A DNA stretch of 64,000 nucleotides from Allorhizobium sonneratiae (GTDB lineage Bacteria > Pseudomonadota > Alphaproteobacteria > Rhizobiales > Rhizobiaceae): NCBI RefSeq assembly GCF_023700755.1, contig NZ_JAMKOJ010000004.1, positions 186,001-250,000 of the forward strand, read 5' to 3'. This document shows, in pieces, positions 1 through 64,000 of the stretch. The notes beneath the pieces were generated by a model that had not been told where the DNA came from, did not search any database, and was given only the letters and a program-made list of their open reading frames with translations. Made by a program: the position numbers and the translations under genes. Within the stretch, counting starts at the first letter, position 1, and each line of letters begins with the position of its first letter.

Positions 1-1
1 G

Positions 2-136
2 AGCATGGTCACACGACCGTCACTGTTTCAGGTGCAGCTCGGCATTGTCGAATATCCGGATCAAACCAGCATCGATACCCATCTCGACGCCACCATCGAT
101 CTCTTTCTGCATGGCGTCGCCGCCCAGACCGGCTGA
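2..136 (+). CDS. C-terminal end of a probable TetR-family regulator (partial)
   Basis: This is the last 44 codons of a gene that begins before the window, read in frame 2 and ending in TGA at 134-136. The translated tail contains TSIDTHLDATIDLFLHGVA, an amphipathic helix resembling the final helix of TetR/AcrR regulators. Only the C-terminus is visible and no DNA-binding domain can be checked, so the family call is tentative. It converges on the cys operon, and repeats lie between them. Confidence 0.4.
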   Translation, partial: SMVTRPSLFQVQLGIVEYPDQTSIDTHLDATIDLFLHGVAAQTG

Positions 137-336
137 CGCTGGGTTTGTTTCGGCGCGGAACTGAACCGGTTAACAGGCTGCTGAAAAAGTCAGGTGGAGC
201 TGAATGAGATCAAATGTCAAATTCTTAAAAATCCACTAGAGCAGTTCCAGGAAAAGTGTAAAACGGTTTTCCGTCCAGAAATGCGTAAAAACAAAGAGTT
301 AGAGCATTTCATTGTTTCCGTGAAACAGTGAAATGC
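137..336. repeat. Repeat-rich intergenic region with rhizobial palindromic repeat
   Basis: No gene is seen here. From about 175 there is a segment (gctgctgaaaaagtcag, then ggagctga) that recurs near 32289 and looks like the worn end of an insertion sequence. From 236 a gagcagttccaggaaaagtg...ggttttccg unit of the same family as the copies at 26008 and 30174 runs up to the hairpin at 300-340. Confidence 0.6.
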
Positions 337-340
337 TCTA
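300..340 (-). terminator. Hairpin at the 3' end of cysA
   Basis: Arms 300-318 and 322-340 pair over 19 bp with one mismatch around a 3-nt loop. On the minus strand the stem is followed after a few bases by a T-rich run (ctctttgttttt), as in an intrinsic terminator for the sulfate operon. The outer triplet of the stem, complement of 338-340, is also the cysA stop codon TAG. Confidence 0.55.
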
Positions 341-1366
341 GAACAACGCCCAGCGTGTGGGCAGGAAGCGGACCGTCTCTCCCGGCACTGCGGCAAGATC
401 GAGCGGCAGTTCGATATCGATATGCGTGTCCGTCTCGCAACCGAGCTGAACTTCGCAGATGCGCGCCCCGGCAACGCGGCGGATGGCGACGATCCTGCCG
501 TCAAGCGCCGGCCCTTCGCTTTTAACGGCAATATCACCGGGGCGGAAAAACAGCATGGCCTGGTTTTTATCCGGGCGGGCGGCAAGACCGAGCGGTTGGC
601 CGGCAAATTCCACCCCGCCATTGCGGACACGGACCGGCACTTTCGCCGCCTCGCCAACGAAGGAAAAGACAAATTCGGATTGCGGCCGATCATAGATGTC
701 ATCGGCCTTGCCGACCTGCTCGATCCGGCCCTGGCTCATCACCACCACCCGGTCGGCCAGTTCCAGCGCCTCTTCCTGATCATGCGTGACAAACAGCGTG
801 GTGTGGCCGGTGCGCTCGTGAAAGGCGCGCAGCCATTTGCGCAGATCCTTGCGCACCTTGGCGTCCAGCGCCCCGAAGGGTTCATCCAGCAGCAGCACGC
901 GCGGCTCGATGGCCATGGCGCGTGCCAGCGCCACCCGCTGCCTTTGGCCACCGGAAAGCTGTGCGGGCAGACGCTTCTCCATGCCGGTCAGTTGCACCAT
1001 GTCGATCAGTTCCTCGACCCGGCGGCGGATTTCCGCTTTCGGTGGGCGGTCCTTTGCCGGACGCACCTTGAGACCGAAGGCAATATTGTCAAACACGCTC
1101 ATATGGCGAAACAGCGCATAATGCTGAAAGACGAAGCCGACATGGCGCTGCTGCACGCTTTTCCACGAGGCATCCTCACCACCGAAAAGGATGCGCCCCT
1201 GCGAGGGTAATTCCAGCCCGGCCACCAGCCGAAGCAGCGTTGTCTTGCCTGAACCGGACGGCCCGAGAAGCGCGATCAGCTCCCCGGAGCGGATGGCAAG
1301 CGACACGTCATGCAGGGCTGGAAAATCGCCGAATTCCTTGCGGATCTTGTCAATACGGATATCCAT
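338..1366 (-). CDS. cysA: Sulfate/thiosulfate ABC transporter ATP-binding protein CysA
   Basis: Cytoplasmic ATPase of the sulfate importer, 342 aa, which is near the family's usual length. Walker A GPSGSGKTT is at residues 35-43, followed by the signature LSGGQRQRVALARA, Walker B LLLDEPFGALD and the switch His in VTHDQEEA. The C-terminal regulatory domain typical of CysA follows. It is the last gene of a minus-strand operon, 11 bp downstream of cysW. The stop codon lies in the end of a palindromic repeat, so the last residues may differ from relatives that lack the repeat. Confidence 0.93.
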   Translation of the reverse strand: MDIRIDKIRKEFGDFPALHDVSLAIRSGELIALLGPSGSGKTTLLRLVAGLELPSQGRILFGGEDASWKSVQQRHVGFVFQHYALFRHMSVFDNIAFGLKVRPAKDRPPKAEIRRRVEELIDMVQLTGMEKRLPAQLSGGQRQRVALARAMAIEPRVLLLDEPFGALDAKVRKDLRKWLRAFHERTGHTTLFVTHDQEEALELADRVVVMSQGRIEQVGKADDIYDRPQSEFVFSFVGEAAKVPVRVRNGGVEFAGQPLGLAARPDKNQAMLFFRPGDIAVKSEGPALDGRIVAIRRVAGARICEVQLGCETDTHIDIELPLDLAAVPGETVRFLPTRWALF

Positions 1367-1377
1367 CGAACGTCTTT

Positions 1378-2220
1378 CTACCTGTCATTGTTGAGGCGCA
1401 GTTCCAGAAGACTGCGCAGAATGAGGGTGACAAGCGCCAGCCCCGCCAGAAGCGAGGCGACGGCAAAGGCGCCCGCACTGTCATAACCGTTGTAAAGCGC
1501 CTCGATCTGCAGCGGCATGGTGTTGGTCCTGCCCTGAACATGGCCGGAAATCACCGAAACCGCGCCGAATTCACCCATGGCCCGGGCATTGCACAGCAAC
1601 ACGCCGTAAAGCAGCGCCCATTTGACATTGGGCAGCGTCACCCGAAAGAAGGTCTGAAACCCGGAGGCACCGAGCGAGATGGCCGCCTCCTCGTCGCTCT
1701 TGCCCTGCGTTTCCATCAGCGGGATCAGCTCACGGGCAATGAAGGGAAAGGTAACAAAAACCGTCGCCAGAAAAATGCCCGGAAAGGCAAAGACGACCGG
1801 AAAGCCCAGTGCCGTGAGTTTGGGCCCGAGAAAACTGTCGGCCCCGAACAGCAGCACATAGACGAGGCCGGAAATCACCGGCGACACGGAAAAAGGCAGG
1901 TCGATCAGCGTGGTGAAAAACGTCTTGCCCCTGAATTCGAATTTGGCAATCGCCCAGGCAGCCGCCAGACCGAAGACGAGATTGAAGGGCACGGCAAAGG
2001 CCGCCACCAGCAAGGTCAGCCGGATCGAGGATTGCGTGTCGGGATCGGCAAGGGTCGCGGCAAAGCTTTCCCATCCGGCCTCGACCACCCGAAACAGCAC
2101 CGCACCGAGCGGCAGGACCAGAAAGGCCAGAAGAAAAATCCCGGTCACGGCAATCAGCAGAACGCGAACCAGAACCGGCTCCGTTGTCGGGTCGCTTTGA
2201 CGATGCGATGTCTCAGCCAT
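1378..2220 (-). CDS. cysW: Sulfate ABC transporter permease CysW
   Basis: Inner-membrane permease, 280 aa, one half of the CysTW channel. It has several hydrophobic segments and the EAA loop (EEAAISLGASGFQTFFRVTLP) that docks on CysA. A longer frame extends upstream to 2304, but that part reads through the end of cysT and is not hydrophobic. The ATG at 2220 (MAETSHRQ) overlaps the cysT stop by 8 bp, as expected for translational coupling, and is chosen as start. Confidence 0.92.
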   Translation of the reverse strand: MAETSHRQSDPTTEPVLVRVLLIAVTGIFLLAFLVLPLGAVLFRVVEAGWESFAATLADPDTQSSIRLTLLVAAFAVPFNLVFGLAAAWAIAKFEFRGKTFFTTLIDLPFSVSPVISGLVYVLLFGADSFLGPKLTALGFPVVFAFPGIFLATVFVTFPFIARELIPLMETQGKSDEEAAISLGASGFQTFFRVTLPNVKWALLYGVLLCNARAMGEFGAVSVISGHVQGRTNTMPLQIEALYNGYDSAGAFAVASLLAGLALVTLILRSLLELRLNNDR

Positions 2221-3076
2221 GACCAAACCTCCTCTGGCTCCAGCCCTGCAGCGCGTTGATGATGAAGAGCAGTAGGAAGGACAGGCTGAGCATGATCGCG
2301 GCAATCGCGGTGGCCGCCGGATAATTGAACTCTTCCAGCCGGATGACGATCAAAAGCGGGGCGATTTCCGATTTGAACGGCAGATTGCCGGCAATGAAGA
2401 TCACCGAGCCATATTCGCCAATGCCACGCGCCAGCGCCAGCGCAAAGCCGGTGAGCACCGCGGGCAAAAGCTCCGGCAGGATGACGAAAACCAGTGTCTG
2501 CCAGCGCCGCGCGCCAAGCGTTGCCGAAACCTCTTCCCTTTCGCGCGACAGTTCTTCGATCAGCGGCTGGACGCTGCGCACGACAAAAGGAAAGCCGACG
2601 GCAATCAGCGCCACGACGATGCCAGCGGGCGTATAGGCGATGCGGATGCCAAGCGGCGTCAGAAACTGGCCGATCAGCCCGTTCGGCGCGTAAATCGTCG
2701 TCAGCGCAATGCCGGCCACCGCCGTCGGCATGGCAAAGGGCAGATCGATCAGCGCATCGATGATGCGCCGACCCCAGAAGCGGTAACGCACCAAAACCCA
2801 GGCGGCGATGGTGCCGAAGACCACATCGATCAGCGCCGCGATCAAGGCGGTGGAAAAGCTGGTTTTCAGGCTGGCGAGAATGCGCGGCTCGCTCGCCAGC
2901 GCGACAATGCCGCCAAAGCCGAGAGACGCAGCCCTGACGCCGAGCCCGGCAAGCGGGATCAGCACGATCAGGGTCAGCATGGTCAGGGCAACGCCGAATG
3001 TCAGCCCGAAACCGGGAATGACACTCGGCTGGCGCAGGACAAACCGGCGCGAAGAGGGAAAGAGTGCCATGGCCAC
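2213..3076 (-). CDS. cysT: Sulfate ABC transporter permease CysT (CysU)
   Basis: Inner-membrane permease partner of CysW, 287 aa, with about six hydrophobic helices. The EAA-type loop reads EEVSATLGARRWQTLVFVILP. It starts 6 bp after the binding-protein gene stops and overlaps cysW. The in-frame ATG two codons later (MALFPSS) is an equally possible start. Order sbp-cysT-cysW-cysA is the classic sulfate operon. Confidence 0.92.
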   Translation of the reverse strand: MAMALFPSSRRFVLRQPSVIPGFGLTFGVALTMLTLIVLIPLAGLGVRAASLGFGGIVALASEPRILASLKTSFSTALIAALIDVVFGTIAAWVLVRYRFWGRRIIDALIDLPFAMPTAVAGIALTTIYAPNGLIGQFLTPLGIRIAYTPAGIVVALIAVGFPFVVRSVQPLIEELSREREEVSATLGARRWQTLVFVILPELLPAVLTGFALALARGIGEYGSVIFIAGNLPFKSEIAPLLIVIRLEEFNYPAATAIAAIMLSLSFLLLFIINALQGWSQRRFGHG

Positions 3077-3082
3077 CCGTCT

Positions 3083-4240
3083 TCACTGCGCCGGTTTATA
3101 GAGCTGATCGAAGAGACCGCCATTGCCGAAAAATTCCGGCTGCGCCTTTTTCCAGCCGCCGAAATCGGCAATCGTCGCCATGTCAACCTTGGCGAAGCGC
3201 TGCAACAGTTCAGGATCGACCTTGGCGGGATCGGACGGGCGGTAATAATTCTTCGCCGCCAGTTGCTGGCCTTCCGGCGAATAAAGATAGTCGAGATAGG
3301 CCTCGGCCACCTTGGTCGTGCCATGCGCCTCGGCATTGGCCTTGACCAGGGCCACCGGCGGCTCAGCCTTGATCGACACGGAAGGTGTGACGATCTCGAA
3401 CTGGCCGGGACCAAGTTCGTCCAGCGACAGCCAGGCCTCGTTTTCCCAGGCAATCAGCACATCGCCGAGACCGCGCTGGGTGAAGCTGAGCGTGGCGCCG
3501 CGCGCACCGGTATCCAGCACCGGCACATGCTGGAAGAGCTTGGTGATGTAATCGCGGATTTTGCCGTCATCGCCGTTATAATGTTTCTTCGCCCAGGCCC
3601 AGGCTGCCAGAACATTCCAGCGCGCGCCGCCGGAGGTTTTCGGATTGGGCGTGATCACCTGAACGCCGTCGCGGACGAGATCGTCCCAGTCGTGAATACC
3701 CTTGGGATTGCCCTTGCGCACCAGAAACACGATGGTCGAGCTATAGGGCGTGCTGTTATCCGGCAGAAGGCTCTGCCAGTTGGCCGGGATTTTTCCGGTT
3801 TTTTCGGCAATCTGATCGATATCGGCTGACAGCGCCAGCGTCACCACATCGGCATCCAGCCCCTCGATCACGGCGCGCGCCTGCGCGCCGGAGCCGCCAT
3901 GCGACTGTTTGATCGTCACGCTCTCGCCGGTCTTGCCCTTCCAGTATTGTGCAAAGGCGGCATCATACTGCTTGTAGAATTCCCGCGTCGGGTCATAGGA
4001 CACGTTGAGAATGCTCTCAGCCGCGAAAGCATAGGCGGGGATCAGACCGCCTGCCGCCATCGAGACAACCATGACAGCCAGAGCGACGTTTTTCCTGCGA
4101 TGCCCGTCCTGACTGACCTGACTGACCTGACCGAGCTTAACGGGCCAGAACCTGATTGGCCTGCACTTGATTGAATTGAACCCACCCAGCCTCAACGCAG
4201 CTGGTTTTAACGCATCCGGCTTGAACCATCTTGCCCACAT
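3083..4240 (-). CDS. Periplasmic sulfate-binding protein (Sbp/CysP type)
   Basis: Captures sulfate or thiosulfate for CysTWA. Family blocks are clear: ESILNVSYDPTREFYKQYD near the mature N-terminus, QSHGGSGAQARAVIEGLDADVV, and the SGGARWN loop. The ATG at 4240 has a strong GGGGAGAGG ribosome site. That start leaves about 50 residues of polar, low-complexity sequence before the hydrophobic signal core (VALAVMVVSMAAGG...AYAFA), unusual for this family. The odd N-terminus includes QVSQVSQ, encoded by 9-bp tandem repeats around 4110-4132. No closer ATG lies before the core. AT-rich DNA at 4255-4310 probably holds the operon promoter. Confidence 0.88.
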   Translation of the reverse strand: MWARWFKPDALKPAALRLGGFNSIKCRPIRFWPVKLGQVSQVSQDGHRRKNVALAVMVVSMAAGGLIPAYAFAAESILNVSYDPTREFYKQYDAAFAQYWKGKTGESVTIKQSHGGSGAQARAVIEGLDADVVTLALSADIDQIAEKTGKIPANWQSLLPDNSTPYSSTIVFLVRKGNPKGIHDWDDLVRDGVQVITPNPKTSGGARWNVLAAWAWAKKHYNGDDGKIRDYITKLFQHVPVLDTGARGATLSFTQRGLGDVLIAWENEAWLSLDELGPGQFEIVTPSVSIKAEPPVALVKANAEAHGTTKVAEAYLDYLYSPEGQQLAAKNYYRPSDPAKVDPELLQRFAKVDMATIADFGGWKKAQPEFFGNGGLFDQLYKPAQ

Positions 4241-4350
4241 GAAACCTCTCCCCTGCTGTTCGATTAAAGTCTATAGCTTAAATAGATTAAATCAACAGCG
4301 AATGCGCTCACAGCAAAACAGACGGCTCATTTCAGGCTCAGAGAGAATTT

Positions 4351-5346
4351 CTATCTCTCTGATACCGCTTTTGAAGAATGAATCATGTTGGCTGCGTGCT
4401 CGTCCATCAGCGCACGCACCGCATCGCGATCCGCATCGCTGACCGGCTGATAGACCAGCATGGCGAGATCAGGACGGCCATCAATGCCGAAGGCCGAATA
4501 TTCCAGCGTCAGCCTGCCGCCATGGGGATGCAGCAGCTCTTTGACGCCGCCGCCGTGATTGCTGACGGAATTTTCCCGCCAGAGGGCGGCAAATTCGGCG
4601 CTTTCGCGGGACAATTCCTCCACCATTGGCTGCACGGCCTCCGTTATCCCAAGCCGCGCCGTTTCAGAGCGAAAAATCGCAATGACGAAGCGGGCAATCT
4701 TGAGCCATTCCGCCTGGCGCGCCGGAACATCGGAGTGACGGCAGAACATCAGCCGCATGACATTGCGCTCTTGCACCGGAAGCGTGGCATAATCAGTCAA
4801 AACAGCGGCGGCGGCCCGGTTCCAGGCCAGAATATCCCAGGTGGCGTTCTTGATCAGGGCCGGGCTCTCATCCAAGGCATCCAGCACCCGCTGCAGGCGC
4901 GGGGAGATGTCGCGATCCGGCTGATAGCGCACATGTGGCAGATGACCGAGACCGAGAAGATAAAGATGGTCACGTTCGGCATCGGTCAGCATCAGGGCGC
5001 GGGCAAGCCGTTCCAGCACATCCGTCGAGGGCGCACCGCCCCTGCCCTGCTCCAGCCATGTATACCATGTCGGGCTGATATGGGCGATCAATGCCACCTC
5101 TTCCCGGCGAAGGCCCGGCGTGCGCCGCCTTGCCGAGGAAAACCCGAAGGCAGACGGATCGAGCCGCGCCCGGCAATCTTTCAGATATTGCCCCAAGGCC
5201 GAGCCGGAGGCGAGCGCAGACGATGGTTCGCCATCCGGCAAGGGCGATATTGTGGCCGCCTGAGCAGGATGTGTCGTCATGGCACCGTTGGGTGCGGCTT
5301 TGTAAGAGAGGATTTCATTGGGCAAGGTCGCCATCCTGTCAGTCAT
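4351..5346 (-). CDS. XRE/MmyB-family helix-turn-helix regulator
   Basis: 331-aa transcription regulator. A Cro/CI-type HTH at about residues 48-115 (LGQYLKDCRARLDPS, then RRRTPGLRREEVALIAHIS, then WYTWLEQGR) is followed by the MmyB-like ligand-binding domain (LPHVRYQPD, NATWDILAWNRAAAAVL). These regulators commonly sit divergent from a single SDR gene, as here (5426), and probably control it and themselves through the 79-bp gap. The start is uncertain: 5346, 5334 and 5280 are in-frame ATGs, none with a clear ribosome site; the longest is given. Confidence 0.85.
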   Translation of the reverse strand: MTDRMATLPNEILSYKAAPNGAMTTHPAQAATISPLPDGEPSSALASGSALGQYLKDCRARLDPSAFGFSSARRRTPGLRREEVALIAHISPTWYTWLEQGRGGAPSTDVLERLARALMLTDAERDHLYLLGLGHLPHVRYQPDRDISPRLQRVLDALDESPALIKNATWDILAWNRAAAAVLTDYATLPVQERNVMRLMFCRHSDVPARQAEWLKIARFVIAIFRSETARLGITEAVQPMVEELSRESAEFAALWRENSVSNHGGGVKELLHPHGGRLTLEYSAFGIDGRPDLAMLVYQPVSDADRDAVRALMDEHAANMIHSSKAVSER

Positions 5347-5425
5347 TATACTACGATAAGATCACGTCTTTTACCCCTGTCAGCTTCTGCCACAATCGCG
5401 AGCAGATCAAGACAGGAGTTCGATC

Positions 5426-6313
5426 ATGAAAGTATTTGTCACAGGGGCAACGGGGTTTATCGGCTCAGCCGTGGTGCGCGAGCTTCTCGCCCACGGCCAT
5501 CAGGTTTTGGGTCTTGCCCGTTCCGATGACGGCGCCAGAGCCGTGGCGGCAGCGGGTGCGGAGGTGTTGCAAGGCGTGCTGGAAGACCTCGACATGCTGA
5601 AACAGGCCGTGCGCCGGGTCGATGGCGTCATCCACACCGGGTTTAACCACGATTTTTCCCAATTTGCCCGCAACTGCGCTGTGGATCGCGACGCCATTCT
5701 CGCCATGGGCGAGGCCCTGAATGAAACGCAGGGGCCGATGCTGGTCACAAGCGGTCTAGCCCTTCTGGCCCCGGGCCGTCTTGCGGTAGAAAGCGATGCG
5801 GCCCATCCGGTCAGTGACCACTATCCGCGCGCCTCCGAGGCCAGCGCGCTTGCGCTTGCAGATCGCGGGCTGAAGGTTTCCACCGTTCGTCTGCCGCCCT
5901 CGGTGCATGGTGAGGGTGAGAAAGGTTTTGTGCCGATACTGATTGCCAACGCCCGGCAGAAGGGTTTTGCCGCTTATCCCGAGCAAGACAATTGCTGGTC
6001 TGGCGTGCATCGCCTGGATGCGGCGCGGGCCTATCGTCTGGCTCTGGAAAAGGGCGCCAGTGACGGTCCCTATCATGTCGTCGCCGATGAAAGCGTGCCG
6101 ATGCGCAGTCTGGCCGAGGCCATCGGCAAGGGGCTTAACCTGCCGGTGCGCGCCATCAACGCAGAAGAAGCAGAAGCCTATTACGGCTGGTTCCATCATT
6201 TCGCCACCATGGATATGAAGGCCAGCAGCGCGCTGACCCGGCAAAAGCTGGGCTGGGAACCGAAGGAAATAAGCCTGCTCGACGATCTGGCCACCGGTCA
6301 CTATTTCGCCTGA
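5426..6313 (+). CDS. SDR-family NAD(P)-dependent oxidoreductase
   Basis: 295-aa extended/atypical short-chain dehydrogenase. N-terminal Rossmann motif TGATGFIG (residues 6-13) and LARSDDGARA fit an NAD(P)-binding domain. The catalytic stretch YPRASEASA has Ser where classical SDRs have the Lys of YxxxK, as in a known subgroup of atypical SDRs, so the chemistry is uncertain. Divergent from the XRE/MmyB regulator, with which it forms a two-gene unit. Substrate unknown. Confidence 0.85.
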   Translation: MKVFVTGATGFIGSAVVRELLAHGHQVLGLARSDDGARAVAAAGAEVLQGVLEDLDMLKQAVRRVDGVIHTGFNHDFSQFARNCAVDRDAILAMGEALNETQGPMLVTSGLALLAPGRLAVESDAAHPVSDHYPRASEASALALADRGLKVSTVRLPPSVHGEGEKGFVPILIANARQKGFAAYPEQDNCWSGVHRLDAARAYRLALEKGASDGPYHVVADESVPMRSLAEAIGKGLNLPVRAINAEEAEAYYGWFHHFATMDMKASSALTRQKLGWEPKEISLLDDLATGHYFA

Positions 6314-6431
6314 AGGGCCTGTTGCCCCCACCGCGTCCAACGCTATTTTCAGGTTTAAGCGTACAGAAAATCAGAACACTCAGCGCCTGATCAAATTCGC
6401 AGCAGCCGGACTTGCGTGACCCGGCCTGGAG

Positions 6432-6466
6432 CGCCTCAGTGCGGAATGACGGCACTGAGGCGTTTT
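6432..6466 (+). terminator. Intrinsic terminator after the SDR gene
   Basis: Perfect 11-bp inverted repeat CGCCTCAGTGC (6432-6442) and its complement (6452-6462) with a 9-nt loop and TTTT at 6463-6466, about 120 bp downstream of the SDR stop. The rest of 6314-6821 shows no gene I can support. It is relatively AT-rich near 6590-6640 and probably carries the promoter of the next operon. Confidence 0.7.
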
Positions 6467-6821
6467 GCCTGCTTATTTTCAATGATTTATCGGGAAAATC
6501 ACCTTTCATCTCCTTTCGTGACAAGAGCATAAAACCCGGCCCATACCCCCTCAACGCCTGCCGCTTGGGCGCCTCGGCAAAAGCGATGATTAATTTTTAA
6601 GCGATAAATCAATCTGCTCAAAAGAGTTGCTTACCACCCCTTTTTCATGGCCATATTGGCGGGCAGGACATTTGATTTCGGATCATTGCCCGTCTCTTCA
6701 AAACAGAAGCGGCGCCCGGATCCTCCGTTCTGCCCAACACGCAGAGTCTGAAACAGCTGTTCAGTGGCAACCCTTGAACATCTGACATGTGTCCACTTTC
6801 TCAGAACGCATCCGGGAACCC

Positions 6822-7817
6822 ATGCCTATGTCACTTTCCAAGCTTGCCGCCGGTCTTTCCGCTCTTTTTCTCTCCGTTGCGCCCGCGCTTGGGGCCGACA
6901 AGGTGACCTTCCAGCTCGACTGGCTGCCGGGCGGCGACAAGGCGCCGATCTATGTCTGCATTCATCACGGTTTTTGTGGCGATGCCGGGCTTGATGTGAC
7001 GATCGCCTCGGGGCGCGGCTCGACGGAAGCGATCTCGCGGCTGGCGGCTGGCAGTTCCGATATCGGCGTGTCCGATCTCGCGGCGCTGATGTCGGCCCGC
7101 GCCAATGAAAATGTCAAGGTAACGGCGGTGATGTCGCTCTTCAACAAGGGCCCACACGCCTTTTACGTCATCAAGGGCGGCAAGATTTCCAGCATCAAGG
7201 ATGTGAAGGGCAAGACCATTGCCACCTCGCCCTTCACCTCCTCAAATCTTTATCTGCCGCTGGTCTTGAAGGCTGTCGGCATCGAGCCGTCTGATGTGAA
7301 GCTGATCAAGGCCGATCCCGGCGCGCTCGGCCCCATGCTGGTCACCGGCAATGCCGATGGCATCATTGCCTGGATGACGGATTTCACCCGTTACAGCAAT
7401 CAGGCCAGGCAGGCGGGCAAGGAGATCGTGGCGCTGCCCTGGTCGGCGGCAGGGCTCAACCTTTATTCCGCCTCGCTGATCGCCAGCGACAGCTTCCTGC
7501 AAAACCGGCCCGATGTGGCAAAACGCTTCGTCGCCGCCTACAGAAAATCGGTGGAATACACGAAAGACCATCCGAAAGAGGCCGCCGCAGACGTCGTCGC
7601 CATGGTCAAGGAACTGGGTTCGGAAGATGTCGAAGGCTCGGTCAAGGACACGCTGCCGCTGATGTTCAACGAGGTGACGGCCAAGGATGGTTTTGGCGTA
7701 TTTGAACCGGGGCGGCTTGCGGAAACCTGGAAGCAGGTTGCGGCGGCGCAAGGCATTGATCCGGCAAAGCTCGACCCGGAAACAGCGGTCAACCGTAACT
7801 TCCTGCCGAAGGAATAA
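6822..7817 (+). CDS. ABC transporter substrate-binding protein, NMT1/THI5-like
   Basis: Periplasmic binding protein of the nitrate/taurine/pyrimidine-type importer group, 331 aa. A signal peptide (KLAAGLSALFLSVAPALGA) is followed by VTFQLDWLPGGDKAPIYVCIHHGF, typical of NMT1/THI5-like proteins, and SRLAAGSSDIGVSDLAALMSA. A GTG-start extension to 6789 exists, but the ATG at 6822 (or 6828) directly precedes the signal peptide. First gene of an importer operon: the ATPase follows after 3 bp. The linked oxygenase and cytosine-deaminase-like genes suggest a pyrimidine or other N-heterocycle as ligand; this is inference. Confidence 0.88.
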   Translation: MPMSLSKLAAGLSALFLSVAPALGADKVTFQLDWLPGGDKAPIYVCIHHGFCGDAGLDVTIASGRGSTEAISRLAAGSSDIGVSDLAALMSARANENVKVTAVMSLFNKGPHAFYVIKGGKISSIKDVKGKTIATSPFTSSNLYLPLVLKAVGIEPSDVKLIKADPGALGPMLVTGNADGIIAWMTDFTRYSNQARQAGKEIVALPWSAAGLNLYSASLIASDSFLQNRPDVAKRFVAAYRKSVEYTKDHPKEAAADVVAMVKELGSEDVEGSVKDTLPLMFNEVTAKDGFGVFEPGRLAETWKQVAAAQGIDPAKLDPETAVNRNFLPKE

Positions 7818-7820
7818 GCG

Positions 7821-8594
7821 ATGACCACGCCTGCCATCCGCTTCAACCGTCTGGGACAGGTGTTTTCCACCCGCTCGGGCGAGACGGAAGCCTTGCGCAA
7901 CGTCTCCTTCGAGGTGGCACGCCATGAGTTCCTCGCCATTCTCGGGCCCTCCGGCTGCGGAAAATCGACGCTGCTCAGGCTGATTGCCGGTCTGCTGACG
8001 CCGAGTTCCGGCACGGTCGAGGTTTTCGGCCTTCCCGTCAGCGAACCGCGCGACGATATCGGCATCGTCTTCCAGAAGCCGACGCTTCTGCCCTGGGCCA
8101 CGGTCGAGGACAATGTGCTCTTTCCCGCCCGCCACAAGCGCGGGCGGGTGACGGAGCAGGAGCGCGCGGAAGCCCGTCGTCTTCTGTCCATGGTCGGCCT
8201 CGAAGGCTTTGAAAAACGCCTGCCGGACGAGCTTTCCGGCGGCATGCAGCAGCGTGTCGGCATTGCCCGCGCCCTGTTGATGGACCCGGATATTCTGTTG
8301 ATGGACGAGCCCTTTTCCGCACTCGATGCGCTGACCCGCGAGGTGATGGGCTTCGATCTTCTGAAAATCTTTTCCGAGCGGCCGAAAACCGTGGTGTTCA
8401 TCACCCATTCCGTGTCGGAAGCCGCCCTGCTGGCCGACCGCGTGCTGGTGATGAGCGGGCGTCCCGGCAGCGTTCTCACCGATATCCCCGTTCCCGTCGG
8501 CCGCCCGCGCGGCCCTGAAACCGCGAAGGACAAGGCGATCCATGAGCTCTCCTCCCATCTCCGCGACCTCCTCCTCCAGCGTCAGGCAGCCTGA
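7821..8594 (+). CDS. ABC transporter ATP-binding protein (NitT/TauT type)
   Basis: 257-aa ATPase energising the importer. It shows Walker [13 protein letters not shown]-loop FQKPTLLPWATV, signature LSGGMQQRVGIARAL, Walker B ILLMDEPFSALD and switch THSVSEA. The LLPW pattern after the Q-loop is typical of the SsuB/TauB/NrtD group. It lies between the binding protein and the permease, overlapping the latter's reading frame. Confidence 0.92.
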   Translation: MTTPAIRFNRLGQVFSTRSGETEALRNVSFEVARHEFLAILGPSGCGKSTLLRLIAGLLTPSSGTVEVFGLPVSEPRDDIGIVFQKPTLLPWATVEDNVLFPARHKRGRVTEQERAEARRLLSMVGLEGFEKRLPDELSGGMQQRVGIARALLMDPDILLMDEPFSALDALTREVMGFDLLKIFSERPKTVVFITHSVSEAALLADRVLVMSGRPGSVLTDIPVPVGRPRGPETAKDKAIHELSSHLRDLLLQRQAA

Positions 8595-9387
8595 AGCCAT
8601 GAGGCAAAAGCCGCGGGCGTTTGGCCGCATGATGGACGTTCCGGGCCTTGCCGCCCTCACCTCCGGCCTAGTCATCCTGCTGGTCTGGGAGCTTGCGGTG
8701 CGGCTCTTTGCCATTCCCTCCTATCTTGTGCCGGCACCTTCGGCGATTGTTGCCGGGTTTTCGGCGGTCGAACCGGCAAGATGGGGCGCGCATATCTGGG
8801 CCACGCTGCATGTGGCGCTGATGGGCTATGCACTCTCCATCGTCATTGCCATACCGCTGGCCATTCTTCTGGTGCGCTCGCCATTTCTGTCGAAGACGCT
8901 TTATCCGCTGCTGGTCGTGGTGCAATCGACGCCGGTGGTGGCGATTGCGCCGATCATCATCGTCGTACTGGGCGCCGGTGATGCGCCGCGCGTGGTGATC
9001 ACCTGTCTCATCACCTTCTTTCCCATGGTGGTTTCCACCGCCACAGGACTGGCGGCGACGCCGCCGGAACTGATCGAGCTGTCGCGCAGCCTGCGCGCCT
9101 CCTCCTTCCGCGAAATGACGCAGATCCGCCTGCCCTTTGCCATTCCCTATATCTTTTCGGCGCTGAAAATCTCGATCACGCTCTCCGTCATTGGCGCGGT
9201 GGTGGCCGAATTCTGCGCGTCAGAGGCCGGGATCGGCTATTTCATCCAGTTTTCCACCTCGATGTTCAAGCTGCCGCAAGCCTGGGCCGGGCTGGTCGTG
9301 CTGGCGGCGATGTCACTTATCCTGTTTCAACTGGTGGCGCTGATCCAGCGGCTGTTCTTTCCCTGGAGCCTGCCGAAACAGACCTGA
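8542..9387 (+). CDS. ABC transporter permease (NitT/TauT type)
   Basis: Inner-membrane permease with about six hydrophobic segments and the EAA-like loop (ELSRSLRASSFREMTQIRLP). The ATG at 8542 (281 aa) has AAGGACAAGG upstream but overlaps the ATPase gene by 53 bp. The ATG at 8599 (262 aa) begins just after the ATPase stop but has a weaker ribosome site. Either gives a normal length. It completes the SBP-ATPase-permease importer. Confidence 0.9.
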   Translation: MSSPPISATSSSSVRQPEAMRQKPRAFGRMMDVPGLAALTSGLVILLVWELAVRLFAIPSYLVPAPSAIVAGFSAVEPARWGAHIWATLHVALMGYALSIVIAIPLAILLVRSPFLSKTLYPLLVVVQSTPVVAIAPIIIVVLGAGDAPRVVITCLITFFPMVVSTATGLAATPPELIELSRSLRASSFREMTQIRLPFAIPYIFSALKISITLSVIGAVVAEFCASEAGIGYFIQFSTSMFKLPQAWAGLVVLAAMSLILFQLVALIQRLFFPWSLPKQT

Positions 9388-9479
9388 TCTCATCCGGAGT
9401 AGAAGCGGTCTGGTTTTGCAAGAACCTGGACATTGCTCCTCAACAGCCGGGCGACCGGCTTCACCCCAAGGAGACTGCA

Positions 9480-10475
9480 ATGAACGCTCAGACCTATGGC
9501 CTTGCCGAACTGAACAAGGAAACCACGATTGGCGGGCTCGGCACCACGGTGGACCGTGAGATCCCCGTGATCGATCTTGCCGATTTCGACAATCGCAAAC
9601 AGGAGATCGCCGATCAATTGTGGCAGGCCTCCACGGAAATCGGTTTCTTTCAGGTCACCAATCACGGCATTGCCGAGGAAGAAATCGATGCCGCCTTCGA
9701 GGCCGCCTGGGGCTTTTTCGAGCTTCCGGCCGAGGTGAAGGGACAATATCCGATGCCGAAGGGCACCAATGCCGGGTGGGAATTCAAGGCGCAGGTCAGA
9801 CCGTCCACCGGCACGCCGGATAACAAGGAAAGCTATCAGATCACCCGGCCCAATATGGACAAACTCTGGCCGAGCGAGGAAGAACTGCCGGGCTTCAAGG
9901 CAAAAATGCTGCGCTTTGAGCGAATGAACTGGGAGCTTGGAATGCGCATCCTCTCCTGCTTCGCCATCAAAATGGGCTTTGCCGAGGATTTCTTCACCAA
10001 GGCGCATGATCCGGCCTCCGATCAGTATCAATCGACGCAGCGGATGATCCATTACATGTCGATGGAAAATGCCAAGCCGGAGGATTTCACCTTCTGGCGG
10101 GCGGGCGCCCATTCCGACTTCGATTGCCTGACCATTCTGCACCAGAAGGAAGGCGAAGGCGGCTTGCAGGTCTGCCCCGGCAAGGATGCCAGCACCGGCG
10201 CCTGGACCGACGTGCCGCCGAAGAAGGGCCATATCACCTGCAATATCGGCGATATGCTGATGCGCTGGTCCGACGATCAGCTGCAATCCACCCTGCATCG
10301 GGTGCGGATGCCGAAACCCGGCGAATATATGGGCCGTCGCCTGTCGCTGCCCTTCTTCTGCCAGGCCAATCGCGATGCCGTCATGCAGGGGCCGCTCGGC
10401 ACCTATGAGCCGATCACGGCGGGCGATTATCTGACCATGCGCATCAACGCCAATTTCAACAAAACCACGATGTAA
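9480..10475 (+). CDS. 2-oxoglutarate/Fe(II)-dependent oxygenase, isopenicillin N synthase-like
   Basis: 331-aa cytoplasmic non-heme iron oxygenase. The N-terminal DIOX_N pattern IPVIDLADFD and EIGFFQVTNHGI is clear. The iron triad is visible as H211, D213 (AHSDFD) and H273 (STLHRVRMP), with the 2-oxoglutarate-binding R287-x-S289 (GRRLSLPFF), so the active site looks intact. It sits between an NMT1-type importer and a LysR gene, 92 bp after the permease, with GGAG just before the ATG. Hydroxylation of an imported heterocycle (thymine 7-hydroxylase belongs to this superfamily) is a reasonable guess but not shown. Confidence 0.85.
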   Translation: MNAQTYGLAELNKETTIGGLGTTVDREIPVIDLADFDNRKQEIADQLWQASTEIGFFQVTNHGIAEEEIDAAFEAAWGFFELPAEVKGQYPMPKGTNAGWEFKAQVRPSTGTPDNKESYQITRPNMDKLWPSEEELPGFKAKMLRFERMNWELGMRILSCFAIKMGFAEDFFTKAHDPASDQYQSTQRMIHYMSMENAKPEDFTFWRAGAHSDFDCLTILHQKEGEGGLQVCPGKDASTGAWTDVPPKKGHITCNIGDMLMRWSDDQLQSTLHRVRMPKPGEYMGRRLSLPFFCQANRDAVMQGPLGTYEPITAGDYLTMRINANFNKTTM

Positions 10476-10500
10476 GATTGATGATGGCAACCGGCAATGC

Positions 10501-10537
10501 CATCGTCAGCGGGGGACGGCATCCCCCGCTGACGATG
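10501..10537 (+). promoter_or_regulatory. Perfect 16-bp inverted repeat before the LysR gene
   Basis: Arms 10501-10516 and 10522-10537 are exactly complementary, with a 5-nt loop (cggca). The GC-rich stem lies 25 bp after the oxygenase stop and ends next to the AGGA ribosome site of the LysR gene. There is no T tract, so it is either a weak terminator/mRNA stabiliser for the oxygenase transcript or a structure that reduces LysR translation. Confidence 0.6.
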
Positions 10538-10546
10538 AGGACGACC

Positions 10547-11449
10547 ATGCTGCACGGACGCGCTTTGCGCTATATCGACGAGGTGGCCCGGCAGGGCTCT
10601 ATCCGCAAGGCGGCCAAGGTGTTGCATGTCGCGCCTTCCGCCATCAATCGCCATATTCTCGATCTGGAGATGGAGCTGGACGCGCCGATCTTCGAGCGGT
10701 TTCCGCGTGGGCTGAAACTGACCAGTTCCGGGGAGCTGCTGATCGCCCATATCCGCGACACCTTGAATGCGCATGAGCGGATGCGCACGCAGATCCAGGC
10801 TTTGCGGGGCCTGAGCCGCGGCGCGGTGTCGGTTGCGACCATGGCGACGCTGGCGGCGGGGCTGCTGGCCGATATTGCCCGCGCCTATCGTGAGGCCGTG
10901 CCGCAGATCAGCCTGTCGGTGGTGGTCAGCGACCGGGCGGGCGTTGCCGATCTCGTCGCCTCCGGCGAGGCGGATCTGGCGATTGCCTACAATCTGCCCG
11001 AGGATAACCGTCTGCAACGGGCGGGCGAATTTCACCATCGCCTCGGCGCGGTCATGGCCCCCGATCACCCGCTTGCCGGGCGCAAAAGCCTGCGCATCTC
11101 CGATTGTCTGGCCTATCCGCTGGTGCTGGCCGACCGGCGGCTGTCGCTGCGCGAAGTGGTGGAAAATCTTGCTCCCAGCCGCGCCCAGCTTCTGCCGGTG
11201 GTGGAAACCAATTCCATGGAACTGATGAAACAGCTGGCCTATGGCGCACCGCATATCACCTTTCTCAACCGGGTGGATGTCGACCGCGAGCTACGCTCGG
11301 GCGAGCTTGCCTTCGTGCCGCTGTCCGGTTCCGGCGGCGTGCAGCGCCTCAACACCCTGCATCGGGCGCGCGGCTCGCTCTCGCCCGCCGCCAGCCATTT
11401 CCTGCAATTTGCCCAGACGCGGCTGAGCCTCGTTGAGCCACCGGCCTGA
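10547..11449 (+). CDS. LysR-family transcriptional regulator
   Basis: 300-aa regulator with an N-terminal winged HTH (ALRYIDEVARQGSIRKAAKVLHVAPSAINRHI) and a C-terminal periplasmic-binding-fold effector domain. The frame is open from 10478, but the ATG at 10547 places the HTH at the usual distance from the N-terminus and has AGGA six bases upstream. It is codirectional with the importer/oxygenase genes and the amidohydrolase that follows, and probably controls them. Effector unknown. Confidence 0.88.
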   Translation: MLHGRALRYIDEVARQGSIRKAAKVLHVAPSAINRHILDLEMELDAPIFERFPRGLKLTSSGELLIAHIRDTLNAHERMRTQIQALRGLSRGAVSVATMATLAAGLLADIARAYREAVPQISLSVVVSDRAGVADLVASGEADLAIAYNLPEDNRLQRAGEFHHRLGAVMAPDHPLAGRKSLRISDCLAYPLVLADRRLSLREVVENLAPSRAQLLPVVETNSMELMKQLAYGAPHITFLNRVDVDRELRSGELAFVPLSGSGGVQRLNTLHRARGSLSPAASHFLQFAQTRLSLVEPPA

Positions 11450-11471
11450 CAGGCCGCGCCTTTTCTCGAAG

Positions 11472-12887
11472 ATGAATGGAATGAGAGACGTGAACGATCC
11501 GATCGCCCTTCCTGCCGCCGACATGCAGGATTTCGACCGTCTGACCGCCCGGATGAAAGAGAAGGCCCGAGGTCAAGGCCGCCTGAGGCTTGGCCGCGCC
11601 CGCATTCCGGCATCGCTGCTGGAGGCAGGTGTTCCGGCCCATGGCGCGCCGGATGGTGACGGGGCCGTCCTTGTCGATCTCGTCATCGAGGCTGGCCGGT
11701 TTGCCGCAATTTTACCGGCAGGCACAGCAGGCGATGAGGACAGCATCGATCTTGAAGGCCGTCATCTCTGGCCGCTGCTCGTCGATGTTCATACCCATCT
11801 CGACAAGGCACATACGGTCGGACGGGCACCGCCTTCAGGCGGCACTCATGATGGCGCCCGCGCCGCCACCACGGCCGACCGCATCGCCCATTGGCGGCGG
11901 GACGATCTGCTGCGGCGCATGGAATTCGGGCTTCAATCCGCCTATGCCCATGGGGTTGGTGCCATCCGCACCCATCTCGACAGCCATGACGGCCAGGCTG
12001 AAACCACCTGGGCCGCCTTTGCCGAGATGCGTGACCGCTGGCAGGGCCGCATCGCCCTGCAAGGCGTGGGCCTTGTGCCGCTCGATGCCTATGCCACACC
12101 GCATGGGCGCAGGCTCGCCGATCTGATTGCCGATCATGGCGGGTTGATTGGCGGCGTTACCCGTGTTTCCGGCGGCACCCATGCCGAAGGGATGGACGGG
12201 CTGGACGAGTTGCTCGACAGCCTGTTTATCCTCGCAGGCGAGCGGAACCTCGATATCGATCTGCATGTCGATGAAGCCGCAAGGGCCGATGCGCTGCCGC
12301 ATGTGGCAGAGGCCACGCTCCGCCACGGCTATGAAGGCCGGGTCACCTGCGGCCATTGCTGCTCGCTGGCCCTGAAACCGGATGCGGAGATCGACCGGGA
12401 TATCCGGCTTCTCGCCGAGGCGGGCATCACCATCGTTACATTGCCGACGGTCAATCTTTATCTGCAGGATCGGCGCAGCCAGCGCACGCCGCGCTGGCGT
12501 GGCGTCACACCGGTCAAGGAACTCATGGCCGCAGGCATCAGGGTAGCGGTGGCGGGCGATAATTCCCGTGACCCGTTTCACGCCTATGGCGACAATGATA
12601 TGCTCGACACCTGGCGGCAGGCAGTGCGCATCCTGCATCTCGACCATCCCTATGAGGCTGCGCCAGCGCTGGCCGGACCGATACCGGCAGCAATGATGGG
12701 CATCGAGGCGGGTCTTGTTGCAACCGGCCACCGGGCTGACATGATGATCCTGGACGCCTTTACGCTGGATCAGGTCATCGCCCGCCCCCATTCGGACAGG
12801 CTCGTGCTGCGCAGCGGTTTGATGAGCGAGGCACGGCCACCTGCCTATTCATCTCTCTATAATGGAACTGTCAATATTCAATCATAA
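11472..12887 (+). CDS. Cytosine-deaminase-like amidohydrolase
   Basis: About 471 aa metal-dependent hydrolase of the CodA-like amidohydrolase group. Metal-ligand motifs are VDVHTHLDKAHT (HxH), DLHVDEAA, GHCCSLAL and the Asp of VAVAGDNSRDPF, in the family order. Such enzymes deaminate cytosine, isoguanine, creatinine-like or triazine rings. The position after the NMT1 importer, 2-OG oxygenase and LysR supports a role in degrading an imported N-heterocycle. The start may be 11472 or 11481; the open frame reaches back to 11433 into the LysR gene. Confidence 0.8.
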   Translation: MNGMRDVNDPIALPAADMQDFDRLTARMKEKARGQGRLRLGRARIPASLLEAGVPAHGAPDGDGAVLVDLVIEAGRFAAILPAGTAGDEDSIDLEGRHLWPLLVDVHTHLDKAHTVGRAPPSGGTHDGARAATTADRIAHWRRDDLLRRMEFGLQSAYAHGVGAIRTHLDSHDGQAETTWAAFAEMRDRWQGRIALQGVGLVPLDAYATPHGRRLADLIADHGGLIGGVTRVSGGTHAEGMDGLDELLDSLFILAGERNLDIDLHVDEAARADALPHVAEATLRHGYEGRVTCGHCCSLALKPDAEIDRDIRLLAEAGITIVTLPTVNLYLQDRRSQRTPRWRGVTPVKELMAAGIRVAVAGDNSRDPFHAYGDNDMLDTWRQAVRILHLDHPYEAAPALAGPIPAAMMGIEAGLVATGHRADMMILDAFTLDQVIARPHSDRLVLRSGLMSEARPPAYSSLYNGTVNIQS

Positions 12888-12892
12888 GTTAC

Positions 12893-12940
12893 ATTTTGCA
12901 ATGCAAATGCTCTTTTTAAGAATGAATATTTACATATAAT
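12893..12940 (+). promoter_or_regulatory. Candidate promoter/operator of the sugar importer operon
   Basis: In the AT-rich gap after the amidohydrolase, a near-palindrome ATTTTGCAATGCAAAT (12893-12908) precedes a TATAAT hexamer (12935-12940). A good -35 is not obvious. The palindrome could be the operator for the GntR regulator encoded at the operon's end; this is inference from position and symmetry only. Confidence 0.3.
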
Positions 12941-13101
12941 AGTACTTTTGCTAGCGTCACCTCATCTTCTTGCACTGGAGGGTGCGGGAAGCGAAATCGA
13001 CCGGCCGGGCGGCTGACCTGCCCTTGAGCCATGCGATTTCACAATTCAGGAGAGAGGATGATCCGCGCGGCAGGTCCGGCGGATTTCACAGGGAGGACAT
13101 C

Positions 13102-14073
13102 ATGAAAATTCTATCCAGGCTTGCGCTGGCCGCAGGCATGATGGCGCTTGCGTCCACGGCATCCTATGCCGACGGGCTGAAGGGCAAGGTTATCGGCTTT
13201 TCCCAGATCGGCTCCGAATCGGGCTGGCGCGCGGCAGAAACCTCCGTCACCAAGATGGAAGCGGAAAAGCGCGGCGTCGTGCTGAAATTCGCCGATGCGC
13301 AGCAGAAGCAGGAAAACCAGATCAAGGCGATCCGCAGCTTCATTGCCCAGGGCGTCAGCGCCATTCTTCTTGCCCCCGTCGTCGCCACCGGCTGGGATGA
13401 GGTTCTGGGTGAGGCCAAGGACGCGAAAATTCCCGTCGTCCTGCTCGACCGCGGTGTCGATGCGCCGCAGGATCTCTACCTGACCTCGGTCGCTTCCGAC
13501 CAGGTGAAGGAAGGCCGCGTCGCCGGCGACTGGCTGGTGAAAACCGTGGGCGACAAGCCCTGCAATGTGGTCGAGCTGCAGGGCACGGTCGGCTCCACAC
13601 CCGCCATCAACCGCAAGAAGGGTTTTGAAGAGGCCATCGCCGATCATAAGAACATCAAGATCATCCGCAGCCAGACCGGCGATTTCACCCGCTCGCAGGG
13701 CAAGCAGGTGATGGAAGGCTTCCTCAAGGCCGAAAATGGCGGCAAGGACATCTGCGCCATGTTCGCCCATAATGACGACATGGCCGTCGGCGGCATTCAG
13801 GCGATCAAGGATGCCGGTCTGAAGCCGGGTAAGGATATTCTCGTCGTGTCGATCGACTCGGTGCCGGATATCTTCAAGGCGATGATGGCAGGCGAATCCA
13901 ATGCCTCTGTCGAGCTGACGCCGAACATGGCAGGCCCGGCCTTCGATGCGCTGGACGCCTATTTCTCCACCGGCAAGAAGCCGGAGAAGTTCATCATCAC
14001 CGAATCCAAGCTTTATACGCCAGCCGATGACCCGAAGGCCGTCTATGAAGCCAAGAAAGATCTCGGTTACTGA
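13102..14073 (+). CDS. Sugar ABC transporter substrate-binding protein, YtfQ-like
   Basis: 323-aa periplasmic binding protein of the ribose/galactofuranose cluster. The signal peptide MKILSRLALAAGMMALASTASYA is followed by GKVIGFSQIGSESGWRAAET, characteristic of YtfQ (galactofuranose-binding) proteins. Other blocks are KFADAQQKQENQIKAIRSF, AHNDDMAVGGIQAIKDAG and VSIDSVPDIFKAMMAGE. The ATG at 13102 has GGGAGGA upstream; the open frame back to 12970 is non-coding. First gene of an operon with ATPase, two permeases and a GntR regulator, arranged as in ytfQRT-yjfF. Confidence 0.9.
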   Translation: MKILSRLALAAGMMALASTASYADGLKGKVIGFSQIGSESGWRAAETSVTKMEAEKRGVVLKFADAQQKQENQIKAIRSFIAQGVSAILLAPVVATGWDEVLGEAKDAKIPVVLLDRGVDAPQDLYLTSVASDQVKEGRVAGDWLVKTVGDKPCNVVELQGTVGSTPAINRKKGFEEAIADHKNIKIIRSQTGDFTRSQGKQVMEGFLKAENGGKDICAMFAHNDDMAVGGIQAIKDAGLKPGKDILVVSIDSVPDIFKAMMAGESNASVELTPNMAGPAFDALDAYFSTGKKPEKFIITESKLYTPADDPKAVYEAKKDLGY

Positions 14074-14082
14074 TGTCGTCTG

Positions 14083-14134
14083 CGCACCCCTTACCCGTGC
14101 CGGACTGGCAGGTCTGGCAGGGTGAAGGGGTGCG
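14083..14134 (+). terminator. Hairpin between binding-protein and ATPase genes
   Basis: CGCACCCCTT (14083-14092) pairs perfectly with 14125-14134, followed by TTTCTTCT. The 32-nt loop contains further short self-complementarity. The position just after the SBP stop fits partial termination or mRNA protection, which would give more binding protein than ATPase. Confidence 0.5.
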
Positions 14135-14172
14135 TTTCTTCTCATGATAAACGGATGGATGGGGCGGGAGCT

Positions 14173-15708
14173 ATGCAGACTGTCGAAAAGCGCACGCCTT
14201 TTGTGCTGGAAGCGTGCGGCATTACCAAGATTTTCGGCCAGAACCGGGCGCTGGATGGCGTGGATTTCGGCCTGATCCCCGGCGAGGTCCATGCGCTGCT
14301 GGGGGAAAATGGCGCGGGCAAATCAACGCTGATCAAGATCCTGACCGGCGCGGCCCAGCCCGATGGCGGCGCGGTGATGCTGAATGGCGAGGCGATCAGC
14401 CTGCGCGATCCGCTTCAGGCGCAATCCCATGGCATCGGCACGGTCTATCAGGAGGTCAATCTCCTGCCCAACCGCTCCGTCGCCGACAATCTCTTTCTCG
14501 GCCATCAGCCGACCCGCTTCGGCTTCGTGCAGAAGAGCGTCATCGACCGCGAGGCCCGCCGCCTGATGGCGCGATACGGCCTCGATATCGACGTTCAGGC
14601 CGAGCTTGGCACATTTTCCGTGGCGGTGCAGCAACTGGTCGCCATTGCCCGCGCCGTGGAGCTTTCCGGCAAGGTGCTGGTTCTCGACGAACCGACCGCC
14701 AGCCTCGACCAGCAGGAGGTGGACAAGCTGTTCGAGGTGGTGCGCGCCCTGAAAAGCCGGGGGATGGCGATTGTCTTCATCACCCATTTTCTCGATCAGG
14801 TCTTTGCCATTTCCGACCGCGTCACCGTGCTGCGCAACGGAAAACGTGTCGGCACGGAAGCGCTGGATAATCTTACCCGCACCGATCTGGTGCGGATGAT
14901 GCTGGGCAAGGATATCGCCTTCGTGCCCGCCGTCACCGGCATTGAAGAACGGGAGGCCGGGCCGCCGCTGATCGAATTTACCGGCTGCGGCAAGGCAGGC
15001 AAAGTGAAGCCTTTTTCGCTCCGGATCAACCGGGGCGAGGTTGTCGGCGTTGCCGGTCTGCTCGGCTCGGGACGCACCGAAATGGCCCGCATCATGTTCG
15101 GCGCCGATCAGAAGGATTGCGGCGAGGTGAAGATCGGGACAAAGCGGGTCGATATTCACGCGCCCGCCCAGGCCATAGCCCACGGCTTCGGCTTCTGCCC
15201 GGAAGACCGCAAGGCCGAAGGCATTCTTGGCGATCTCTCCGTGCGCGAAAATATCGCCATCGCGCTTCAGGGCAAGCTCGGCTGGTTCAAGGCGCTCAAC
15301 CGCGACGAACAGATGGAGATTGCCGGACGCTTTGCCGAGGAACTGGATATCCGCGCCGCCTCGCTCGATCTGCCGGTCAAGCTTCTGTCCGGCGGCAACC
15401 AGCAGAAGGTCATTCTGGCCCGCTGGCTGGCGACCAATCCCGATTTTCTCATTCTCGATGAGCCGACGCGCGGCATCGATATCGGCGCCCATGCCGAAAT
15501 CGTCCGCACCATCAACCGCCTGCGCGAAGACGGGCTGGCGCTGATGGTGATTTCCTCCGAACTCGACGAGATCGTCGCCTATTCCTCCCGCATCGTGGTG
15601 ATGCGCGACCGGGTCATGGCCGCAGAACTGAGGGGCGACAATGTCAATGCCTCGGTGATCGTGCAGGCCATTGCCGCCCAGCCCGATGGAGAGCCTCATG
15701 CGATTTAA
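14173..15708 (+). CDS. Sugar ABC transporter ATPase with two nucleotide-binding domains, YtfR-like
   Basis: 511-aa tandem ATPase of the RbsA/MglA/YtfR type. The first domain has Walker A GENGAGKSTLIKIL and Walker B VLVLDEPTASLD. The second has LGSGRTEMARIMFG in place of a canonical Walker A, the usual degenerate form, plus LSGGNQQKVILARWL and FLILDEPTRGID. The ATG at 14173 has GGCGGGAG upstream; 14155 and 14122 are earlier in-frame starts. Its end overlaps the next permease by 11 bp. Confidence 0.92.
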   Translation: MQTVEKRTPFVLEACGITKIFGQNRALDGVDFGLIPGEVHALLGENGAGKSTLIKILTGAAQPDGGAVMLNGEAISLRDPLQAQSHGIGTVYQEVNLLPNRSVADNLFLGHQPTRFGFVQKSVIDREARRLMARYGLDIDVQAELGTFSVAVQQLVAIARAVELSGKVLVLDEPTASLDQQEVDKLFEVVRALKSRGMAIVFITHFLDQVFAISDRVTVLRNGKRVGTEALDNLTRTDLVRMMLGKDIAFVPAVTGIEEREAGPPLIEFTGCGKAGKVKPFSLRINRGEVVGVAGLLGSGRTEMARIMFGADQKDCGEVKIGTKRVDIHAPAQAIAHGFGFCPEDRKAEGILGDLSVRENIAIALQGKLGWFKALNRDEQMEIAGRFAEELDIRAASLDLPVKLLSGGNQQKVILARWLATNPDFLILDEPTRGIDIGAHAEIVRTINRLREDGLALMVISSELDEIVAYSSRIVVMRDRVMAAELRGDNVNASVIVQAIAAQPDGEPHAI

Positions 15709-16705
15709 ATCGCTCAAACGCCTGATCACCCCGCAGACCATCGCCCTTGTCGCGGTGCTTTTCATCAACTGGCTGCTGTTTCCCGGCTTTTTCGATGTCG
15801 CCTGGAAACAGGGCCGCCTGTTCGGCAGTCCGATCGACGTGCTCAATCGCGGCGTGCCGGTTGCCATTCTCGCCATCGGCATGGCGGGCGTCATCGCCAC
15901 CAAGGGGGTGGATCTGTCGGTGGGTGCGGTCATGGCCATTTCCGGTGCGGTGGCGGCAAGCCTTGTCGTCTCCGGCCATTCCGGCGCGGTGGCCGTGGTC
16001 GCGGCGCTCACGGCAGGTGCGGCCTGCGGCATCTGGAACGGGCTTCTGGTGGCGCTGCTCGACATTCAGCCGATCGTTGCAACACTCATCCTGATGGTGG
16101 CCGGACGCGGCATTGCCCAGTTGATCACGGAAGGCTCGATCGTCACCTTTTCCAATCCGCTGCTGGTCTTCATCGGCACGGGTTCTTTCCTCGGCATCCC
16201 GATGCCGGTGGTGATTGCCGCCGTGCTGCTCGTTGTCTCCGTGCTGATCGTCCGGCGCACCGCCATCGGCCTCTTCATCGAGGCGGTCGGCGTCAACCGG
16301 GCCGCCGCCAGCCTGGCCGGTATCAGAAGCCGGCTCTTGATTGTTGCCGTCTATGGTTTTTCCGGCATCTGCGCGGCGATTTCCGGCCTGATCGTTGCCG
16401 GTGACATCAAGGGGGCGGATGCCAACAATGCCGGGCTGTGGCTGGAACTCGACGCCATTCTCGCCGTGGTCATCGGCGGCACCTCGCTGCTTGGCGGACG
16501 CTTTTCCATCGGCATGTCGGTGCTGGGAGCGATCATCATCCAGGCGATGAACACGGGCATTCTGGTCTCCGGCTTTCCGCCGGAATTCAACCTCATCGTC
16601 AAGGCGGGCGTCATCATCGTCATCCTGATCATGCAGTCGCCGCTGGCCCTTCAGCTTGTCGAATTTCAAAAGACGACCCGTCGCCTGACCGGAAAACCAT
16701 CATGA
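15698..16705 (+). CDS. Sugar ABC transporter permease, YtfT-like
   Basis: 335-aa multi-spanning inner-membrane protein of the RbsC/YtfT family. Typical blocks are GMAGVIATKGVDLSVGAVMAISG and AVVIGGTSLLGGRFSIGMSVLGA. The ATG at 15698 is preceded by GGAGAG and overlaps the ATPase stop region. It pairs with the second permease, encoded from 16702 with an ATGA stop/start overlap. Confidence 0.9.
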   Translation: MRFKSLKRLITPQTIALVAVLFINWLLFPGFFDVAWKQGRLFGSPIDVLNRGVPVAILAIGMAGVIATKGVDLSVGAVMAISGAVAASLVVSGHSGAVAVVAALTAGAACGIWNGLLVALLDIQPIVATLILMVAGRGIAQLITEGSIVTFSNPLLVFIGTGSFLGIPMPVVIAAVLLVVSVLIVRRTAIGLFIEAVGVNRAAASLAGIRSRLLIVAVYGFSGICAAISGLIVAGDIKGADANNAGLWLELDAILAVVIGGTSLLGGRFSIGMSVLGAIIIQAMNTGILVSGFPPEFNLIVKAGVIIVILIMQSPLALQLVEFQKTTRRLTGKPS

Positions 16706-17685
16706 ACCGCAGTCTTCGTCCGCTTGCCGCCACCGCCGTCATTTTCATTCTGGCCTACAGTCTTGCCATCCTGCAGTTTCCCGGCCTCTGGTCGACACGG
16801 GTGCTGGGCAATTTCCTCACCGACAATGCCTTTCTCGGCATCACCGCCGTCGGCATGACCTTCGTCATCCTCTCAGGCGGCATCGATCTGTCGGTCGGCG
16901 CGGTGATCGGGCTGACCGGCGTTATCGTCGCCGTGCTGATCAGCCGCTATCATGTGCATCCGCTGGCCGCCTTCGCCATTGTGCTGGCCATTGCCGGGCT
17001 TTTCGGCGCGGCCATGGGGGCGGCAATCCATTATCTTCAGGTGCCGCCCTTCATCGTCACGCTGGCGGGCATGTTTCTCGCCCGCGGCACGGCCTCGGTG
17101 ATCACCCAGGACTCGATACCGATCAATGACAGTGTCTATACCGCCCTCAACCGCGCCTATCTGCTGATGCCCGGCGGCGGACGGCTGAGCCTCATCGGCT
17201 GCCTGATGATTGCCGTCTTCCTCATCGGCATTGTCATTGCCCACCGCACCCGCTTCGGCTCCAATGTCTATGCGCTGGGCGGCAATGCGGTCTCGGCAGC
17301 GCTGATGGGCGTGCCGGTGGCGCGCACCACCATTCTCGTCTATACGCTTTCCGGCCTGCTGTCGGGCCTCGCGGGGATCGTGTTTTCCGTCTACACCTCC
17401 GCCGGCTATCCGCTGGCGGCCATCGGGGTGGAGCTGGACGCCATCGGCGCGGTGGTCATCGGCGGCACGCTGCTCACCGGCGGTTACGGTTTCATTGCCG
17501 GCACCTTTATCGGCATCATGCTGCAAGGCCTGGTGCAGACCTATATCATTTTCGACGGCACGCTTTCGAGCTGGTGGACGAAAATCGTCATCGGAGGGCT
17601 GTTGTTCCTGTTCATTCTGTTGCAAAGGCTGGTGTTCTCCGCCTCCTCCTCGCGCCCGAAAGCCATATGGAAACGTAAAGCATGA
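16702..17685 (+). CDS. Sugar ABC transporter permease, YjfF-like
   Basis: 327-aa inner-membrane permease, second half of the galactofuranose-type channel. It shows GMTFVILSGGIDLSVGAVIGLTG and GAVVIGGTLLTGGYGFIAGTFIG, the repeat seen in YjfF/RbsC permeases. Start ATG at 16702 overlaps the previous stop (ATGA). The frame upstream of it is a shadow of the first permease. Its own stop overlaps the GntR start in the same manner. Confidence 0.9.
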   Translation: MNRSLRPLAATAVIFILAYSLAILQFPGLWSTRVLGNFLTDNAFLGITAVGMTFVILSGGIDLSVGAVIGLTGVIVAVLISRYHVHPLAAFAIVLAIAGLFGAAMGAAIHYLQVPPFIVTLAGMFLARGTASVITQDSIPINDSVYTALNRAYLLMPGGGRLSLIGCLMIAVFLIGIVIAHRTRFGSNVYALGGNAVSAALMGVPVARTTILVYTLSGLLSGLAGIVFSVYTSAGYPLAAIGVELDAIGAVVIGGTLLTGGYGFIAGTFIGIMLQGLVQTYIIFDGTLSSWWTKIVIGGLLFLFILLQRLVFSASSSRPKAIWKRKA

Positions 17686-18452
17686 GCGAACCCGGCGGCC
17701 TGATACGCTCGCGTTCCGGGCGTTTGGCTGCACCGAATTTCCATTCCTTCGTCATCAACGAGCTGGGGACGGGCATCGTCTCCGGCCGTTTTGCCGCAGG
17801 CTCGATCCTGCCGCGCGATGCCGACCTGATGGATATGTATAATGTGTCGCGCACGGTGCTGCGCGAGGCGCTGAAAACGCTGGAGGCCAAGGGGCTTGTC
17901 GAAGCCCGGCCCAAGGTCGGCACGCGGGTCTCGCACAAAAGCCATTGGGCGCTTTATGACCATCAGGTGCTGCTGTGGTTGTTCGAGGCAGGCTATGACG
18001 CCGCCTTTCTCGACAATCTCTTCAGCATCCGCCGCCTGATGGAAACCGAAGCCGTGCGCCAGGCCGCCCGCCACCGCACCGCCGACGACATGCGCATTCT
18101 CTATTACTGGCTCCAGCAGCTCAGCGTCTCGCGCGGCGTGGTCGAATCCTTCACGCTCGCCAGTCTGGAACTGCATCGCATCCTGCTGGATGCCTCACGC
18201 AATCCGATGTTTCGCGCCATGCTCGGCGTCGTCGAATTCACCCTGGCCGCCACCATGGTTCCGCCCGGCAAAACCCATGATCCAACGCCGGATCACGAAG
18301 GATTGATCCGGCTGAAACGGCAACTGTCCGAGGCCATCGAAAAGGCCGATGAGGAGAATGCAGCCTCTCTCCTGTCAAGGATTATCGAGAGGGAAAACGC
18401 TGTGGCACGCGCCATGCTTTGCCTCAACACCACATCTCTTCAGCAGAAATAA
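17682..18452 (+). CDS. GntR-family (FadR/FCD) regulator of the sugar operon
   Basis: 256-aa regulator. The N-terminal winged HTH (ELGTGIVSGRFAAGSILPRDADLMDMYNVSRTVLREALKTLEAKGLVEARPKVGTRV) is followed by an all-helical FCD ligand domain. It is translationally coupled to the permease (ATGA) and so belongs to the importer operon, presumably as a sugar-responsive autoregulator. Its last 13 bp overlap the end of a convergent second GntR gene. Confidence 0.88.
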   Translation: MSEPGGLIRSRSGRLAAPNFHSFVINELGTGIVSGRFAAGSILPRDADLMDMYNVSRTVLREALKTLEAKGLVEARPKVGTRVSHKSHWALYDHQVLLWLFEAGYDAAFLDNLFSIRRLMETEAVRQAARHRTADDMRILYYWLQQLSVSRGVVESFTLASLELHRILLDASRNPMFRAMLGVVEFTLAATMVPPGKTHDPTPDHEGLIRLKRQLSEAIEKADEENAASLLSRIIERENAVARAMLCLNTTSLQQK

Positions 18453-19174
18453 TCGGGATAGCTCTGGCGAAGCTCTTCCACATCGAGAATGACCGCTTCC
18501 AGATGATGCAGCATGGCCTCGCGCGCGCCATTGGCATCATGGGCGGCCAGCGCATCGCGGATGGTGACATGTTCCTGAATGACGGTTTCCATACGGCCCA
18601 GCACCGGCAGCGTCAGGCGGCGGGCGCGGTCGATCTGCACCTTCACGGTTTTCAACAGCGCCCATATGCCGGGAAAGCCGGCAATCTGGGCAATGGCCTC
18701 ATGAAAGGCCTCATCCTGCTCATGAAAGCCGGAGGCATCGTTCAGCGCGGCAAAGGTCTGCTGCCGCTTGATAATCTGGTCCAGCCGCTCCAGCGCCGGT
18801 TGGCCGGCCTGGCGCGCGGCCTGTTCCACCGTCACGGTTTCCAGCGCCTTGCGCACCACCACCGCCTCAGGGATGGCCGAAACCGGCACGCGCGAGACAA
18901 CCGTGCCCGATTGCGGATAAATCTCGACCAACCCGCCCTCGGACAGCCTGAGAAGCGCCTCACGCACCGGCGTGCGGCTGACGCCGAACTGATCGGCGAT
19001 CTTCTTTTCCTGCAACACCATGCCGGGCGGCAATTGCAGCGACAGAATACCGGCATGGAGCCGCTCATAAATCGCCCGCGCCGTCGTCACACGGGAGAGG
19101 CTCACAGGCTTGAGACCAGCCGTCAGCGGGCTCTGCGCATCAGGCTGTTCAACAGAAGACATCGGTGACGACAT
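18440..19174 (-). CDS. GntR-family (FCD) regulator
   Basis: 244-aa regulator with winged HTH (ARAIYERLHAGILSLQLPPGMVLQEKKIADQFGVSRTPVREALLRLSEGGLVEIYPQSGTVVSR) and FCD domain (FHEQDEAFHEAIAQIAG). It converges with the preceding GntR gene, overlapping it by 13 bp. It is divergent from the Tat-type binding protein gene at 19428, so it most likely controls that importer through the operator-like sequence at 19218. Confidence 0.88.
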   Translation of the reverse strand: MSSPMSSVEQPDAQSPLTAGLKPVSLSRVTTARAIYERLHAGILSLQLPPGMVLQEKKIADQFGVSRTPVREALLRLSEGGLVEIYPQSGTVVSRVPVSAIPEAVVVRKALETVTVEQAARQAGQPALERLDQIIKRQQTFAALNDASGFHEQDEAFHEAIAQIAGFPGIWALLKTVKVQIDRARRLTLPVLGRMETVIQEHVTIRDALAAHDANGAREAMLHHLEAVILDVEELRQSYPDYFC

Positions 19175-19203
19175 GGGCTCCCTTTAATGGCTGCAGACTC
19201 TTG

Positions 19204-19233
19204 GTTGACATGGTTTATGATACTAGTATATCA
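19204..19233 (+). promoter_or_regulatory. Candidate promoter with palindromic GntR-type operator
   Basis: TTGACA at 19204-19209 is followed 17 bp later by ATATCA. Between and over the latter lies TGATACTAGTATATCA (19218-19233), whose core ATACTAGTAT is a perfect palindrome flanked by TGA/TCA half-sites. This is the kind of site FCD-GntR proteins bind. It sits in the 253-bp gap between the divergent GntR gene and the importer. Confidence 0.4.
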
Positions 19234-19427
19234 ATTCTTGAGACTTGCCAAGGCGCAGTGCGGGGAGAGGGCAGCCAGGTCTGCGCCGCACAACGCCGGT
19301 TAAGGTCGGGTTTGGGGAGACGGACAGAGGTTTTCGCCAACAGCCGACGGCAACAGAGGAACTGAGAGCCTGAAAGAGCCATGGCCTGACAGGGTCTCGT
19401 CAAACCGGAACTCGTGGAGGAGACAGC

Positions 19428-20603
19428 ATGAACATCACCCGCAGAACATTGGTCAGCGCAACCGCAGGCGCCGCCGTCATGGGCATGATGCCCGCAAAAC
19501 TGTTTGCCGCAGCGAAAAAGCCGAAAAGCCCGGTCACCATTACCATTGCCGATGTGGCCGGCAATCTGGCGCTGACCCAGGGCATGTTCGAAAATTATGC
19601 CAAGGCCAAGCCCGACTGGGTGTCCCGTTTTGCCTTCACCAAGGCACCCGCCCCCGAACTGCCGGGCAAGATCAAGGCGCAGCAGGCGGCAAACCATGTC
19701 GATATCGATCTGGTGCTCACCGGCACGGATGCGCTGTCTGCCGGTCTCGATCAGGGGCTTTGGGTCGATCTTGGCACGGAAAAGGCCAATCTGCCGGATC
19801 TGAAGTCAATCCTTCTGCCGCAGGCCTTCAAGATGCAGGGGCTGGCCCGCGACCATGGCGTCGTCATCACCTATTACCCGTCCGGCCCGCTGATCGAATA
19901 CATGCCCGACAAGGTCAAGACACCGCCGAAGTCCACGCAGGAACTGCTGGACTGGTCGCGGCAGAACAAGAACCGCTTCATGTATGCCCGTCCGGCCAAT
20001 TCCGGCCCCGGCCGCACCTTCCTGATGGGCCTGCCCTATCTGCTCGGCGACAGCGATCCGCATGATCCGGCCAAGGGCTGGGACAAGACCTGGGCCTATC
20101 TGGCGGCACTCGGCGAAAACATCGAATACTATCCAAGCGGCACCACCCAGGTCTGCAAGGAACTGGGCGAAGGCTCGCGCGACATCATGGCCACCACCAC
20201 CGGCTGGGATATCAATCCGCGCGCGCTCGGCATCGTTCCGGCAGAAGCGAAAGTGGCCAAGCTCGATGGCTTCCACTGGGTCACGGACGCCCATTATGCC
20301 GTTATCCCCAAAGGCATTTCCGCCGAAAAGATCGGCGTGCTGATCGATGTGATCAATTTCATCCTGCAGCCGAAAGAACAGGCCATCGCCTATGATGCCG
20401 GCTATTTCTATCCCGGCCCGGCGGTCAAGGATGTGACGATCGAGATGGCGCCAAAATCCAGCCAGGACGTGATCAAGCAATATGGCCGTCCGGAATATGC
20501 CGACTGGATTGCCAACAACCCGCTGGAAGTGCCGCTGGAGCCGCAGAAAATGGTTCAGGCCTTCAAGATCTGGGACGAAAAGATCGGCGCCAAGAAGGGT
20601 TGA
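19428..20603 (+). CDS. ABC transporter substrate-binding protein, family 1, Tat-type signal
   Basis: 391-aa extracellular solute-binding protein. The N-terminus NITRRTLVSATAGAAVMGMM with AKLFAA suggests twin-arginine export. The mature part resembles the iron/polyamine/2-aminoethylphosphonate-type binding proteins (GVVITYYPSGPLIEY, LLDWSRQNKNRFMYARP). It heads an operon with a UgpC/PotA-like ATPase and two permeases. Ligand unknown; the neighbouring sarcosine oxidase genes make a methylated amine or related compound possible. Confidence 0.85.
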   Translation: MNITRRTLVSATAGAAVMGMMPAKLFAAAKKPKSPVTITIADVAGNLALTQGMFENYAKAKPDWVSRFAFTKAPAPELPGKIKAQQAANHVDIDLVLTGTDALSAGLDQGLWVDLGTEKANLPDLKSILLPQAFKMQGLARDHGVVITYYPSGPLIEYMPDKVKTPPKSTQELLDWSRQNKNRFMYARPANSGPGRTFLMGLPYLLGDSDPHDPAKGWDKTWAYLAALGENIEYYPSGTTQVCKELGEGSRDIMATTTGWDINPRALGIVPAEAKVAKLDGFHWVTDAHYAVIPKGISAEKIGVLIDVINFILQPKEQAIAYDAGYFYPGPAVKDVTIEMAPKSSQDVIKQYGRPEYADWIANNPLEVPLEPQKMVQAFKIWDEKIGAKKG

Positions 20604-20639
20604 TCGAGCAGACGCCCGCTAAGGGGCATGTATGACTGT

Positions 20640-20673
20640 ACCTGTCAGGCGCAAAATTCCGCACCTGACAGGT
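20640..20673 (+). terminator. Hairpin between binding-protein and ATPase genes
   Basis: ACCTGTCAGG (20640-20649) pairs perfectly with 20664-20673 around a 14-nt loop. It lies 37 bp after the SBP stop, with no T run afterwards, so it is more likely a partial terminator or mRNA 3'-end stabiliser than a full stop. Confidence 0.45.
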
Positions 20674-20761
20674 CGCGTATCGCTTTGCCGTCCGGCCAAC
20701 AGTTCCACCCGGCATATCATCCGCATCGACATTGACTTTTGTTTATCCAGGGAGTTTCAGC

Positions 20762-21853
20762 GTGACGTCAGCGGTCCAGACCAGGACATCCTCATTGCGC
20801 ACCGCCGATCGGCTCGAACTTGTCGGCCTGCGCCGGTCTTTCGGAGCCTATACGGCGCTTGACGGCATCGATCTTGCCATCGAGCCCGGTGAATTCATCG
20901 CGCTTCTGGGCCCTTCCGGCTGCGGCAAATCCACCGCGCTCAACTGCATTGCCGGGCTTTTGGGCCTGACGGGCGGCGAAATTCGCCTCGGCGCCCGCCG
21001 CATCGATGAGCTGGAACCGGAAAAGCGCGGCTTCGGCATGGTGTTTCAGAGCTATGCGCTGTTTCCCCATATGAGCGTGCGCAAGAATGTCGGCTTCGGC
21101 CTTGCAATGCAGGGTATCAAGGGCGCAGACGCCGACCGGCGCATCATGGAGGCGCTGGCGCTGGTGCGGCTGGAAAATCAGGCCGACAAGCTGCCGGGCC
21201 AGCTTTCCGGCGGCCAGCAACAGCGCGTCGCCATTGCCCGCGCCGTCGTCATCCGTCCGCCGGTGGTGCTGATGGATGAGCCGCTCTCCAACCTCGACGC
21301 CAAGCTCAGGCTGGAAATGCGCGCCGAAATTCGCGGCATTCACGACCAGATCGGCTCGACCACCATCTATGTCACCCACGATCAGGACGAGGCGCTGTCC
21401 ATGGCCGACCGCATCGTGGTGATGAGCAATGGCCGTATCCAGCAGATCGGCACGCCGGAAGATCTTTACATGCGTCCGGTCAACCAGATCACCGCCGATT
21501 TCATGGGCTTCCGCACCCGCATGTCCGGCCGCATCACCGCCGTTTCCGGCGAGAGCGCCGAGATCGAGGTGGCGGGCGGACGCATGAGCGGCGTGATGCG
21601 CGAGACGCTGAAACCCGGCGATACGGCAGTGATTTCCGTGCGCCCCGAAGATTTTACCACCGCCGCCGATGGTGCCGGTATTCCCGCCACCGTCAGCAGC
21701 ACGGAATATCGCGGCCGCGCCTTTTTCGGACTGGCCAAGGCTGCCGATGGATCTGACCTTTATTTCCGCGCCGACACCCCATTGCCGCGCGGCGCCGCCA
21801 CCCGGCTGGAACCGGTTGAAGGTCGGGCTTTGATTTTCAGGGAGGCGCGCTGA
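20762..21853 (+). CDS. ABC transporter ATP-binding protein (UgpC/PotA type)
   Basis: 363-aa ATPase with Walker [18 protein letters not shown]-loop [12 protein letters not shown], signature [15 protein letters not shown], Walker [13 protein letters not shown] and switch [11 protein letters not shown]-terminal TOBE-type domain follows ([10 protein letters not shown]). GTG at 20762, with CCAGGGAGT upstream, is the best start; the longer frame from a TTG at 20732 lacks one. The stop overlaps the next gene (TGATG). Confidence 0.92.
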
Positions 21854-22737
21854 TGAGCAGCTCTCCTTCGCTGCGCTCCCGGCTTGCCGCACGCGGGTTT
21901 GACGGCACGACGCTTCTGGTTCTGCCGGGTCTGATCTTCATTCTCGTGCTGTTCGTCTATCCGTTTTTCTACGGCATTGCCGATTCGCTGATGCCGAAAG
22001 ATGGCGGCCCCTTCTACGACAATTACCGGAAATTCTTCAGCGATCCCTTCCAGTATGGCACGATTTCCGCCACCTTGTGGCTGTCGATCCCCGTCACGCT
22101 GGTCAACCTGGCCTTTGCCGTGCCGATTGCGTTTCGCGTGCGGCTGATGCAGCGCCAGAAACTGCTGACGACGTTGCTGGTTTTGCCGATCACGCTCGGC
22201 ACGGTCTTCATCGCCGATGGTCTTTTGACCTTTCTCGGGCCGCGCGGCTGGTTCAACCAGTCGCTGATGCTGATCGGCCTGATCGACCATCCGCTGAAAC
22301 TCACCAACAATTACTGGGGCGTTTTCGCCTCGCTGCTGATCACCGGCTTTCCCTTTTCCTTCCTGCTGACGCTCTCCTATGTCACCGGCATCGATCCGTC
22401 GATCGAGCAGGCGGCAGCGACATTGGGGGCGGGTCCATGGCGGCGCTTCCAGCGGGTGTTTCTGCCGCTTCTGGTGCCGGGGCTGGCGATTACCTTCTGC
22501 CTGTCCTTCGTCCAGGCCTTCGCCGTCTTCCCCTCCGCTGTGCTGCTCGGCGCGCCGGCAGGCCCGACGCGGGTGATCTCGATTGCCGCCTATCAGGCCG
22601 CCTTCGAGCAATATGACGATTCCATGGGCTCCGCCATCGCGCTTGTCATGGGGGCTGTCGAACTGGCCATCGTGGTTGCCGTTCTCGGCTGCCGGTCGCT
22701 GTTTTATCGCGGCCCTGCCGCTGGCGCAAAGGGGTGA
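21853..22737 (+). CDS. ABC transporter permease, first subunit
   Basis: 294-aa inner-membrane permease of the spermidine/iron-type importers, with about six hydrophobic segments and the EAA loop (IEQAAATLGAGPWRRFQRVFLP). Its start overlaps the ATPase stop (TGATG), showing tight coupling. The second permease starts 4 bp after its stop. Confidence 0.9.
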   Translation: MSSSPSLRSRLAARGFDGTTLLVLPGLIFILVLFVYPFFYGIADSLMPKDGGPFYDNYRKFFSDPFQYGTISATLWLSIPVTLVNLAFAVPIAFRVRLMQRQKLLTTLLVLPITLGTVFIADGLLTFLGPRGWFNQSLMLIGLIDHPLKLTNNYWGVFASLLITGFPFSFLLTLSYVTGIDPSIEQAAATLGAGPWRRFQRVFLPLLVPGLAITFCLSFVQAFAVFPSAVLLGAPAGPTRVISIAAYQAAFEQYDDSMGSAIALVMGAVELAIVVAVLGCRSLFYRGPAAGAKG

Positions 22738-22741
22738 CATC

Positions 22742-23584
22742 ATGATCCGCGACAAAGGCATTGCCTCGAAACTGTGGCGCTTCGCCATCTGGGCTCTCAC
22801 CGGCCTGTTCCTGCTCAATCTTCTCGCCGTCATCGCCGTGGTGCTGATCGATTCCTTTGCCACGCGCTGGCTTGGCACATGGCTGCCGCTCGGCTGGACC
22901 ACGCGCTGGTATGGCAGCGCCTGGGATGAATTCCAGCTTTCCGATGTGGTGGTCGTCACCTTCGAAATCGTCTTCACCGTAACGCTGATCTCGGGCCTTC
23001 TCGGCGTGGTTTCCGCCTATGCGCTGGCGCGGCGGGATTTTGCCGGAAAACGCTTCGTCATCCTGCTCTTCCTGTTGCCGCTTCTGATCCCGACACTGAC
23101 CTATGGCATTCCGCTGGCCACGCTGCTCTATCGCGTTGGCCTTGGCGGCACATTCTGGGGTGTGGTGCTGATCAATCTCGTGCCCTCCTTCCCCTTCGTC
23201 GTGCTGGTGATGATCCCCTTCATCGAGCAGATCGACCCAAGGGTGGAGGCGGCGGCGCGGGTGTTCGGGGCCAATACCACCCAGCTATTCATCCGGGTGC
23301 TGTTGCCGCTTCTGCTGCCGGGCATGCTGGCGGCGCTGCTTCTGGTGCTGGTGCGCACCATCGCCATGTTCGAACTGACCTTCCTTGTCGCCGGTCCGAC
23401 GACGCAGACGCTGGTGGTGTCGCTCTACTACGCCGTCTTTGCCTCTGGCGTGCGTGCGGCGCAATCCATCGACGCCATGGCCGTGGTCTATATGGTCACG
23501 ACGCTGATCTGGCTGGTGCTGGCGCTGCAATTCGTCAATCCGACCCAGATTGTCGCCCGCGCCAAACAGCAATCGGCCCACTGA
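22742..23584 (+). CDS. ABC transporter permease, second subunit
   Basis: 280-aa inner-membrane permease with hydrophobic segments and the EAA loop (RVEAAARVFGANTTQLFIRVLLP). The ATG at 22742 (MIRDKGIASKLWRF) lies just after the first permease; the open frame extending upstream to 22583 is a shadow. It completes the importer 19428-23584. Confidence 0.9.
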   Translation: MIRDKGIASKLWRFAIWALTGLFLLNLLAVIAVVLIDSFATRWLGTWLPLGWTTRWYGSAWDEFQLSDVVVVTFEIVFTVTLISGLLGVVSAYALARRDFAGKRFVILLFLLPLLIPTLTYGIPLATLLYRVGLGGTFWGVVLINLVPSFPFVVLVMIPFIEQIDPRVEAAARVFGANTTQLFIRVLLPLLLPGMLAALLLVLVRTIAMFELTFLVAGPTTQTLVVSLYYAVFASGVRAAQSIDAMAVVYMVTTLIWLVLALQFVNPTQIVARAKQQSAH

Positions 23585-23613
23585 CCGGTTTCAAAAAACA
23601 CATGGGATAGGGT

Positions 23614-23647
23614 CATAGGGCATCTGGTTTATCCACGATGCCCTATG
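23614..23647. terminator. Hairpin between convergent importer and glxA-type genes
   Basis: CATAGGGCATC (23614-23624) pairs perfectly with 23637-23647 around a 12-nt loop. It lies 30 bp after the permease stop and overlaps the last codons of the convergent regulator, supplying that gene's TAG stop (complement 23643-23645). It probably serves both transcripts. Confidence 0.5.
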
Positions 23648-24665
23648 CCATTTTCGCCTTCAGCCGTTTTGGTTGCAGGCCGAAGCGGGCCTGAAACGCC
23701 CGGGAAAAATGCGAGGCACTGGAAAAGCCGGTGGCAAAGGCGATTTCCGAGATGGAGAGCGGGCTTTGTTCCAATAATTTGCGCGCGTGTGTGAGGCGGA
23801 TATCGCGGTAACGCTCCAGAAATGTGGTGCCGAGATGCCGGGAAAACAGCCGGTCGAGATGGCGCGGCGTCACCCCTGCCAGCCGTGCCATGGCCTGACG
23901 GGTGAGCGGATGCTCAATCGTGCTTTCCATCGCCTCCAGCACCGCAATCAGCGCCGGATGGCGGGTTGCGAACCGTTCTTCGCGGACACTGCGTTGCGGG
24001 CCTTCCGGCTCGGCCACCGCCGTGTGCAGATACCAGTCCACCACCCGTCTTGCAAAGGCCGTGCCCAGACGCTCGGCAATCAGGGCATGCATCATGTCGA
24101 GCGCCGCCACGCCGCCACCACAGGTGATGCGCTCGCCATCCAGCACAAAGCGCGCCTGTTTTGGCTGGTGCATGGGAAAAGCCTCGGCCAAGGCGGCGGC
24201 ATATTCCCAATGGATGGTGAAGGCGTGCTGGTCGAGCAATCCTGCATCGACCAGAAGATAAGCGCCACCGGAAATGCCGCCGAGCCTTACCCCCTGCCGT
24301 GACAGCCGCCGCAAATGCGGGTAGGCGGTGCTGGCCGAGCGCCAATCCGAAGGATTGCCGCCAGCCACGACGAAGAGGCTGTGCAGACGAGAATAGCCAG
24401 CATTGTCCTTCATCGAATTGTCCAAACCTGCTTGCCGTCCTGCCCCCTCACGCCACGCCTCCAGCGACAGGCACGGCACGGCCAGACCGCAGGAGGCCAT
24501 GACCGGCTGCCCGTCCACCGAAAGCGGCACGATCTGATAAAGCGGGCTCTGCGCCAGAAGATTGGCGGCGCGCAGCGGTTCGGTCGCTGAGGCATAGGAC
24601 ATCAGCGCGAAATTCGGCGTCAGCAGAAAACCGATGGTCTGGGTGGCGGCAGAGATATGCGACAT
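23643..24665 (-). CDS. GlxA/AraC-family regulator (DJ-1/PfpI domain plus AraC HTH)
   Basis: 340-aa activator. N-terminal class-I-amidotransferase-like sensor domain (IGFLLTPNFALMSYASATEPLRAANLL, LGGISGGAYLLVDAGLL) is followed by a C-terminal AraC HTH (MARLAGVTPRHLDRLFSRHLG, ISEIAFATGFSSASHFSRAF). Proteins of this type (GbdR/SouR/CdhR group) sense glycine betaine, dimethylglycine, sarcosine or carnitine. Being divergent from soxBDAG across a 93-bp gap strongly suggests it activates sarcosine oxidase. Confidence 0.87.
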   Translation of the reverse strand: MSHISAATQTIGFLLTPNFALMSYASATEPLRAANLLAQSPLYQIVPLSVDGQPVMASCGLAVPCLSLEAWREGAGRQAGLDNSMKDNAGYSRLHSLFVVAGGNPSDWRSASTAYPHLRRLSRQGVRLGGISGGAYLLVDAGLLDQHAFTIHWEYAAALAEAFPMHQPKQARFVLDGERITCGGGVAALDMMHALIAERLGTAFARRVVDWYLHTAVAEPEGPQRSVREERFATRHPALIAVLEAMESTIEHPLTRQAMARLAGVTPRHLDRLFSRHLGTTFLERYRDIRLTHARKLLEQSPLSISEIAFATGFSSASHFSRAFQARFGLQPKRLKAKMA

Positions 24666-24758
24666 GTCTCTTTTTTATTCTAAAATGTCCCTTTTGTGCA
24701 ATTCTCTTTTGGCATGCTGCGGCAGGCTGGGACATCTTCAGCAGACGAGATGCGGTCA

Positions 24759-26009
24759 ATGCGCTTTTCAGCTCTTTCCATTTTTCTGAACGGCCTGCGG
24801 GGCAATACCCACTGGTCGTCTCATTGGCGCAAGCCCGAGCCGAAACCGCATTATGATGTGGTGATCGTCGGCGGTGGCGGACACGGGCTGGCCACCGCCT
24901 ATTATCTGTCAAAAGTCTTTGGCATCACCAATGTTGCCGTGGTTGAAAAGGGTTATCTCGGCTCCGGCAATATCGGGCGCAACACCACCATCATCCGCTC
25001 CAACTATCTTTTGCCGGGCAACAATCCCTTCTACGAATTGTCGATGAAGCTTTGGGAAGGGCTGGAGCAGGATTTCAACTTCAACGCCATGGTTTCCCAG
25101 CGCGGCGTCCTGAACCTCTACCATTCCGACGCCCAGCGCGACGCCTATACACGGCGCGGCAATGCCATGCGCCTGCATGGTGTGGATGCCGAACTGCTGG
25201 ACAGGGCCGAGGTCAGGGCGATGCTGCCCTTCCTCGATTACGACAATGCCCGCTTTCCCATTCAGGGAGGATTGTTGCAGCGGCGCGGCGGCACGGTGCG
25301 CCATGATGCCGTGGCCTGGGGCTATGCGCGGGGCGCCGACCGTCACGGCGTCGATATCATTCAAAATTGCGAGGTCACCGGCATTCGCCAAGAAGGTGGC
25401 AAGGCGGTCGGCGTGGAAACGACCCGCGGCTTTATCGGCTGCAATCGGCTGGCGCTTTCGGCGGCCGGTCATTCCTCGCAGGTCGCGGCCATGGCCGGGC
25501 TGAAACTGCCGATGGAAAGCCATGTGTTGCAGGCCTTCGTCTCCGAGGGGCTGAAACCCTTCATCGATGGCGTCGTCACCTTCGGCGCGGGGCATTTCTA
25601 TGTCTCGCAATCCGACAAGGGCGGCCTCGTCTTCGGCGGCGATATCGACGGCTATAATTCCTATGCCCAGCGCGGCAATCTCGCCACCGTCGAACATGTG
25701 GCGGAAGCCGGAAAAGCGATGATCCCGGCGCTGTCCCGCATCCGGGTGCTGAGATCCTGGGGCGGGGTGATGGATATGTCGATGGATGGCTCACCGATCA
25801 TCGACAGGGTGCATCTCGACAATCTCTATCTCAATTCCGGCTGGTGCTATGGCGGCTTCAAGGCCACGCCCGCCTCCGGCTATTGCTTTGCCCATCTGAT
25901 CGCCAAAGGCGAGCCGCATGACACCGCCCGCGCCTTCCGGCTGGACCGCTTTGCCCGCGGATATGTGATCGATGAAAAGGGCCAGGGCGCCCAGCCGAAC
26001 TTGCATTAG
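24759..26009 (+). CDS. soxB: Sarcosine oxidase beta subunit
   Basis: 416-aa flavoprotein subunit that oxidatively demethylates sarcosine. The N-terminal MRFSALSIFLNGLRGNTHW and the FAD motif VVIVGGGGHGLATAYYLSK are diagnostic, as is LGSGNIGRNTTIIRSNYLLPGN. A His in RHDAVAWGYARGAD fits the region of the covalent flavin site. ATG 24759 is chosen because this N-terminus is conserved; a longer TTG frame to 24696 is unlikely. The stop TAG is also the first bases of a repeat that separates it from soxD. Confidence 0.93.
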   Translation: MRFSALSIFLNGLRGNTHWSSHWRKPEPKPHYDVVIVGGGGHGLATAYYLSKVFGITNVAVVEKGYLGSGNIGRNTTIIRSNYLLPGNNPFYELSMKLWEGLEQDFNFNAMVSQRGVLNLYHSDAQRDAYTRRGNAMRLHGVDAELLDRAEVRAMLPFLDYDNARFPIQGGLLQRRGGTVRHDAVAWGYARGADRHGVDIIQNCEVTGIRQEGGKAVGVETTRGFIGCNRLALSAAGHSSQVAAMAGLKLPMESHVLQAFVSEGLKPFIDGVVTFGAGHFYVSQSDKGGLVFGGDIDGYNSYAQRGNLATVEHVAEAGKAMIPALSRIRVLRSWGGVMDMSMDGSPIIDRVHLDNLYLNSGWCYGGFKATPASGYCFAHLIAKGEPHDTARAFRLDRFARGYVIDEKGQGAQPNLH

Positions 26010-26127
26010 AGCATTTACAGGAAAAGTGTGAAACGGTTTTCCGTCCGGAAATGCGTAAAACAAAGAGTGAGAGCATTTTCAGGAAAAGTGTGAAACGGTT
26101 TTCCGTCCGGACATGCGTGAAAAATCT
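26008..26127. repeat. Two tandem copies of the rhizobial palindromic repeat between soxB and soxD
   Basis: Unit 1 runs from 26008 to about 26068 and unit 2 from 26069 to about 26127. Both read agagcattt-caggaaaagtg...ggttttccgtccgga and differ at few positions. They fill nearly the whole 132-bp gap in an otherwise tightly packed operon. Each unit can fold, through its gaaaagtg...cggttttcc and cattt...aaatg halves. Confidence 0.85.
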
Positions 26128-26141
26128 TAAAGGTACAAGCC

Positions 26142-26411
26142 ATGGCAAGCCTTATCCCCTGCCCCCATTGCGGGCCTCGTCCCCGGGAAGAATTCACCGT
26201 CAAGGGCGCGGCGCTGACACGGCCCGCTCCCGAGGCCGGTCCGGAAGTCTGGTTTGATTACGTCTATCTGCGCGACAATCCACGCGGGGCCTATGCGGAA
26301 TACTGGCACCACACCTCCGGCTGCCGCCGCTGGCTGGTGGTGCATCGCGATACGGCAAGCCATGAGGTTGAAAGCGCCCGCGATGCGGCGATGGTGGAGG
26401 CCGCGCCATGA
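26142..26411 (+). CDS. soxD: Sarcosine oxidase delta subunit
   Basis: 89-aa small subunit of heterotetrameric sarcosine oxidase. The N-terminal CPHCGPRPREEF and the later HHTSGCRRW provide the Cys/His zinc ligands expected for SoxD. AAAGG lies 8 bases upstream of the ATG. The stop overlaps the soxA start (ATGA), so translation is coupled. Confidence 0.93.
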   Translation: MASLIPCPHCGPRPREEFTVKGAALTRPAPEAGPEVWFDYVYLRDNPRGAYAEYWHHTSGCRRWLVVHRDTASHEVESARDAAMVEAAP

Positions 26412-29371
26412 GTTCTTTCCGTCTCGCAAAAGGCGGCCTGATCGACCGCAGCAAGGTGCTGAATTTCACCTTCGATGGCAAAAGCCTGACAGGGGTCGAG
26501 GGCGATACGCTGGCCTCCGCGCTTCTCGCCAACGGGGTGCAGTTTGTCGGCCGCAGCTTCAAATATCACCGCCCGCGCGGCATTCTGACGGCAGGCGCGG
26601 CTGAGCCGAACGCGCTGATGACCATCGGCCGCGGCGGGCGCAGCGAGCCCAACACCCGCGCCACCATGCAGGCGCTTTATGAGGGGTTGGAAGCGCAAAG
26701 CCAGAACCGCTGGCCAAGCCTTGACCATGACATCGGCGCGTTGAACAGCCTGCTATCGCCGTTTCTCAGCGCCGGTTTTTACTACAAGACCTTCATGTGG
26801 CCAGCGAAATTCTGGGAAAAGCTCTATGAACCATTCATCCGCAAGGCTGCCGGTCTCGGCAGGGCAAGTTACGAAGCCGATCCGGATTCCTATGAGAAAT
26901 GCTGGGCCCATTGCGACCTTCTGGTCATCGGTGGCGGTATCGCCGGTCTGACGGCAGCGCTCACCGCCGGGCGCGCCGGCGCCCGCGTGATGCTGGTGGA
27001 TGAGAATGCGCGTTTCGGCGGCGGCCTCCTGGCGGAAACGACGCGGATCGATGGCAAAAACGCATCCGACTGGGTATCGGAAGCGATTGCAGAACTGGAA
27101 AGCCTGCCCAATGTCGATCTCCTTGCCCGCTCAACCGCCTTTGGCTGGTATGACGGCAATGTCTTCGGCGTGGTCGAGCGGGTGCAGAAACATGTGGCCA
27201 TGCCGGATGCCCATCGCCCGGTGGAGCGGCTGTGGCGCGTTATTGCCAAGGAGGCCATTCTCGCCACCGGTGCGGAGGAACGCCCGCTGGTTTTCGGCGG
27301 CAATGATATTCCCGGCGTGATGATGGCAGGCGCCATGCGCCGCTATCTCAACCAGTTTGCCGTGGCGCCGGGCAAAAAAACCGCGATCTTCACCACCAAT
27401 GACAGCGGTTATGCGCTGGCTGCCGATCTGGAGGCCGCAGGGCTTGAGGTGATCGCGCTGATCGACAGCCGCCGCGAGGCCGAAACCATATGGACCGGCA
27501 AGGCAAGGCTGGTGCGCGGCGGTTTCGTTTGCGATGCCCATGGCGGCAAGGCGCTGACCGGCATCGACCTCTGGCGCGAGGGTGAGAGGGAACGGCTGGC
27601 GGTGGATGCGCTGGCGGTTTCGGGCGGCTTCTCGCCCGTCATTCATCTGGCCTGCCATCGCGGTGGCAAGCCGGTCTGGTCGGATGCGCATGCGGGTTTT
27701 CTTGCCCCTTCCGGTCTCAAGGGCCTGACACTGGCCGGTGCGGCAGCCGGGGACAGCGGACTTGCCGCAGCCATGACCTCTGCAGTGCGAAACACAGAAG
27801 ACGTGCTGGCACGGCTTGGGTTTTCATCGTCGCGAACGACACCTCCGGTTATGGACGAAACCTATCCGGCGCTTGCCGTCAGGCCGCTCTTCACCATTCC
27901 AGGTGTAAAAACCAAGGCCTTTGTCGATTTCCAGAATGATGTGACACGCGCCGATCTCGGCCTTGCCGTGCAGGAAGGCTATGGCCATGTGGAACTGGCC
28001 AAGCGCTATACCACCAATGGCATGGCGACCGATCAGGGCAAGCTCTCCAATGTCAACGCCATCGGCCTTCTGGCCGAGGCCCGGCAGATATCGCCCGCCG
28101 AGGTCGGCACCACCACCTTCCGGCCCTTTTATACGCCGGTCTCCTTCGGCGCCCTGACCGGCGCAAGCCATGGCAGGCATTTTCAGCCGGTGCGCAAATC
28201 CCCCCTGCATGAGTGGGCGGCGAAAAATGGCGCAACTTTCGTTGAAACCGGGCTCTGGTATCGCTCGGCCTGGTTTCCACGCACAGGCGAAACCGGCTGG
28301 CGCGACAGCGTCGATCGGGAGGTGAAGAATGTCCGCCTCAATGCCGGGATCTGCGATGTCTCCATGCTGGGCAAGATCGAGATCTCAGGCGCGGATGCGG
28401 CGGAGTTTCTCAATCGCGTATATTGCAACGCCTTTCTGAAATTGCCGGTCGGCAAGGCGCGCTACGGGCTGATGCTGCGGGAAGACGGTTTCATCTATGA
28501 TGACGGCACCACCAGCCGCATGGCGGAAAACCGCTATTTCATGACCACCACCACCGCCTATGCGGCGGGCGTGATGAACCATCTGGAATTCTGCGCTCAG
28601 GCGATCTGGCCGGAGCTTGACGTGCGGTTGGCCTCCGTCACCGATCAATGGGCGCAGATGGCTGTGGCCGGGCCGAAATCGCGGGTGATCCTGCAGGAGA
28701 TCGTCGATGACGATATCTCGAATGATGCATTTCCTTATCTTTCCGCCAGAGAGGTTTCCCTCTTCGGTGGACGGCTGAAGGGACGGCTCTTCCGCATCTC
28801 CTTTTCCGGCGAACTGGCCTATGAACTGGCCGTACCGGCCGATTTCGGCGAAAGCGCTGCCGATGCACTGATGGAAGCGGGCAGGCCGCACGGGCTGATG
28901 CCTTATGGCATCGAGGCGCTGTCGGTGCTGCGCATCGAAAAAGGCCATGTCACCCATAACGAGATCAACGGCACGGTCGTGCCCGCCGATCTCGGTTTTG
29001 CAAAGATGGTATCGCAGACGAAGCCGGATTTTATCGGCAAACATATGCTGTCGCGCCCGGGGCTGACCGATCCCGACCGCCCGCAACTGGTCGGCGTGGT
29101 GCCGCTCGACCCGCAAAACAGCTTTCGCAGCGGATCGCATATCCTGAAAAAAGACGCCGCAGCCACGCTGGAAAACGATGAGGGCTATGTCACCTCCTCG
29201 TGTTTTTCGCCGCATGTCGGCTCCACCATCGCTCTGGCGCTGGTCAAGGGCGGGGCATCGCGCCATGGCGAGGAAGTCGCGATCTGGAACGGGCTGCGCC
29301 ATGAATTTGCCAAGGGGCGGCTGGTGAGCCCGGTCTTTGTTGATCCAAACGGGGAGAAGCTTCATGTCTGA
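26408..29371 (+). CDS. soxA: Sarcosine oxidase alpha subunit
   Basis: 987-aa large subunit, the usual SoxA length. An N-terminal 2Fe-2S-like fold domain (NFTFDGKSLTGVEGDTLASALLANG) is followed by a NAD-binding domain (CDLLVIGGGIAGLTAALTAG near residues 174-193). The C-terminal half is a folate-binding aminomethyltransferase-like (GcvT) domain (VCDVSMLGKIEISG-type sequence from about residue 650, and GYVTSSCFSPHVGSTIALALV near the end) that transfers the one-carbon unit to tetrahydrofolate. Coupled to soxD at its start and overlapping soxG by 8 bp. Confidence 0.95.
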   Translation: MSSFRLAKGGLIDRSKVLNFTFDGKSLTGVEGDTLASALLANGVQFVGRSFKYHRPRGILTAGAAEPNALMTIGRGGRSEPNTRATMQALYEGLEAQSQNRWPSLDHDIGALNSLLSPFLSAGFYYKTFMWPAKFWEKLYEPFIRKAAGLGRASYEADPDSYEKCWAHCDLLVIGGGIAGLTAALTAGRAGARVMLVDENARFGGGLLAETTRIDGKNASDWVSEAIAELESLPNVDLLARSTAFGWYDGNVFGVVERVQKHVAMPDAHRPVERLWRVIAKEAILATGAEERPLVFGGNDIPGVMMAGAMRRYLNQFAVAPGKKTAIFTTNDSGYALAADLEAAGLEVIALIDSRREAETIWTGKARLVRGGFVCDAHGGKALTGIDLWREGERERLAVDALAVSGGFSPVIHLACHRGGKPVWSDAHAGFLAPSGLKGLTLAGAAAGDSGLAAAMTSAVRNTEDVLARLGFSSSRTTPPVMDETYPALAVRPLFTIPGVKTKAFVDFQNDVTRADLGLAVQEGYGHVELAKRYTTNGMATDQGKLSNVNAIGLLAEARQISPAEVGTTTFRPFYTPVSFGALTGASHGRHFQPVRKSPLHEWAAKNGATFVETGLWYRSAWFPRTGETGWRDSVDREVKNVRLNAGICDVSMLGKIEISGADAAEFLNRVYCNAFLKLPVGKARYGLMLREDGFIYDDGTTSRMAENRYFMTTTTAYAAGVMNHLEFCAQAIWPELDVRLASVTDQWAQMAVAGPKSRVILQEIVDDDISNDAFPYLSAREVSLFGGRLKGRLFRISFSGELAYELAVPADFGESAADALMEAGRPHGLMPYGIEALSVLRIEKGHVTHNEINGTVVPADLGFAKMVSQTKPDFIGKHMLSRPGLTDPDRPQLVGVVPLDPQNSFRSGSHILKKDAAATLENDEGYVTSSCFSPHVGSTIALALVKGGASRHGEEVAIWNGLRHEFAKGRLVSPVFVDPNGEKLHV

Positions 29372-29900
29372 GACGCTGCGCAGCACCTTTGCCCTCACCC
29401 GCCGGGCCGCAACAGCCCCGCTGACGGCGTCACTGCCGGAGACTGTGATCTTCCGCCCGCTCAAAGGCGCGATCCTGCAACTGATGGCAAGACCGGCACA
29501 GCTTGACAGGGCCGATTTGAAGGCCGAATGGGCAGACCTGCCCGAAACGGCGCTGCGTGCGGCTGGCCCCGGCCAATGGTTTCTGGTGCTGGATGATGCG
29601 CAAGAGGCCGAAGCGCTGGCGGCGCGTATCTCGCCCCTCGTTGCAATTGTCGATCAAAGTCATGGCCGCGCCCGCTTCCTGCTTTCCGGCCGTTCGGTGC
29701 GGCAGGTGCTGGCGCGGGGAACGGCGGTTGATCTTCATCCCGCACAGTTTGCCATCGGCCAATCAGCCATGACGCTTTTCGGCCATATCGGCATGCACCT
29801 GACACGGGTGGGCGAAGACGCCTTCGAATATCTGGTGCTGCGCGGCTTTGCCCAAAGCCTGCAGGATGAGATCTGCGCCATCATCGGGACCATGCGCTAG
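29364..29900 (+). CDS. soxG: Sarcosine oxidase gamma subunit, probably altered at the C-terminus
   Basis: 178-aa fourth subunit of tetrameric sarcosine oxidase. The middle (RFLLSGRSVRQVLARGTAVDLHPAQF) and LFGHIGMHLTRVGEDAFEYLVLRGFAQSLQDE are typical SoxG. The ATG at 29364 overlaps the soxA end. The stop codon TAG (29898-29900) lies inside the left inverted repeat of the 270-bp element that follows, so the last residues may have been changed or removed by insertion. Whether this affects function cannot be told from the sequence. Confidence 0.88.
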   Translation: MSETLRSTFALTRRAATAPLTASLPETVIFRPLKGAILQLMARPAQLDRADLKAEWADLPETALRAAGPGQWFLVLDDAQEAEALAARISPLVAIVDQSHGRARFLLSGRSVRQVLARGTAVDLHPAQFAIGQSAMTLFGHIGMHLTRVGEDAFEYLVLRGFAQSLQDEICAIIGTMR

Positions 29901-30166
29901 GGTCAAAACTCAATCAGGATGGTTGTTCTGTTGAACGGGATGGGATTGTATGGCAGCGAACAAGCGCAAGACAAGGCCGTTTGGCCTTGTAGAGCATTGT
30001 TCGAAATCATGAGGCCCATCACGTTCAAACCTTTGGGCAAGGAGTATTTTTTGCCTGCGGGCGTCGGAAAGGTTTGAAAATGGGGAGCATGTCCTGCACC
30101 TTTCCTTCTACTCAGACACAAAATACGCCTTGCAGAACAACCATCCTGATTGAGTTTTGACCCTAG
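29897..30166. mobile_element. 270-bp MITE-like element with perfect 34-bp inverted ends
   Basis: Positions 29897-29930 and 30133-30166 are exact inverted repeats of 34 bp, both ending in the palindrome CTAG, which could be part of the element or a target duplication. The interior encodes no transposase. It holds a perfect hairpin (ACAAGGCC 29971-29978 with 29983-29990) and a larger imperfect stem (TTCAAACCTTT 30024-30034 with 30068-30078, extended by CCCAT/ATGGG). The size, ends and lack of ORF fit a non-autonomous miniature transposable element. Confidence 0.75.
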
Positions 30167-30299
30167 AGCACCGTGCGATAGAGCATTGTCCCGAGAAAAG
30201 TGCGTCGCGGTTTTCTGACCCGAAATGCGAAAAAACAAAGAAATAGAGCGGTTCAGTGTTTCACGGAAAGCCGGTTCCCACTTTTCGGCCGATGCCCTA
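30167..30299. repeat. Composite palindromic repeat units next to the MITE
   Basis: After the element, agagcaccgtgcgat leads into a unit agagcattgtcccgagaaaagtg...cggttttctgacccg and then an opposite-facing unit ending cggttcccacttttcggcc. The final triplet CTA (30297-30299) is the complement of the ABC-F gene's TAG stop codon. Confidence 0.7.
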
Positions 30300-31919
30300 T
30301 CCTCTCAGCCCCGGCGCTTCCTGACCGGTGCGCTCGACATACTCACGATAGCCGCCGTCATAGCGGTGAATGCCCTCGTCCGTCAGTTCCAGCACGCGAT
30401 TGGAAAGTGCCGCCAGAAAATGCCGGTCGTGGCTGACGAACAGCATGGTGCCTTCGTAATCGGCCAACGCCTTGATCAGCATGTCCTTGGTGTCGAGGTC
30501 GAGATGGTTGGTCGGCTCGTCCAGAACCAGAAAATTCGGCGGATCGAACAGCATGGCGGCCATCACCAGCCGCGCCTTTTCGCCACCGGACAGCACCCGG
30601 CATTTCTTCTCGACATCATCGCCGGAAAAGCCGAAACAGCCAGACAGCGCCCGAAGCGGCGCCTGTCCGGCCTTGGGAAAGCGCTCTTCCAGCCATTGCA
30701 GAATGGTCAGATCGCCCTCCAGCACATCCATGGCATGCTGGGCAAAATAGCCCATCTTGACACTTGCCCCGAGCGTTACCGTGCCCTGATCCGGCGAGGT
30801 CGCGCCGGCCACCAGTTTCAGCAGCGTTGATTTGCCCGCGCCGTTAATGCCCATGATGCACCAGCGCTCGCGCCGCTTGATCATGAAATCGAAACCGTCA
30901 TAGATCCGGCGGCTGCCATAGGCCTTGTGGACATTTTTGAGGTTCACCACATCGTCACCGGAGCGGGGCGCGGGCAGAAACTCGAAAGCCACGGTCTGGC
31001 GGCGGCGCGGCGGCTCGACCCGCTCGATCTTGTCCAGCTTCTTCACACGGCTCTGCACCTGGGCCGCATGGCTGGCGCGGGCCTTGAAGCGCTCGATGAA
31101 CTTGATTTCCTTGGCCAGCATCGCCTGCTGGCGCTCGAACTGCGCCTGCTGCTGCTTTTCGTTCTGGGCGCGTTGCTGTTCGTAAAATCCGTAATCACCG
31201 GCATAGGTATTCAGCGATCCGGCATCGATCTCGATGATCTTGTTCACGATGCGGTTCATGAAGGCGCGGTCATGCGATGTCATCAGCAACGCGCCATCAT
31301 AGGTTTTCAGGAAGGATTCGAGCCAGATGAGGCTTTCGAGATCAAGATGGTTGGAGGGTTCGTCCAGAAGCATCACATCCGGGCGCATCAGAAGAATGCG
31401 GGCCAGCGCCACGCGCATCTTCCAGCCGCCCGAGAGCTTGCCGACATCGCCGTCCATCATCTCCTGCGAAAAGCTTAACCCGTCCAGCACTTCCCGCGCC
31501 CGGCCTTCCAGCCCGTAACCGTCCAGCTCTTCATAGCGGGCCTGCACCTCGCCATAACGTTCGATGATCGCATCCATCTCATCGAGACGGTCCGGATCGA
31601 CCATGGCGTCTTCCAGCGCGCGCAGCTCAGCGGCAACCGCGCTCACCGGTCCGGCCCCGGCCATCACTTCCGCCACGGCGCTGCGGCCTGCCATCTCGCC
31701 GACATCCTGATTGAAATAGCCGATGGTGATGTTCTTTTCCGTCACCACCTGGCCTTCATCCGGCTGGTCCTCACCGGTCATCATGCGAAACAGCGTGGTC
31801 TTGCCCGCTCCATTCGGCCCGACCAAACCGGCTTTCTCGCCCCGGTTCAATGCCGCAGACGCCTCGATATAAAGAATGCGGTGACTGTTCGACTTGCTGA
31901 TATTTTCAATGCGGATCAT
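30297..31919 (-). CDS. ABC-F family ATPase
   Basis: 540-aa soluble protein with two ABC ATPase domains and no membrane segment. Such proteins act on the ribosome rather than in transport. Domain 1 has GPNGAGKTTLFRMM and LLLDEPSNHLDLESLIWLE; domain 2 has GINGAGKSTLLKLVAG and VLDEPTNHLDLDTKDML. The interdomain linker is charged (YEQQRAQNEKQQQAQFERQQAMLAKE region). ATG 31919 (MIRIENISKS) is the conserved start; the open frame further upstream to 32117 is not coding-like. Monocistronic, with a repeat supplying its stop. Confidence 0.9.
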   Translation of the reverse strand: MIRIENISKSNSHRILYIEASAALNRGEKAGLVGPNGAGKTTLFRMMTGEDQPDEGQVVTEKNITIGYFNQDVGEMAGRSAVAEVMAGAGPVSAVAAELRALEDAMVDPDRLDEMDAIIERYGEVQARYEELDGYGLEGRAREVLDGLSFSQEMMDGDVGKLSGGWKMRVALARILLMRPDVMLLDEPSNHLDLESLIWLESFLKTYDGALLMTSHDRAFMNRIVNKIIEIDAGSLNTYAGDYGFYEQQRAQNEKQQQAQFERQQAMLAKEIKFIERFKARASHAAQVQSRVKKLDKIERVEPPRRRQTVAFEFLPAPRSGDDVVNLKNVHKAYGSRRIYDGFDFMIKRRERWCIMGINGAGKSTLLKLVAGATSPDQGTVTLGASVKMGYFAQHAMDVLEGDLTILQWLEERFPKAGQAPLRALSGCFGFSGDDVEKKCRVLSGGEKARLVMAAMLFDPPNFLVLDEPTNHLDLDTKDMLIKALADYEGTMLFVSHDRHFLAALSNRVLELTDEGIHRYDGGYREYVERTGQEAPGLRG

Positions 31920-32430
31920 GTCAGGACGGCTCGATAAAGCATGTCCAGCAAACCGATGAATTGGTTTTGCCTGGGGCATGCGTAAAAAAGACAAGCATTT
32001 CCAACAAAATATCACAGGGTTTTGCAGAAAATGCCCAGGCGGGATGAAAGCCGTCACCCTATGCCACGCGGTGCGGGGTTTGTCACGCCATGCTTGGCGG
32101 CGCCGATCGACCAACAAACACCTGTTGGAATGATTGAAACATGCGCTCTCAACCTTTCCGCAAATGTTGAGAGCACCGTGCGATCAATATGACGCACGGC
32201 GCTGTAGCACTTTAAATCAGCTGCATCATTTTCACCTTCAATCTCACCCGATGTCAGGAATGATACAGTCGAATAAAACCATGCGCAGCCTGCTGAAAAA
32301 GTCAGAGGGAGCTGAGCGTTCCTGTGTTTTGGCGAAACCCTGAAACGCTCCCGTGCTGTGTGGGATCAAGCGAACACCGTCATGTCGTTTCCATGTCCAC
32401 ATTGCCCGCAATGCCCTCCGATGCTGGCGC
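31920..32430. other. Intergenic region with hairpin and repeat fragments
   Basis: No supported gene. GCTCTCAAC near 32144 pairs with GTTGAGAGC near 32163, forming a hairpin. Next to it is gagcaccgtgcgat, shared with 30166. A gctgaaaaagtcag...ggagctgag segment around 32291-32318 matches the one near 177 and looks like an insertion-sequence end. The start-proximal part should hold the ABC-F promoter. Confidence 0.5.
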
Positions 32431-33198
32431 TCATGCGTAGGCGGCTTCGATGCCGCCATCAATGGGCAGATTGGCGCCGACCACCCAGCGGGCAGCGTCA
32501 GACAGAAGGAATACGATTGGTCCGGCGATCTCGTCGGCAAGCGCCGGACGCTTCATCAGGGTGGCATCGCGCTCAACGCGTTCCTGGCCGAGCATGGAGA
32601 CGAAATCGCCGAGGATAGGGGTAAAGACCGGACCGGGCGCCACCGCGTTCATCCGGATATCATGCTGCATGAAAAGAACACCGCTCCGTTTTTTCGTCCA
32701 GACGATCAGCGCCTCCTTGAAGTACTGATAGCAGGTGTCTTGTGGCACCGGGTTGGCATCAAGCCAGGCCTTACCAGCGGCAAAGCTTGTCGTCGCCGAA
32801 AGCTGCTTGTGCAGATCAAGGCGATGCGGCCACTCGGCGCCAAGAATAGAGGTGATGTTGACGATCGACGCGCCCTTTGGCATGCGTGGCAGAAGCTGCT
32901 CCGTCAAATGCCTCAGGCCGAGGTAATTAACCCTGGCGACCACGTCGCGATCGACGGTGCCGGGAACACCCGCAGCATTCACGAGACCGTCGATCTGCGC
33001 CGGGAGGAAAGCGAGGCCCGCATCGATAGCGGCTGGATCACCAAGGTCCATCCTGACGAAGCCATCGAGCGTCACCATCGGGTCGTTGCGATCGACGCCG
33101 ATCACGTGGGCGCCATGAAAGCGGGCCAGCCGCGCAACCTCACCACCAATGCCCGAGGAGGCGCCTGTGATCACAATTGTCTTGCCATGCAGTTTCAT
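32431..33198 (-). CDS. SDR similar to coniferyl-alcohol dehydrogenase
   Basis: 255-aa short-chain dehydrogenase. NAD(P) motif TGASSGIG (residues 12-19), active-site Ser in NITSILGA and YxxxK as YQYFK are intact. The long insert between them (EWPHRLDLHKQLSATTSF...) and MKLHGKTIVITGASSGIG resemble CalA-type coniferyl-alcohol dehydrogenases, which oxidise coniferyl alcohol to the aldehyde. It lies 104 bp downstream of an aldehyde dehydrogenase gene on the same strand, which would complete conversion to ferulate. Substrate assignment is by similarity and context. Confidence 0.75.
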   Translation of the reverse strand: MKLHGKTIVITGASSGIGGEVARLARFHGAHVIGVDRNDPMVTLDGFVRMDLGDPAAIDAGLAFLPAQIDGLVNAAGVPGTVDRDVVARVNYLGLRHLTEQLLPRMPKGASIVNITSILGAEWPHRLDLHKQLSATTSFAAGKAWLDANPVPQDTCYQYFKEALIVWTKKRSGVLFMQHDIRMNAVAPGPVFTPILGDFVSMLGQERVERDATLMKRPALADEIAGPIVFLLSDAARWVVGANLPIDGGIEAAYA

Positions 33199-33232
33199 GC
33201 TTCATTTCCTTCATAAAAGTGTTGGGAGAACG

Positions 33233-33271
33233 CGACCGGCCCATGGAAGCGCACAATGGCTGCGCCGGTCG
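33233..33271 (-). promoter_or_regulatory. Intercistronic hairpin between the aldehyde and alcohol dehydrogenase genes
   Basis: CGACCGGC (33233-33240) pairs perfectly with 33264-33271 in the 104-bp gap between the two dehydrogenase genes. There is no T tract; it could tune expression of the downstream gene. Confidence 0.4.
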
Positions 33272-33302
33272 AGCACATGATTTTGAGGCGCGATGCAGGT
33301 GT

Positions 33303-34775
33303 TCAGAACGGATAGGCCGCCGCCTGGTCCTTCACGGAAACCCACTGCCACTGGGTGAATTCCTCGATGTCGGCCGGGCCACCCATGCGGCTGCCATTGC
33401 CGGACTTGCCGCGCCCGCCGAACGGGGCATAGGGGCCGCCATTCACCGTCTGGTCGTTGATGTGGAGCTGTCCAACATTCAGCTGGTCGCCCAGCGCCAT
33501 GGCTCGGCCGACATTGCCGGAAATCACACCGGCGGCGAGACCGTATTCGGAGCGGTTGGCCAGTTCGACAGCGTCTTCGTCGCTCTTGAACGACACGATG
33601 CAGGCAACCGGACCGAAGATTTCTTCATCAAAGGCGCGCATGCCGGGGGTGACGCCGGACAGCACAGTCGCCTTGTAGTATCGACCGTCATGGATGCCGC
33701 CAGCCAGAAGCTTTGCCCCCTTGGCAACGGCATCATCGACGATGGCCTGGATACCGGCGACCTGCTGATCGGAGATGATCGGTCCAAGCGCCACCTGATG
33801 ACTGGAGGGATCACCGACCGGCAGATGTGCAGCCTTGACGGCGAGCCGCTCGGCAAGGCCGGCTGCGATTGGCTCCTCGGCAAGCACAAGCCCGGTGGCC
33901 ATGCAGATCTGCCCCTGGTGCAGGAAGGCGCCCCAGGCCGCGTTGGACGCGGCAACATCCAGATCGGCATCATCCAGGATGATCAGCGCATTCTTGCCGC
34001 CCAGTTCCAGTTGGACCTTCTTCAGGTGCTTGCCGCACAACTCACCGACCTTGGAGCCCCCGCGCGCTGATCCGGTAAACGAGATCATCGCAATATTGTC
34101 ATCCGTGCACAGGGCTTCACCGGCCTCCGCACCGCCTGGAATGATGTGCAATACCCCTTGCGGCAGACCGGCCTCTTCAAAGATGCGGGCAATGATGATG
34201 CCGCCGGAAATCGGGGTGCGGGGATCGGGCTTATGGACCACCGTATTGCCAAGCGCCAGTGCTGGCGCAATCGAGCGGATGGACAGAACAAGCGGGAAGT
34301 TGAAGGGCGAGATCACGCCCACCACCCCATGCGGCACGCGACGGGCATAGTGTGTGCGCTCATCCATGCCGGGCAGGAAAGTGCCGGTAGCGGCGGTGGC
34401 AAGTGTGGCGGCATGACGGATGAACAACGCACCGTGTTCGATTTCGATCATCGCCTTGGTATGGATGGAACCGGATTCCCGCATGATCCAGGGCGCCAGT
34501 TCCGCCCCATGCTCCTCCAGAAGATCTGCCGCCCTGTTCAGGATCTTTGCGCGCTCGAGGGCGAGCATTTTTGCCCAGCCCTTCTGGGCCGCTTTCGCCT
34601 CACGGGCTGCCCGGGCGATATCGGCCGCTCCACCAAAGCCCACATTGGCAACATGCTGTCCGGTGGCAGGATCCGTTATATCCACAGTTCCAGCCACTGT
34701 TGGTTGCCAGCCGGAGAAGAAAGCAAGGCCGTTCCAGCGACCGGATTGCAAGAAATCAAGGTTGTGAATGTTCAC
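33303..34775 (-). CDS. Aldehyde dehydrogenase, benzaldehyde/coniferyl-aldehyde type
   Basis: 490-aa NAD(P)-dependent aldehyde dehydrogenase. Visible are SPFNFPLVLSIRSIAPALALGNTVVHKPDP (cofactor binding), FTGSARGGSKVGE, ELGGKNALIIL with the general-base Glu, and the catalytic Cys in HQGQICMATG. C-terminal NDQTVNGGPYAPFGGRGKSGNGSR-like sequence is typical. GTG at 34775, with GGAGAG upstream, is preferred to the 529-aa open frame. First gene after the sigma-54 promoter at 34908-34925 and divergent from the sigma-54 activator; the alcohol dehydrogenase follows. Confidence 0.86.
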   Translation of the reverse strand: MNIHNLDFLQSGRWNGLAFFSGWQPTVAGTVDITDPATGQHVANVGFGGAADIARAAREAKAAQKGWAKMLALERAKILNRAADLLEEHGAELAPWIMRESGSIHTKAMIEIEHGALFIRHAATLATAATGTFLPGMDERTHYARRVPHGVVGVISPFNFPLVLSIRSIAPALALGNTVVHKPDPRTPISGGIIIARIFEEAGLPQGVLHIIPGGAEAGEALCTDDNIAMISFTGSARGGSKVGELCGKHLKKVQLELGGKNALIILDDADLDVAASNAAWGAFLHQGQICMATGLVLAEEPIAAGLAERLAVKAAHLPVGDPSSHQVALGPIISDQQVAGIQAIVDDAVAKGAKLLAGGIHDGRYYKATVLSGVTPGMRAFDEEIFGPVACIVSFKSDEDAVELANRSEYGLAAGVISGNVGRAMALGDQLNVGQLHINDQTVNGGPYAPFGGRGKSGNGSRMGGPADIEEFTQWQWVSVKDQAAAYPF

Positions 34776-34907
34776 GATGAAGCTCTCCTCTGCTGTTTCT
34801 GGAAGGAGGATAAAGCTTCGCCATCCGCGCGAGCTGCTGTCTCGCCGGTTCGCTTGCCTGATGTGTTGCCGTCCTCCCAACCGTCTCCTCAACGGTTAGG
34901 ATAGACA

Positions 34908-34925
34908 GAGCAATCTCTGTGCCAA
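34908..34925 (-). promoter_or_regulatory. Sigma-54 promoter of the dehydrogenase pair
   Basis: On the minus strand the sequence reads TTGGCACAGAGATTGCTC, an exact TGGCAC-N5-TTGCT match to the -24/-12 consensus (GG at 34923-34922, GC at 34911-34910). Transcription would begin near 34898, about 120 nt before the GTG start at 34775. The divergent sigma-54 activator gene strongly supports it. Confidence 0.88.
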
Positions 34926-35067
34926 AGCGTTATTGGGATGGTCGTTCGCATGATCCGGCACCTTCGACCACTGGTAAGACTTGATTTTTCCCAAGAGGAC
35001 GTGCTTCGGTCGCTCTATTCATTTTGCTTGCAGAAATTCATGAAAAGATAAAAAATATCATCAAAGG

Positions 35068-35082
35068 CTTCAATTGATGAAG
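35068..35082. promoter_or_regulatory. Candidate enhancer site for the sigma-54 activator
   Basis: CTTCAATTGATGAAG is an imperfect palindrome centred about 175 bp upstream of the predicted sigma-54 transcript start, a usual distance for XylR/DmpR-type activator sites. It overlaps the activator's own start codon, which would also allow autoregulation. Only one clear half-symmetric site was seen. Confidence 0.3.
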
Positions 35083-36888
35083 GCGCAAGTGATGAAGAAT
35101 CAACTGCCGGGACTGATCTCACTGGCGGATGCCTCAAAGAAGACCGGCAAGATGGTCTCACGCGGAACCTTTGATGAACTGGAAACCGGCGCCTCACCTA
35201 CACTCGTCGAATTGACCGAGGCTCTTCACTTTGCCTTGGGCGATGGCCGCATCTGGCTCAATGACCAGCGCATGGTGCTGATGCAGGCGCAGGTCCTCGG
35301 CCGTTTACGCCAGGAGGTGATCGACGCGTTCGGCGTTGAAGCGGCCAAGGGCATGTTCATGCGTGTCGGCTACATGCAAGGCGTTCGCGATGCGGAACTG
35401 GTTTTGAAGCGCTTTCCAAACCAGAGCCTGACGGAGGCACTTGCGGCAGGCCCGCGCGTGCACACGCTTGAAGGCTTCGTGAAGGTCACGACGCGACATT
35501 TCCGCTTCGACGGCATCAAAGGCACCTATTTTGGTGAATTCCTATGGGAAGACTCCTCTGAGGCCGCCCAACACATGGCCCATTATGGATTGGCGCAAGA
35601 ACCGGTCTGCTGGATGCAGACTGGCTATCCGACGGGATACACAAGCACGCTGTTCAAGCGACCGGTGATCTTCCGCGAGATCGAATGCGCTGCCATGGGC
35701 GCACCGCGCTGCGTTGTCGTCGGCCAGAACGCAGAAGAGTGGGGCGCTGACGCGCCCGAGCGCGCCTATCTGGGCCTCGAATGGAAGCGTACACCCCGCA
35801 AGACCAGCAAAACTGAGAAAGCGACCGAAAAGCCCGCGAAGGATCAAGACGAGGCCGAGGCGGCCCTGGCACCGGCGCCGGATCAGATCGTCGGCGTTTC
35901 GGCCAGCTTTTTGCGCGCTCGCGCCATGGTCGAGAAGGTCGCGGACACCGAGGCGACCGTCCTGCTGACGGGAGAATCCGGCGTCGGCAAGGAACTGTTC
36001 GCACAACAACTGCATCGTCTCAGTGCACGCGCGACCGGCCCCTTTGTGGCGATCAATTGCGCGGCCATTCCGGAAAATCTGGTGGAATCCGAATTGTTCG
36101 GGGTTGAAAAAGGCGCCTTCACCGGTGCGGTCGCCTCTCGGGCCGGCTATTTCGAACGGGCGGCAAAAGGTACAATCTTCCTCGATGAGATCGCCTCGCT
36201 GGCGTATGCGGCACAAGGCAAGGTTCTTCGCGCCATCCAGGAACGCCAGATCGAGCGCATAGGCGGCGTCCGTACGGTGCAGACGGATGTGCGCGTGATC
36301 GCCGCCTCCAATGTAGATCTGGCCGAGGAGGTGCGGGCCGGTCGATTCCGCCAGGACCTTTACTTCCGCCTCTGCGTCTTTCCCATAGCAATCCCGCCGC
36401 TGCGCGAGCGCCGCGATGACATTCCTTTTCTCGTCTCACACTTTCTCAGCCAGTTCAGTATCCGTCATCGCCGCAGCTGCCGCGGCCTGACGCATCGGGC
36501 AATGGATGCCCTGCTGGCCTATGACTTTCCCGGCAATATCCGCGAGCTGCAGAACCTCATCGAACGCGGCGTCATCTTTGCCGATCCCGGCGGCTGGATC
36601 GACGTTCAGCACCTGTTCACCGGCCAAGACATCTCGCCCGTGTTTCCGCAGCAACTGACTGCGGAAGGCAAGGTGAGACTGAGCACGCATCCCCATGCAC
36701 CGCCTTCCCCTTCCGCCGGCGCCAGAATGCATTCCGCAGAGGATCTGGCAATGGCGGAAAAGGCACTCTATCGCGAGGCTCTTGACCAAGCCGCCGGCAA
36801 CATCTCACTTGCAGCGCGTCGTCTGGGGCTCAGCCGTCCCAAACTCGACTATCGTCTGAAGAAACTCGGGCTCATCAAAGCACCTTGA
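35077..36888 (+). CDS. Sigma-54-dependent activator with XylR_N and V4R sensor domains
   Basis: 603-aa NtrC-family activator of the XylR/DmpR type, which bind aromatic effectors directly. N-terminal XylR_N (about 30-125) and V4R (about 145-215, [15 protein letters not shown]) precede an AAA+ domain with Walker A GESGVGKE (about 298) and the sigma-54-contact loop GAFTGA (about 347). Walker B-like IFLDEIASL and a C-terminal Fis-type HTH ([24 protein letters not shown]) are present. It faces the dehydrogenase pair across 300 bp that hold the sigma-54 promoter. TTG 35074, ATG 35077 and ATG 35092 are possible starts. Confidence 0.9.
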
Positions 36889-37436
36889 AAACGGAGGCGA
36901 ACATGCAAGACATCAAAGACTGAAAGCACCTTGCATGAGGCTGATAAGCGGCAAGGTGGTTTAGAGCATCGACCGAAAAGTGGGAACCGGTTTTCGGAAA
37001 AACCGATGCGGAAACAAAATCCTGAGCATCGTTCTGGAAAACGCCATGCTGTTCATCATCCGCATGAACGGCGACCCCAACACTCTGAAGGATATCGCGC
37101 CTCTTCAATCGGGTGCATATTCCCAACATGAAATACAACCTAAGCGTATTGATCGGTACGGGGGCTCGCAACGGGTCAAGACCGTGCCAATCCGTGCCCG
37201 ATCTGGCACCGCCGCCGAACCGATGACGGGGATGACGCACAGGTGGCAAGATCGCTGGATCGCGTTTGCGAATTGAAAGGACTCGTTCGACCAAAGTGGT
37301 GTCTTCCGCCCGATGGACATCACCCGCTCGATCGCGGATGAACCCTGATTGAGAAGCGGCAAGATCGACATTGCGGCCCGGCCCTAACGGGTGTATTCGC
37401 CGCTGATGCTATAAATTCGCCCGGAAAGAATATCGC
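36889..37436. other. Intergenic region with one palindromic repeat, no supported gene
   Basis: About 550 bp. A repeat unit (tttagagcatcgaccg, then ggaaccggttttcgg) spans 36960-37028. Downstream, short frames exist on both strands (for example 36980-37276), but their translations match nothing I recognise and have no ribosome site. The last 60 bp are AT-richer and should hold the promoter of the DUF1275 gene. Confidence 0.4.
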
Positions 37437-38210
37437 ATGCTGCTGCAGCAAGGCAAAGCCCGTAACGAACGCGTTGATCTCAACCTCGCCTGCACGCTGG
37501 CGAGCGTTGCTGGTGCACTCAATGCATCGGCATTCTATTCGGTTGGCTTCTTTTCCGCCAACATGACCGGAAATGTCTCGGCCCTTTCGGATCACATCGC
37601 CATTGGCCAATGGCAGTCGGCGCTGTTTTATTTCAGCATTGTCTTCGCCTTTATTTTTGGGGCCAGCGTCTCGACAGTCCTGATCAACACAGGCCGGCGA
37701 CGGCATATCCACGGCATTTACGCCTATAGCGTTCTGACGGAAGCCATTCTGCTGGCGCTGCTCGGCTGCGCCGATCTCTGGCTCTTCGGAGCCTGGCACA
37801 CACCGGTCGTGGTGCTGGGCCTGGCGTTTCTGATGGGCCTGCAGAACGCGGTTGTCACTCGGATTTCCGACGCCCGTGTCCGCACAACCCATGTGTCCGG
37901 CATGGCAACCGATATCGGGATCGAACTTGGAATCGCGCTCGACATCCTGCGCGGTCGTGATCGTGAAACCGATGCGGCCCATAACCGCTCAAAGCTGCGC
38001 CTGCATCTTTATACAATTGCCGCATTTCTGCTGGGGGGTGTTGTCGGCGTCGTCATCTATCAGGCCGTCGGCGGCTGGCTGCTGATCGCCGCCGCCATCC
38101 TGCTGTTTGCGATTGCCGTAACCGGCATTTCCCAGTCACGGCGTATCGGTGACCGGATGGGCTCATCTGATCGTGCAACGGGGTCCGCAGACCCGACCCT
38201 GGACCTGTGA
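37437..38210 (+). CDS. DUF1275 (YoaK-like) membrane protein
   Basis: 257-aa inner-membrane protein with about six hydrophobic segments. Family signatures are AGALNASAFYSVGFFSANMTGNVSAL and LAFLMGLQNAVVTRISDARVRTTHVSGMATDIGIE. Function of the family is not established. It stands alone, converging on a GNAT gene. A short hairpin TGCGCC/GGCGCA near 38227-38244 may end its transcript. Confidence 0.88.
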   Translation: MLLQQGKARNERVDLNLACTLASVAGALNASAFYSVGFFSANMTGNVSALSDHIAIGQWQSALFYFSIVFAFIFGASVSTVLINTGRRRHIHGIYAYSVLTEAILLALLGCADLWLFGAWHTPVVVLGLAFLMGLQNAVVTRISDARVRTTHVSGMATDIGIELGIALDILRGRDRETDAAHNRSKLRLHLYTIAAFLLGGVVGVVIYQAVGGWLLIAAAILLFAIAVTGISQSRRIGDRMGSSDRATGSADPTLDL

Positions 38211-38293
38211 TTGACAGCGACCTTTGTGCGCCATCTTTGGCGCATGGCGCTGTAGGGCGCCACGCGGCGAACCCGGATTGCCAGTCACGGCCA

Positions 38294-38812
38294 CTACATG
38301 ACCTTTTCGAATAGAAATCCCTCATCGACTGGCAGTCTTCCTGAGACTGGATGAGATGGATCGGGGTGGTGGCTGTTAAAGAACTCAATGATCTTGAAGC
38401 CACACTTGTTCACATAGAAGTGGATGTTTCGTTTCTCGAAATAGGGTGTGAAGGTTTGCCAGACGCGCGTTTCGGGATACAGCTTCTCAATGGCAAGCCA
38501 GGCCTTGTGACCCAGTCCACGTCCCTCTTCGCCAAGCTTGAGGAAAAACAGGTCGAGCGAGTTGTGGCGGTTGACATCATTGATGGACACCACTGCACCG
38601 CCAATCTTTCTTCCCTCGCACAGGATCCGCAGCGTGACGGCGCCCTGGGCATTGAACGAGGCATCAAGCTCTTCATCTGACGGGATGGGTTCGCCCGGAT
38701 CTTCCTTCATTTCGTTGACGACCGCCACGGCGAAGGCGTCCTGCAACTCCTTTTTGAAGTCTGCGATGTCGTCTGCATCGGCTTGCGCCAGCTGGATGAT
38801 GGGTTCAGTCAT
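38294..38812 (-). CDS. GNAT-family N-acetyltransferase
   Basis: 172 aa. The fold markers of GNAT proteins are visible: strand pair RILCEGRKIGGAVVSINDV, and the acetyl-CoA loop region GEEGRGLGHKAWLAIEKLYPE followed by FEKRNIHFYVNKCGFKIIEFF. The ATG at 38812 (MTEPIIQLAQ) begins the conserved part; the 267-aa open frame to 39097 reads through the divergent promoter region. Substrate unknown. Divergent from the RND efflux genes. Confidence 0.82.
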   Translation of the reverse strand: MTEPIIQLAQADADDIADFKKELQDAFAVAVVNEMKEDPGEPIPSDEELDASFNAQGAVTLRILCEGRKIGGAVVSINDVNRHNSLDLFFLKLGEEGRGLGHKAWLAIEKLYPETRVWQTFTPYFEKRNIHFYVNKCGFKIIEFFNSHHPDPSHPVSGRLPVDEGFLFEKVM

Positions 38813-38994
38813 GTCGTTCACCTGAGTTACTGTGCAAAAGGCGACAGCCATTTCAACAGGCCTTACTTGGCATCGCGAACCGAAACCGTCGAGTGGCGAT
38901 GCGCCCGTTCCATTCAACCGCGACGAAATCTGCACAGAACCTCCACGAAGCATGCCTAGAGCACGTCCATTGAGCACTGGCGATGGTGAGAGAC

Positions 38995-40161
38995 ATGGGA
39001 CGCAACAAGGGTTTGTGGAAAGCGGCGGTGTTATGCCTGCCGATCGTTCTGCTCTGCGCTTGCAGCGATAAGGGCGAAACCCCCAACGGTGACGCATCTC
39101 AGGCAGAGCCCGCTCGCGTCAGCGTCATCAGGGTCAAACCTGAACCGCTGACCGTCTACGAAGAATTGCCCGGCCGCGTTTCAGCCTATCGCTCTGCGGA
39201 AATCCGCGCTCAGGTCGGCGGCATCATCCAGAAGAAAATATTCCGCGAGGGAACGCTTGTCGACAAGGACGCGCCGCTTTTCCAGATCGATCCGGCACCG
39301 TTTGCAGCCGATGTTGACGCCGCTGCCGCGGTTTTGACGCGTGTGGAAGCAGAATTTGTCAATGCGCAGATCAAATTCAACCGCGCCGAACTGCTTTCGT
39401 CCAAGAACGCCATGAGCACTGAATCCCTCAACGATGCAACAGCGGCGCTGGCGCAAGCGAAGGCGAACGTTGCTGAAGCCAGGGCCAATCTCGCAAAGCG
39501 CCGGCTTGAGCTTTCCAATGCCACGATCCGCAGTCCGATCAGCGGCTTCATCGGCCAGTCTTTCATGAGCGAGGGCGGGCTTGCCTCGCCATCGGCCACC
39601 TCACCGCTTGCCGTCGTCCAGCAGATTGACCAGGTCTTCGTGGACGTCCGCCAATCGGCGATGAGCCTCGAAGACCTGCGCAATACTGCGTCGGAAGCCG
39701 GCGTGAGCAATCCGCAGGCGTTGGCCGTCAAGATCATGACGCTCACGGGGAAACCCTTCAGTCAGGACGGAAAGCTCCTGTTTTCCGACATCACGGTGGA
39801 TAGCGCGACCAGCAGCCTCGGGCTGCGCATTCTTGTTGCGAACCCGCAAGGGCAGTTGCTTCCCGGCATGTTCATCCGCGCCATGGTGCCGCGCGCGGTC
39901 TATAGCGCGGCTCTTCTGGTGCCGCAGGAGGCGATTGCGCGCGACAGTGCGGGACGGCCGCAACTCATGATCGTCGGCGCTGACGGTACGGGCACGGCCC
40001 GAACCGTGACTTTGGGCGAGGTGGTTGCAGGGCGATACCTGGTCAGAAGCGGGCTTGCGGCGGGCGAGGTCGTCGTCGTGCTCGGCAAGGAACGCGTCCA
40101 GCCGGGCCAACATCTCGAGACACCCCCCTACCTTGCCGCGGTCTCTGGCAAGCAAGGCTAA
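38995..40161 (+). CDS. RND efflux periplasmic adaptor (membrane fusion protein)
   Basis: 388-aa lipoprotein linking the RND pump to an outer-membrane channel. The signal sequence ends in the lipobox LCAC (Cys about residue 24). Then come the beta-barrel/lipoyl halves (YEELPGRVSAYRSAEIRAQVGGII, LSNATIRSPISGFIGQ) and a long alpha-hairpin. ATG 38995 has GGTGAGAG upstream; 38983 is four codons longer. It precedes the RND pump by 10 bp. No TolC-type gene is nearby, so an outer-membrane partner must be encoded elsewhere. Confidence 0.92.
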   Translation: MGRNKGLWKAAVLCLPIVLLCACSDKGETPNGDASQAEPARVSVIRVKPEPLTVYEELPGRVSAYRSAEIRAQVGGIIQKKIFREGTLVDKDAPLFQIDPAPFAADVDAAAAVLTRVEAEFVNAQIKFNRAELLSSKNAMSTESLNDATAALAQAKANVAEARANLAKRRLELSNATIRSPISGFIGQSFMSEGGLASPSATSPLAVVQQIDQVFVDVRQSAMSLEDLRNTASEAGVSNPQALAVKIMTLTGKPFSQDGKLLFSDITVDSATSSLGLRILVANPQGQLLPGMFIRAMVPRAVYSAALLVPQEAIARDSAGRPQLMIVGADGTGTARTVTLGEVVAGRYLVRSGLAAGEVVVVLGKERVQPGQHLETPPYLAAVSGKQG

Positions 40162-40171
40162 GGAAAAGACG

Positions 40172-43100
40172 ATGCCAAAGTTTTTCATCGACAGGCCCGT
40201 CTTTGCCTGGGTCATTGCCATCATGATCGTCATTGCCGGGTTCATCTCCATTCCCCAGCTCCCGGTCTCCCGTTACCCCGTCATTGCGCCGCCCAGCGTA
40301 TCGATCTACGCCACCTATACCGGTGCGACGCCACAGGTGATCAATGACAGTGTAACCAGTCTGATCGAACGCGAAATTTCGAGCGCGAAAAACCTCTTGT
40401 ATTTCGAGTCCTCGGCGGATTCTTCCGGGTCGACGACCGTCACCGTGACCTTCAAGCCGGGAACCAATCCCGAACTCGCCCAGGTAGACATCCAGAACCG
40501 GCTGAAAGCAGTGGAATCCCGCTTGCCGGAACCGGTTCGCCGCGCCGGGTTGACGGTGGAGTCCGCCTCGTCCGGTTTCCTGATGATCGTCTCACTGAAG
40601 TCGAAGGACGGCTCAATCGATGCCCTGACGCTTGATGACTATCTGGTGCGCAACCTTGCGCCGGAACTGAAGCGGGTCGGTGGCGTCGGTCGCGTGCAGT
40701 CATTCGGTTCGGAAGCGGCCATGCGGATATGGGTCGATCCCACACGACTGCTCGCCCATTCCATGTCCATCGCGCAGGTCACGCAGGCCATCCAGTCGCA
40801 GAACATCCAGGTGGCGCCGGGCCGTCTCGGTGACTCCCCAACCGTGCCCGGACAGAAGGTCAGCGTGCCGCTCAACGTGCGTGGCCAGCTCCAGACACCG
40901 GAAGAATTCGCGCAGGTTATCCTCCGTTCAAACCCGGATGGTTCGCGACTGACCCTGGGCGAGGTCGCCAAGATCGAGGTGGGATCGCAGTCCTCCGCAT
41001 TTTCGATTCTCGATGGCGGCAAGCCCGCAACGGCCGCGGCCATCCAGATGTCGCCTGGCGCCAATGCCGTCAGCACGTCAAGCGGCGTGCGCCAGCGGCT
41101 TGCGGAACTTTCCGCTACCATGCCGCCGGGAATGGAATATGCCATTTCCTACGACACGGCCCCCTTCGTGAAGATCTCGATTCAGAAGGTGGTGCAGACG
41201 CTGGGCGAAGCCATGGTCCTGGTTTTCCTGATCATGCTTCTGTTCCTGCAGAACATCCGCTACACGCTCATTCCCGCGATTGTCGCGCCGATCGCTCTGC
41301 TCGGAACCTTCGCCGTCATGCTGGCGATCGGCTATTCGATCAACGTGCTGACCATGTTCGGCATGGTTCTCGCCATCGGTATCATCGTCGACGACGCCAT
41401 CGTCGTTGTGGAAAATGTCGAGCGGCTGATGGCCACGGAAGGGCTGTCGCCACGCGCTGCGACACAGAAAGCGATGACCGAGATAACGGGCGCCGTGATC
41501 GGGATTACCCTCGTTCTGACTGCCGTCTTCCTTCCCATGGGCTTCGTGTCCGGTTCCGTCGGGGCGATTTACCGGCAGTTCACGGTGTCCATGGCCGTTT
41601 CGATCCTGTTTTCGGCCTTCCTTGCCCTCAGTCTCACGCCCGCTCTCTGCGCGACGCTTCTGAAGCCCGTCAGCCCGGATCATCATGAGAGAAAGGGCAT
41701 CTTCGGCTGGTTCAACCGCGCCTTTGACCGCCTGACCATGCGCTATTCAGGCTGGGTCGGCGGCCTCATCCAGAAGTCCGGCCGCGTGATGGTCGTCTAT
41801 CTGGCGATCTTCGGCGGGGTTGCCTACGGCTACAGCACCTTAGCCACGGCCTTCGTTCCAGAGGAAGATCAGGGTTCCTTCATGACCTCCTTCACGCTCC
41901 CCGCCGATGCGACGGCCGAGCGGACGCGCGATGTCGTCCATCTTTACGAAAAACATGTGCAGAGCCGACCCGATATTGCCAACAATCTGACGATCATGGG
42001 CTTCGGCTTCTCGGGGTCCGGGCCCAACACCGCCATGTCGTTCACAACGCTGAAGGATTGGGGTCATCGCACCACCAGCGTGGACGCGGAACTGGCCGCT
42101 GCAACGACAGCCATGGCTGCCGCCAGCGAGGGGCAGATATTCAGCCTCAAGCCACCGGCGATCGAGGAGCTGGGCACGACGTCAGGATTTGCCCTGCGGC
42201 TGCAGGATCGTGGCAACCGGGGTGCAGAGGCGCTCGCCGCTGCCGCATCCCAGCTCACGCAACTGGCCGCCCACAGCAAGCTCCTGAGCGATGTCCGTGT
42301 GGACGGGCTGCCAAGTGGGCCGAGCGTCACGCTGAACATAGACCGGCAGAAGGCGAGCGCCCTTGGCGTTTCCTATTCGGTGATGAGCGATACGCTGGGC
42401 GGCGCCGTCGGCTCGACCTATGTCAACGACTTCCCGCATAACGGCCGCTTGCAGCAGGTGATCGTTCAGGCGCAGGCGCCAAGCCGCATGCAGGTGGACG
42501 ACGTGCTGAAACTGCATGTCCGCAGTGATACCGGCAGGATAGTCCGTCTTTCGGAATTCGTGACGCCCGAATGGTCGACGCTCCCGTTGCAGTTCACGCG
42601 CTACAACGGCTATCCGTCAACAAGCATTTCCGGCTCTGCAGCTCCAGGTATATCGAGCGGCAAGGCGATGGTGGAGATGGAACGGCTTGCGGCCGAACTG
42701 CCCAAGGGCTTCGCTCTCGAGTGGACCGGCCAGTCGCTGCAGGAGCGGCAATCGGGCGCACAGGCTCCGATCCTGATGGCCTTCTCCTTCCTGATCGTCT
42801 TTCTCGTCCTTGCCGCTCTTTACGAGAGCTGGATGGTGCCCCTGTCGGTCATGCTCGTCGTGCCGCTGGGGATCATCGGTGCCGTCATGGCTGTGCATCT
42901 TCGCGGGCTGGAAAACGATGTCTTCTTCAAGGTCGGGCTGATCACCCTGATCGGCCTGTCCGCGAAGAACGCGGTCCTGATCGTGGAATTCGCGCGCAAG
43001 CGTCAGAAGGACGGTCTAGCGTTGACGCAGGCCATCATCGAAGCCTCGCGTCTGCGCCTGCGGCCAATCGTGATGACCTCTATGGCCTTCACGCTGGGCA

Positions 43101-43327
43101 TCGTACCGCTGGTGATTGCGAGAGGCGCAAGCTCGCAAACCCAGAACGCCATCGGCACCGGCCTTCTTGGCGGCATGATCACCGCGACCGTGCTCGCCGT
43201 GATTTTCGTGCCCGTCTTCTATGCGATCGTGGCGCGCTTGCAGCGCAAGTCCGGGGTCGCGCCCCCTCAAACGGAAACCGCAGATCAAGCACTGGAGCAA
43301 CACGCTGAAAAGAGGACAACGCCATGA
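40172..43327 (+). CDS. RND multidrug efflux pump, inner-membrane transporter (HAE1/AcrB type)
   Basis: 1051-aa proton-driven exporter of the AcrB/MexF group. MPKFFIDRPVFAWVIAIMIV is the typical first helix. The proton-relay aspartates lie in IIVDDAIVVVENVERLM and the relay Lys in GLSAKNAVLIVEFARK. Twelve hydrophobic segments and two large periplasmic loops are expected from the sequence. The frame is open upstream to 40025, inside the adaptor gene; ATG 40172 is the family start. Its stop overlaps the cytochrome b561 start (ATGA). Confidence 0.95.
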   Translation: MPKFFIDRPVFAWVIAIMIVIAGFISIPQLPVSRYPVIAPPSVSIYATYTGATPQVINDSVTSLIEREISSAKNLLYFESSADSSGSTTVTVTFKPGTNPELAQVDIQNRLKAVESRLPEPVRRAGLTVESASSGFLMIVSLKSKDGSIDALTLDDYLVRNLAPELKRVGGVGRVQSFGSEAAMRIWVDPTRLLAHSMSIAQVTQAIQSQNIQVAPGRLGDSPTVPGQKVSVPLNVRGQLQTPEEFAQVILRSNPDGSRLTLGEVAKIEVGSQSSAFSILDGGKPATAAAIQMSPGANAVSTSSGVRQRLAELSATMPPGMEYAISYDTAPFVKISIQKVVQTLGEAMVLVFLIMLLFLQNIRYTLIPAIVAPIALLGTFAVMLAIGYSINVLTMFGMVLAIGIIVDDAIVVVENVERLMATEGLSPRAATQKAMTEITGAVIGITLVLTAVFLPMGFVSGSVGAIYRQFTVSMAVSILFSAFLALSLTPALCATLLKPVSPDHHERKGIFGWFNRAFDRLTMRYSGWVGGLIQKSGRVMVVYLAIFGGVAYGYSTLATAFVPEEDQGSFMTSFTLPADATAERTRDVVHLYEKHVQSRPDIANNLTIMGFGFSGSGPNTAMSFTTLKDWGHRTTSVDAELAAATTAMAAASEGQIFSLKPPAIEELGTTSGFALRLQDRGNRGAEALAAAASQLTQLAAHSKLLSDVRVDGLPSGPSVTLNIDRQKASALGVSYSVMSDTLGGAVGSTYVNDFPHNGRLQQVIVQAQAPSRMQVDDVLKLHVRSDTGRIVRLSEFVTPEWSTLPLQFTRYNGYPSTSISGSAAPGISSGKAMVEMERLAAELPKGFALEWTGQSLQERQSGAQAPILMAFSFLIVFLVLAALYESWMVPLSVMLVVPLGIIGAVMAVHLRGLENDVFFKVGLITLIGLSAKNAVLIVEFARKRQKDGLALTQAIIEASRLRLRPIVMTSMAFTLGIVPLVIARGASSQTQNAIGTGLLGGMITATVLAVIFVPVFYAIVARLQRKSGVAPPQTETADQALEQHAEKRTTP

Positions 43328-43893
43328 TCGAAACTTTACAGGCAGGCACCCGGATCAGATATCCGCTATCAATGCGGGTGCTACACTGGCTTCGTGCGAT
43401 CCTCATCCTCGGACTGATCGCATCCGGATGGTTCATGACCGGCAGGGCTGAAGACGATCCGACCGCGACGATCTTCTACCCGAACCACAAGCAGTTCGGC
43501 GTTCTGGCCTGGCTCCTTGCGCTGGTGCATCTTACCCTGCGCTTTCACCTGAGGGCCGTTCTTCCGCATCCGCCGCAATCGCTGAAGCCTTGGGAAAAAT
43601 GGCTTTCGCACAGCATTCACCGGGTCATCATGGCCTTAACGGTGCTGACGCCCATGCTGGGTTACGCCATGTCGACCAGTCTTCCTGACGGCGATGGCGT
43701 GCCGTTCTTCGTGCGACCACGCCTGCCGGAATTCCTTCCGAAGAGCGATGCCGCGTTCTCGGTGTTTCAGGCGTTGCATCAGTACAGCGCCTATCTTCTG
43801 CTGGCCTGCATTCTGCTGCACGTCGCCGGAACCGTGAAACACAGGTTCGAGGATAGGAACGGGGAGACAGACGTTCTTCCGCGCATGCTTTGA
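43324..43893 (+). CDS. Cytochrome b561-family protein
   Basis: 189-aa four-helix di-heme cytochrome b of the bacterial CybB type. MRVLHWLRAILILGLIASGWFM supplies the first heme His. Further His residues lie in NHKQFGVLAWLLALVHLTLRFH, SHSIHRVIMALTVLTPMLGYAM and LHQYSAYLLLACILLHVAGTVKH. It is translationally coupled to the RND pump by an ATGA overlap, so it is part of that operon; the reason for this pairing is unknown. Confidence 0.9.
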   Translation: MIETLQAGTRIRYPLSMRVLHWLRAILILGLIASGWFMTGRAEDDPTATIFYPNHKQFGVLAWLLALVHLTLRFHLRAVLPHPPQSLKPWEKWLSHSIHRVIMALTVLTPMLGYAMSTSLPDGDGVPFFVRPRLPEFLPKSDAAFSVFQALHQYSAYLLLACILLHVAGTVKHRFEDRNGETDVLPRML

Positions 43894-43944
43894 GACATCG
43901 GCCATGTCCGCGATATCTTCAAGCCGCTAACGCACCTGCAACCA

Positions 43945-43968
43945 GTCGCATCGTGATCAGAATGCGAC
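43945..43968. terminator. Short hairpin between convergent cytochrome and sensor-kinase genes
   Basis: GTCGCAT (43945-43951) pairs with ATGCGAC (43962-43968) in the 63-bp gap, overlapping the last codons of the kinase gene. No strong T tract on either side, so termination is plausible but weakly supported. Confidence 0.3.
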
Positions 43969-45015
43969 GACCGGAAGACGGATCTCCACCGTCAGGCCTG
44001 GGCCCGTGCGGTCGACAAGCACAGCCTCTCCGCCATGGGCACGCGCAATACTGTGGACGATGGGAAGCCCAAGACCGGACCCGCCACGGGCGCGGGTGCG
44101 CGAGCCGTCGGCGCGCCAGAAGCGCTCGAAGGCACGCGCGCGCCCCTCGTTCGAAAGCCCAGGCCCGTCATCGGACACGCGTATGAATGCGGTGTCCTGT
44201 CTCATCCCCGTTTCGATGGTCACCATGGAACCGGGCGCGTAGCGGATGCAGTTTTGCAGGAGCGCGTGAAGCGCCTGCCGCAGCTTGGCGCGATCGGCAA
44301 TGGTTCTCGCCGGTTTAAGGTCGGACCGTGTGTTGATCCCGGCGGCAGAAAGATCGGCGCCAACGACGGTCAGGACGGCTTCGACCTCGGTCGGCAGATC
44401 GGCCTCCTCAAGGGTGAGATCGAGCTGACCGGCATTGGCCATGGCCAGCGTGCGCAACTCCTCAACAATGCTCGAAAGATCGTCCACATGATCGATCAGT
44501 CGCGTGTAGAGTTCGGGCGTCGGCTGGAACGCGCCATCGAGCAACCCCTGCAGGCGCCCGCGCAGGATCGTCAACGGTGTCCGCAATTCGTGGGCAATCG
44601 CCGAATTGGCATATTTCAGCTCCGCCTCGGTTTTTTCCAGTCGCTCCGCCATGGAGTTGAAATCGGCAAGCAGGTCGCTGGCCTCCCCGAAGCTCCAGCG
44701 CACGTTTTCAGCACGGGTCGAGAAATCGCCGGCCGCAATGGCGCGAGCGGCGGTTGCGACGGAATGGAGTGGCGCCGCGATATTGCGCGCCAGCCGCCAG
44801 CCGACGAATGACGCCGCCACGATGCCGGTTGCAAGGATCAGTCCCAGCACGACGAAATCAACCAGCTGCCATTTCTCTTCATAAACCGCGTCAGGATAGA
44901 GGGCGGGGTAGATGACGAAGTAAAAGAGCGTGATGCCGCCATACATGACGGCAAAAGCCAGAAGCGTCAGCCCGATCATGCTGATGAGGATATGGGTGTT
45001 GAGCGGTTTAGCCAT
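43957..45015 (-). CDS. Sensor histidine kinase (BaeS/OmpR-partner type)
   Basis: 352-aa membrane kinase. Two transmembrane segments (ILISMIGLTLLAFAVMYGGIT and DFVVLGLILATGIVAASF) flank a very short periplasmic loop. A HAMP linker, the H-box AIAHELRTPLTILRG and the ATPase boxes (RQALHALLQNCIRYA, DDGPGLSNEGRARAFERFWR, GGSGLGLPIVHSIARAHGG) follow. ATG 45015 overlaps the response-regulator gene by 8 bp. Together they probably control the convergent RND operon in response to envelope stress or drugs. Confidence 0.92.
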   Translation of the reverse strand: MAKPLNTHILISMIGLTLLAFAVMYGGITLFYFVIYPALYPDAVYEEKWQLVDFVVLGLILATGIVAASFVGWRLARNIAAPLHSVATAARAIAAGDFSTRAENVRWSFGEASDLLADFNSMAERLEKTEAELKYANSAIAHELRTPLTILRGRLQGLLDGAFQPTPELYTRLIDHVDDLSSIVEELRTLAMANAGQLDLTLEEADLPTEVEAVLTVVGADLSAAGINTRSDLKPARTIADRAKLRQALHALLQNCIRYAPGSMVTIETGMRQDTAFIRVSDDGPGLSNEGRARAFERFWRADGSRTRARGGSGLGLPIVHSIARAHGGEAVLVDRTGPGLTVEIRLPVVAF

Positions 45016-45703
45016 GCGGTGCGGCCACCTTGTAGCCGACGCCCCGCACACCGGTCAGCAGGCCTTCGGCACCAGCGGCAGAAAGCTTGCGCCGGAGATT
45101 GGAGAGATGGCTGTCGACCGTGCGGTTCAGCGCATCGCCTTCCGGCAGGCAGGCGTCCACCAGCTCAGAGCGCTCGAACACCCGGTTGGGTGCGCTGGCC
45201 ATGTGGCTGAGAAGCCGGAATTCGGTTCTGGTGAGTTCCAGCGGCACGACCCCTTTGGCCGAGTCCACCTGCGCGGAATGCGCTTCCGGATCGATGGTAA
45301 GCGACCCGACGCGGATCACGTTTCCGGCCTGCCGGCGCGAAGTCCTGCGCAGCACGGCCTTGGCGCGCGCCACGACTTCCAGCGGGTTGAAGGGCTTGAC
45401 GACATAATCGTCGGCCCCGATGCGCAATGCCTGCAGCTTGTCGAGATCTTCGGCGAGCGCCGTGACCATGATCACAGGCGTGTCGCCGCGCCGGCGAATA
45501 GCAGCCAGAACCTCGTAACCGTCCTGTCCGGGAAGCTTGACGTCGAGGATCACGAGGTCCGGCTTGAGCGTGGCGTGGTGCGCCAAACCGATCACGCCAT
45601 CGCCGGCGCTGATGGTCCGGAACCCCTCGCGAATGAAATAGGCTTCGAGAATTTCGGCAATCTCAGGCTCGTCTTCGATGATCAGAACGAGTGCGTTGTC
45701 CAT
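45008..45703 (-). CDS. Response regulator, OmpR/BaeR type
   Basis: 231-aa regulator. Receiver domain with acidic pocket IIEDEPEIAE, phosphorylated Asp in PDLVILDVKLPGQDG and conserved Lys in YVVKPFNP. The C-terminal winged-helix DNA-binding domain contains LTRTEFRLLSHMASAPNRVFERSELVD and NRTVDSHLSNLRRKL. The ATG at 45703, with CAGGGAGGG upstream, is the start; 45730 is an upstream in-frame option. First gene of the two-component operon. Confidence 0.92.
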   Translation of the reverse strand: MDNALVLIIEDEPEIAEILEAYFIREGFRTISAGDGVIGLAHHATLKPDLVILDVKLPGQDGYEVLAAIRRRGDTPVIMVTALAEDLDKLQALRIGADDYVVKPFNPLEVVARAKAVLRRTSRRQAGNVIRVGSLTIDPEAHSAQVDSAKGVVPLELTRTEFRLLSHMASAPNRVFERSELVDACLPEGDALNRTVDSHLSNLRRKLSAAGAEGLLTGVRGVGYKVAAPHG

Positions 45704-45954
45704 GCCGCCCTCCCTGTTGCGTCTCTTCAATATGAGCTCAAAAGAAGCTGCCCAAACGCAAAGGTCAACGCGTTCTTTGCGCCTCCATCAAATCTCCACG
45801 GAAACTGCACGGAAGCTGAATGGCTGGAGACCCGATAGGCTCAGGCACAGGAGACGGCCATAGAAGACAGACGTTCGATCATCATGGGGCAAATACCAAC
45901 GGTATCCTGCCATCCATCTGGTGATCCAGGTTCAATTTGGATCTCGCGACGACC

Positions 45955-46932
45955 TCAGGATAACGCGTCGCGCTCGCCAACGAGTTCTGCGATCGTCTTC
46001 TCCAACATGTCCCTTGCGAAGCCGTCGAGATCGAGCCCCGAAACGACGCTGTAATCACCCTCTGCACAAATGACAGGTACGCCACAAACCAGTCCTTCCG
46101 GAATGCCATAGTGGCCCTCCGAGGAAACGGCCATCGACGTCCAGCGTCCATCCGTCCCGTGCACCCAATCACGCATTTGATCGATGGCGGCATTTGCGGC
46201 GGATGCGGCAGAGGATGCACCCCTTGCCTCAATGATTGCTGTGCCCCGTCTTGCCACCTCTGGGATCAGCACCTCCTTGTACCAGTGATCGTCGGCGATA
46301 ATCGTCGACAGGGGCTTGCCTGCAACCTTTGAAAAGGTCCAATCGGCAAACATGGTTGGGGAGTGGTTGCCCCAGACCACAAGCTGGTCGATTTCGCCGA
46401 CGCCGCAGCCGGCCTTCCGCGCAAGTTGGGTCAATGCCCTGTTATGATCGAGCCGGATCATGGAGCTGACTTGTCTGCGATTAAAGTCCGGAGCATTGGC
46501 GATCAGGATGGAGGCATTGGTATTGGCCGGGTTGCCGACGACGAGGATTTTGGCCTGACGTCCGGCGAATTCGTTGATCGCCCTGCCTTGAACCTTGAAA
46601 ATCTCTGCATTTGCTGCGAGCAGGTCCCGCCGTTCCATGCCCTTTGAACGCGGCCGCGAGCCGACAAGAAACGCTGCATCGACACCCTCAAACGCCTGGC
46701 TGGGATCGGCAGTCATGACGATGTTGTGCAGCAGCGGAAAGGCACAGTCTTCAAGCTCCATGACGACGCCGCGAACGGCATCCTGGGCTTGGGGCAGGTC
46801 GAGAAGTCGCAGTTCGATCGGCTGCGACTTGCCGTAAAGATCACCATTCGCCAGCCGGAACAGAAGGGAATAGCAGATCTGGCCAGCTGCGCCGGTCACG
46901 GCAATTTTTTTGGGAGTGGATTGCATTGCCAT
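45955..46932 (-). CDS. Malate dehydrogenase-like protein (divergent paralog)
   Basis: 325-aa member of the long malate dehydrogenase group. It has [36 protein letters not shown], the substrate Args in [22 protein letters not shown] and the catalytic His in [13 protein letters not shown]. The third Gly of the NAD-loop GxxGxxG is Cys here (GAAGQIC). It lies 24 bp after an orphan periplasmic binding protein gene on the same strand, not with TCA-cycle genes as is usual for the housekeeping rhizobial mdh. Likely an accessory enzyme, possibly with altered cofactor or substrate. Confidence 0.82.
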
Positions 46933-46956
46933 TTGTCTTTCCTGAGTAGAGTTGGG

Positions 46957-47718
46957 TTATTTCCTGGCCGTAGTCCAGCCGGCCTTTGCAAAGATGGCCT
47001 TGGCTTCAGAGCCCTGAAGAAACTGCGAAAACGCCCTGGCGCTGGCATTGCTGGCACCACGGTCGGTCAAAACGATCGCTGTGTCGCGATAAATGCGATA
47101 ATCCGGTTCAACCTCAACAACGTCCGCAAGCGTGGGATTGGCAACCCGCCAGATGTTCCAGATGATCCAGGCGTCGAACGACTTGTCCTCGGTCCATATT
47201 TTCTTGGCTTCGGCGCTATTGGCGGCAAACGTCCTGATGTTGGCGCGAAGAGCCTTTACCTTCTCGATGTCGCCGGTGCGCCCCGCCATGTCTTCCCAGA
47301 GACCGTTCTGCCCGGCACCGTTGACAACCAGCACCTTGTGGCCCGGCTTGAACAGATCGGTGAGGCCTGTGATCTTGTCCGGGTTGCCTGGACGCACGAG
47401 AATTGTCGAGGGGCGCAGGTAGAGCGGTACGACATCGGCATCCTTGATCTGGCCATCCATGGCTTTCACGAAGTCCGACATCATCGTTTCGGAGCCACTG
47501 AAGATCAGGTCGGCATTGTTTCTCGCCATACCAATCCATTGTGATGTCGGGCCCGCCGTAACGATCACCTTATCACCGGAACTCTTCTCGAAGGCCGCCG
47601 CAGCCTCTTGAATGGCCGGCAGTGGACCACCTGGACCATAGACGTGGATCTCGGCGGCTAACGTTGGCGCTGTTGTGGCAATGAGTACGGCCGCGCCGGT
47701 GATGATGGATTTGAGCAT
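46957..47718 (-). CDS. Orphan periplasmic substrate-binding protein (ModA-like fold)
   Basis: 253 aa with a clear signal peptide (MLKSIITGAAVLIATTAPTLAA) and a type-II binding fold beginning AEIHVYGPGGPLPAIQEAAAAFEKSSG. This resembles molybdate/tungstate-type or AccA-like binding proteins. No permease or ATPase gene is near. ATG 47718 fits the signal peptide. It heads a two-gene unit with the malate dehydrogenase paralog and is divergent from a LysR gene; a carboxylate ligand would fit, but that is a guess. Confidence 0.78.
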   Translation of the reverse strand: MLKSIITGAAVLIATTAPTLAAEIHVYGPGGPLPAIQEAAAAFEKSSGDKVIVTAGPTSQWIGMARNNADLIFSGSETMMSDFVKAMDGQIKDADVVPLYLRPSTILVRPGNPDKITGLTDLFKPGHKVLVVNGAGQNGLWEDMAGRTGDIEKVKALRANIRTFAANSAEAKKIWTEDKSFDAWIIWNIWRVANPTLADVVEVEPDYRIYRDTAIVLTDRGASNASARAFSQFLQGSEAKAIFAKAGWTTARK

Positions 47719-47845
47719 CGTGTTTCTTCCTTGTCTGACAGGAAAGAGATTAGCCCCATCCCGCATGAGTTCCATCGCATAATTTCGCTACGAACGTTCG
47801 ATAAAATCGATTATACTGGAGAATAAATCAAAGGTTGTAATTCCC

Positions 47846-48754
47846 ATGACACTCGATCAGTTGCGCATCTTCGTCGAAGTCGCACGCCATCAGCACATCA
47901 CCAAAGCCGCCAAGGCGATGAACATGACACAGTCGGCTGTCAGCGCCGCCGTCATCACCCTTGAGGAGCGGCATGGCGTGGCGCTGTTCGACCGCATCGG
48001 CCGCTCGATTGTGCTCAACCAGACTGGAGAAATTTTTCTGGAACACGCGCTACAGGTTCTCGCCGAAGCAAAGGCTGCAGAGGCCGCGCTCAGCGACTTG
48101 GCGGGTCTGTTGCGCGGGGAACTTTCGGTCATGGCCAGCCAGACGATCGGTGCCTATTGGTTGCCGTCGCGGCTTGCCAAGTTTCATGCGCTCTATCCCG
48201 GCCTCAGTCTTGATGTCGGGATCGGGAATACAGAAGCGGTCGCCGATGCCGTCCAGTCCGGGCGGGTCGAGCTTGGCGTGGTTGAAGGCACGGTCGGTCG
48301 CCCTAACTTGTCATCGCGAATTATCGCCACGGATCAGATGATCATCGTCGTTTCGCCAGCCCATCCCTGGGCCGAAGGCAAAAAGCTCGCTCATGCGGAT
48401 TTTGCCAAAGCGACATGGGTACTGCGCGAAGCCGGATCAGGCACCCGTCTCGCCTTCGAGACCATGATAGCCAAGGAGAAGGAGACGTTGAAGCCGCAGG
48501 TCTTAGATGTTGCGATCGTCCTGCCCGGAAACGAGGCTGTACTCGGTGCGGTCAAGGCTGGCATGGGGGCGACGCTGATCTCGCGAAGTGCTGCCCAGAC
48601 TGAACTCGCCAGCGGCCTGCTGGTCGAAGCAAACCATCCCCCGCTTCCACGCCCATTTTTCCTGATCAGGCACAAGGAACGATATCGCTCGAAGGCGGCG
48701 GATGCATTCGAAGAGCTGCTATTAGAACAGGCCGACAACCTATCACGGAACTGA
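47846..48754 (+). CDS. LysR-family transcriptional regulator
   Basis: 302-aa regulator. HTH at the N-terminus (LRIFVEVARHQHITKAAKAMNMTQSAVSAAVITLEERHG) and effector domain (VMASQTIGAYWLPSRLAKFHALYPGL, VSPAHPWAEGKKL) are complete. Divergent from the binding protein/malate dehydrogenase pair across a 127-bp AT-rich gap, and so the likely regulator of that pair. Confidence 0.9.
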   Translation: MTLDQLRIFVEVARHQHITKAAKAMNMTQSAVSAAVITLEERHGVALFDRIGRSIVLNQTGEIFLEHALQVLAEAKAAEAALSDLAGLLRGELSVMASQTIGAYWLPSRLAKFHALYPGLSLDVGIGNTEAVADAVQSGRVELGVVEGTVGRPNLSSRIIATDQMIIVVSPAHPWAEGKKLAHADFAKATWVLREAGSGTRLAFETMIAKEKETLKPQVLDVAIVLPGNEAVLGAVKAGMGATLISRSAAQTELASGLLVEANHPPLPRPFFLIRHKERYRSKAADAFEELLLEQADNLSRN

Positions 48755-48766
48755 GGCGAAGCTGCT

Positions 48767-48917
48767 CTGTGATTAAGCTTTGAAGTTTGACCGCTTTCGG
48801 CGCAGAAGAGTGACCCCGGTTAGTACAGGTTAACACGCTGATCTATTTTCCGTTTCTTCGGCGTGGCGGGGCAGCCTTCGGCGCCGATGGTGGGTCAAAT
48901 GCCACGCCGGAACACAC
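48767..48917. repeat. Dispersed 150-bp element, copy A
   Basis: Starts ctgtgattaagctttgaag and ends gccacgccggaacacac. It is nearly identical, in the same orientation, to 54892-55043. A 70-bp minimal form occurs inverted at 50104-50173. It carries no ORF; the interior contains short CTTCGGCG-type inverted segments. Likely a non-autonomous remnant of an insertion sequence; the parent family was not identified. Confidence 0.75.
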
Positions 48918-48956
48918 ACCTTAAATCACACCCGATTTAAGAAATGATGCAGTAGG

Positions 48957-49280
48957 TCAGCTTGCATCCCTGTCCTTCAGCCAAAGCCCGAATTCCTTCA
49001 CGACTGCGACAACTTTACCCAGCCTGCATCCTTCTTCGGTCAGCGCATACTCCACCCTTACGGGAACCGTGGGGTAAACGGTTCTGGAGATCAAGCTAGC
49101 GTCCTCCAATGCGCGAAGGTCAAGGCTCAGCATCCTATGAGAAATGCCAGGTATGAGCCTCCTGAGCTCGTTGAACCGTTTCGGACCATCGATGAGATAG
49201 GATGCGATGAGCAACCGCCATCGTCCGCCCAGCAGATGCATGGCGAGCTCAACGGAACAACCGGTGACGGTGTCTTTCAA
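48957..49280 (-). CDS. HxlR-family transcriptional regulator
   Basis: 107-aa winged-helix regulator. The family signature is clear: CSVELAMHLLGGRWRLLIASYLIDGPKRFNELRRLIPGISHRMLSLDLRALEDASLISR, ending YALTEEGCRLG. One Cys near the N-terminus (VTGCSVELAM) is the position used for redox or electrophile sensing in several HxlR proteins. Divergent from a glutathione S-transferase gene, its likely target. Confidence 0.9.
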   Translation of the reverse strand: MKDTVTGCSVELAMHLLGGRWRLLIASYLIDGPKRFNELRRLIPGISHRMLSLDLRALEDASLISRTVYPTVPVRVEYALTEEGCRLGKVVAVVKEFGLWLKDRDAS

Positions 49281-49422
49281 ATTCGCACCTCGTGAAAGCA
49301 GGGATAATTTATGTACCTAGATGACATTATTTTGCGTTCTTACATTTTTATACCGTCACAACTAAGTGGGTTTCGGTTCTCGCACAACATGTCGCGAGGT
49401 GTTGAAATCCAGGAGCCGATTC

Positions 49423-50058
49423 ATGAAACTCTACTACATGCCCGCCGCTTGCTCGCTCTCACCACACATCGTTGCCAATGAACTGGAGTTGGATATCGAA
49501 TTTGTCAGGGTGAACTTCAAAGATCATAAAACTGAAGAGGGCCAAGATTATTACGACATCAATCCCCATGGCTACATTCCAGCCTTGGACCTGGGGAACG
49601 GCACGATGCTTTTCGAGGGGCCAGCCATCGTCCAGTACATGGCCGATCTGAAGCCGCAATCCGGCCTAGCTCCGGCCAACGGCACTTTCGAGCGTTACAA
49701 GCTGCAGGAGATGCTGAGTTTCCTGTCGACCGAAATCCACAAGGGCTTCATTCCACTTCTTTATGCGAAACAGGCGGGCGCCTATCTCGAAACAGCAACG
49801 CCGAAGCTGGAAAAGCGTTACGCATGGATCGACAATTTGCTGGCATCGCGGCGTTTTTTGATGGGCGAGAATTTCACGGTCGCCGATGCCTATCTGTTCG
49901 CTCTCACAAGCTGGGGGCAGGCATCGTGGCTGACGTCATACTATGATGCAAATATACACTTTGACGACCTTCTCAATCTCAGAGATTGGTATCTATGCGT
50001 CAAGGAACGGCGCGCGGTGAAACAGTCCATACTTGAAGAAGGCTTATCGCTGAGCTGA
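49423..50058 (+). CDS. Glutathione S-transferase
   Basis: 211-aa cytosolic GST. N-terminal thioredoxin-like domain MKLYYMPAACSLSPHIVANELEL carries the Cys and Ser of beta-class GSTs. The glutathione-binding block PALDLGNGTMLFEGPAIVQYMAD and the C-terminal N-capping motif FLMGENFTVADAYLFAL are present. ATG 49423 begins the fold; an open frame runs 19 codons further upstream. Probably detoxifies an electrophile sensed by the divergent HxlR regulator. Confidence 0.9.
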   Translation: MKLYYMPAACSLSPHIVANELELDIEFVRVNFKDHKTEEGQDYYDINPHGYIPALDLGNGTMLFEGPAIVQYMADLKPQSGLAPANGTFERYKLQEMLSFLSTEIHKGFIPLLYAKQAGAYLETATPKLEKRYAWIDNLLASRRFLMGENFTVADAYLFALTSWGQASWLTSYYDANIHFDDLLNLRDWYLCVKERRAVKQSILEEGLSLS

Positions 50059-50103
50059 GTTCATCATTTTTCCAGCGCGCTCTATGACCGCTTTTGTCAT
50101 ATT

Positions 50104-50173
50104 CCTGTGTTTCGGCGTGGCATTTGCCCCCTTTCGGCGCCGAAAGAAGGCAAACTTCAAAGCTTAATCACAG
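50104..50173. repeat. Dispersed element, copy B (inverted, 70-bp minimal form)
   Basis: Reverse complement of the two ends of copies A and C joined without the ~80-bp interior: it starts cctgtgtttcggcgtggca and ends aagcttaatcacag, with ctttcggcgccgaaag at the centre. It lies between the GST gene and the convergent ThDP-enzyme gene and could form a hairpin ending both. Confidence 0.7.
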
Positions 50174-50223
50174 GGACCGGCATAAATGTCTGTCATGTCA
50201 ACAACTCGCATCGATAGCGGAAC

Positions 50224-51852
50224 TTATGCCGTCGGCGGCGCCGGGTGGATGAACGGCCACGGGCTGGCCTCGGAGCCCTTCTCGATCGGCACTTCGATCA
50301 ACACCGGTGTGTTCAGTTCCAGTGCCTCTGTCACCATGGCCTTCAATTCCGCCGGAGACGTTGCCCGATAGGTCTTCACGCCGAAGCTATCGCCCAATTT
50401 GACGAAATCAGGGTTGGTGAGGTCGGAGCCGATGTATCGGCCGGAATAGGTCTGCTTCTGGTCGCGAAGAACGTTTCCGTAGGCATTGTTGTTGAAGACG
50501 ATGGCAACCACGGCAATGTTGTGCTGGACGGCCGTTGCAAGCTCCTGAACGCCGAACATGAAACCGCCGTCGCCTGACACCGAGACGACCGCTTTGTCCG
50601 GGTTGCCGACTTTCACGCCAAGCGCCGTGTTATAGCCGAAGCCGAGATTGTCTTGGTAACCGCACGTCACGTACTGGCGCGGGCCGTAGACCGGGAAAGC
50701 AAAGCGGGCGGTAAAACCCATCTGGCTGACTTCCTCGACGAAGAAGCCATCGCGCGGAAGTGCTTCACGAATAGCGTTGAGATAGTCCACTTGCGGCTGT
50801 ACGACAGAGAACCGTTCCCGGGCCTGCCGGTTCAGATCCGCAAATTCCCCGACGCGGCTCGGCATTGCCTTCCGGGCAATGGCCTGTGTCAGTGCGGCAG
50901 TTCCCGCCGTCGCATCAGCGACGATCGCAACATCGGGCTTCAAACGCACCATTTCCGTCGGATCGATGTCGATGCGGATGACCTTCAGCCCCTTGGGGAG
51001 CCATTTCCAGCGCATGAACTCAAGTTCAAGACGGCTACCAATGCCGATCAGGACGTCGGTCTTCTTCCAGTAATCGAATGCCGCCACGAAGTTGAGGTAA
51101 TTCGGATGGTCGTCGCTGACGACGCCCTTGCCGGAGCGATGCGACGTGACTGGAGCATTCAGCGCCTCTGCCAGTGCAGCGATCTCCAGACCGGCATTGA
51201 CTGCGCCGCCGCCGACCATGATCAGTGGGTTCTTGGCGTTGGCGAGGATCTCAGCTGCGGCCTTGATCGCATCCGGGTTGATCTTGGGATTTGCAGCAGG
51301 CCGCGTTTCAGGAAGATCAACTTCCGGTCCAGACATGCCAAAAACATCCCACGGCGCTTCCACCGCTCCCGGTCCCTGCCGCCCCGAGAGCATCTTGCCG
51401 ATGACATCCGCCATCACGGCCCCGGTCTGGGACTGATGGTCAATGCGCTCGGCAATCTTGGTGATACCGCGCATTGTCGCCAGTTGGTCCGGCAACTCGT
51501 GCAACTGACCCCGGCCCTGCCCGATCAGATGCGACATGATATTGCCGGTCAGACAAAGAACGGGCGAGTTGGCGCCGTAAGCGGTGCAAAGCGCTGCTCC
51601 AGAATTGAGGACCCCTGGGCCGGGAACAACGGTATAGGCACCGATGCGGCCCGTGGACTTCGCATAGCCGTACGCCATGTAGCCAGCGCCTTGCTCATGA
51701 CGGGTATGGATGAAGCGGATCTGATTGCGCCTCTCATAAAGAGCGTCATTGAAGTCGTACATGTGGGCACCAGGGATACCAAATACGGTATCAACTCCAT
51801 TCTGTACGAGAGAGCGAGCAATGGCCTGACCAGTCGTTTCCTTGTTTGTCAT
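50224..51852 (-). CDS. ThDP-dependent enzyme, acetolactate-synthase/2-oxoacid decarboxylase type
   Basis: 542-aa thiamine-diphosphate enzyme. The catalytic Glu lies in IHTRHEQGAGYMAYGYAKSTG and the ThDP/metal motif is GDGGFMFGVQELATAVQHNIAVVAIVFNNNAYG. It resembles acetolactate synthase large subunit, but no small subunit gene is present. Instead it follows an aromatic aminotransferase gene by 32 bp, like AruI-type 2-ketoacid decarboxylases paired with transaminases. It most likely decarboxylates the keto acid made by that aminotransferase. Confidence 0.85.
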   Translation of the reverse strand: MTNKETTGQAIARSLVQNGVDTVFGIPGAHMYDFNDALYERRNQIRFIHTRHEQGAGYMAYGYAKSTGRIGAYTVVPGPGVLNSGAALCTAYGANSPVLCLTGNIMSHLIGQGRGQLHELPDQLATMRGITKIAERIDHQSQTGAVMADVIGKMLSGRQGPGAVEAPWDVFGMSGPEVDLPETRPAANPKINPDAIKAAAEILANAKNPLIMVGGGAVNAGLEIAALAEALNAPVTSHRSGKGVVSDDHPNYLNFVAAFDYWKKTDVLIGIGSRLELEFMRWKWLPKGLKVIRIDIDPTEMVRLKPDVAIVADATAGTAALTQAIARKAMPSRVGEFADLNRQARERFSVVQPQVDYLNAIREALPRDGFFVEEVSQMGFTARFAFPVYGPRQYVTCGYQDNLGFGYNTALGVKVGNPDKAVVSVSGDGGFMFGVQELATAVQHNIAVVAIVFNNNAYGNVLRDQKQTYSGRYIGSDLTNPDFVKLGDSFGVKTYRATSPAELKAMVTEALELNTPVLIEVPIEKGSEASPWPFIHPAPPTA

Positions 51853-51884
51853 CTTGTTATCCAGTCTTTCTGTCCAGGTCCCGT

Positions 51885-53072
51885 TCAGGCTGCGGTGCGG
51901 CTGCCGATCGTTCCCTCGGCGACGAGAGCCTTCACGATTGCCTTCGCATCGGCTGGCTGCATTCCTGCCAGATTCATCCGGCCAGAATCAGCCATGTAGA
52001 TCCCGTGCTTGTTGCGCAACGCAACCGCGGTGTCCTTGGACATGGACAGATTGGAGAAAAGGCCGCGCTGCCTGGCGATGAATTCCAGTTCAGGGTGAGC
52101 CGACGCAAGAGCGGTCCGGTTACCGTTGATGCGCGCGCACATCTGCAGGAGTTCCTGCCTCCAGATCTCCGTGAGCTCAGCGCTTTGAAGAATAACCCGG
52201 ACAATTGCGGCCCCATGATCCGGCGGCATTGACCAGTTGACACGTGCCAGCGCGGCCATGTTGCCGTCTGCGACCTTCAATTGCTCAGGGTCCCGACTGA
52301 CGAGATAGAGCGCACCCACACGCTCGCGATAGAGGCCGAAATTCTTGTCGCACGAGTAGGCAACCAGGGCTTCATCCACGGAATCAAGAATGAGACGTGT
52401 TGCTTCGGCGTCCTGCTCAAGCCCATCACCCAAACCTTGATACGCCAGATCGATGAAGGGGATCAGCTTCCGCTCGGTCAGCAGGGCTGCGATGTGCTCC
52501 CACTGCGCCCGGTCGAAATCAAGGCCGGTCGGGTTATGGCAGCATCCGTGGAGAAGAATGATGTCGCCAGCGCTGGCAGCACGCAGAGCGTCGAGAACAC
52601 GATCGAACTCGATCTGCTGCTTGGCGAGATCGACAAAGCGATAACCTTTTACCGCAAGACGAGCAGACTGGAAGATCGGTGCATGGTTCGGCCAGCTCGG
52701 CGTTCCCAGCCAAATTTTGGCATCAGTGCTCGCGGAGGCGATCAGTTCGGCACCGAGCCGCAATGCACCGCTGCCCCCCGGCGTCTGAATTCCGACAACC
52801 CGCGTCTGATCGAAATCCGGGCCGAAGATGATCGGCTTGAGGAGATCGACAAACGTAAGATCACCCTCAGGGCCGAGGTAACGTTTGCTATCCTGCGTCT
52901 CCAGCAAATGCGTCTCGGCAAGCTTTACAGCACGCATGACCGGGGTGTGGCCGTTTTCGTCGCGATATACGCCAACGCCCAGATCAACCTTGTCGCTGCG
53001 TGGATCAGCCTGAAATGCCTTGATGAGAGCCAACAGACTGTCGGCAGGCTGCGCATTGAGTTTTTCGAACAT
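51885..53072 (-). CDS. Aromatic amino acid aminotransferase (TyrB/AspC type)
   Basis: 395-aa PLP enzyme of fold-type I class I. Family sequence is strong: MFEKLNAQPADSLLALIKAFQAD, TPVMRAVKLAE, TPGGSGALRLGAELI, LLHGCCHNPTGLD and PFIDLAYQGLGDGLEQDA. The PLP Lys lies in SCDKNFGLYRERVG. ATG 53072 is the conserved start; the frame is open to 53186. It is upstream of the ThDP enzyme in the same operon and divergent from an Lrp-type regulator, suggesting amino acid catabolism through a 2-oxo acid. Confidence 0.92.
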   Translation of the reverse strand: MFEKLNAQPADSLLALIKAFQADPRSDKVDLGVGVYRDENGHTPVMRAVKLAETHLLETQDSKRYLGPEGDLTFVDLLKPIIFGPDFDQTRVVGIQTPGGSGALRLGAELIASASTDAKIWLGTPSWPNHAPIFQSARLAVKGYRFVDLAKQQIEFDRVLDALRAASAGDIILLHGCCHNPTGLDFDRAQWEHIAALLTERKLIPFIDLAYQGLGDGLEQDAEATRLILDSVDEALVAYSCDKNFGLYRERVGALYLVSRDPEQLKVADGNMAALARVNWSMPPDHGAAIVRVILQSAELTEIWRQELLQMCARINGNRTALASAHPELEFIARQRGLFSNLSMSKDTAVALRNKHGIYMADSGRMNLAGMQPADAKAIVKALVAEGTIGSRTAA

Positions 53073-53205
53073 GATCTTTCCTCCGTGGGACATGACGTGA
53101 ATGATATAGCCGACTGGAGGAAGAAAACTTGCAATTTTTCGAATATTTTGCCAATATGATGCAAGGAATTTTCGATTTATCACCATTCAATGCAAGAGAT
53201 TCGAC

Positions 53206-53691
53206 ATGAGGCCCGCATTTTCGTCGCTCGATCAATTTGACGTCAAGCTTCTGGCAGCCATTCAGAAGAATGCCGAGCTTACGCAGGTCGAGTTGTCGCA
53301 GATGGTAAACCTGTCGGCGGCGCAATGTTCAAGACGGCTGGAGCGACTTCGTGGAGATGGGCTGGTCCAGAATGTTGTTGCGATACTGAACCCGGAGAAG
53401 CTTGGTTTTTCCGTGGTGGCCCACACTTTGGTGAGCTTGCGGTCCCACACGGACGAGGGAAACGCGCAGCTTCATCGCTTCATCGAGACTGCGCCGGAGA
53501 TTCTGGAGTGTTATTCTCAAACGGGAGACGCCGACTTCCTGATGAAGATCGTCGCGCGAGACCTCGATCATCTTAGCGTATTCCTGGAACGGATGATCAA
53601 GGTGACAGGCGGGCTGGCGTCTGTAACATCCAGCATCGTCCTGAAGACATTGAAAAAAAGCACGGAACTGCCCCTGCAGATCTTGCAATGA
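53206..53691 (+). CDS. Lrp/AsnC-family regulator
   Basis: 161 aa. N-terminal HTH (FDVKLLAAIQKNAELTQVELSQMVNLSAAQCSRRLERLRGDGLVQ) and C-terminal RAM ligand domain (VVAHTLVSLRSHTDEGNAQLHRFIETAPEILECYSQTGDADFLMKIVARDLDHL) are complete. Divergent from the aminotransferase/ThDP operon by 133 bp; it should sense the amino acid substrate and control that operon. Confidence 0.92.
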   Translation: MRPAFSSLDQFDVKLLAAIQKNAELTQVELSQMVNLSAAQCSRRLERLRGDGLVQNVVAILNPEKLGFSVVAHTLVSLRSHTDEGNAQLHRFIETAPEILECYSQTGDADFLMKIVARDLDHLSVFLERMIKVTGGLASVTSSIVLKTLKKSTELPLQILQ

Positions 53692-53719
53692 ACAAGCCCC
53701 CTCGTCCTTACCGAGTTGT

Positions 53720-53875
53720 TCAATTGACTTTGTTATAGGTCAGGATAACGGCGTCTATTCCTCGCGATATGATAGGTCGATCAGCGAGAGAAACCACGCC
53801 CCATGAGCTTAAGATCGTCGCCGCCGCGACAAGGCCAAAATAGAGCAAGCTGCGATTCCGTACAAACTGCTGCAT
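53720..53875 (-). CDS. Possible 51-aa single-span membrane protein
   Basis: ATG at 53875 opens a 51-codon frame, MQQFVRNRSLLYFGLVAA..., with one hydrophobic helix (LLYFGLVAAATILSSWGVVSLA). No strong ribosome site is seen (AAGA before the ATG) and I do not recognise the protein. It lies between the Lrp gene and an SGNH-hydrolase remnant, so it may be a fortuitous frame. Confidence 0.3.
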   Translation of the reverse strand: MQQFVRNRSLLYFGLVAAATILSSWGVVSLADRPIISRGIDAVILTYNKVN

Positions 53876-53938
53876 TGCATTCTTGATCACGACGCCAATA
53901 AGCATCACACATGATGATGGGGAGGATGGTGGAAGACA

Positions 53939-54166
53939 TTGCTGTCCGACATCAGCGAGCACCTAAAAGGCATCGTTGAGCAACGTGCGCACGACGACGC
54001 CAACATCCGTTATCTCGACGGGCTGGAGCTTTACGGCGCGTTGGACCATGCACGTCTGCCGCTGCCAGATCGACTGCACCCTGATGCCGACACCCATCGC
54101 CTTATCGGGGACCGGTTTGCGCCCATCCTGAGAGAAATGATGCGGTTGGTGACAAACAAAAGCTGA
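53939..54166 (+). pseudogene. C-terminal remnant of an SGNH/GDSL hydrolase
   Basis: About 75 codons reading ...IRYLDGLELYGALDHARLPLPDRLHPDADTHRLIGDRFAPIL. The D-x-x-H pair (DRLHPDADTH) is the catalytic block V of SGNH hydrolases. The catalytic Ser block and all upstream parts are missing, with a stop in frame at 53915, so it is a 5'-truncated fragment. From 54167 to 54373 I see no gene. Confidence 0.65.
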
Positions 54167-54373
54167 TCGCCCAACATATTCCAAAGTCGTCCACGCGGCG
54201 TCTGCTCTGCGCCATCCTCGTTTCGAAGCAGACACTCCGCTAACCACCCCTTGTCGTCATTGCCTTGAGGTGAGCGGATCTTCCGTTTTCAGGACATCGG
54301 AGCGGCGGCTTGAACGGCCCGAATGGGGCCCCAACTTCAGCTCTTGAAAACGGCACCCCCGCCCGGCAGGGTC

Positions 54374-54847
54374 TCAGTCATTTTGGGTGGTTGCTAACGG
54401 TTGCATGAACTCGATCGTCGCGCCGTCAGGGCCAACGACGTAGATCACCCGTGTTCCAGCCCGCGCGCCACCGGCGATCGACTGCGGCGTGCCTTGTGCC
54501 TTCCAGCCATATGCGGCGATTTTCAGGAGGAGTGCGTCGATGTCGTCGACCACGAGTGCGAGATGCGCGAAGCCTGGGTCAAACGGCTTGGCCGATGCGC
54601 TCGGCCGATCTACGCCTTGGTACTCAAGAAGTTCGATCGTCTGATCCGCCAGCGACACGATCGCCATGCGCACCTGTGCCCCATGCGCACCCGTCACTTG
54701 GCCGAGGAACTCGCCCCCCATCTCGCCGGTGCGCAAGAGCCGCGCGCCGAGTCCATCAACCCAAAACGAAAGCGATTCATCGAGGGATGCGACCGCGAAG
54801 CCTACGTGGTCAGCACGCCGCACCTGAAAGTTTGATTGCTTGGTCAT
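54374..54847 (-). CDS. VOC-family (glyoxalase/dioxygenase-fold) protein
   Basis: 157 aa with the paired beta-alpha-beta modules of the vicinal oxygen chelate superfamily. Module 1 has ADHVGFAVASLDESLSFWVDGLGARLL, module 2 FAHLALVVDDIDALLLKIAAYGW and VVGPDGATIEFMQP. Metal-ligand candidates are the first His, Glu of IELLEYQG, His of FAHLAL and the late Glu of TIEFMQ. It resembles methylmalonyl-CoA epimerase/lactoylglutathione lyase relatives; no specific substrate can be named. Confidence 0.8.
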   Translation of the reverse strand: MTKQSNFQVRRADHVGFAVASLDESLSFWVDGLGARLLRTGEMGGEFLGQVTGAHGAQVRMAIVSLADQTIELLEYQGVDRPSASAKPFDPGFAHLALVVDDIDALLLKIAAYGWKAQGTPQSIAGGARAGTRVIYVVGPDGATIEFMQPLATTQND

Positions 54848-54891
54848 GCGCTAGGTCCTACCGGCAAACGGGCAGCTCGTCCACTGTTGTG

Positions 54892-55043
54892 TGTGATTAA
54901 GCTTTGAAGTTTGACCCCTTTCGGCGCAGAAGAGTGACCCCGGTTAGTACAGGTTAACACGCTGATATATTTTCCGTTTCTTCGGCGTGACGGGGGGCAG
55001 CCTTCGGCGCCGAAAGGGGTCAAGTGCCACGCCGAAACACAGG
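54892..55043. repeat. Dispersed 150-bp element, copy C
   Basis: Starts tgtgattaagctttgaag and ends gccacgccgaaacacag. Same orientation as copy A (48767-48917) and nearly identical over the full length, including gttagtacaggttaacac. With copy A it brackets 6.1 kb. Downstream, 55044-55382 shows no supported gene apart from ttagagcatcgtgcgat at 55319, a fragment of the rhizobial repeat. Confidence 0.75.
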
Positions 55044-55382
55044 ATGCCCATTCAGGGGGGAGATGCAGCGCTCTCCACGTGCGTTCAAGGCTGCCTGATC
55101 GCCGCTGCTGCAGGGCTCCCCGGTGCCCTGTGGCGACGCACGGTGACTGCGGCATCACGCGACCAACATACGTGAGGTGAGAACAGCGTTCGTAGCATCA
55201 GCGCGGGATGATCAATGGCTGCCCCGTCTCGCTGGAAAATGATACAACTTTCCGCTCGCAGCTTCTCAGCCTTACACATCTCCGCTACGACGGTCGCGTA
55301 AATCTGATTGGTTGGTCCTTAGAGCATCGTGCGATAGCCGCATGCGCGCGGTGGTCTTGGGCGGTGCAGGGAGATGGTTTGG

Positions 55383-56333
55383 ATGCGTGCCTGGGTTCAG
55401 GGAAAGTTGATCGCCATGGATGCCGCGGTGCTGATGTGGGTGGCGCATCGTCTTCCCCTTGGTCTTGGTCGCGGCTGGGCGACGGTGCGCGGCGTGATTC
55501 ATGCCGGGCTGGGCTATGACTGGCTGTCCATCGGAACGGGCCGCTATCCGGTTCGCCCCATGACCTGGCGGGCGCTGCGCCGGCTGGCGCCAGAGCAACC
55601 TGCATGGCGTCGGCTGTTCTGGCTGTTTGAGCGATATATCCACTTTTCACGCGCAGAATGGGAGGGGCTGGCCTTGCCGCGCCTCGTCGACAGTCTGCCG
55701 CCCCCTTCCGCACCGAGCGAAGCTGCGAACCACGCTGGCAGCGTTCGGCGCGGGACTGTGCACCTCATGTTTCATTACGGCTCGCTCTATCCCGGAGTGG
55801 CCTGGCTATCGAAAAGTGGAATCAAGCTGAACTGGATGACATCCGACATCTAAAATAGAATCCCGGGACTTTCTCCGGGAATAGCGAAAATTCATAACAA
55901 AATAAATGGAAATTTGGATCTCTATAACAACGGAGGGGGCATAATTTTTAACAATAAGAGCATCCGAGATGTTTACAGAAAGCTACTCTCTGGAGAAGAT
56001 ATTGTCATGGTTGTCGATCGCACCATGGCCACGGGACCCGCAATCATGATCGATCTGCCAGGCCCATGCCGCGTACCTTTGGCGCGGGGGGCCTGGGCGG
56101 CACTGCGCGCCACCGGCGCCAACTGGACCGTAACGGCCTGTGAATACCGGCAGGGACGCTTTCACATCTTCCATGAGCGATCGACCGGACGGCCAGGCGA
56201 TCCGATGCCCGATTTGCAGTTGATCAGCCGACGTATCTCCCACGCTCCGCAACGCTGGTGGGCATGCCATGTATTGGATTTCGTGCCACAAAACTACGAT
56301 CCCGCAATCGCGGCCAACAGCCGAGATAAATAA
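55383..56333 (+). pseudogene. Acyltransferase-like gene interrupted by one in-frame TAA
   Basis: Reading from ATG 55383 (GCAGGGAG nine bases upstream; 55374 is an alternative), the frame is open to TAA at 55851-55853, then continues in the same frame with no other stop to 56333. The two halves form one protein-like sequence: MFHYGSLYPGVAWLSKSGIK before the stop, and LYNNGGGIIFNNK, DIVMVVDRTMATGPAIMIDLPGP and VPLARGAWAALRATGANW after it. This resembles LpxL/HtrB-type lipid acyltransferases, although the usual HxxxxD/E box is not obvious. The segment just after the stop is AT-rich and contains a small hairpin (CCCGG/CCGGG, 55863-55879). Either a nonsense mutation or a sequencing error. Confidence 0.6.
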
Positions 56334-56381
56334 CCGCTATTCCGCCCCGGTTCGGCAATTTTATGCCCGATTGATAGAACA

Positions 56382-57281
56382 ATGATAGCGATATCTTCGG
56401 CAGCCTCAACCAAACCGATTAGTCGCTTGACACTGCCAGCCCGATTGTTTAGCGGCTTCGATAGTTTTTATGCAATCACCTACCATTATTTACCCCTCGG
56501 GAGACAATCACCAGTGGATTCAGATGATGATAACTTGCTAGGCTTTACTCGCGCATTGAGTGAGAGTGAGCAGATCGCGCGATCTGAATTGGTAGATTTG
56601 TTCAATGCCACGCCAATCCCGAAGGGTGAGCGTCTGGATAACCTTGGCCTGCACATGGACCATTTGGCATTGGGCCGTGCGCTGTTCATGGATCATCTTT
56701 ATCGGCAAATTCTTGGCATGCCTGGCGTGGTGATGGAGTTTGGTTGCCGCTGGGGGCAGAATCTCTCTTTCTTTCTGAATCTCCGGACACTGTATGAGCC
56801 GACGCATTATTCCCGTCGGATTATTGGCTTCGACACCTTCTCCGGCTTCGTGGACGTGGCAGTCGAGGATGGTGACAGCATCTACGCCCGCCCGGGCAAT
56901 GTACGGACCACTGCGGGCTACGCTGCCTATCTCGAGCGCGTGCTCGCGGCACGCGAGAGTATGGCGCCACTGTCGCACAAGCGTAAGTTTGAAATCGTGA
57001 CCGGAGACGTGCGGGAAACCCTGCCGCAATATCTTGCAGCCCATCCGGAAACGATTGTGGCCCTGGCTTATCTGGACATGGATCTGTTCAGCCCGACGCG
57101 TGACGCCTTGCTGGCACTCAAGCCGCGGCTCGCCCGTGGCAGCGTGGTTGTCCTGGACGAGATCAACGATGCCGGCTTTCCCGGTGAGACCACGGCCCTG
57201 CGCGAGGTCTTCGGACTGAACGGCCTGGCGCTGCGGCGGGTTCCGTTCTTGAACGGCCCCGGATATTTCATCGTCGAATAA
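56382..57281 (+). CDS. SAM-dependent methyltransferase, TylF/MycF-like
   Basis: 299 aa. SAM-binding motif GVVMEFGCRWGQNLSFFLNLR and IIGFDTFSGFVD are typical of the TylF/macrocin O-methyltransferase family. The metal/acidic residues lie in ALAYLDMDLFSPTRDAL and VVLDEIND, and the protein ends ...FLNGPGYFIVE. Such enzymes methylate sugar hydroxyls. It is followed after 13 bp by two glycosyltransferase-like genes, suggesting methylation of a surface glycan. The ribosome site is weak, so the N-terminus is uncertain. Confidence 0.82.
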   Translation: MIAISSAASTKPISRLTLPARLFSGFDSFYAITYHYLPLGRQSPVDSDDDNLLGFTRALSESEQIARSELVDLFNATPIPKGERLDNLGLHMDHLALGRALFMDHLYRQILGMPGVVMEFGCRWGQNLSFFLNLRTLYEPTHYSRRIIGFDTFSGFVDVAVEDGDSIYARPGNVRTTAGYAAYLERVLAARESMAPLSHKRKFEIVTGDVRETLPQYLAAHPETIVALAYLDMDLFSPTRDALLALKPRLARGSVVVLDEINDAGFPGETTALREVFGLNGLALRRVPFLNGPGYFIVE

Positions 57282-57294
57282 CGAAAGCCGCCGA

Positions 57295-58182
57295 ATGTCG
57301 CGTGTTCATATCGTTATTTTCGACCGCACGCCCCAATGGACCATCATGAAGGAGGATATCTATACGAGCCTTCTTCATTGGTTGACCCAGATCGGGCATG
57401 TCGTGACAATCGAAGCGCGTTCATTCGAGCCAGACGCACTCAATATCATCATTGGCCTTCAATATCTCACGCCTCAGGAAATAGAGGATATTGCGGCCTC
57501 CCCATATCAATTTGGGGTTTTCGACGTTGAATACATCGCCGCTGGCATGGTGAATTTCAAGCCGGAGACATCGTGGCTTTTCGCCGATCAGGCCCGAAAA
57601 TTTCGCGACCGCTGCCGGTTCTTTTTATCCTATTTTGAGGAAAGCACCCGGGAAATGGCGCGCCTGGGGGTTTTTTCCCGGCGGATCATGCCCGGTTACG
57701 TAAAGACCTTCGAACCGGAAAGCTTGATCAGCGAAGACGACAGGACCATAGACCTCTATTTCTTCGGCAATGTCGATGCGCATCGTGCCGCCATTTTGGA
57801 GCGGATCGAGAAAACGGTGCCAGTGCTGGTGCAAACGCCCTCACAGGCTACGCCGCTGTTTTTGCGCAATGCCCGTGCAGCGCGGTCGAAAATCGTCCTC
57901 AGCCTCGGGCGCGCGCTGCCTTTTACCCATATCGGCCCGATGAGGCTGGTGGAAATGGCGCATCTGCGCACCTTCGTCTTATCTGAAACGCCTGCTGTTG
58001 CCCAACCGGATCTGGACGGGCTTTGCGCCTATTGGTCGGCGGCCGAGGATCCGGGCGAGGTGGCCCGGGCTTGGCTTTTCGAGCCCGAACGCCGCTGCGC
58101 GCAAGCCGCGGCAGCGTTCGAACGGATCAAGGCGTTCGATCCCCTGCTCCCTCTCTCTGAGGCTTTGGAAGCGCGACAATGA
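57295..58182 (+). CDS. Probable glycosyltransferase or glycan-associated protein, unknown family
   Basis: 295 aa, not firmly recognised. HIVIFDRTPQWTIMKEDIYTSLLHWLTQIGH near the N-terminus, then IDLYFFGNVDAHRAAILERI followed by HIGPMRLVEMAHLRTFVLSE, resembles the two Rossmann-like halves of GT-B glycosyltransferases of the CgeB/YkvP kind. No signal peptide or membrane segment. It overlaps the next gene by 4 bp (ATGA) and follows the methyltransferase closely, so all three probably act on one product. Confidence 0.5.
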   Translation: MSRVHIVIFDRTPQWTIMKEDIYTSLLHWLTQIGHVVTIEARSFEPDALNIIIGLQYLTPQEIEDIAASPYQFGVFDVEYIAAGMVNFKPETSWLFADQARKFRDRCRFFLSYFEESTREMARLGVFSRRIMPGYVKTFEPESLISEDDRTIDLYFFGNVDAHRAAILERIEKTVPVLVQTPSQATPLFLRNARAARSKIVLSLGRALPFTHIGPMRLVEMAHLRTFVLSETPAVAQPDLDGLCAYWSAAEDPGEVARAWLFEPERRCAQAAAAFERIKAFDPLLPLSEALEARQ

Positions 58183-59204
58183 CGACCGAAAGCGAACCGC
58201 GGAAGGTCGCGGCAATCATGATGATCCGCGACGAAGGCGATATCATCGAGGCGAATATCAGGCATCATACCCGCTTGGGCGTCGATCATTTCGTGATTTT
58301 GGATCACGGTTCGGCCGATGCGACGGCTGACATCCTGCGTGCCCTGACTGCCGAGGGTTTGCCACTAACGGTTCTCACCTATGCGCGAGACGCGAAAATC
58401 GAGTTGTCGCAGTGGTATGCGGCCCTGTTCGCGCGGGTACGTGAACTTGGCGCCGAAATCATCGTGCAAATCGATGGCGACGAGTTTTGGCATCTGACGA
58501 CCGGCAGCTTCGCCAAGCTCGATTGGAGTGAGCCGGTTATCACCGCTCCGCGCTTCAACATGTTCGCGCCTCGCGCGGCGGTCGGCTCCTGCGACAGCGC
58601 GCCAACGACCCATATCTATCGTAACCGGCGCCCCTTTCACCCCGAGGACTATCTCGGCAAGGTGATTCGCGGCGACCGCGACATCGCATTCGACTATCCC
58701 GTCCATATGGTCCGAATTGGACCAAAAGTCGTCTTCCTTCTCAAGGAGATGGGGGAGATCATGATGGCGGGGCACGGAATTATCTCTCATACCGGAGAAA
58801 TGCTGCAGCCGAAGCCGAATGGATCAGCGATGATCTTCCATTATCCATTACGCAGCTTCGAGCAGTTCGCCAAAAAGGTTGCTGCTTTCGGTGTCCTTTT
58901 TGAACAGCATCCCGATCTGGATCGCGGAATTTCCTGGCAAACGCGCTATCTGTGGGAACTCGATGAACCAGGCGCACTGGAACGGGCGTTTCTGCGCTGC
59001 TTTCCGGAGGAGGCAGAGTTGCGCCACTGGCTCGACACGGGCGTCCTCGTCCGCGATACCCGAATGGTGCGCGTCCTCGCGGATGGGCCATGCACGTTTG
59101 ATGCCGAGCTTGAACACCTTGCGATGACGGCTGATCGCGTGATCCTGGATCTCATCGAAGATCTGTCCGCCAAACAACGGACGACAGCGGATCGTGTCCC
59201 ATGA
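58179..59204 (+). CDS. Glycosyltransferase family 2-like protein
   Basis: 341 aa. The N-terminal AAIMMIRDEGDIIEANIRHHTRLGVDHFVILDHGSADATADIL and the DxD-type IVQIDGDEFWHL match the GT-A fold group Glyco_tranf_2_4. The remaining sequence (FEQFAKKVAAFGVLFEQHPDLDRG) is typical of the same family. Last gene of the cluster; its end abuts the IS6 remnant, which might have removed further genes. Sugar donor and acceptor unknown. Confidence 0.8.
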   Translation: MTTESEPRKVAAIMMIRDEGDIIEANIRHHTRLGVDHFVILDHGSADATADILRALTAEGLPLTVLTYARDAKIELSQWYAALFARVRELGAEIIVQIDGDEFWHLTTGSFAKLDWSEPVITAPRFNMFAPRAAVGSCDSAPTTHIYRNRRPFHPEDYLGKVIRGDRDIAFDYPVHMVRIGPKVVFLLKEMGEIMMAGHGIISHTGEMLQPKPNGSAMIFHYPLRSFEQFAKKVAAFGVLFEQHPDLDRGISWQTRYLWELDEPGALERAFLRCFPEEAELRHWLDTGVLVRDTRMVRVLADGPCTFDAELEHLAMTADRVILDLIEDLSAKQRTTADRVP

Positions 59205-59227
59205 TGTGGTTTAGGTGAGCGTTGGTG

Positions 59228-59762
59228 CACGGATCATTCATGGGCGGTGACATCACCATCGGTGGACGAAACACTGGCTTTGGCGCGCCGTTGATCAGGA
59301 TGGCTTTGTTCTCGACGTGCTGGCGCAAAGCCGCTGCAATACCAAGGCGGCAAAACGTTTGATGCGCAAGCTGTTGAAAGCCCAGGGCCGCACGCCGCGT
59401 GTGATGATCACCGACAAACTGCGATCCTGTGGTGCAGCAAAGCGGGAGGTCATGCCCGGCGTTGAGCATCGTTCCCACAAGGGAGTGAACAATCGGGCGG
59501 AGAGCTCCCATCAGCCCGTCCGACGACGGGAGAGGATCATGACGCGCTTCACGTCAACACGACATCTTCAGCATTTCGTTTCCATTCATGCCCCAGTCGC
59601 CAACCTTTTTCACATTCCCCGCCACGATATTCCAACCAATCACCATCGCGAACTGCAAACAGCAGCCATGCCAGCATGGCACCAAATCGCACGCCTTCAC
59701 GCAGCATGAACTCATTACTCATGCCCAGATGTTGCGCTCAAGCCGGTAAGTTTACAGTGCCA
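59228..59762 (+). mobile_element. IS6-family insertion sequence remnant with frameshifted transposase
   Basis: Only the C-terminal half of a DDE transposase remains. From 59275 the frame reads WLWRAVDQDGFVLDVLAQSRCNTKAAKRLMRKLLKAQG, ITDKLRSCGAAKREVMPGVEHRSHKGVNNRAESSHQP and VSIHAPVANLFHIPRHDI, ending at 59709. Upstream the sequence ATCACCATCGGTGGACGAAA belongs to another frame, so one base is missing near 59270, and the 5' half is absent. GTTTACAGTGCC at 59750-59761 resembles the IS6 right terminal repeat. No intact left end was found, so it cannot move by itself. Confidence 0.8.
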
Positions 59763-59772
59763 TATGATCACT

Positions 59773-60471
59773 TCAGACCCTTCCCGTACCAAACACCCCA
59801 AGCATATCGAACGCAACGGGACGCCGTCGATCAAATGCCAAACCATCTTGAATTTCGATAATGTGCTCGCGCATCAACGAAACCGCTTTCTCGACATCGC
59901 CGGAAGCACAATGCTGGACAAGATCGTCGTGGTGGTCATGCCATCCGGCCAAACCGACCTGATTGTCGAAGAGATGCACGATAAGGCTTGTGCGGGCTAC
60001 CAGCAGCCGAACCTGATCGGCTAGAATGCGGTTTCCTGACAGTTCGGCCATGAGTACGTGGAACCCGCCTGAAAGGTGGATCGCCTCACGTATATAGCCC
60101 TGCTGTCTCAGCTTGTGCTCTTGCTCGATATTTTCACGAAGCCTGGCGATCGCTGCCGGGTCAGCAGCACGTGCCACGGCTTCGGTAGTTCCGGCCTCAA
60201 TCGCTACACGGGCGGCAAATACCTCAACTGCCTCGGCTGCATCCGGCGCCGCTACGAATGCCCCGCGGTTGGGAAAGAATACGACGAGCTTCTCCCAGGT
60301 CAGCCGCTGTAGCGCAGTCCCGATCGTCCGCCTGCCAGCTCCGAACGCCTCCATCAGCGCGAGTTCGGTCAGCTTGGTCCCAGGCGGAAGCCGTTGATCG
60401 ACGATTGCAGCAAAGAGGTGCGCGTAGGCTTCGTCCGCATCATCGACTTTGGGCCGATTGCGGTCATTCAT
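59773..60471 (-). CDS. GntR-family (FCD) regulator of the hydantoin operon
   Basis: 232-aa regulator. The winged HTH reads AYAHLFAAIVDQRLPPGTKLTELALMEAFGAGRRTIGTALQRLTWEKLVVFFPNRGAFV, followed by an FCD ligand domain (HLSGGFHVLMAELSGNRILADQVRLLVARTSLIVHLF). ATG 60471 (MNDRNRPKV) is preferred to 60501. Divergent from the SBP/hydantoinase genes. The inverted repeat at 60538-60557 is a candidate operator. Regulators of this subgroup often control hydantoin, pyrimidine or purine breakdown. Confidence 0.87.
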   Translation of the reverse strand: MNDRNRPKVDDADEAYAHLFAAIVDQRLPPGTKLTELALMEAFGAGRRTIGTALQRLTWEKLVVFFPNRGAFVAAPDAAEAVEVFAARVAIEAGTTEAVARAADPAAIARLRENIEQEHKLRQQGYIREAIHLSGGFHVLMAELSGNRILADQVRLLVARTSLIVHLFDNQVGLAGWHDHHDDLVQHCASGDVEKAVSLMREHIIEIQDGLAFDRRRPVAFDMLGVFGTGRV

Positions 60472-60537
60472 CACGCCTACCAAACGCTTGTTCTGCTTCA
60501 CTGATGTTCTCTTTGACGATCTTTTTCGCGGAGGATT

Positions 60538-60557
60538 GTGCGCAATTTATAGCGCAC
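60538..60557. promoter_or_regulatory. Inverted repeat, candidate GntR or NtrC site
   Basis: GTGCGC (60538-60543) and GCGCAC (60552-60557) flank an 8-bp AT-rich spacer. It lies 66 bp from the GntR start and about 60 bp upstream of the predicted sigma-54 transcript start, a position suited to a repressor or an enhancer-binding dimer. Confidence 0.45.
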
Positions 60558-60582
60558 CATTGTTTTTATTCAAGTTCGCGAG

Positions 60583-60599
60583 TTGGCACGTGCCTTGCT
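60583..60599 (+). promoter_or_regulatory. Sigma-54 promoter of the hydantoinase operon
   Basis: TTGGCACGTGCCTTGCT is an exact TGGCAC-N5-TTGCT match to the -24/-12 consensus (GG 60585-60586, GC 60597-60598). Transcription would start near 60609-60610, leaving about 28 nt before the ATG at 60638. Sigma-54 control suggests nitrogen-limitation response through NtrC. Confidence 0.85.
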
Positions 60600-60637
60600 A
60601 CTTCCTCTACAGGCATGATCAAAACAGGGGAATGGAT

Positions 60638-61672
60638 ATGAACAAATTTACCTCTTCGCGTCGCACCATCCTTCAACTGGGCCTCGCGGCACCTTTTATC
60701 CTTAAAGCAGGCCGTAGCCTTGCAGCGACAGCGGTGAAATTCTCATTCTCCGCACCTTTCGACGGCTCGAACGCCCCATTCCTTCTGGCTGAGAAAAATG
60801 GCTGGTACAAAGAAGCCGGGCTGGAATGTCAGTTTGATGCCGGCGGCGGGTCTGGTGAAGCTGCTGCTCGCACGGGATCAGGTGTTTACGATGGCGGAAC
60901 GGTCGACATCAACAACGTCGCCGAATTCAATTCTAAGAATCCGACAGCCGAAATCCGCGCGGTCTTCATGCTCTATTTCAAGAGCCCTCTTTGCGTAGCG
61001 ACGCTATCAAAATCGGGCATCACCAAACCGTCCGACCTCGCTGGAAAGACGGTTGGTGCGGCTGCGCCAGATGGCGCCTACCGGCTTTTTTCGACCTATG
61101 CAAAGGCCACGTCGATCGATCCATCGACCATCAAGTGGAACATGGTGGGCCTCCAGTTGCGTGAGGCGGTGCTTTCTGGTGGCAGCGCGGATGCCATTCT
61201 CGGATTTGATTCAACCATGTATTTTGGGCTGGTCAAAGCGGGCATCGCACCCGCCGACATCAAGTTTCTCTACTACGCCGATGCAGGTCTTGACTTATAC
61301 GGTAACGCAATTGTCCTTTCGAAGAAGTTTCGCACCACCAATCCCGAAGCTGCAAAGGCATTCGTTGCCGCCAGCGCACGTGGTTACCAGGCGGCTGCGG
61401 CAGATCCGAAGGCCGCCATCGCCGCGCTCAAGGATCACTCTCCTCTGATCAATGCGGCTTTAGAGGAAGAAAAGCTGCGTTGGCTGGTGAAGAACCAGTT
61501 CACGACCGAGGAAACTAAGAAGAATGGTCTCGGTGGCATTGACGCCTCGCGCCTGTCCAAGTCGATGATCGCGGTCGCCGAAGGTTTCGGACTGCCCTCT
61601 GTGCCCAGGGCGGAGGACCTGTTCGATGCCTCGTTCCTGCCCTCCGCCGACATCCGGAAGCTGCCGGCATGA
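60638..61672 (+). CDS. ABC transporter substrate-binding protein, NMT1/TauA-like, Tat-type signal
   Basis: 344-aa periplasmic binding protein. SSRRTILQLGLAAPFILKAG gives a twin-arginine-like signal. The mature part starts VKFSFSAPFDGSNAPFLLAEKNGWYKEAGLECQFDAGGGSGEAAART, typical of the NMT1/TauA group. ATG 60638 has CAGGGGA upstream (60632 also possible); the frame extending to 60449 is not coding. The hydantoinase gene overlaps its stop (ATGA). No permease or ATPase follows inside the window; they may lie beyond its end. Confidence 0.87.
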   Translation: MNKFTSSRRTILQLGLAAPFILKAGRSLAATAVKFSFSAPFDGSNAPFLLAEKNGWYKEAGLECQFDAGGGSGEAAARTGSGVYDGGTVDINNVAEFNSKNPTAEIRAVFMLYFKSPLCVATLSKSGITKPSDLAGKTVGAAAPDGAYRLFSTYAKATSIDPSTIKWNMVGLQLREAVLSGGSADAILGFDSTMYFGLVKAGIAPADIKFLYYADAGLDLYGNAIVLSKKFRTTNPEAAKAFVAASARGYQAAAADPKAAIAALKDHSPLINAALEEEKLRWLVKNQFTTEETKKNGLGGIDASRLSKSMIAVAEGFGLPSVPRAEDLFDASFLPSADIRKLPA

Positions 61673-63108
61673 GTTTTGACTTGGTGATCCGCGGCGGGAC
61701 GATCGTGACCGCGTCCGACGTGACGAAAGCCGATCTCGGTATTCGGGGCGGCCGCATAGCGACCATTGCAGATCATATCTCCGGCGGTGATACCGTCATC
61801 GATGCCGGAGGGCTGCTGGTCATGCCCGGCGGCATCGATGCCCATTGCCATCTCGACCAGCCTCAGGCGCCAGGACTTGCATCCAAGGGCGCTACGATGG
61901 CAGACGGGTTCCGATCAGGAAGCATCAGTGCAGCCTTTGGCGGCACGACAACCATCGTACCCTTTTGCGTACAGCACCGGGGCGAGTCCCTGACGGCAGC
62001 TGTCGCGGACTATCACAAGCGCGCCGCGGGTCAGTCGGTTATCGACTATGCGTTTCATCTGATCGTCAGCGATCCCTCACCCGCCGTTCTTGGCCAGGAG
62101 ATGCCAGCGCTCATTCGCCGCGGCCATACCAGCATCAAGGTCTACATGACCTATGACGCGATGGTCCTCAGCGATCGTCAGATCCTCGACGTCTTCGAGG
62201 TTGCGCGCCGGGAAAAAGCCGTGATGCTGATCCACGCGGAAAACCACGAGATCATCGGCTGGCTGGCCGAGCAGCTGGAACAGGATGGCCGCACGAGGCC
62301 GCTCGGCCATGCTCAATCCAGGCCGCTACCCGTAGAGCGTGAAGCGACACATCGGGCGATGACACTTGCCGAAATTGCCGGCGTGCCGCTGGTCATCGTG
62401 CATGTCTCAGGCGGCGATCCGCTGGACGAGATCCGCCGCGCACGCGCGCGCGGCTACGTCGTGATTGCCGAGACATGCCCACAATATCTGCTCTTGACCG
62501 AAGCTGACCTCGACATGCCTGACATGCTGGGTGCCAAGGCGATGTGCAGCCCTCCACCCAGGGACACCCAGGCGCAAGCTGCACTGTGGCGCGGGATCGA
62601 GGACGGCACGATCGATATCTTTAATTCCGATCACGCCCCCTACCGTTTCGATTCTGACGGAAAGCTGAAAGCCGGCCCCGCCCCGTCGTTTCGCGCCGTG
62701 GCAAACGGCATACCGGGCCTCGAGACCCGACTGCCCATTCTGTTCAGCGAGGGCGTCGTCAAAGGCAGGATCGACCTCCAGCGCTTTGTGGCGCTTACAT
62801 CGACGAATAACGCCAAGCTCTACGGACTTCACCCTCGCAAGGGCACGATTGCGGTCGGCGCGGATGCCGACGTTGCGCTCTGGGACCCGGAGCGGCGTGT
62901 GACCATCACAAACTGCCTGCTGCATCACAACGTCGACTACACTCCGTTCGAGGGTCTTGAGGTGCAGGGCTGGCCCGAAACTGTGATCAGCCGTGGCGAG
63001 ATCATCGTCCACAAGAACGAACTGAAGGGCGCGCCGGGCCGAGGCCACTTCCTCAATCAGGAGACGTCATCCGCCTGGAAGACGAGGGAGATCAAGTCAT
63101 GGATCTGA
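61669..63108 (+). CDS. Dihydropyrimidinase/hydantoinase
   Basis: 479-aa cyclic amidohydrolase that opens hydantoin or dihydropyrimidine rings. Binuclear metal site markers are DAHCHLDQP (His59, His61), the carbamylated-Lys segment HTSIKVYMTYDAM, IHAENHEI and IVHVSGG for the next His ligands, and the Asp of FNSDHAPYRF. Length is standard for the D-hydantoinase family. It is coupled to the binding protein (ATGA) and overlaps the following SDR by 10 bp. Imported hydantoins or pyrimidines are the expected substrates. Confidence 0.88.
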   Translation: MSFDLVIRGGTIVTASDVTKADLGIRGGRIATIADHISGGDTVIDAGGLLVMPGGIDAHCHLDQPQAPGLASKGATMADGFRSGSISAAFGGTTTIVPFCVQHRGESLTAAVADYHKRAAGQSVIDYAFHLIVSDPSPAVLGQEMPALIRRGHTSIKVYMTYDAMVLSDRQILDVFEVARREKAVMLIHAENHEIIGWLAEQLEQDGRTRPLGHAQSRPLPVEREATHRAMTLAEIAGVPLVIVHVSGGDPLDEIRRARARGYVVIAETCPQYLLLTEADLDMPDMLGAKAMCSPPPRDTQAQAALWRGIEDGTIDIFNSDHAPYRFDSDGKLKAGPAPSFRAVANGIPGLETRLPILFSEGVVKGRIDLQRFVALTSTNNAKLYGLHPRKGTIAVGADADVALWDPERRVTITNCLLHHNVDYTPFEGLEVQGWPETVISRGEIIVHKNELKGAPGRGHFLNQETSSAWKTREIKSWI

Positions 63109-63860
63109 AAATCGCAGGTAAACGCGCGCTGATCCTGGGCGGCAATCGCGGCATGGGGCTTGCCATTGCTAAAGCGCTTGCCGCCGAGAGTGTGTCTGTC
63201 ACGATTGCCGCACGCGACGAAAAAGCGCTTGCCGACGCGGCAAAGGAGATCGGTGCGGCCGATATGGTCAGGGTTGATCTTTCCGATACCGCATCGCTTA
63301 CCGCGTTTGCGGCAGAGGTCGGAGACATCGACATCCTCTTCAACAACACCGGTGGTCCGCCGTATGGCAGCGCCATCGGGCACGACCTTAGTGACTGGGA
63401 GGAGAGCTTTCGCAGTATGTCCCTCTCGGTCATAAGGCTGACAGATCTTTTCCTTCCAGCGATGCGTGCCAAGGGCTGGGGCCGCGTAGTGACCGTCGTC
63501 AGCACCGGGGCGATACAGCCGATCCCTGTGCTTGGCATATCAAACACGCTTCGAGCCGGGCTGATCGCCTGGTCGAAATCTCTCGCAGCAGAGGTGGCGG
63601 TAGACGGAGTGACGGTGAATGTCCTGATGCCTGGACGCGTTGCGACGGAGCGCGTCGGCATAACGGACGAAGCAACGGCCGCCAGAGAGAAGATCGATGT
63701 CGAAAGTGTCAGGCAGCGATCTTTTTCCCAAATCCCTATGGGCCGGTACGCCGAACCCGAAGAGATAGCCTCGGTCGCCGCCTTCCTGTGCGGCCAGCCC
63801 GCATCCTATGTCACCGGGAGCGTCTATCGAGTTGATGGGGGATATGTTCGCCATGTGTGA
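63099..63860 (+). CDS. SDR-fold protein lacking the classical Tyr/Lys pair
   Basis: 253 aa. NAD(P) motif GGNRGMG (residues 14-20), IDILFNNTGGPP and the C-terminal PEEIASVAAFLCGQPASYVTGSVYRVDGG identify a short-chain dehydrogenase. At the active site the Ser is present (VVSTGAIQP) but the YxxxK positions read SNTLR, with Ser for Tyr and Arg for Lys. This occurs in a recognised SDR subgroup, so catalysis must differ from the textbook mechanism. Its start overlaps the hydantoinase stop, and it overlaps the next gene. Confidence 0.85.
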   Translation: MDLKIAGKRALILGGNRGMGLAIAKALAAESVSVTIAARDEKALADAAKEIGAADMVRVDLSDTASLTAFAAEVGDIDILFNNTGGPPYGSAIGHDLSDWEESFRSMSLSVIRLTDLFLPAMRAKGWGRVVTVVSTGAIQPIPVLGISNTLRAGLIAWSKSLAAEVAVDGVTVNVLMPGRVATERVGITDEATAAREKIDVESVRQRSFSQIPMGRYAEPEEIASVAAFLCGQPASYVTGSVYRVDGGYVRHV

Positions 63861-64000
63861 AACCGACGTCGAAAGTACGGCCGTTGCGGTAAGGCTGGCC
63901 GCGCGCGCCGGGTTTTCAGCAACCACCGTCGGGCAGGCGCCAGGCTACGCTCAGGCTCATATTTACATCGTGCCGGAAACCCATGCGGAAGATTTCGCGA
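63844..64000 (+). CDS. DUF1445 (D-glutamate cyclase/hydro-lyase-like) protein, partial
   Basis: First ~52 codons of a gene running off the window. ESTAVAVRLAARAGFSATTVGQAPGYAQAHIYIVPETHAEDFA matches the start of DUF1445 proteins, where GxTaGxAPGYxQaNLxilP is conserved. ATG 63844 and ATG 63853 are both in frame; the GGGGG before them is better spaced for 63853. Overlaps the SDR gene by 17 bp. Its presence after the hydantoinase fits amide or lactam breakdown. Confidence 0.7.
   Translation, partial: MFAMCETDVESTAVAVRLAARAGFSATTVGQAPGYAQAHIYIVPETHAEDFA

Follow-up and report, generated by a model that had tools for sequence, protein, structure and literature searches.

How might a catabolic operon be placed under the control of both the nitrogen status of the cell and the availability of its own substrate? 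The question is raised by an intergenic region of Allorhizobium sonneratiae, contained in the 64,000-nucleotide stretch of DNA analysed here (the window), from which a GntR regulator gene and an operon for hydantoin- or pyrimidine-type ring opening diverge. The original prediction had held it plausible that the operon is jointly controlled by sigma-54/NtrC and by the GntR protein, with a GTGCGC/GCGCAC repeat between the two genes. Based on the comparison of the window with related loci, we consider it rather likely that the locus is a catabolic module with a two-input promoter, driven by sigma-54 together with a host activator (likely NtrC) and repressed by GntR from a palindrome conserved upstream of the promoter.

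Related loci

The loci used for comparison were collected in a single scan by binding-protein sequence alone, blind to promoters, which rendered 27 loci (52-94% identity) spanning Rhizobiaceae (Rhizobium), Chelatococcus, Rhodoplanes, Bradyrhizobium, Acetobacteraceae (Roseomonas), Comamonadaceae (Polaromonas), Pandoraea and others. These loci are mutually related and do not represent 27 independent events, with protein identities that reach down to 52%. Ten of them derive from MAGs, among them the sole one with a gammaproteobacterial name (Moraxellaceae, L022), and the taxon labels of these ten are less sure. With the addition of the window itself, a congener (L008) and three plasmid copies, fetched out of seven listed plasmid records with a close GntR, the full set comprised 32 sequences.

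Gene content and probable mobility of the locus

The following genes were recognized around the divergent intergenic region:

59773-60501, minus strand: FCD-type GntR regulator gene with a GTG start (PF00392, 51 bits; PF07729, 71 bits)
60638-61672, plus strand: NMT1/ThiY-like ABC substrate-binding protein gene (PF09084, 107 bits)
61669-63108, plus strand: dihydropyrimidinase/D-hydantoinase gene (NF009941, 728 bits for a cut-off of 647; TIGR02033 over cut-off)
63099-63860, plus strand: SDR-family oxidoreductase gene (PF13561; match in 27 of 27 loci)
63808-64000, plus strand: start of a D-glutamate-cyclase-like (DUF1445) gene, cut by the window end (tblastn match in 20 of 27 loci)

The assignment of the operon to hydantoin or pyrimidine metabolism is borne out by the NF009941 and TIGR02033 matches of 61669-63108. 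The divergent gene is indeed that of an FCD-GntR, its winged helix and its FCD ligand domain both scoring over cut-off (PF00392 and PF07729). GntR, binding protein, hydantoinase and SDR were each matched in all 27 loci, and in every one of them the GntR ortholog (44-95% identity) is divergent from the operon. Among solved structures the binding protein is matched only weakly, by 4nmy (44 bits) and by 3ix1, which binds formylaminopyrimidine (35 bits). Past the window end the operon extends to genes for the D-glutamate-cyclase-like protein, a GlcG/HbpS-like protein (annotated as GlcG or heme-binding protein on related plasmids), an ABC ATPase and a permease. None of the annotated genes next to the three plasmid copies bears the name of a carbamoylase; at L080, a cysteine hydrolase gene is situated past the 3' end of gntR. 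The matches to gntR, binding protein, hydantoinase and DUF1445 genes are fragmented in L019 (Brucella oryzae NBRC 102588, tig00000016) and the NtrC of the same genome is likewise split, probably as a result of assembly errors.

Directly 3' of gntR, an IS6-family transposase remnant was detected at 59317-59709 (NF033587, 68 bits for a cut-off of 125), with 86-91% identical copies on Agrobacterium vitis plasmids among the matches listed (10 of 66 records). It likely marks the edge of an acquired block. Among 35 other genomes of the same genus searched, the promoter region was matched in a single one (L008), and this rarity, taken together with the transposase remnant, suggests that the operon block was horizontally acquired. 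The catabolic module is probably mobile.

A conserved sigma-54 promoter element

The original prediction placed a sigma-54 promoter upstream of the binding-protein gene, and the element is real:

60583-60599, plus strand: sigma-54 -24/-12 element TTGGCACGTGCCTTGCT, an exact match, with the transcript start expected near 60610; the element recurs in 27 of 27 loci

It has GG at -24 and GC at -12 at the correct spacing. TTGGCACGTGCCTTGCT is the sole exact TGGCACGN4TTGCW within the window; the same pattern has five exact matches in the whole genome (4.55 Mb) and none in the backwards control. When up to two mismatches were allowed, 11 matches were obtained in the window for 14.6 expected, so loose -24/-12 matches are uninformative and the case for the promoter rests on conservation. 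In this respect the evidence is consistent: GGCAYN6TGC was found on the right strand within 300 bp upstream of the binding-protein match in all 27 loci, for an expectation of 0.017 per 300 bp, and the stricter TGGCAYN5TTGC in 26 of 27 (0.001 expected per 300 bp), the exception being L016, whose element starts CGGCAC. Both expected rates were computed from the remaining sequence of these loci. The element is also present upstream in the congener L008 and in the three plasmid copies, and the genome encodes one copy of rpoN (PF04552, 240.7 bits). Judged by its conservation, the element at 60583-60599 is almost certainly functional.

An exact TGGCACGCCCTTTGCT was also observed elsewhere in the genome, at C38:201395-204326 (L004, L043), near a sigma-54 activator gene; we take this locus to be possibly dctA/dctBD.

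A palindrome between gntR and the promoter

gntR and the binding-protein gene are separated by 136 bp, in which we examined three features in addition to the promoter element:

60535-60546, no strand assigned: palindrome ATTGTGCGCAAT, the predicted operator of GntR; all 32 sequences carry its consensus ATTGYGCRCAAT exactly
60538-60557, plus strand: GTGCGC...GCGCAC inverted repeat (6-bp stem, 8-nt loop), whose right arm GCGCAC is present in only 3 of 32 sequences (the window, L079 and L080)
60546-60573, minus strand: possible sigma-70 promoter of gntR, TTGAAT-N16-TATAAA, seen by eye, with a start near 60539 inside the operator

The inverted repeat does exist at 60538-60557, as originally described, and its left arm is in common with the palindrome. 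As an operator it was rejected because its right arm is confined to three sequences and because it was picked up as a terminator-like hairpin as well; the conserved site is 60535-60546. A palindromic candidate operator is thus found in the divergent intergenic region of every sequence: the 12-bp ATTGYGCRCAAT is exact in the window, the 27 loci, L008 and the three plasmids, and its core TTGYGCRCAA lies between gntR and the promoter in all 27 loci, for 0.006 expected per 300 bp. The palindrome occurs at only two sites in the genome, the second of them within a coding frame, presumably selO-like. The letters of the operator had no match in title-relevant open-licence papers, among the matches listed.

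To which protein does the palindrome belong? We surveyed 15 distant, plasmid-borne GntR homologs (34-42% identity), hand-picked among the matches listed (60 of 128 records), over the 300 bp upstream of each match. An ATTGTN2ACAAT palindrome was exact at six of them (L094, L097, L101, L103, L106 and L107), the sites of L097 and L103 being identical, and near matches were found at three more (L093, L095 and L098; p <=0.04 relative to their own locus); the remaining six (L096, L099, L100, L102, L104 and L105) showed no outstanding palindrome (p 0.06-0.36). A -24/-12-like match, searched with the looser TGGYN7YTGC on both strands, was present at one of the 15 (L106) and was weak. The survey indicates that the palindrome accompanies the GntR family, and the coupling to sigma-54 looks peculiar to its hydantoinase branch. 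Since six homologous GntR loci carry the exact palindrome and only one of the 15 a weak sigma-54-like match, we assign the site to GntR, and 60535-60546 is probably the GntR operator.

The recognition-helix stretch of GntR, GRRTIGTALQRL, is encoded at 60301-60336 of the window (residues 56-67). This branch of the family has GRR or SRR there and the distant homologs mostly SRT or SRA followed, a few residues later, by another R, a change that parallels that of the operator core (GC-type instead of ATTGTN2ACAAT). One distant homolog (L102, 38% identity, on a Diaphorobacter plasmid) adjoins another hydA and an Asp/Glu-racemase-family gene; no sigma-54-like match was found in the 300 bp upstream.

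Spacing of operator and promoter

Measured from the T that opens TTGYGCRCAA up to the TGG of the promoter element, the distance is 46-48 bp in 22 of the 32 sequences, 57-60 bp in nine and 70 bp in one, and close relatives differ by a discrete step, L025/L035 and L028 being distinguished by 11 bp inserted between the two elements, each of which is intact. When 11 lineages were taken as independent, the distances were phased at 10.5 bp (R = 0.80, p = 0.0006). Lineages and events were delimited manually; with three to five conservative events p rose to between 0.03 and 0.18, and for the distinct distances periods of 11 to 12 fit better than 10.5. Helical phasing was for these reasons rejected as strong evidence, and a spacing of whole helical turns is suggestive only. 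Broad pattern scans matched one of 385 class genomes, namely the own genome, and, within the G454 family, two of 249 genomes, G454 itself and one whose hit is identical in sequence to L020; neither scan yielded a new operator-promoter spacing.

In none of the 32 sequences does the palindrome overlap the -24/-12 core; it ends 35-59 bp before the element, with its centre near -69, -79 or -91 (in the window, some 69 bp upstream of the expected start). Sigma-54 polymerase is expected downstream of such centres, and direct occlusion of the core promoter by GntR, in the manner of HutC, is therefore less likely, as far as the extent of the palindrome goes.

These distances bear on an explanation that we regard as unlikely, namely that the FCD-GntR controls its own gene only, nitrogen status, via NtrC, being the sole input to the sigma-54 promoter. 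GntR autoregulation is common, the operator overlaps the putative gntR start seen by eye and, as noted, in none of the 32 sequences reaches into the -24/-12 element. A start within the palindrome would be a possible geometry for autorepression; the consensus promoter scanner, for which the -10 hexamer has to end in T, reported no sigma-70 site here. However, the distances are confined to 46-48, 57-60 and 70 bp, with the 11-bp step between L025/L035 and L028, and a purely autoregulatory site would not need a kept phase, even if the phasing itself is only suggestive.

The activator of the sigma-54 promoter

A search by tblastn with the six sigma-54 activators of the genome as queries revealed no sigma-54 activator gene in the 27 neighbourhoods (up to 5 kb per side, less at contig ends) or in the three plasmid stretches; the positive control, the MobR-like gene, was found. 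The sole neighbourhood match, at L032, is partial (about 100-120 residues, 28-32% identity) and probably represents a receiver domain. As no activator gene was found linked to the module, the activator must be supplied in trans by the host.

NtrC is a plausible activator and our best guess. The genome encodes an NtrC with an intact GAFTGA (TIGR01818, 700 bits), and NtrC was found in all 20 hosts checked (which carry 20 of the 27 loci, with seven loci outside this count), in 19 of them over cut-off and in G453, the host of L019, in two pieces. The NtrX of the genome is devoid of GAFTGA. Binding sites for NtrC were sought with two motifs. The first was the dyad TGCACCAN3TGGTGCA, obtained by widening the Pseudomonas consensus given in the available part of PMC12977541. 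It is not conserved: its best match in the window reaches 11 of 14 positions compared with 8-10 in the other 27 sequences, and falls inside gntR (p 0.01 relative to shuffles, uncorrected for 28 sequences). The rhizobial motif TGC-N11-GCA, as given in the part of PMC10746234 at hand, occurs in six of 28 sequences, for about three expected, and is absent from the window; the letters of an NtrC site were not found in the accessible part of PMC10274813. Neither motif was found upstream of glnK of the same genome either, where a near-consensus sigma-54 element, TGGCACGCCGTTTGAA, is visible, so the lack of a conserved NtrC site carries no weight.

A host activator other than NtrC, of the carbon or aromatic type, could drive the promoter instead, which we consider improbable. 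Four more GAFTGA-bearing activators are encoded in the genome, one of them within the window:

35077-36882: complete MobR-like sigma-54 activator gene (NF041906, 485 bits, below the cut-off of 999), about 24 kb from the operon

The absence of an NtrC site would point the same way, with scans that are equally blank at glnK. On the other hand, the module is found, with no activator linked to it, in alpha- and betaproteobacterial hosts and in one MAG under the name Moraxellaceae, and NtrC, the activator compared host by host, is present in all 20 hosts checked of the 27. That the palindrome itself serves a sigma-54 activator as its enhancer site, as might be proposed from its being the sole conserved upstream element found and from its turn-like spacing, is very improbable, because the same palindrome type is exact beside six of 15 homologous GntR genes without a convincing sigma-54 element and because near-uniqueness in the genome argues against the site of a global activator.

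Proposed mechanism and significance

We return to the two-input promoter as the preferred reading. Sigma-54 RNA polymerase would bind 60583-60599 and wait for a host AAA+ activator acting in trans, most likely phosphorylated NtrC, so that the operon would fire only at nitrogen shortage. An FCD-GntR dimer would bind ATTGTGCGCAAT and repress its own gene, the predicted gntR start being inside the operator. From the promoter's helix side it would also hinder the contact between activator and polymerase, which makes repression, rather than activation, its presumed role. A ring substrate or product would release GntR, and the derepressed operon would import and hydrolyse the cyclic amide. Counted against this proposal are the 136-bp gap, which leaves little room for a separate enhancer, and the six distant GntR loci lacking an outstanding palindrome. 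With regard to the joint control originally predicted, the sigma-54 promoter, rpoN, the dedicated FCD-GntR and a palindrome speak in its favour, with the operator moved to 60535-60546.

A more specific version, which we put forward tentatively, is that FCD-GntR gates the sigma-54 promoter from a non-overlapping, helix-phased operator, either as a ligand-controlled anti-activator or as a DNA-bending co-activator of the activator-polymerase contact, in a cassette that crosses classes of Proteobacteria and borrows the activator of each host.

The locus represents a widely spread catabolic module in which every copy examined has retained both a sigma-54 promoter and a predicted regulator site. It offers a testable case in which one promoter may integrate a global sigma-54 activator with a local GntR sensor through sites that do not overlap, and it leads to the prediction of nitrogen-controlled, hydantoin-type ring opening in many soil bacteria.

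Comparison with known systems

Among the papers listed from the open-licence literature we found none that joins an FCD-GntR with sigma-54, none on hydantoinase and nitrogen catabolite repression in Agrobacterium, and nothing on point by title for GntR with RpoN/sigma54, hydantoin included; the word hydantoin is absent from the main text of PMC4842269 and PMC13207237.

The hydantoinase is a full-length member of the D-hydantoinase/dihydropyrimidinase family, with the D-hydantoinase 1nfg as its best PDB match (392 bits). Unlike 1nfg and its relatives, it belongs to an operon that also encodes an SDR and, at 20 of the 27 loci, a DUF1445 protein. A parallel in regulation is Paraburkholderia phymatum, in which an RpoN box was predicted before the hydantoinase operon Bphy_6150-52, in a paper (PMC5979394) that, in the part available, cites another study for a hydantoin gene as direct RpoN target. 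In both cases hydantoinase genes follow a predicted RpoN box. The likeness is one by description, the P. phymatum plasmid, whose record is unannotated, being absent among the matches listed for the hydantoinase (60 of 205 records), and GntR does not occur in the main text of that paper.

The nearest precedent for dual control comes from histidine catabolism: at hutU of P. aeruginosa PAO1, HutC, a repressor of the GntR/HutC family, has a footprint that overlaps the sigma-54 site, and NtrC and CbrB are the hutU activators in pseudomonads, according to the accessible parts of PMC12977541 and PMC8871633. On this precedent, as far as those parts of the sources go, joint control of ring catabolism by GntR and sigma-54/NtrC is of a known kind: both systems combine a catabolic operon for a nitrogenous ring, a sigma-54 promoter, a local GntR-family regulator and a nitrogen activator, which here is a candidate. 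They differ in that HutC is of the GntR/HutC kind with the operator TGTA-N2-TACA, whereas the regulator described here is of the FCD type with the predicted operator ATTGYGCRCAAT, and in that the HutC footprint overlaps the sigma-54 site, whereas here the palindrome, by its own extent, leaves the -24/-12 element free in each of the 32 sequences. The locus is thus not a second case of HutC/hutU-type control, with an FCD regulator and a palindrome off the sigma-54 site; its predicted variant features are the FCD subfamily, the promoter-clear operator and the turn-like spacing between the two.
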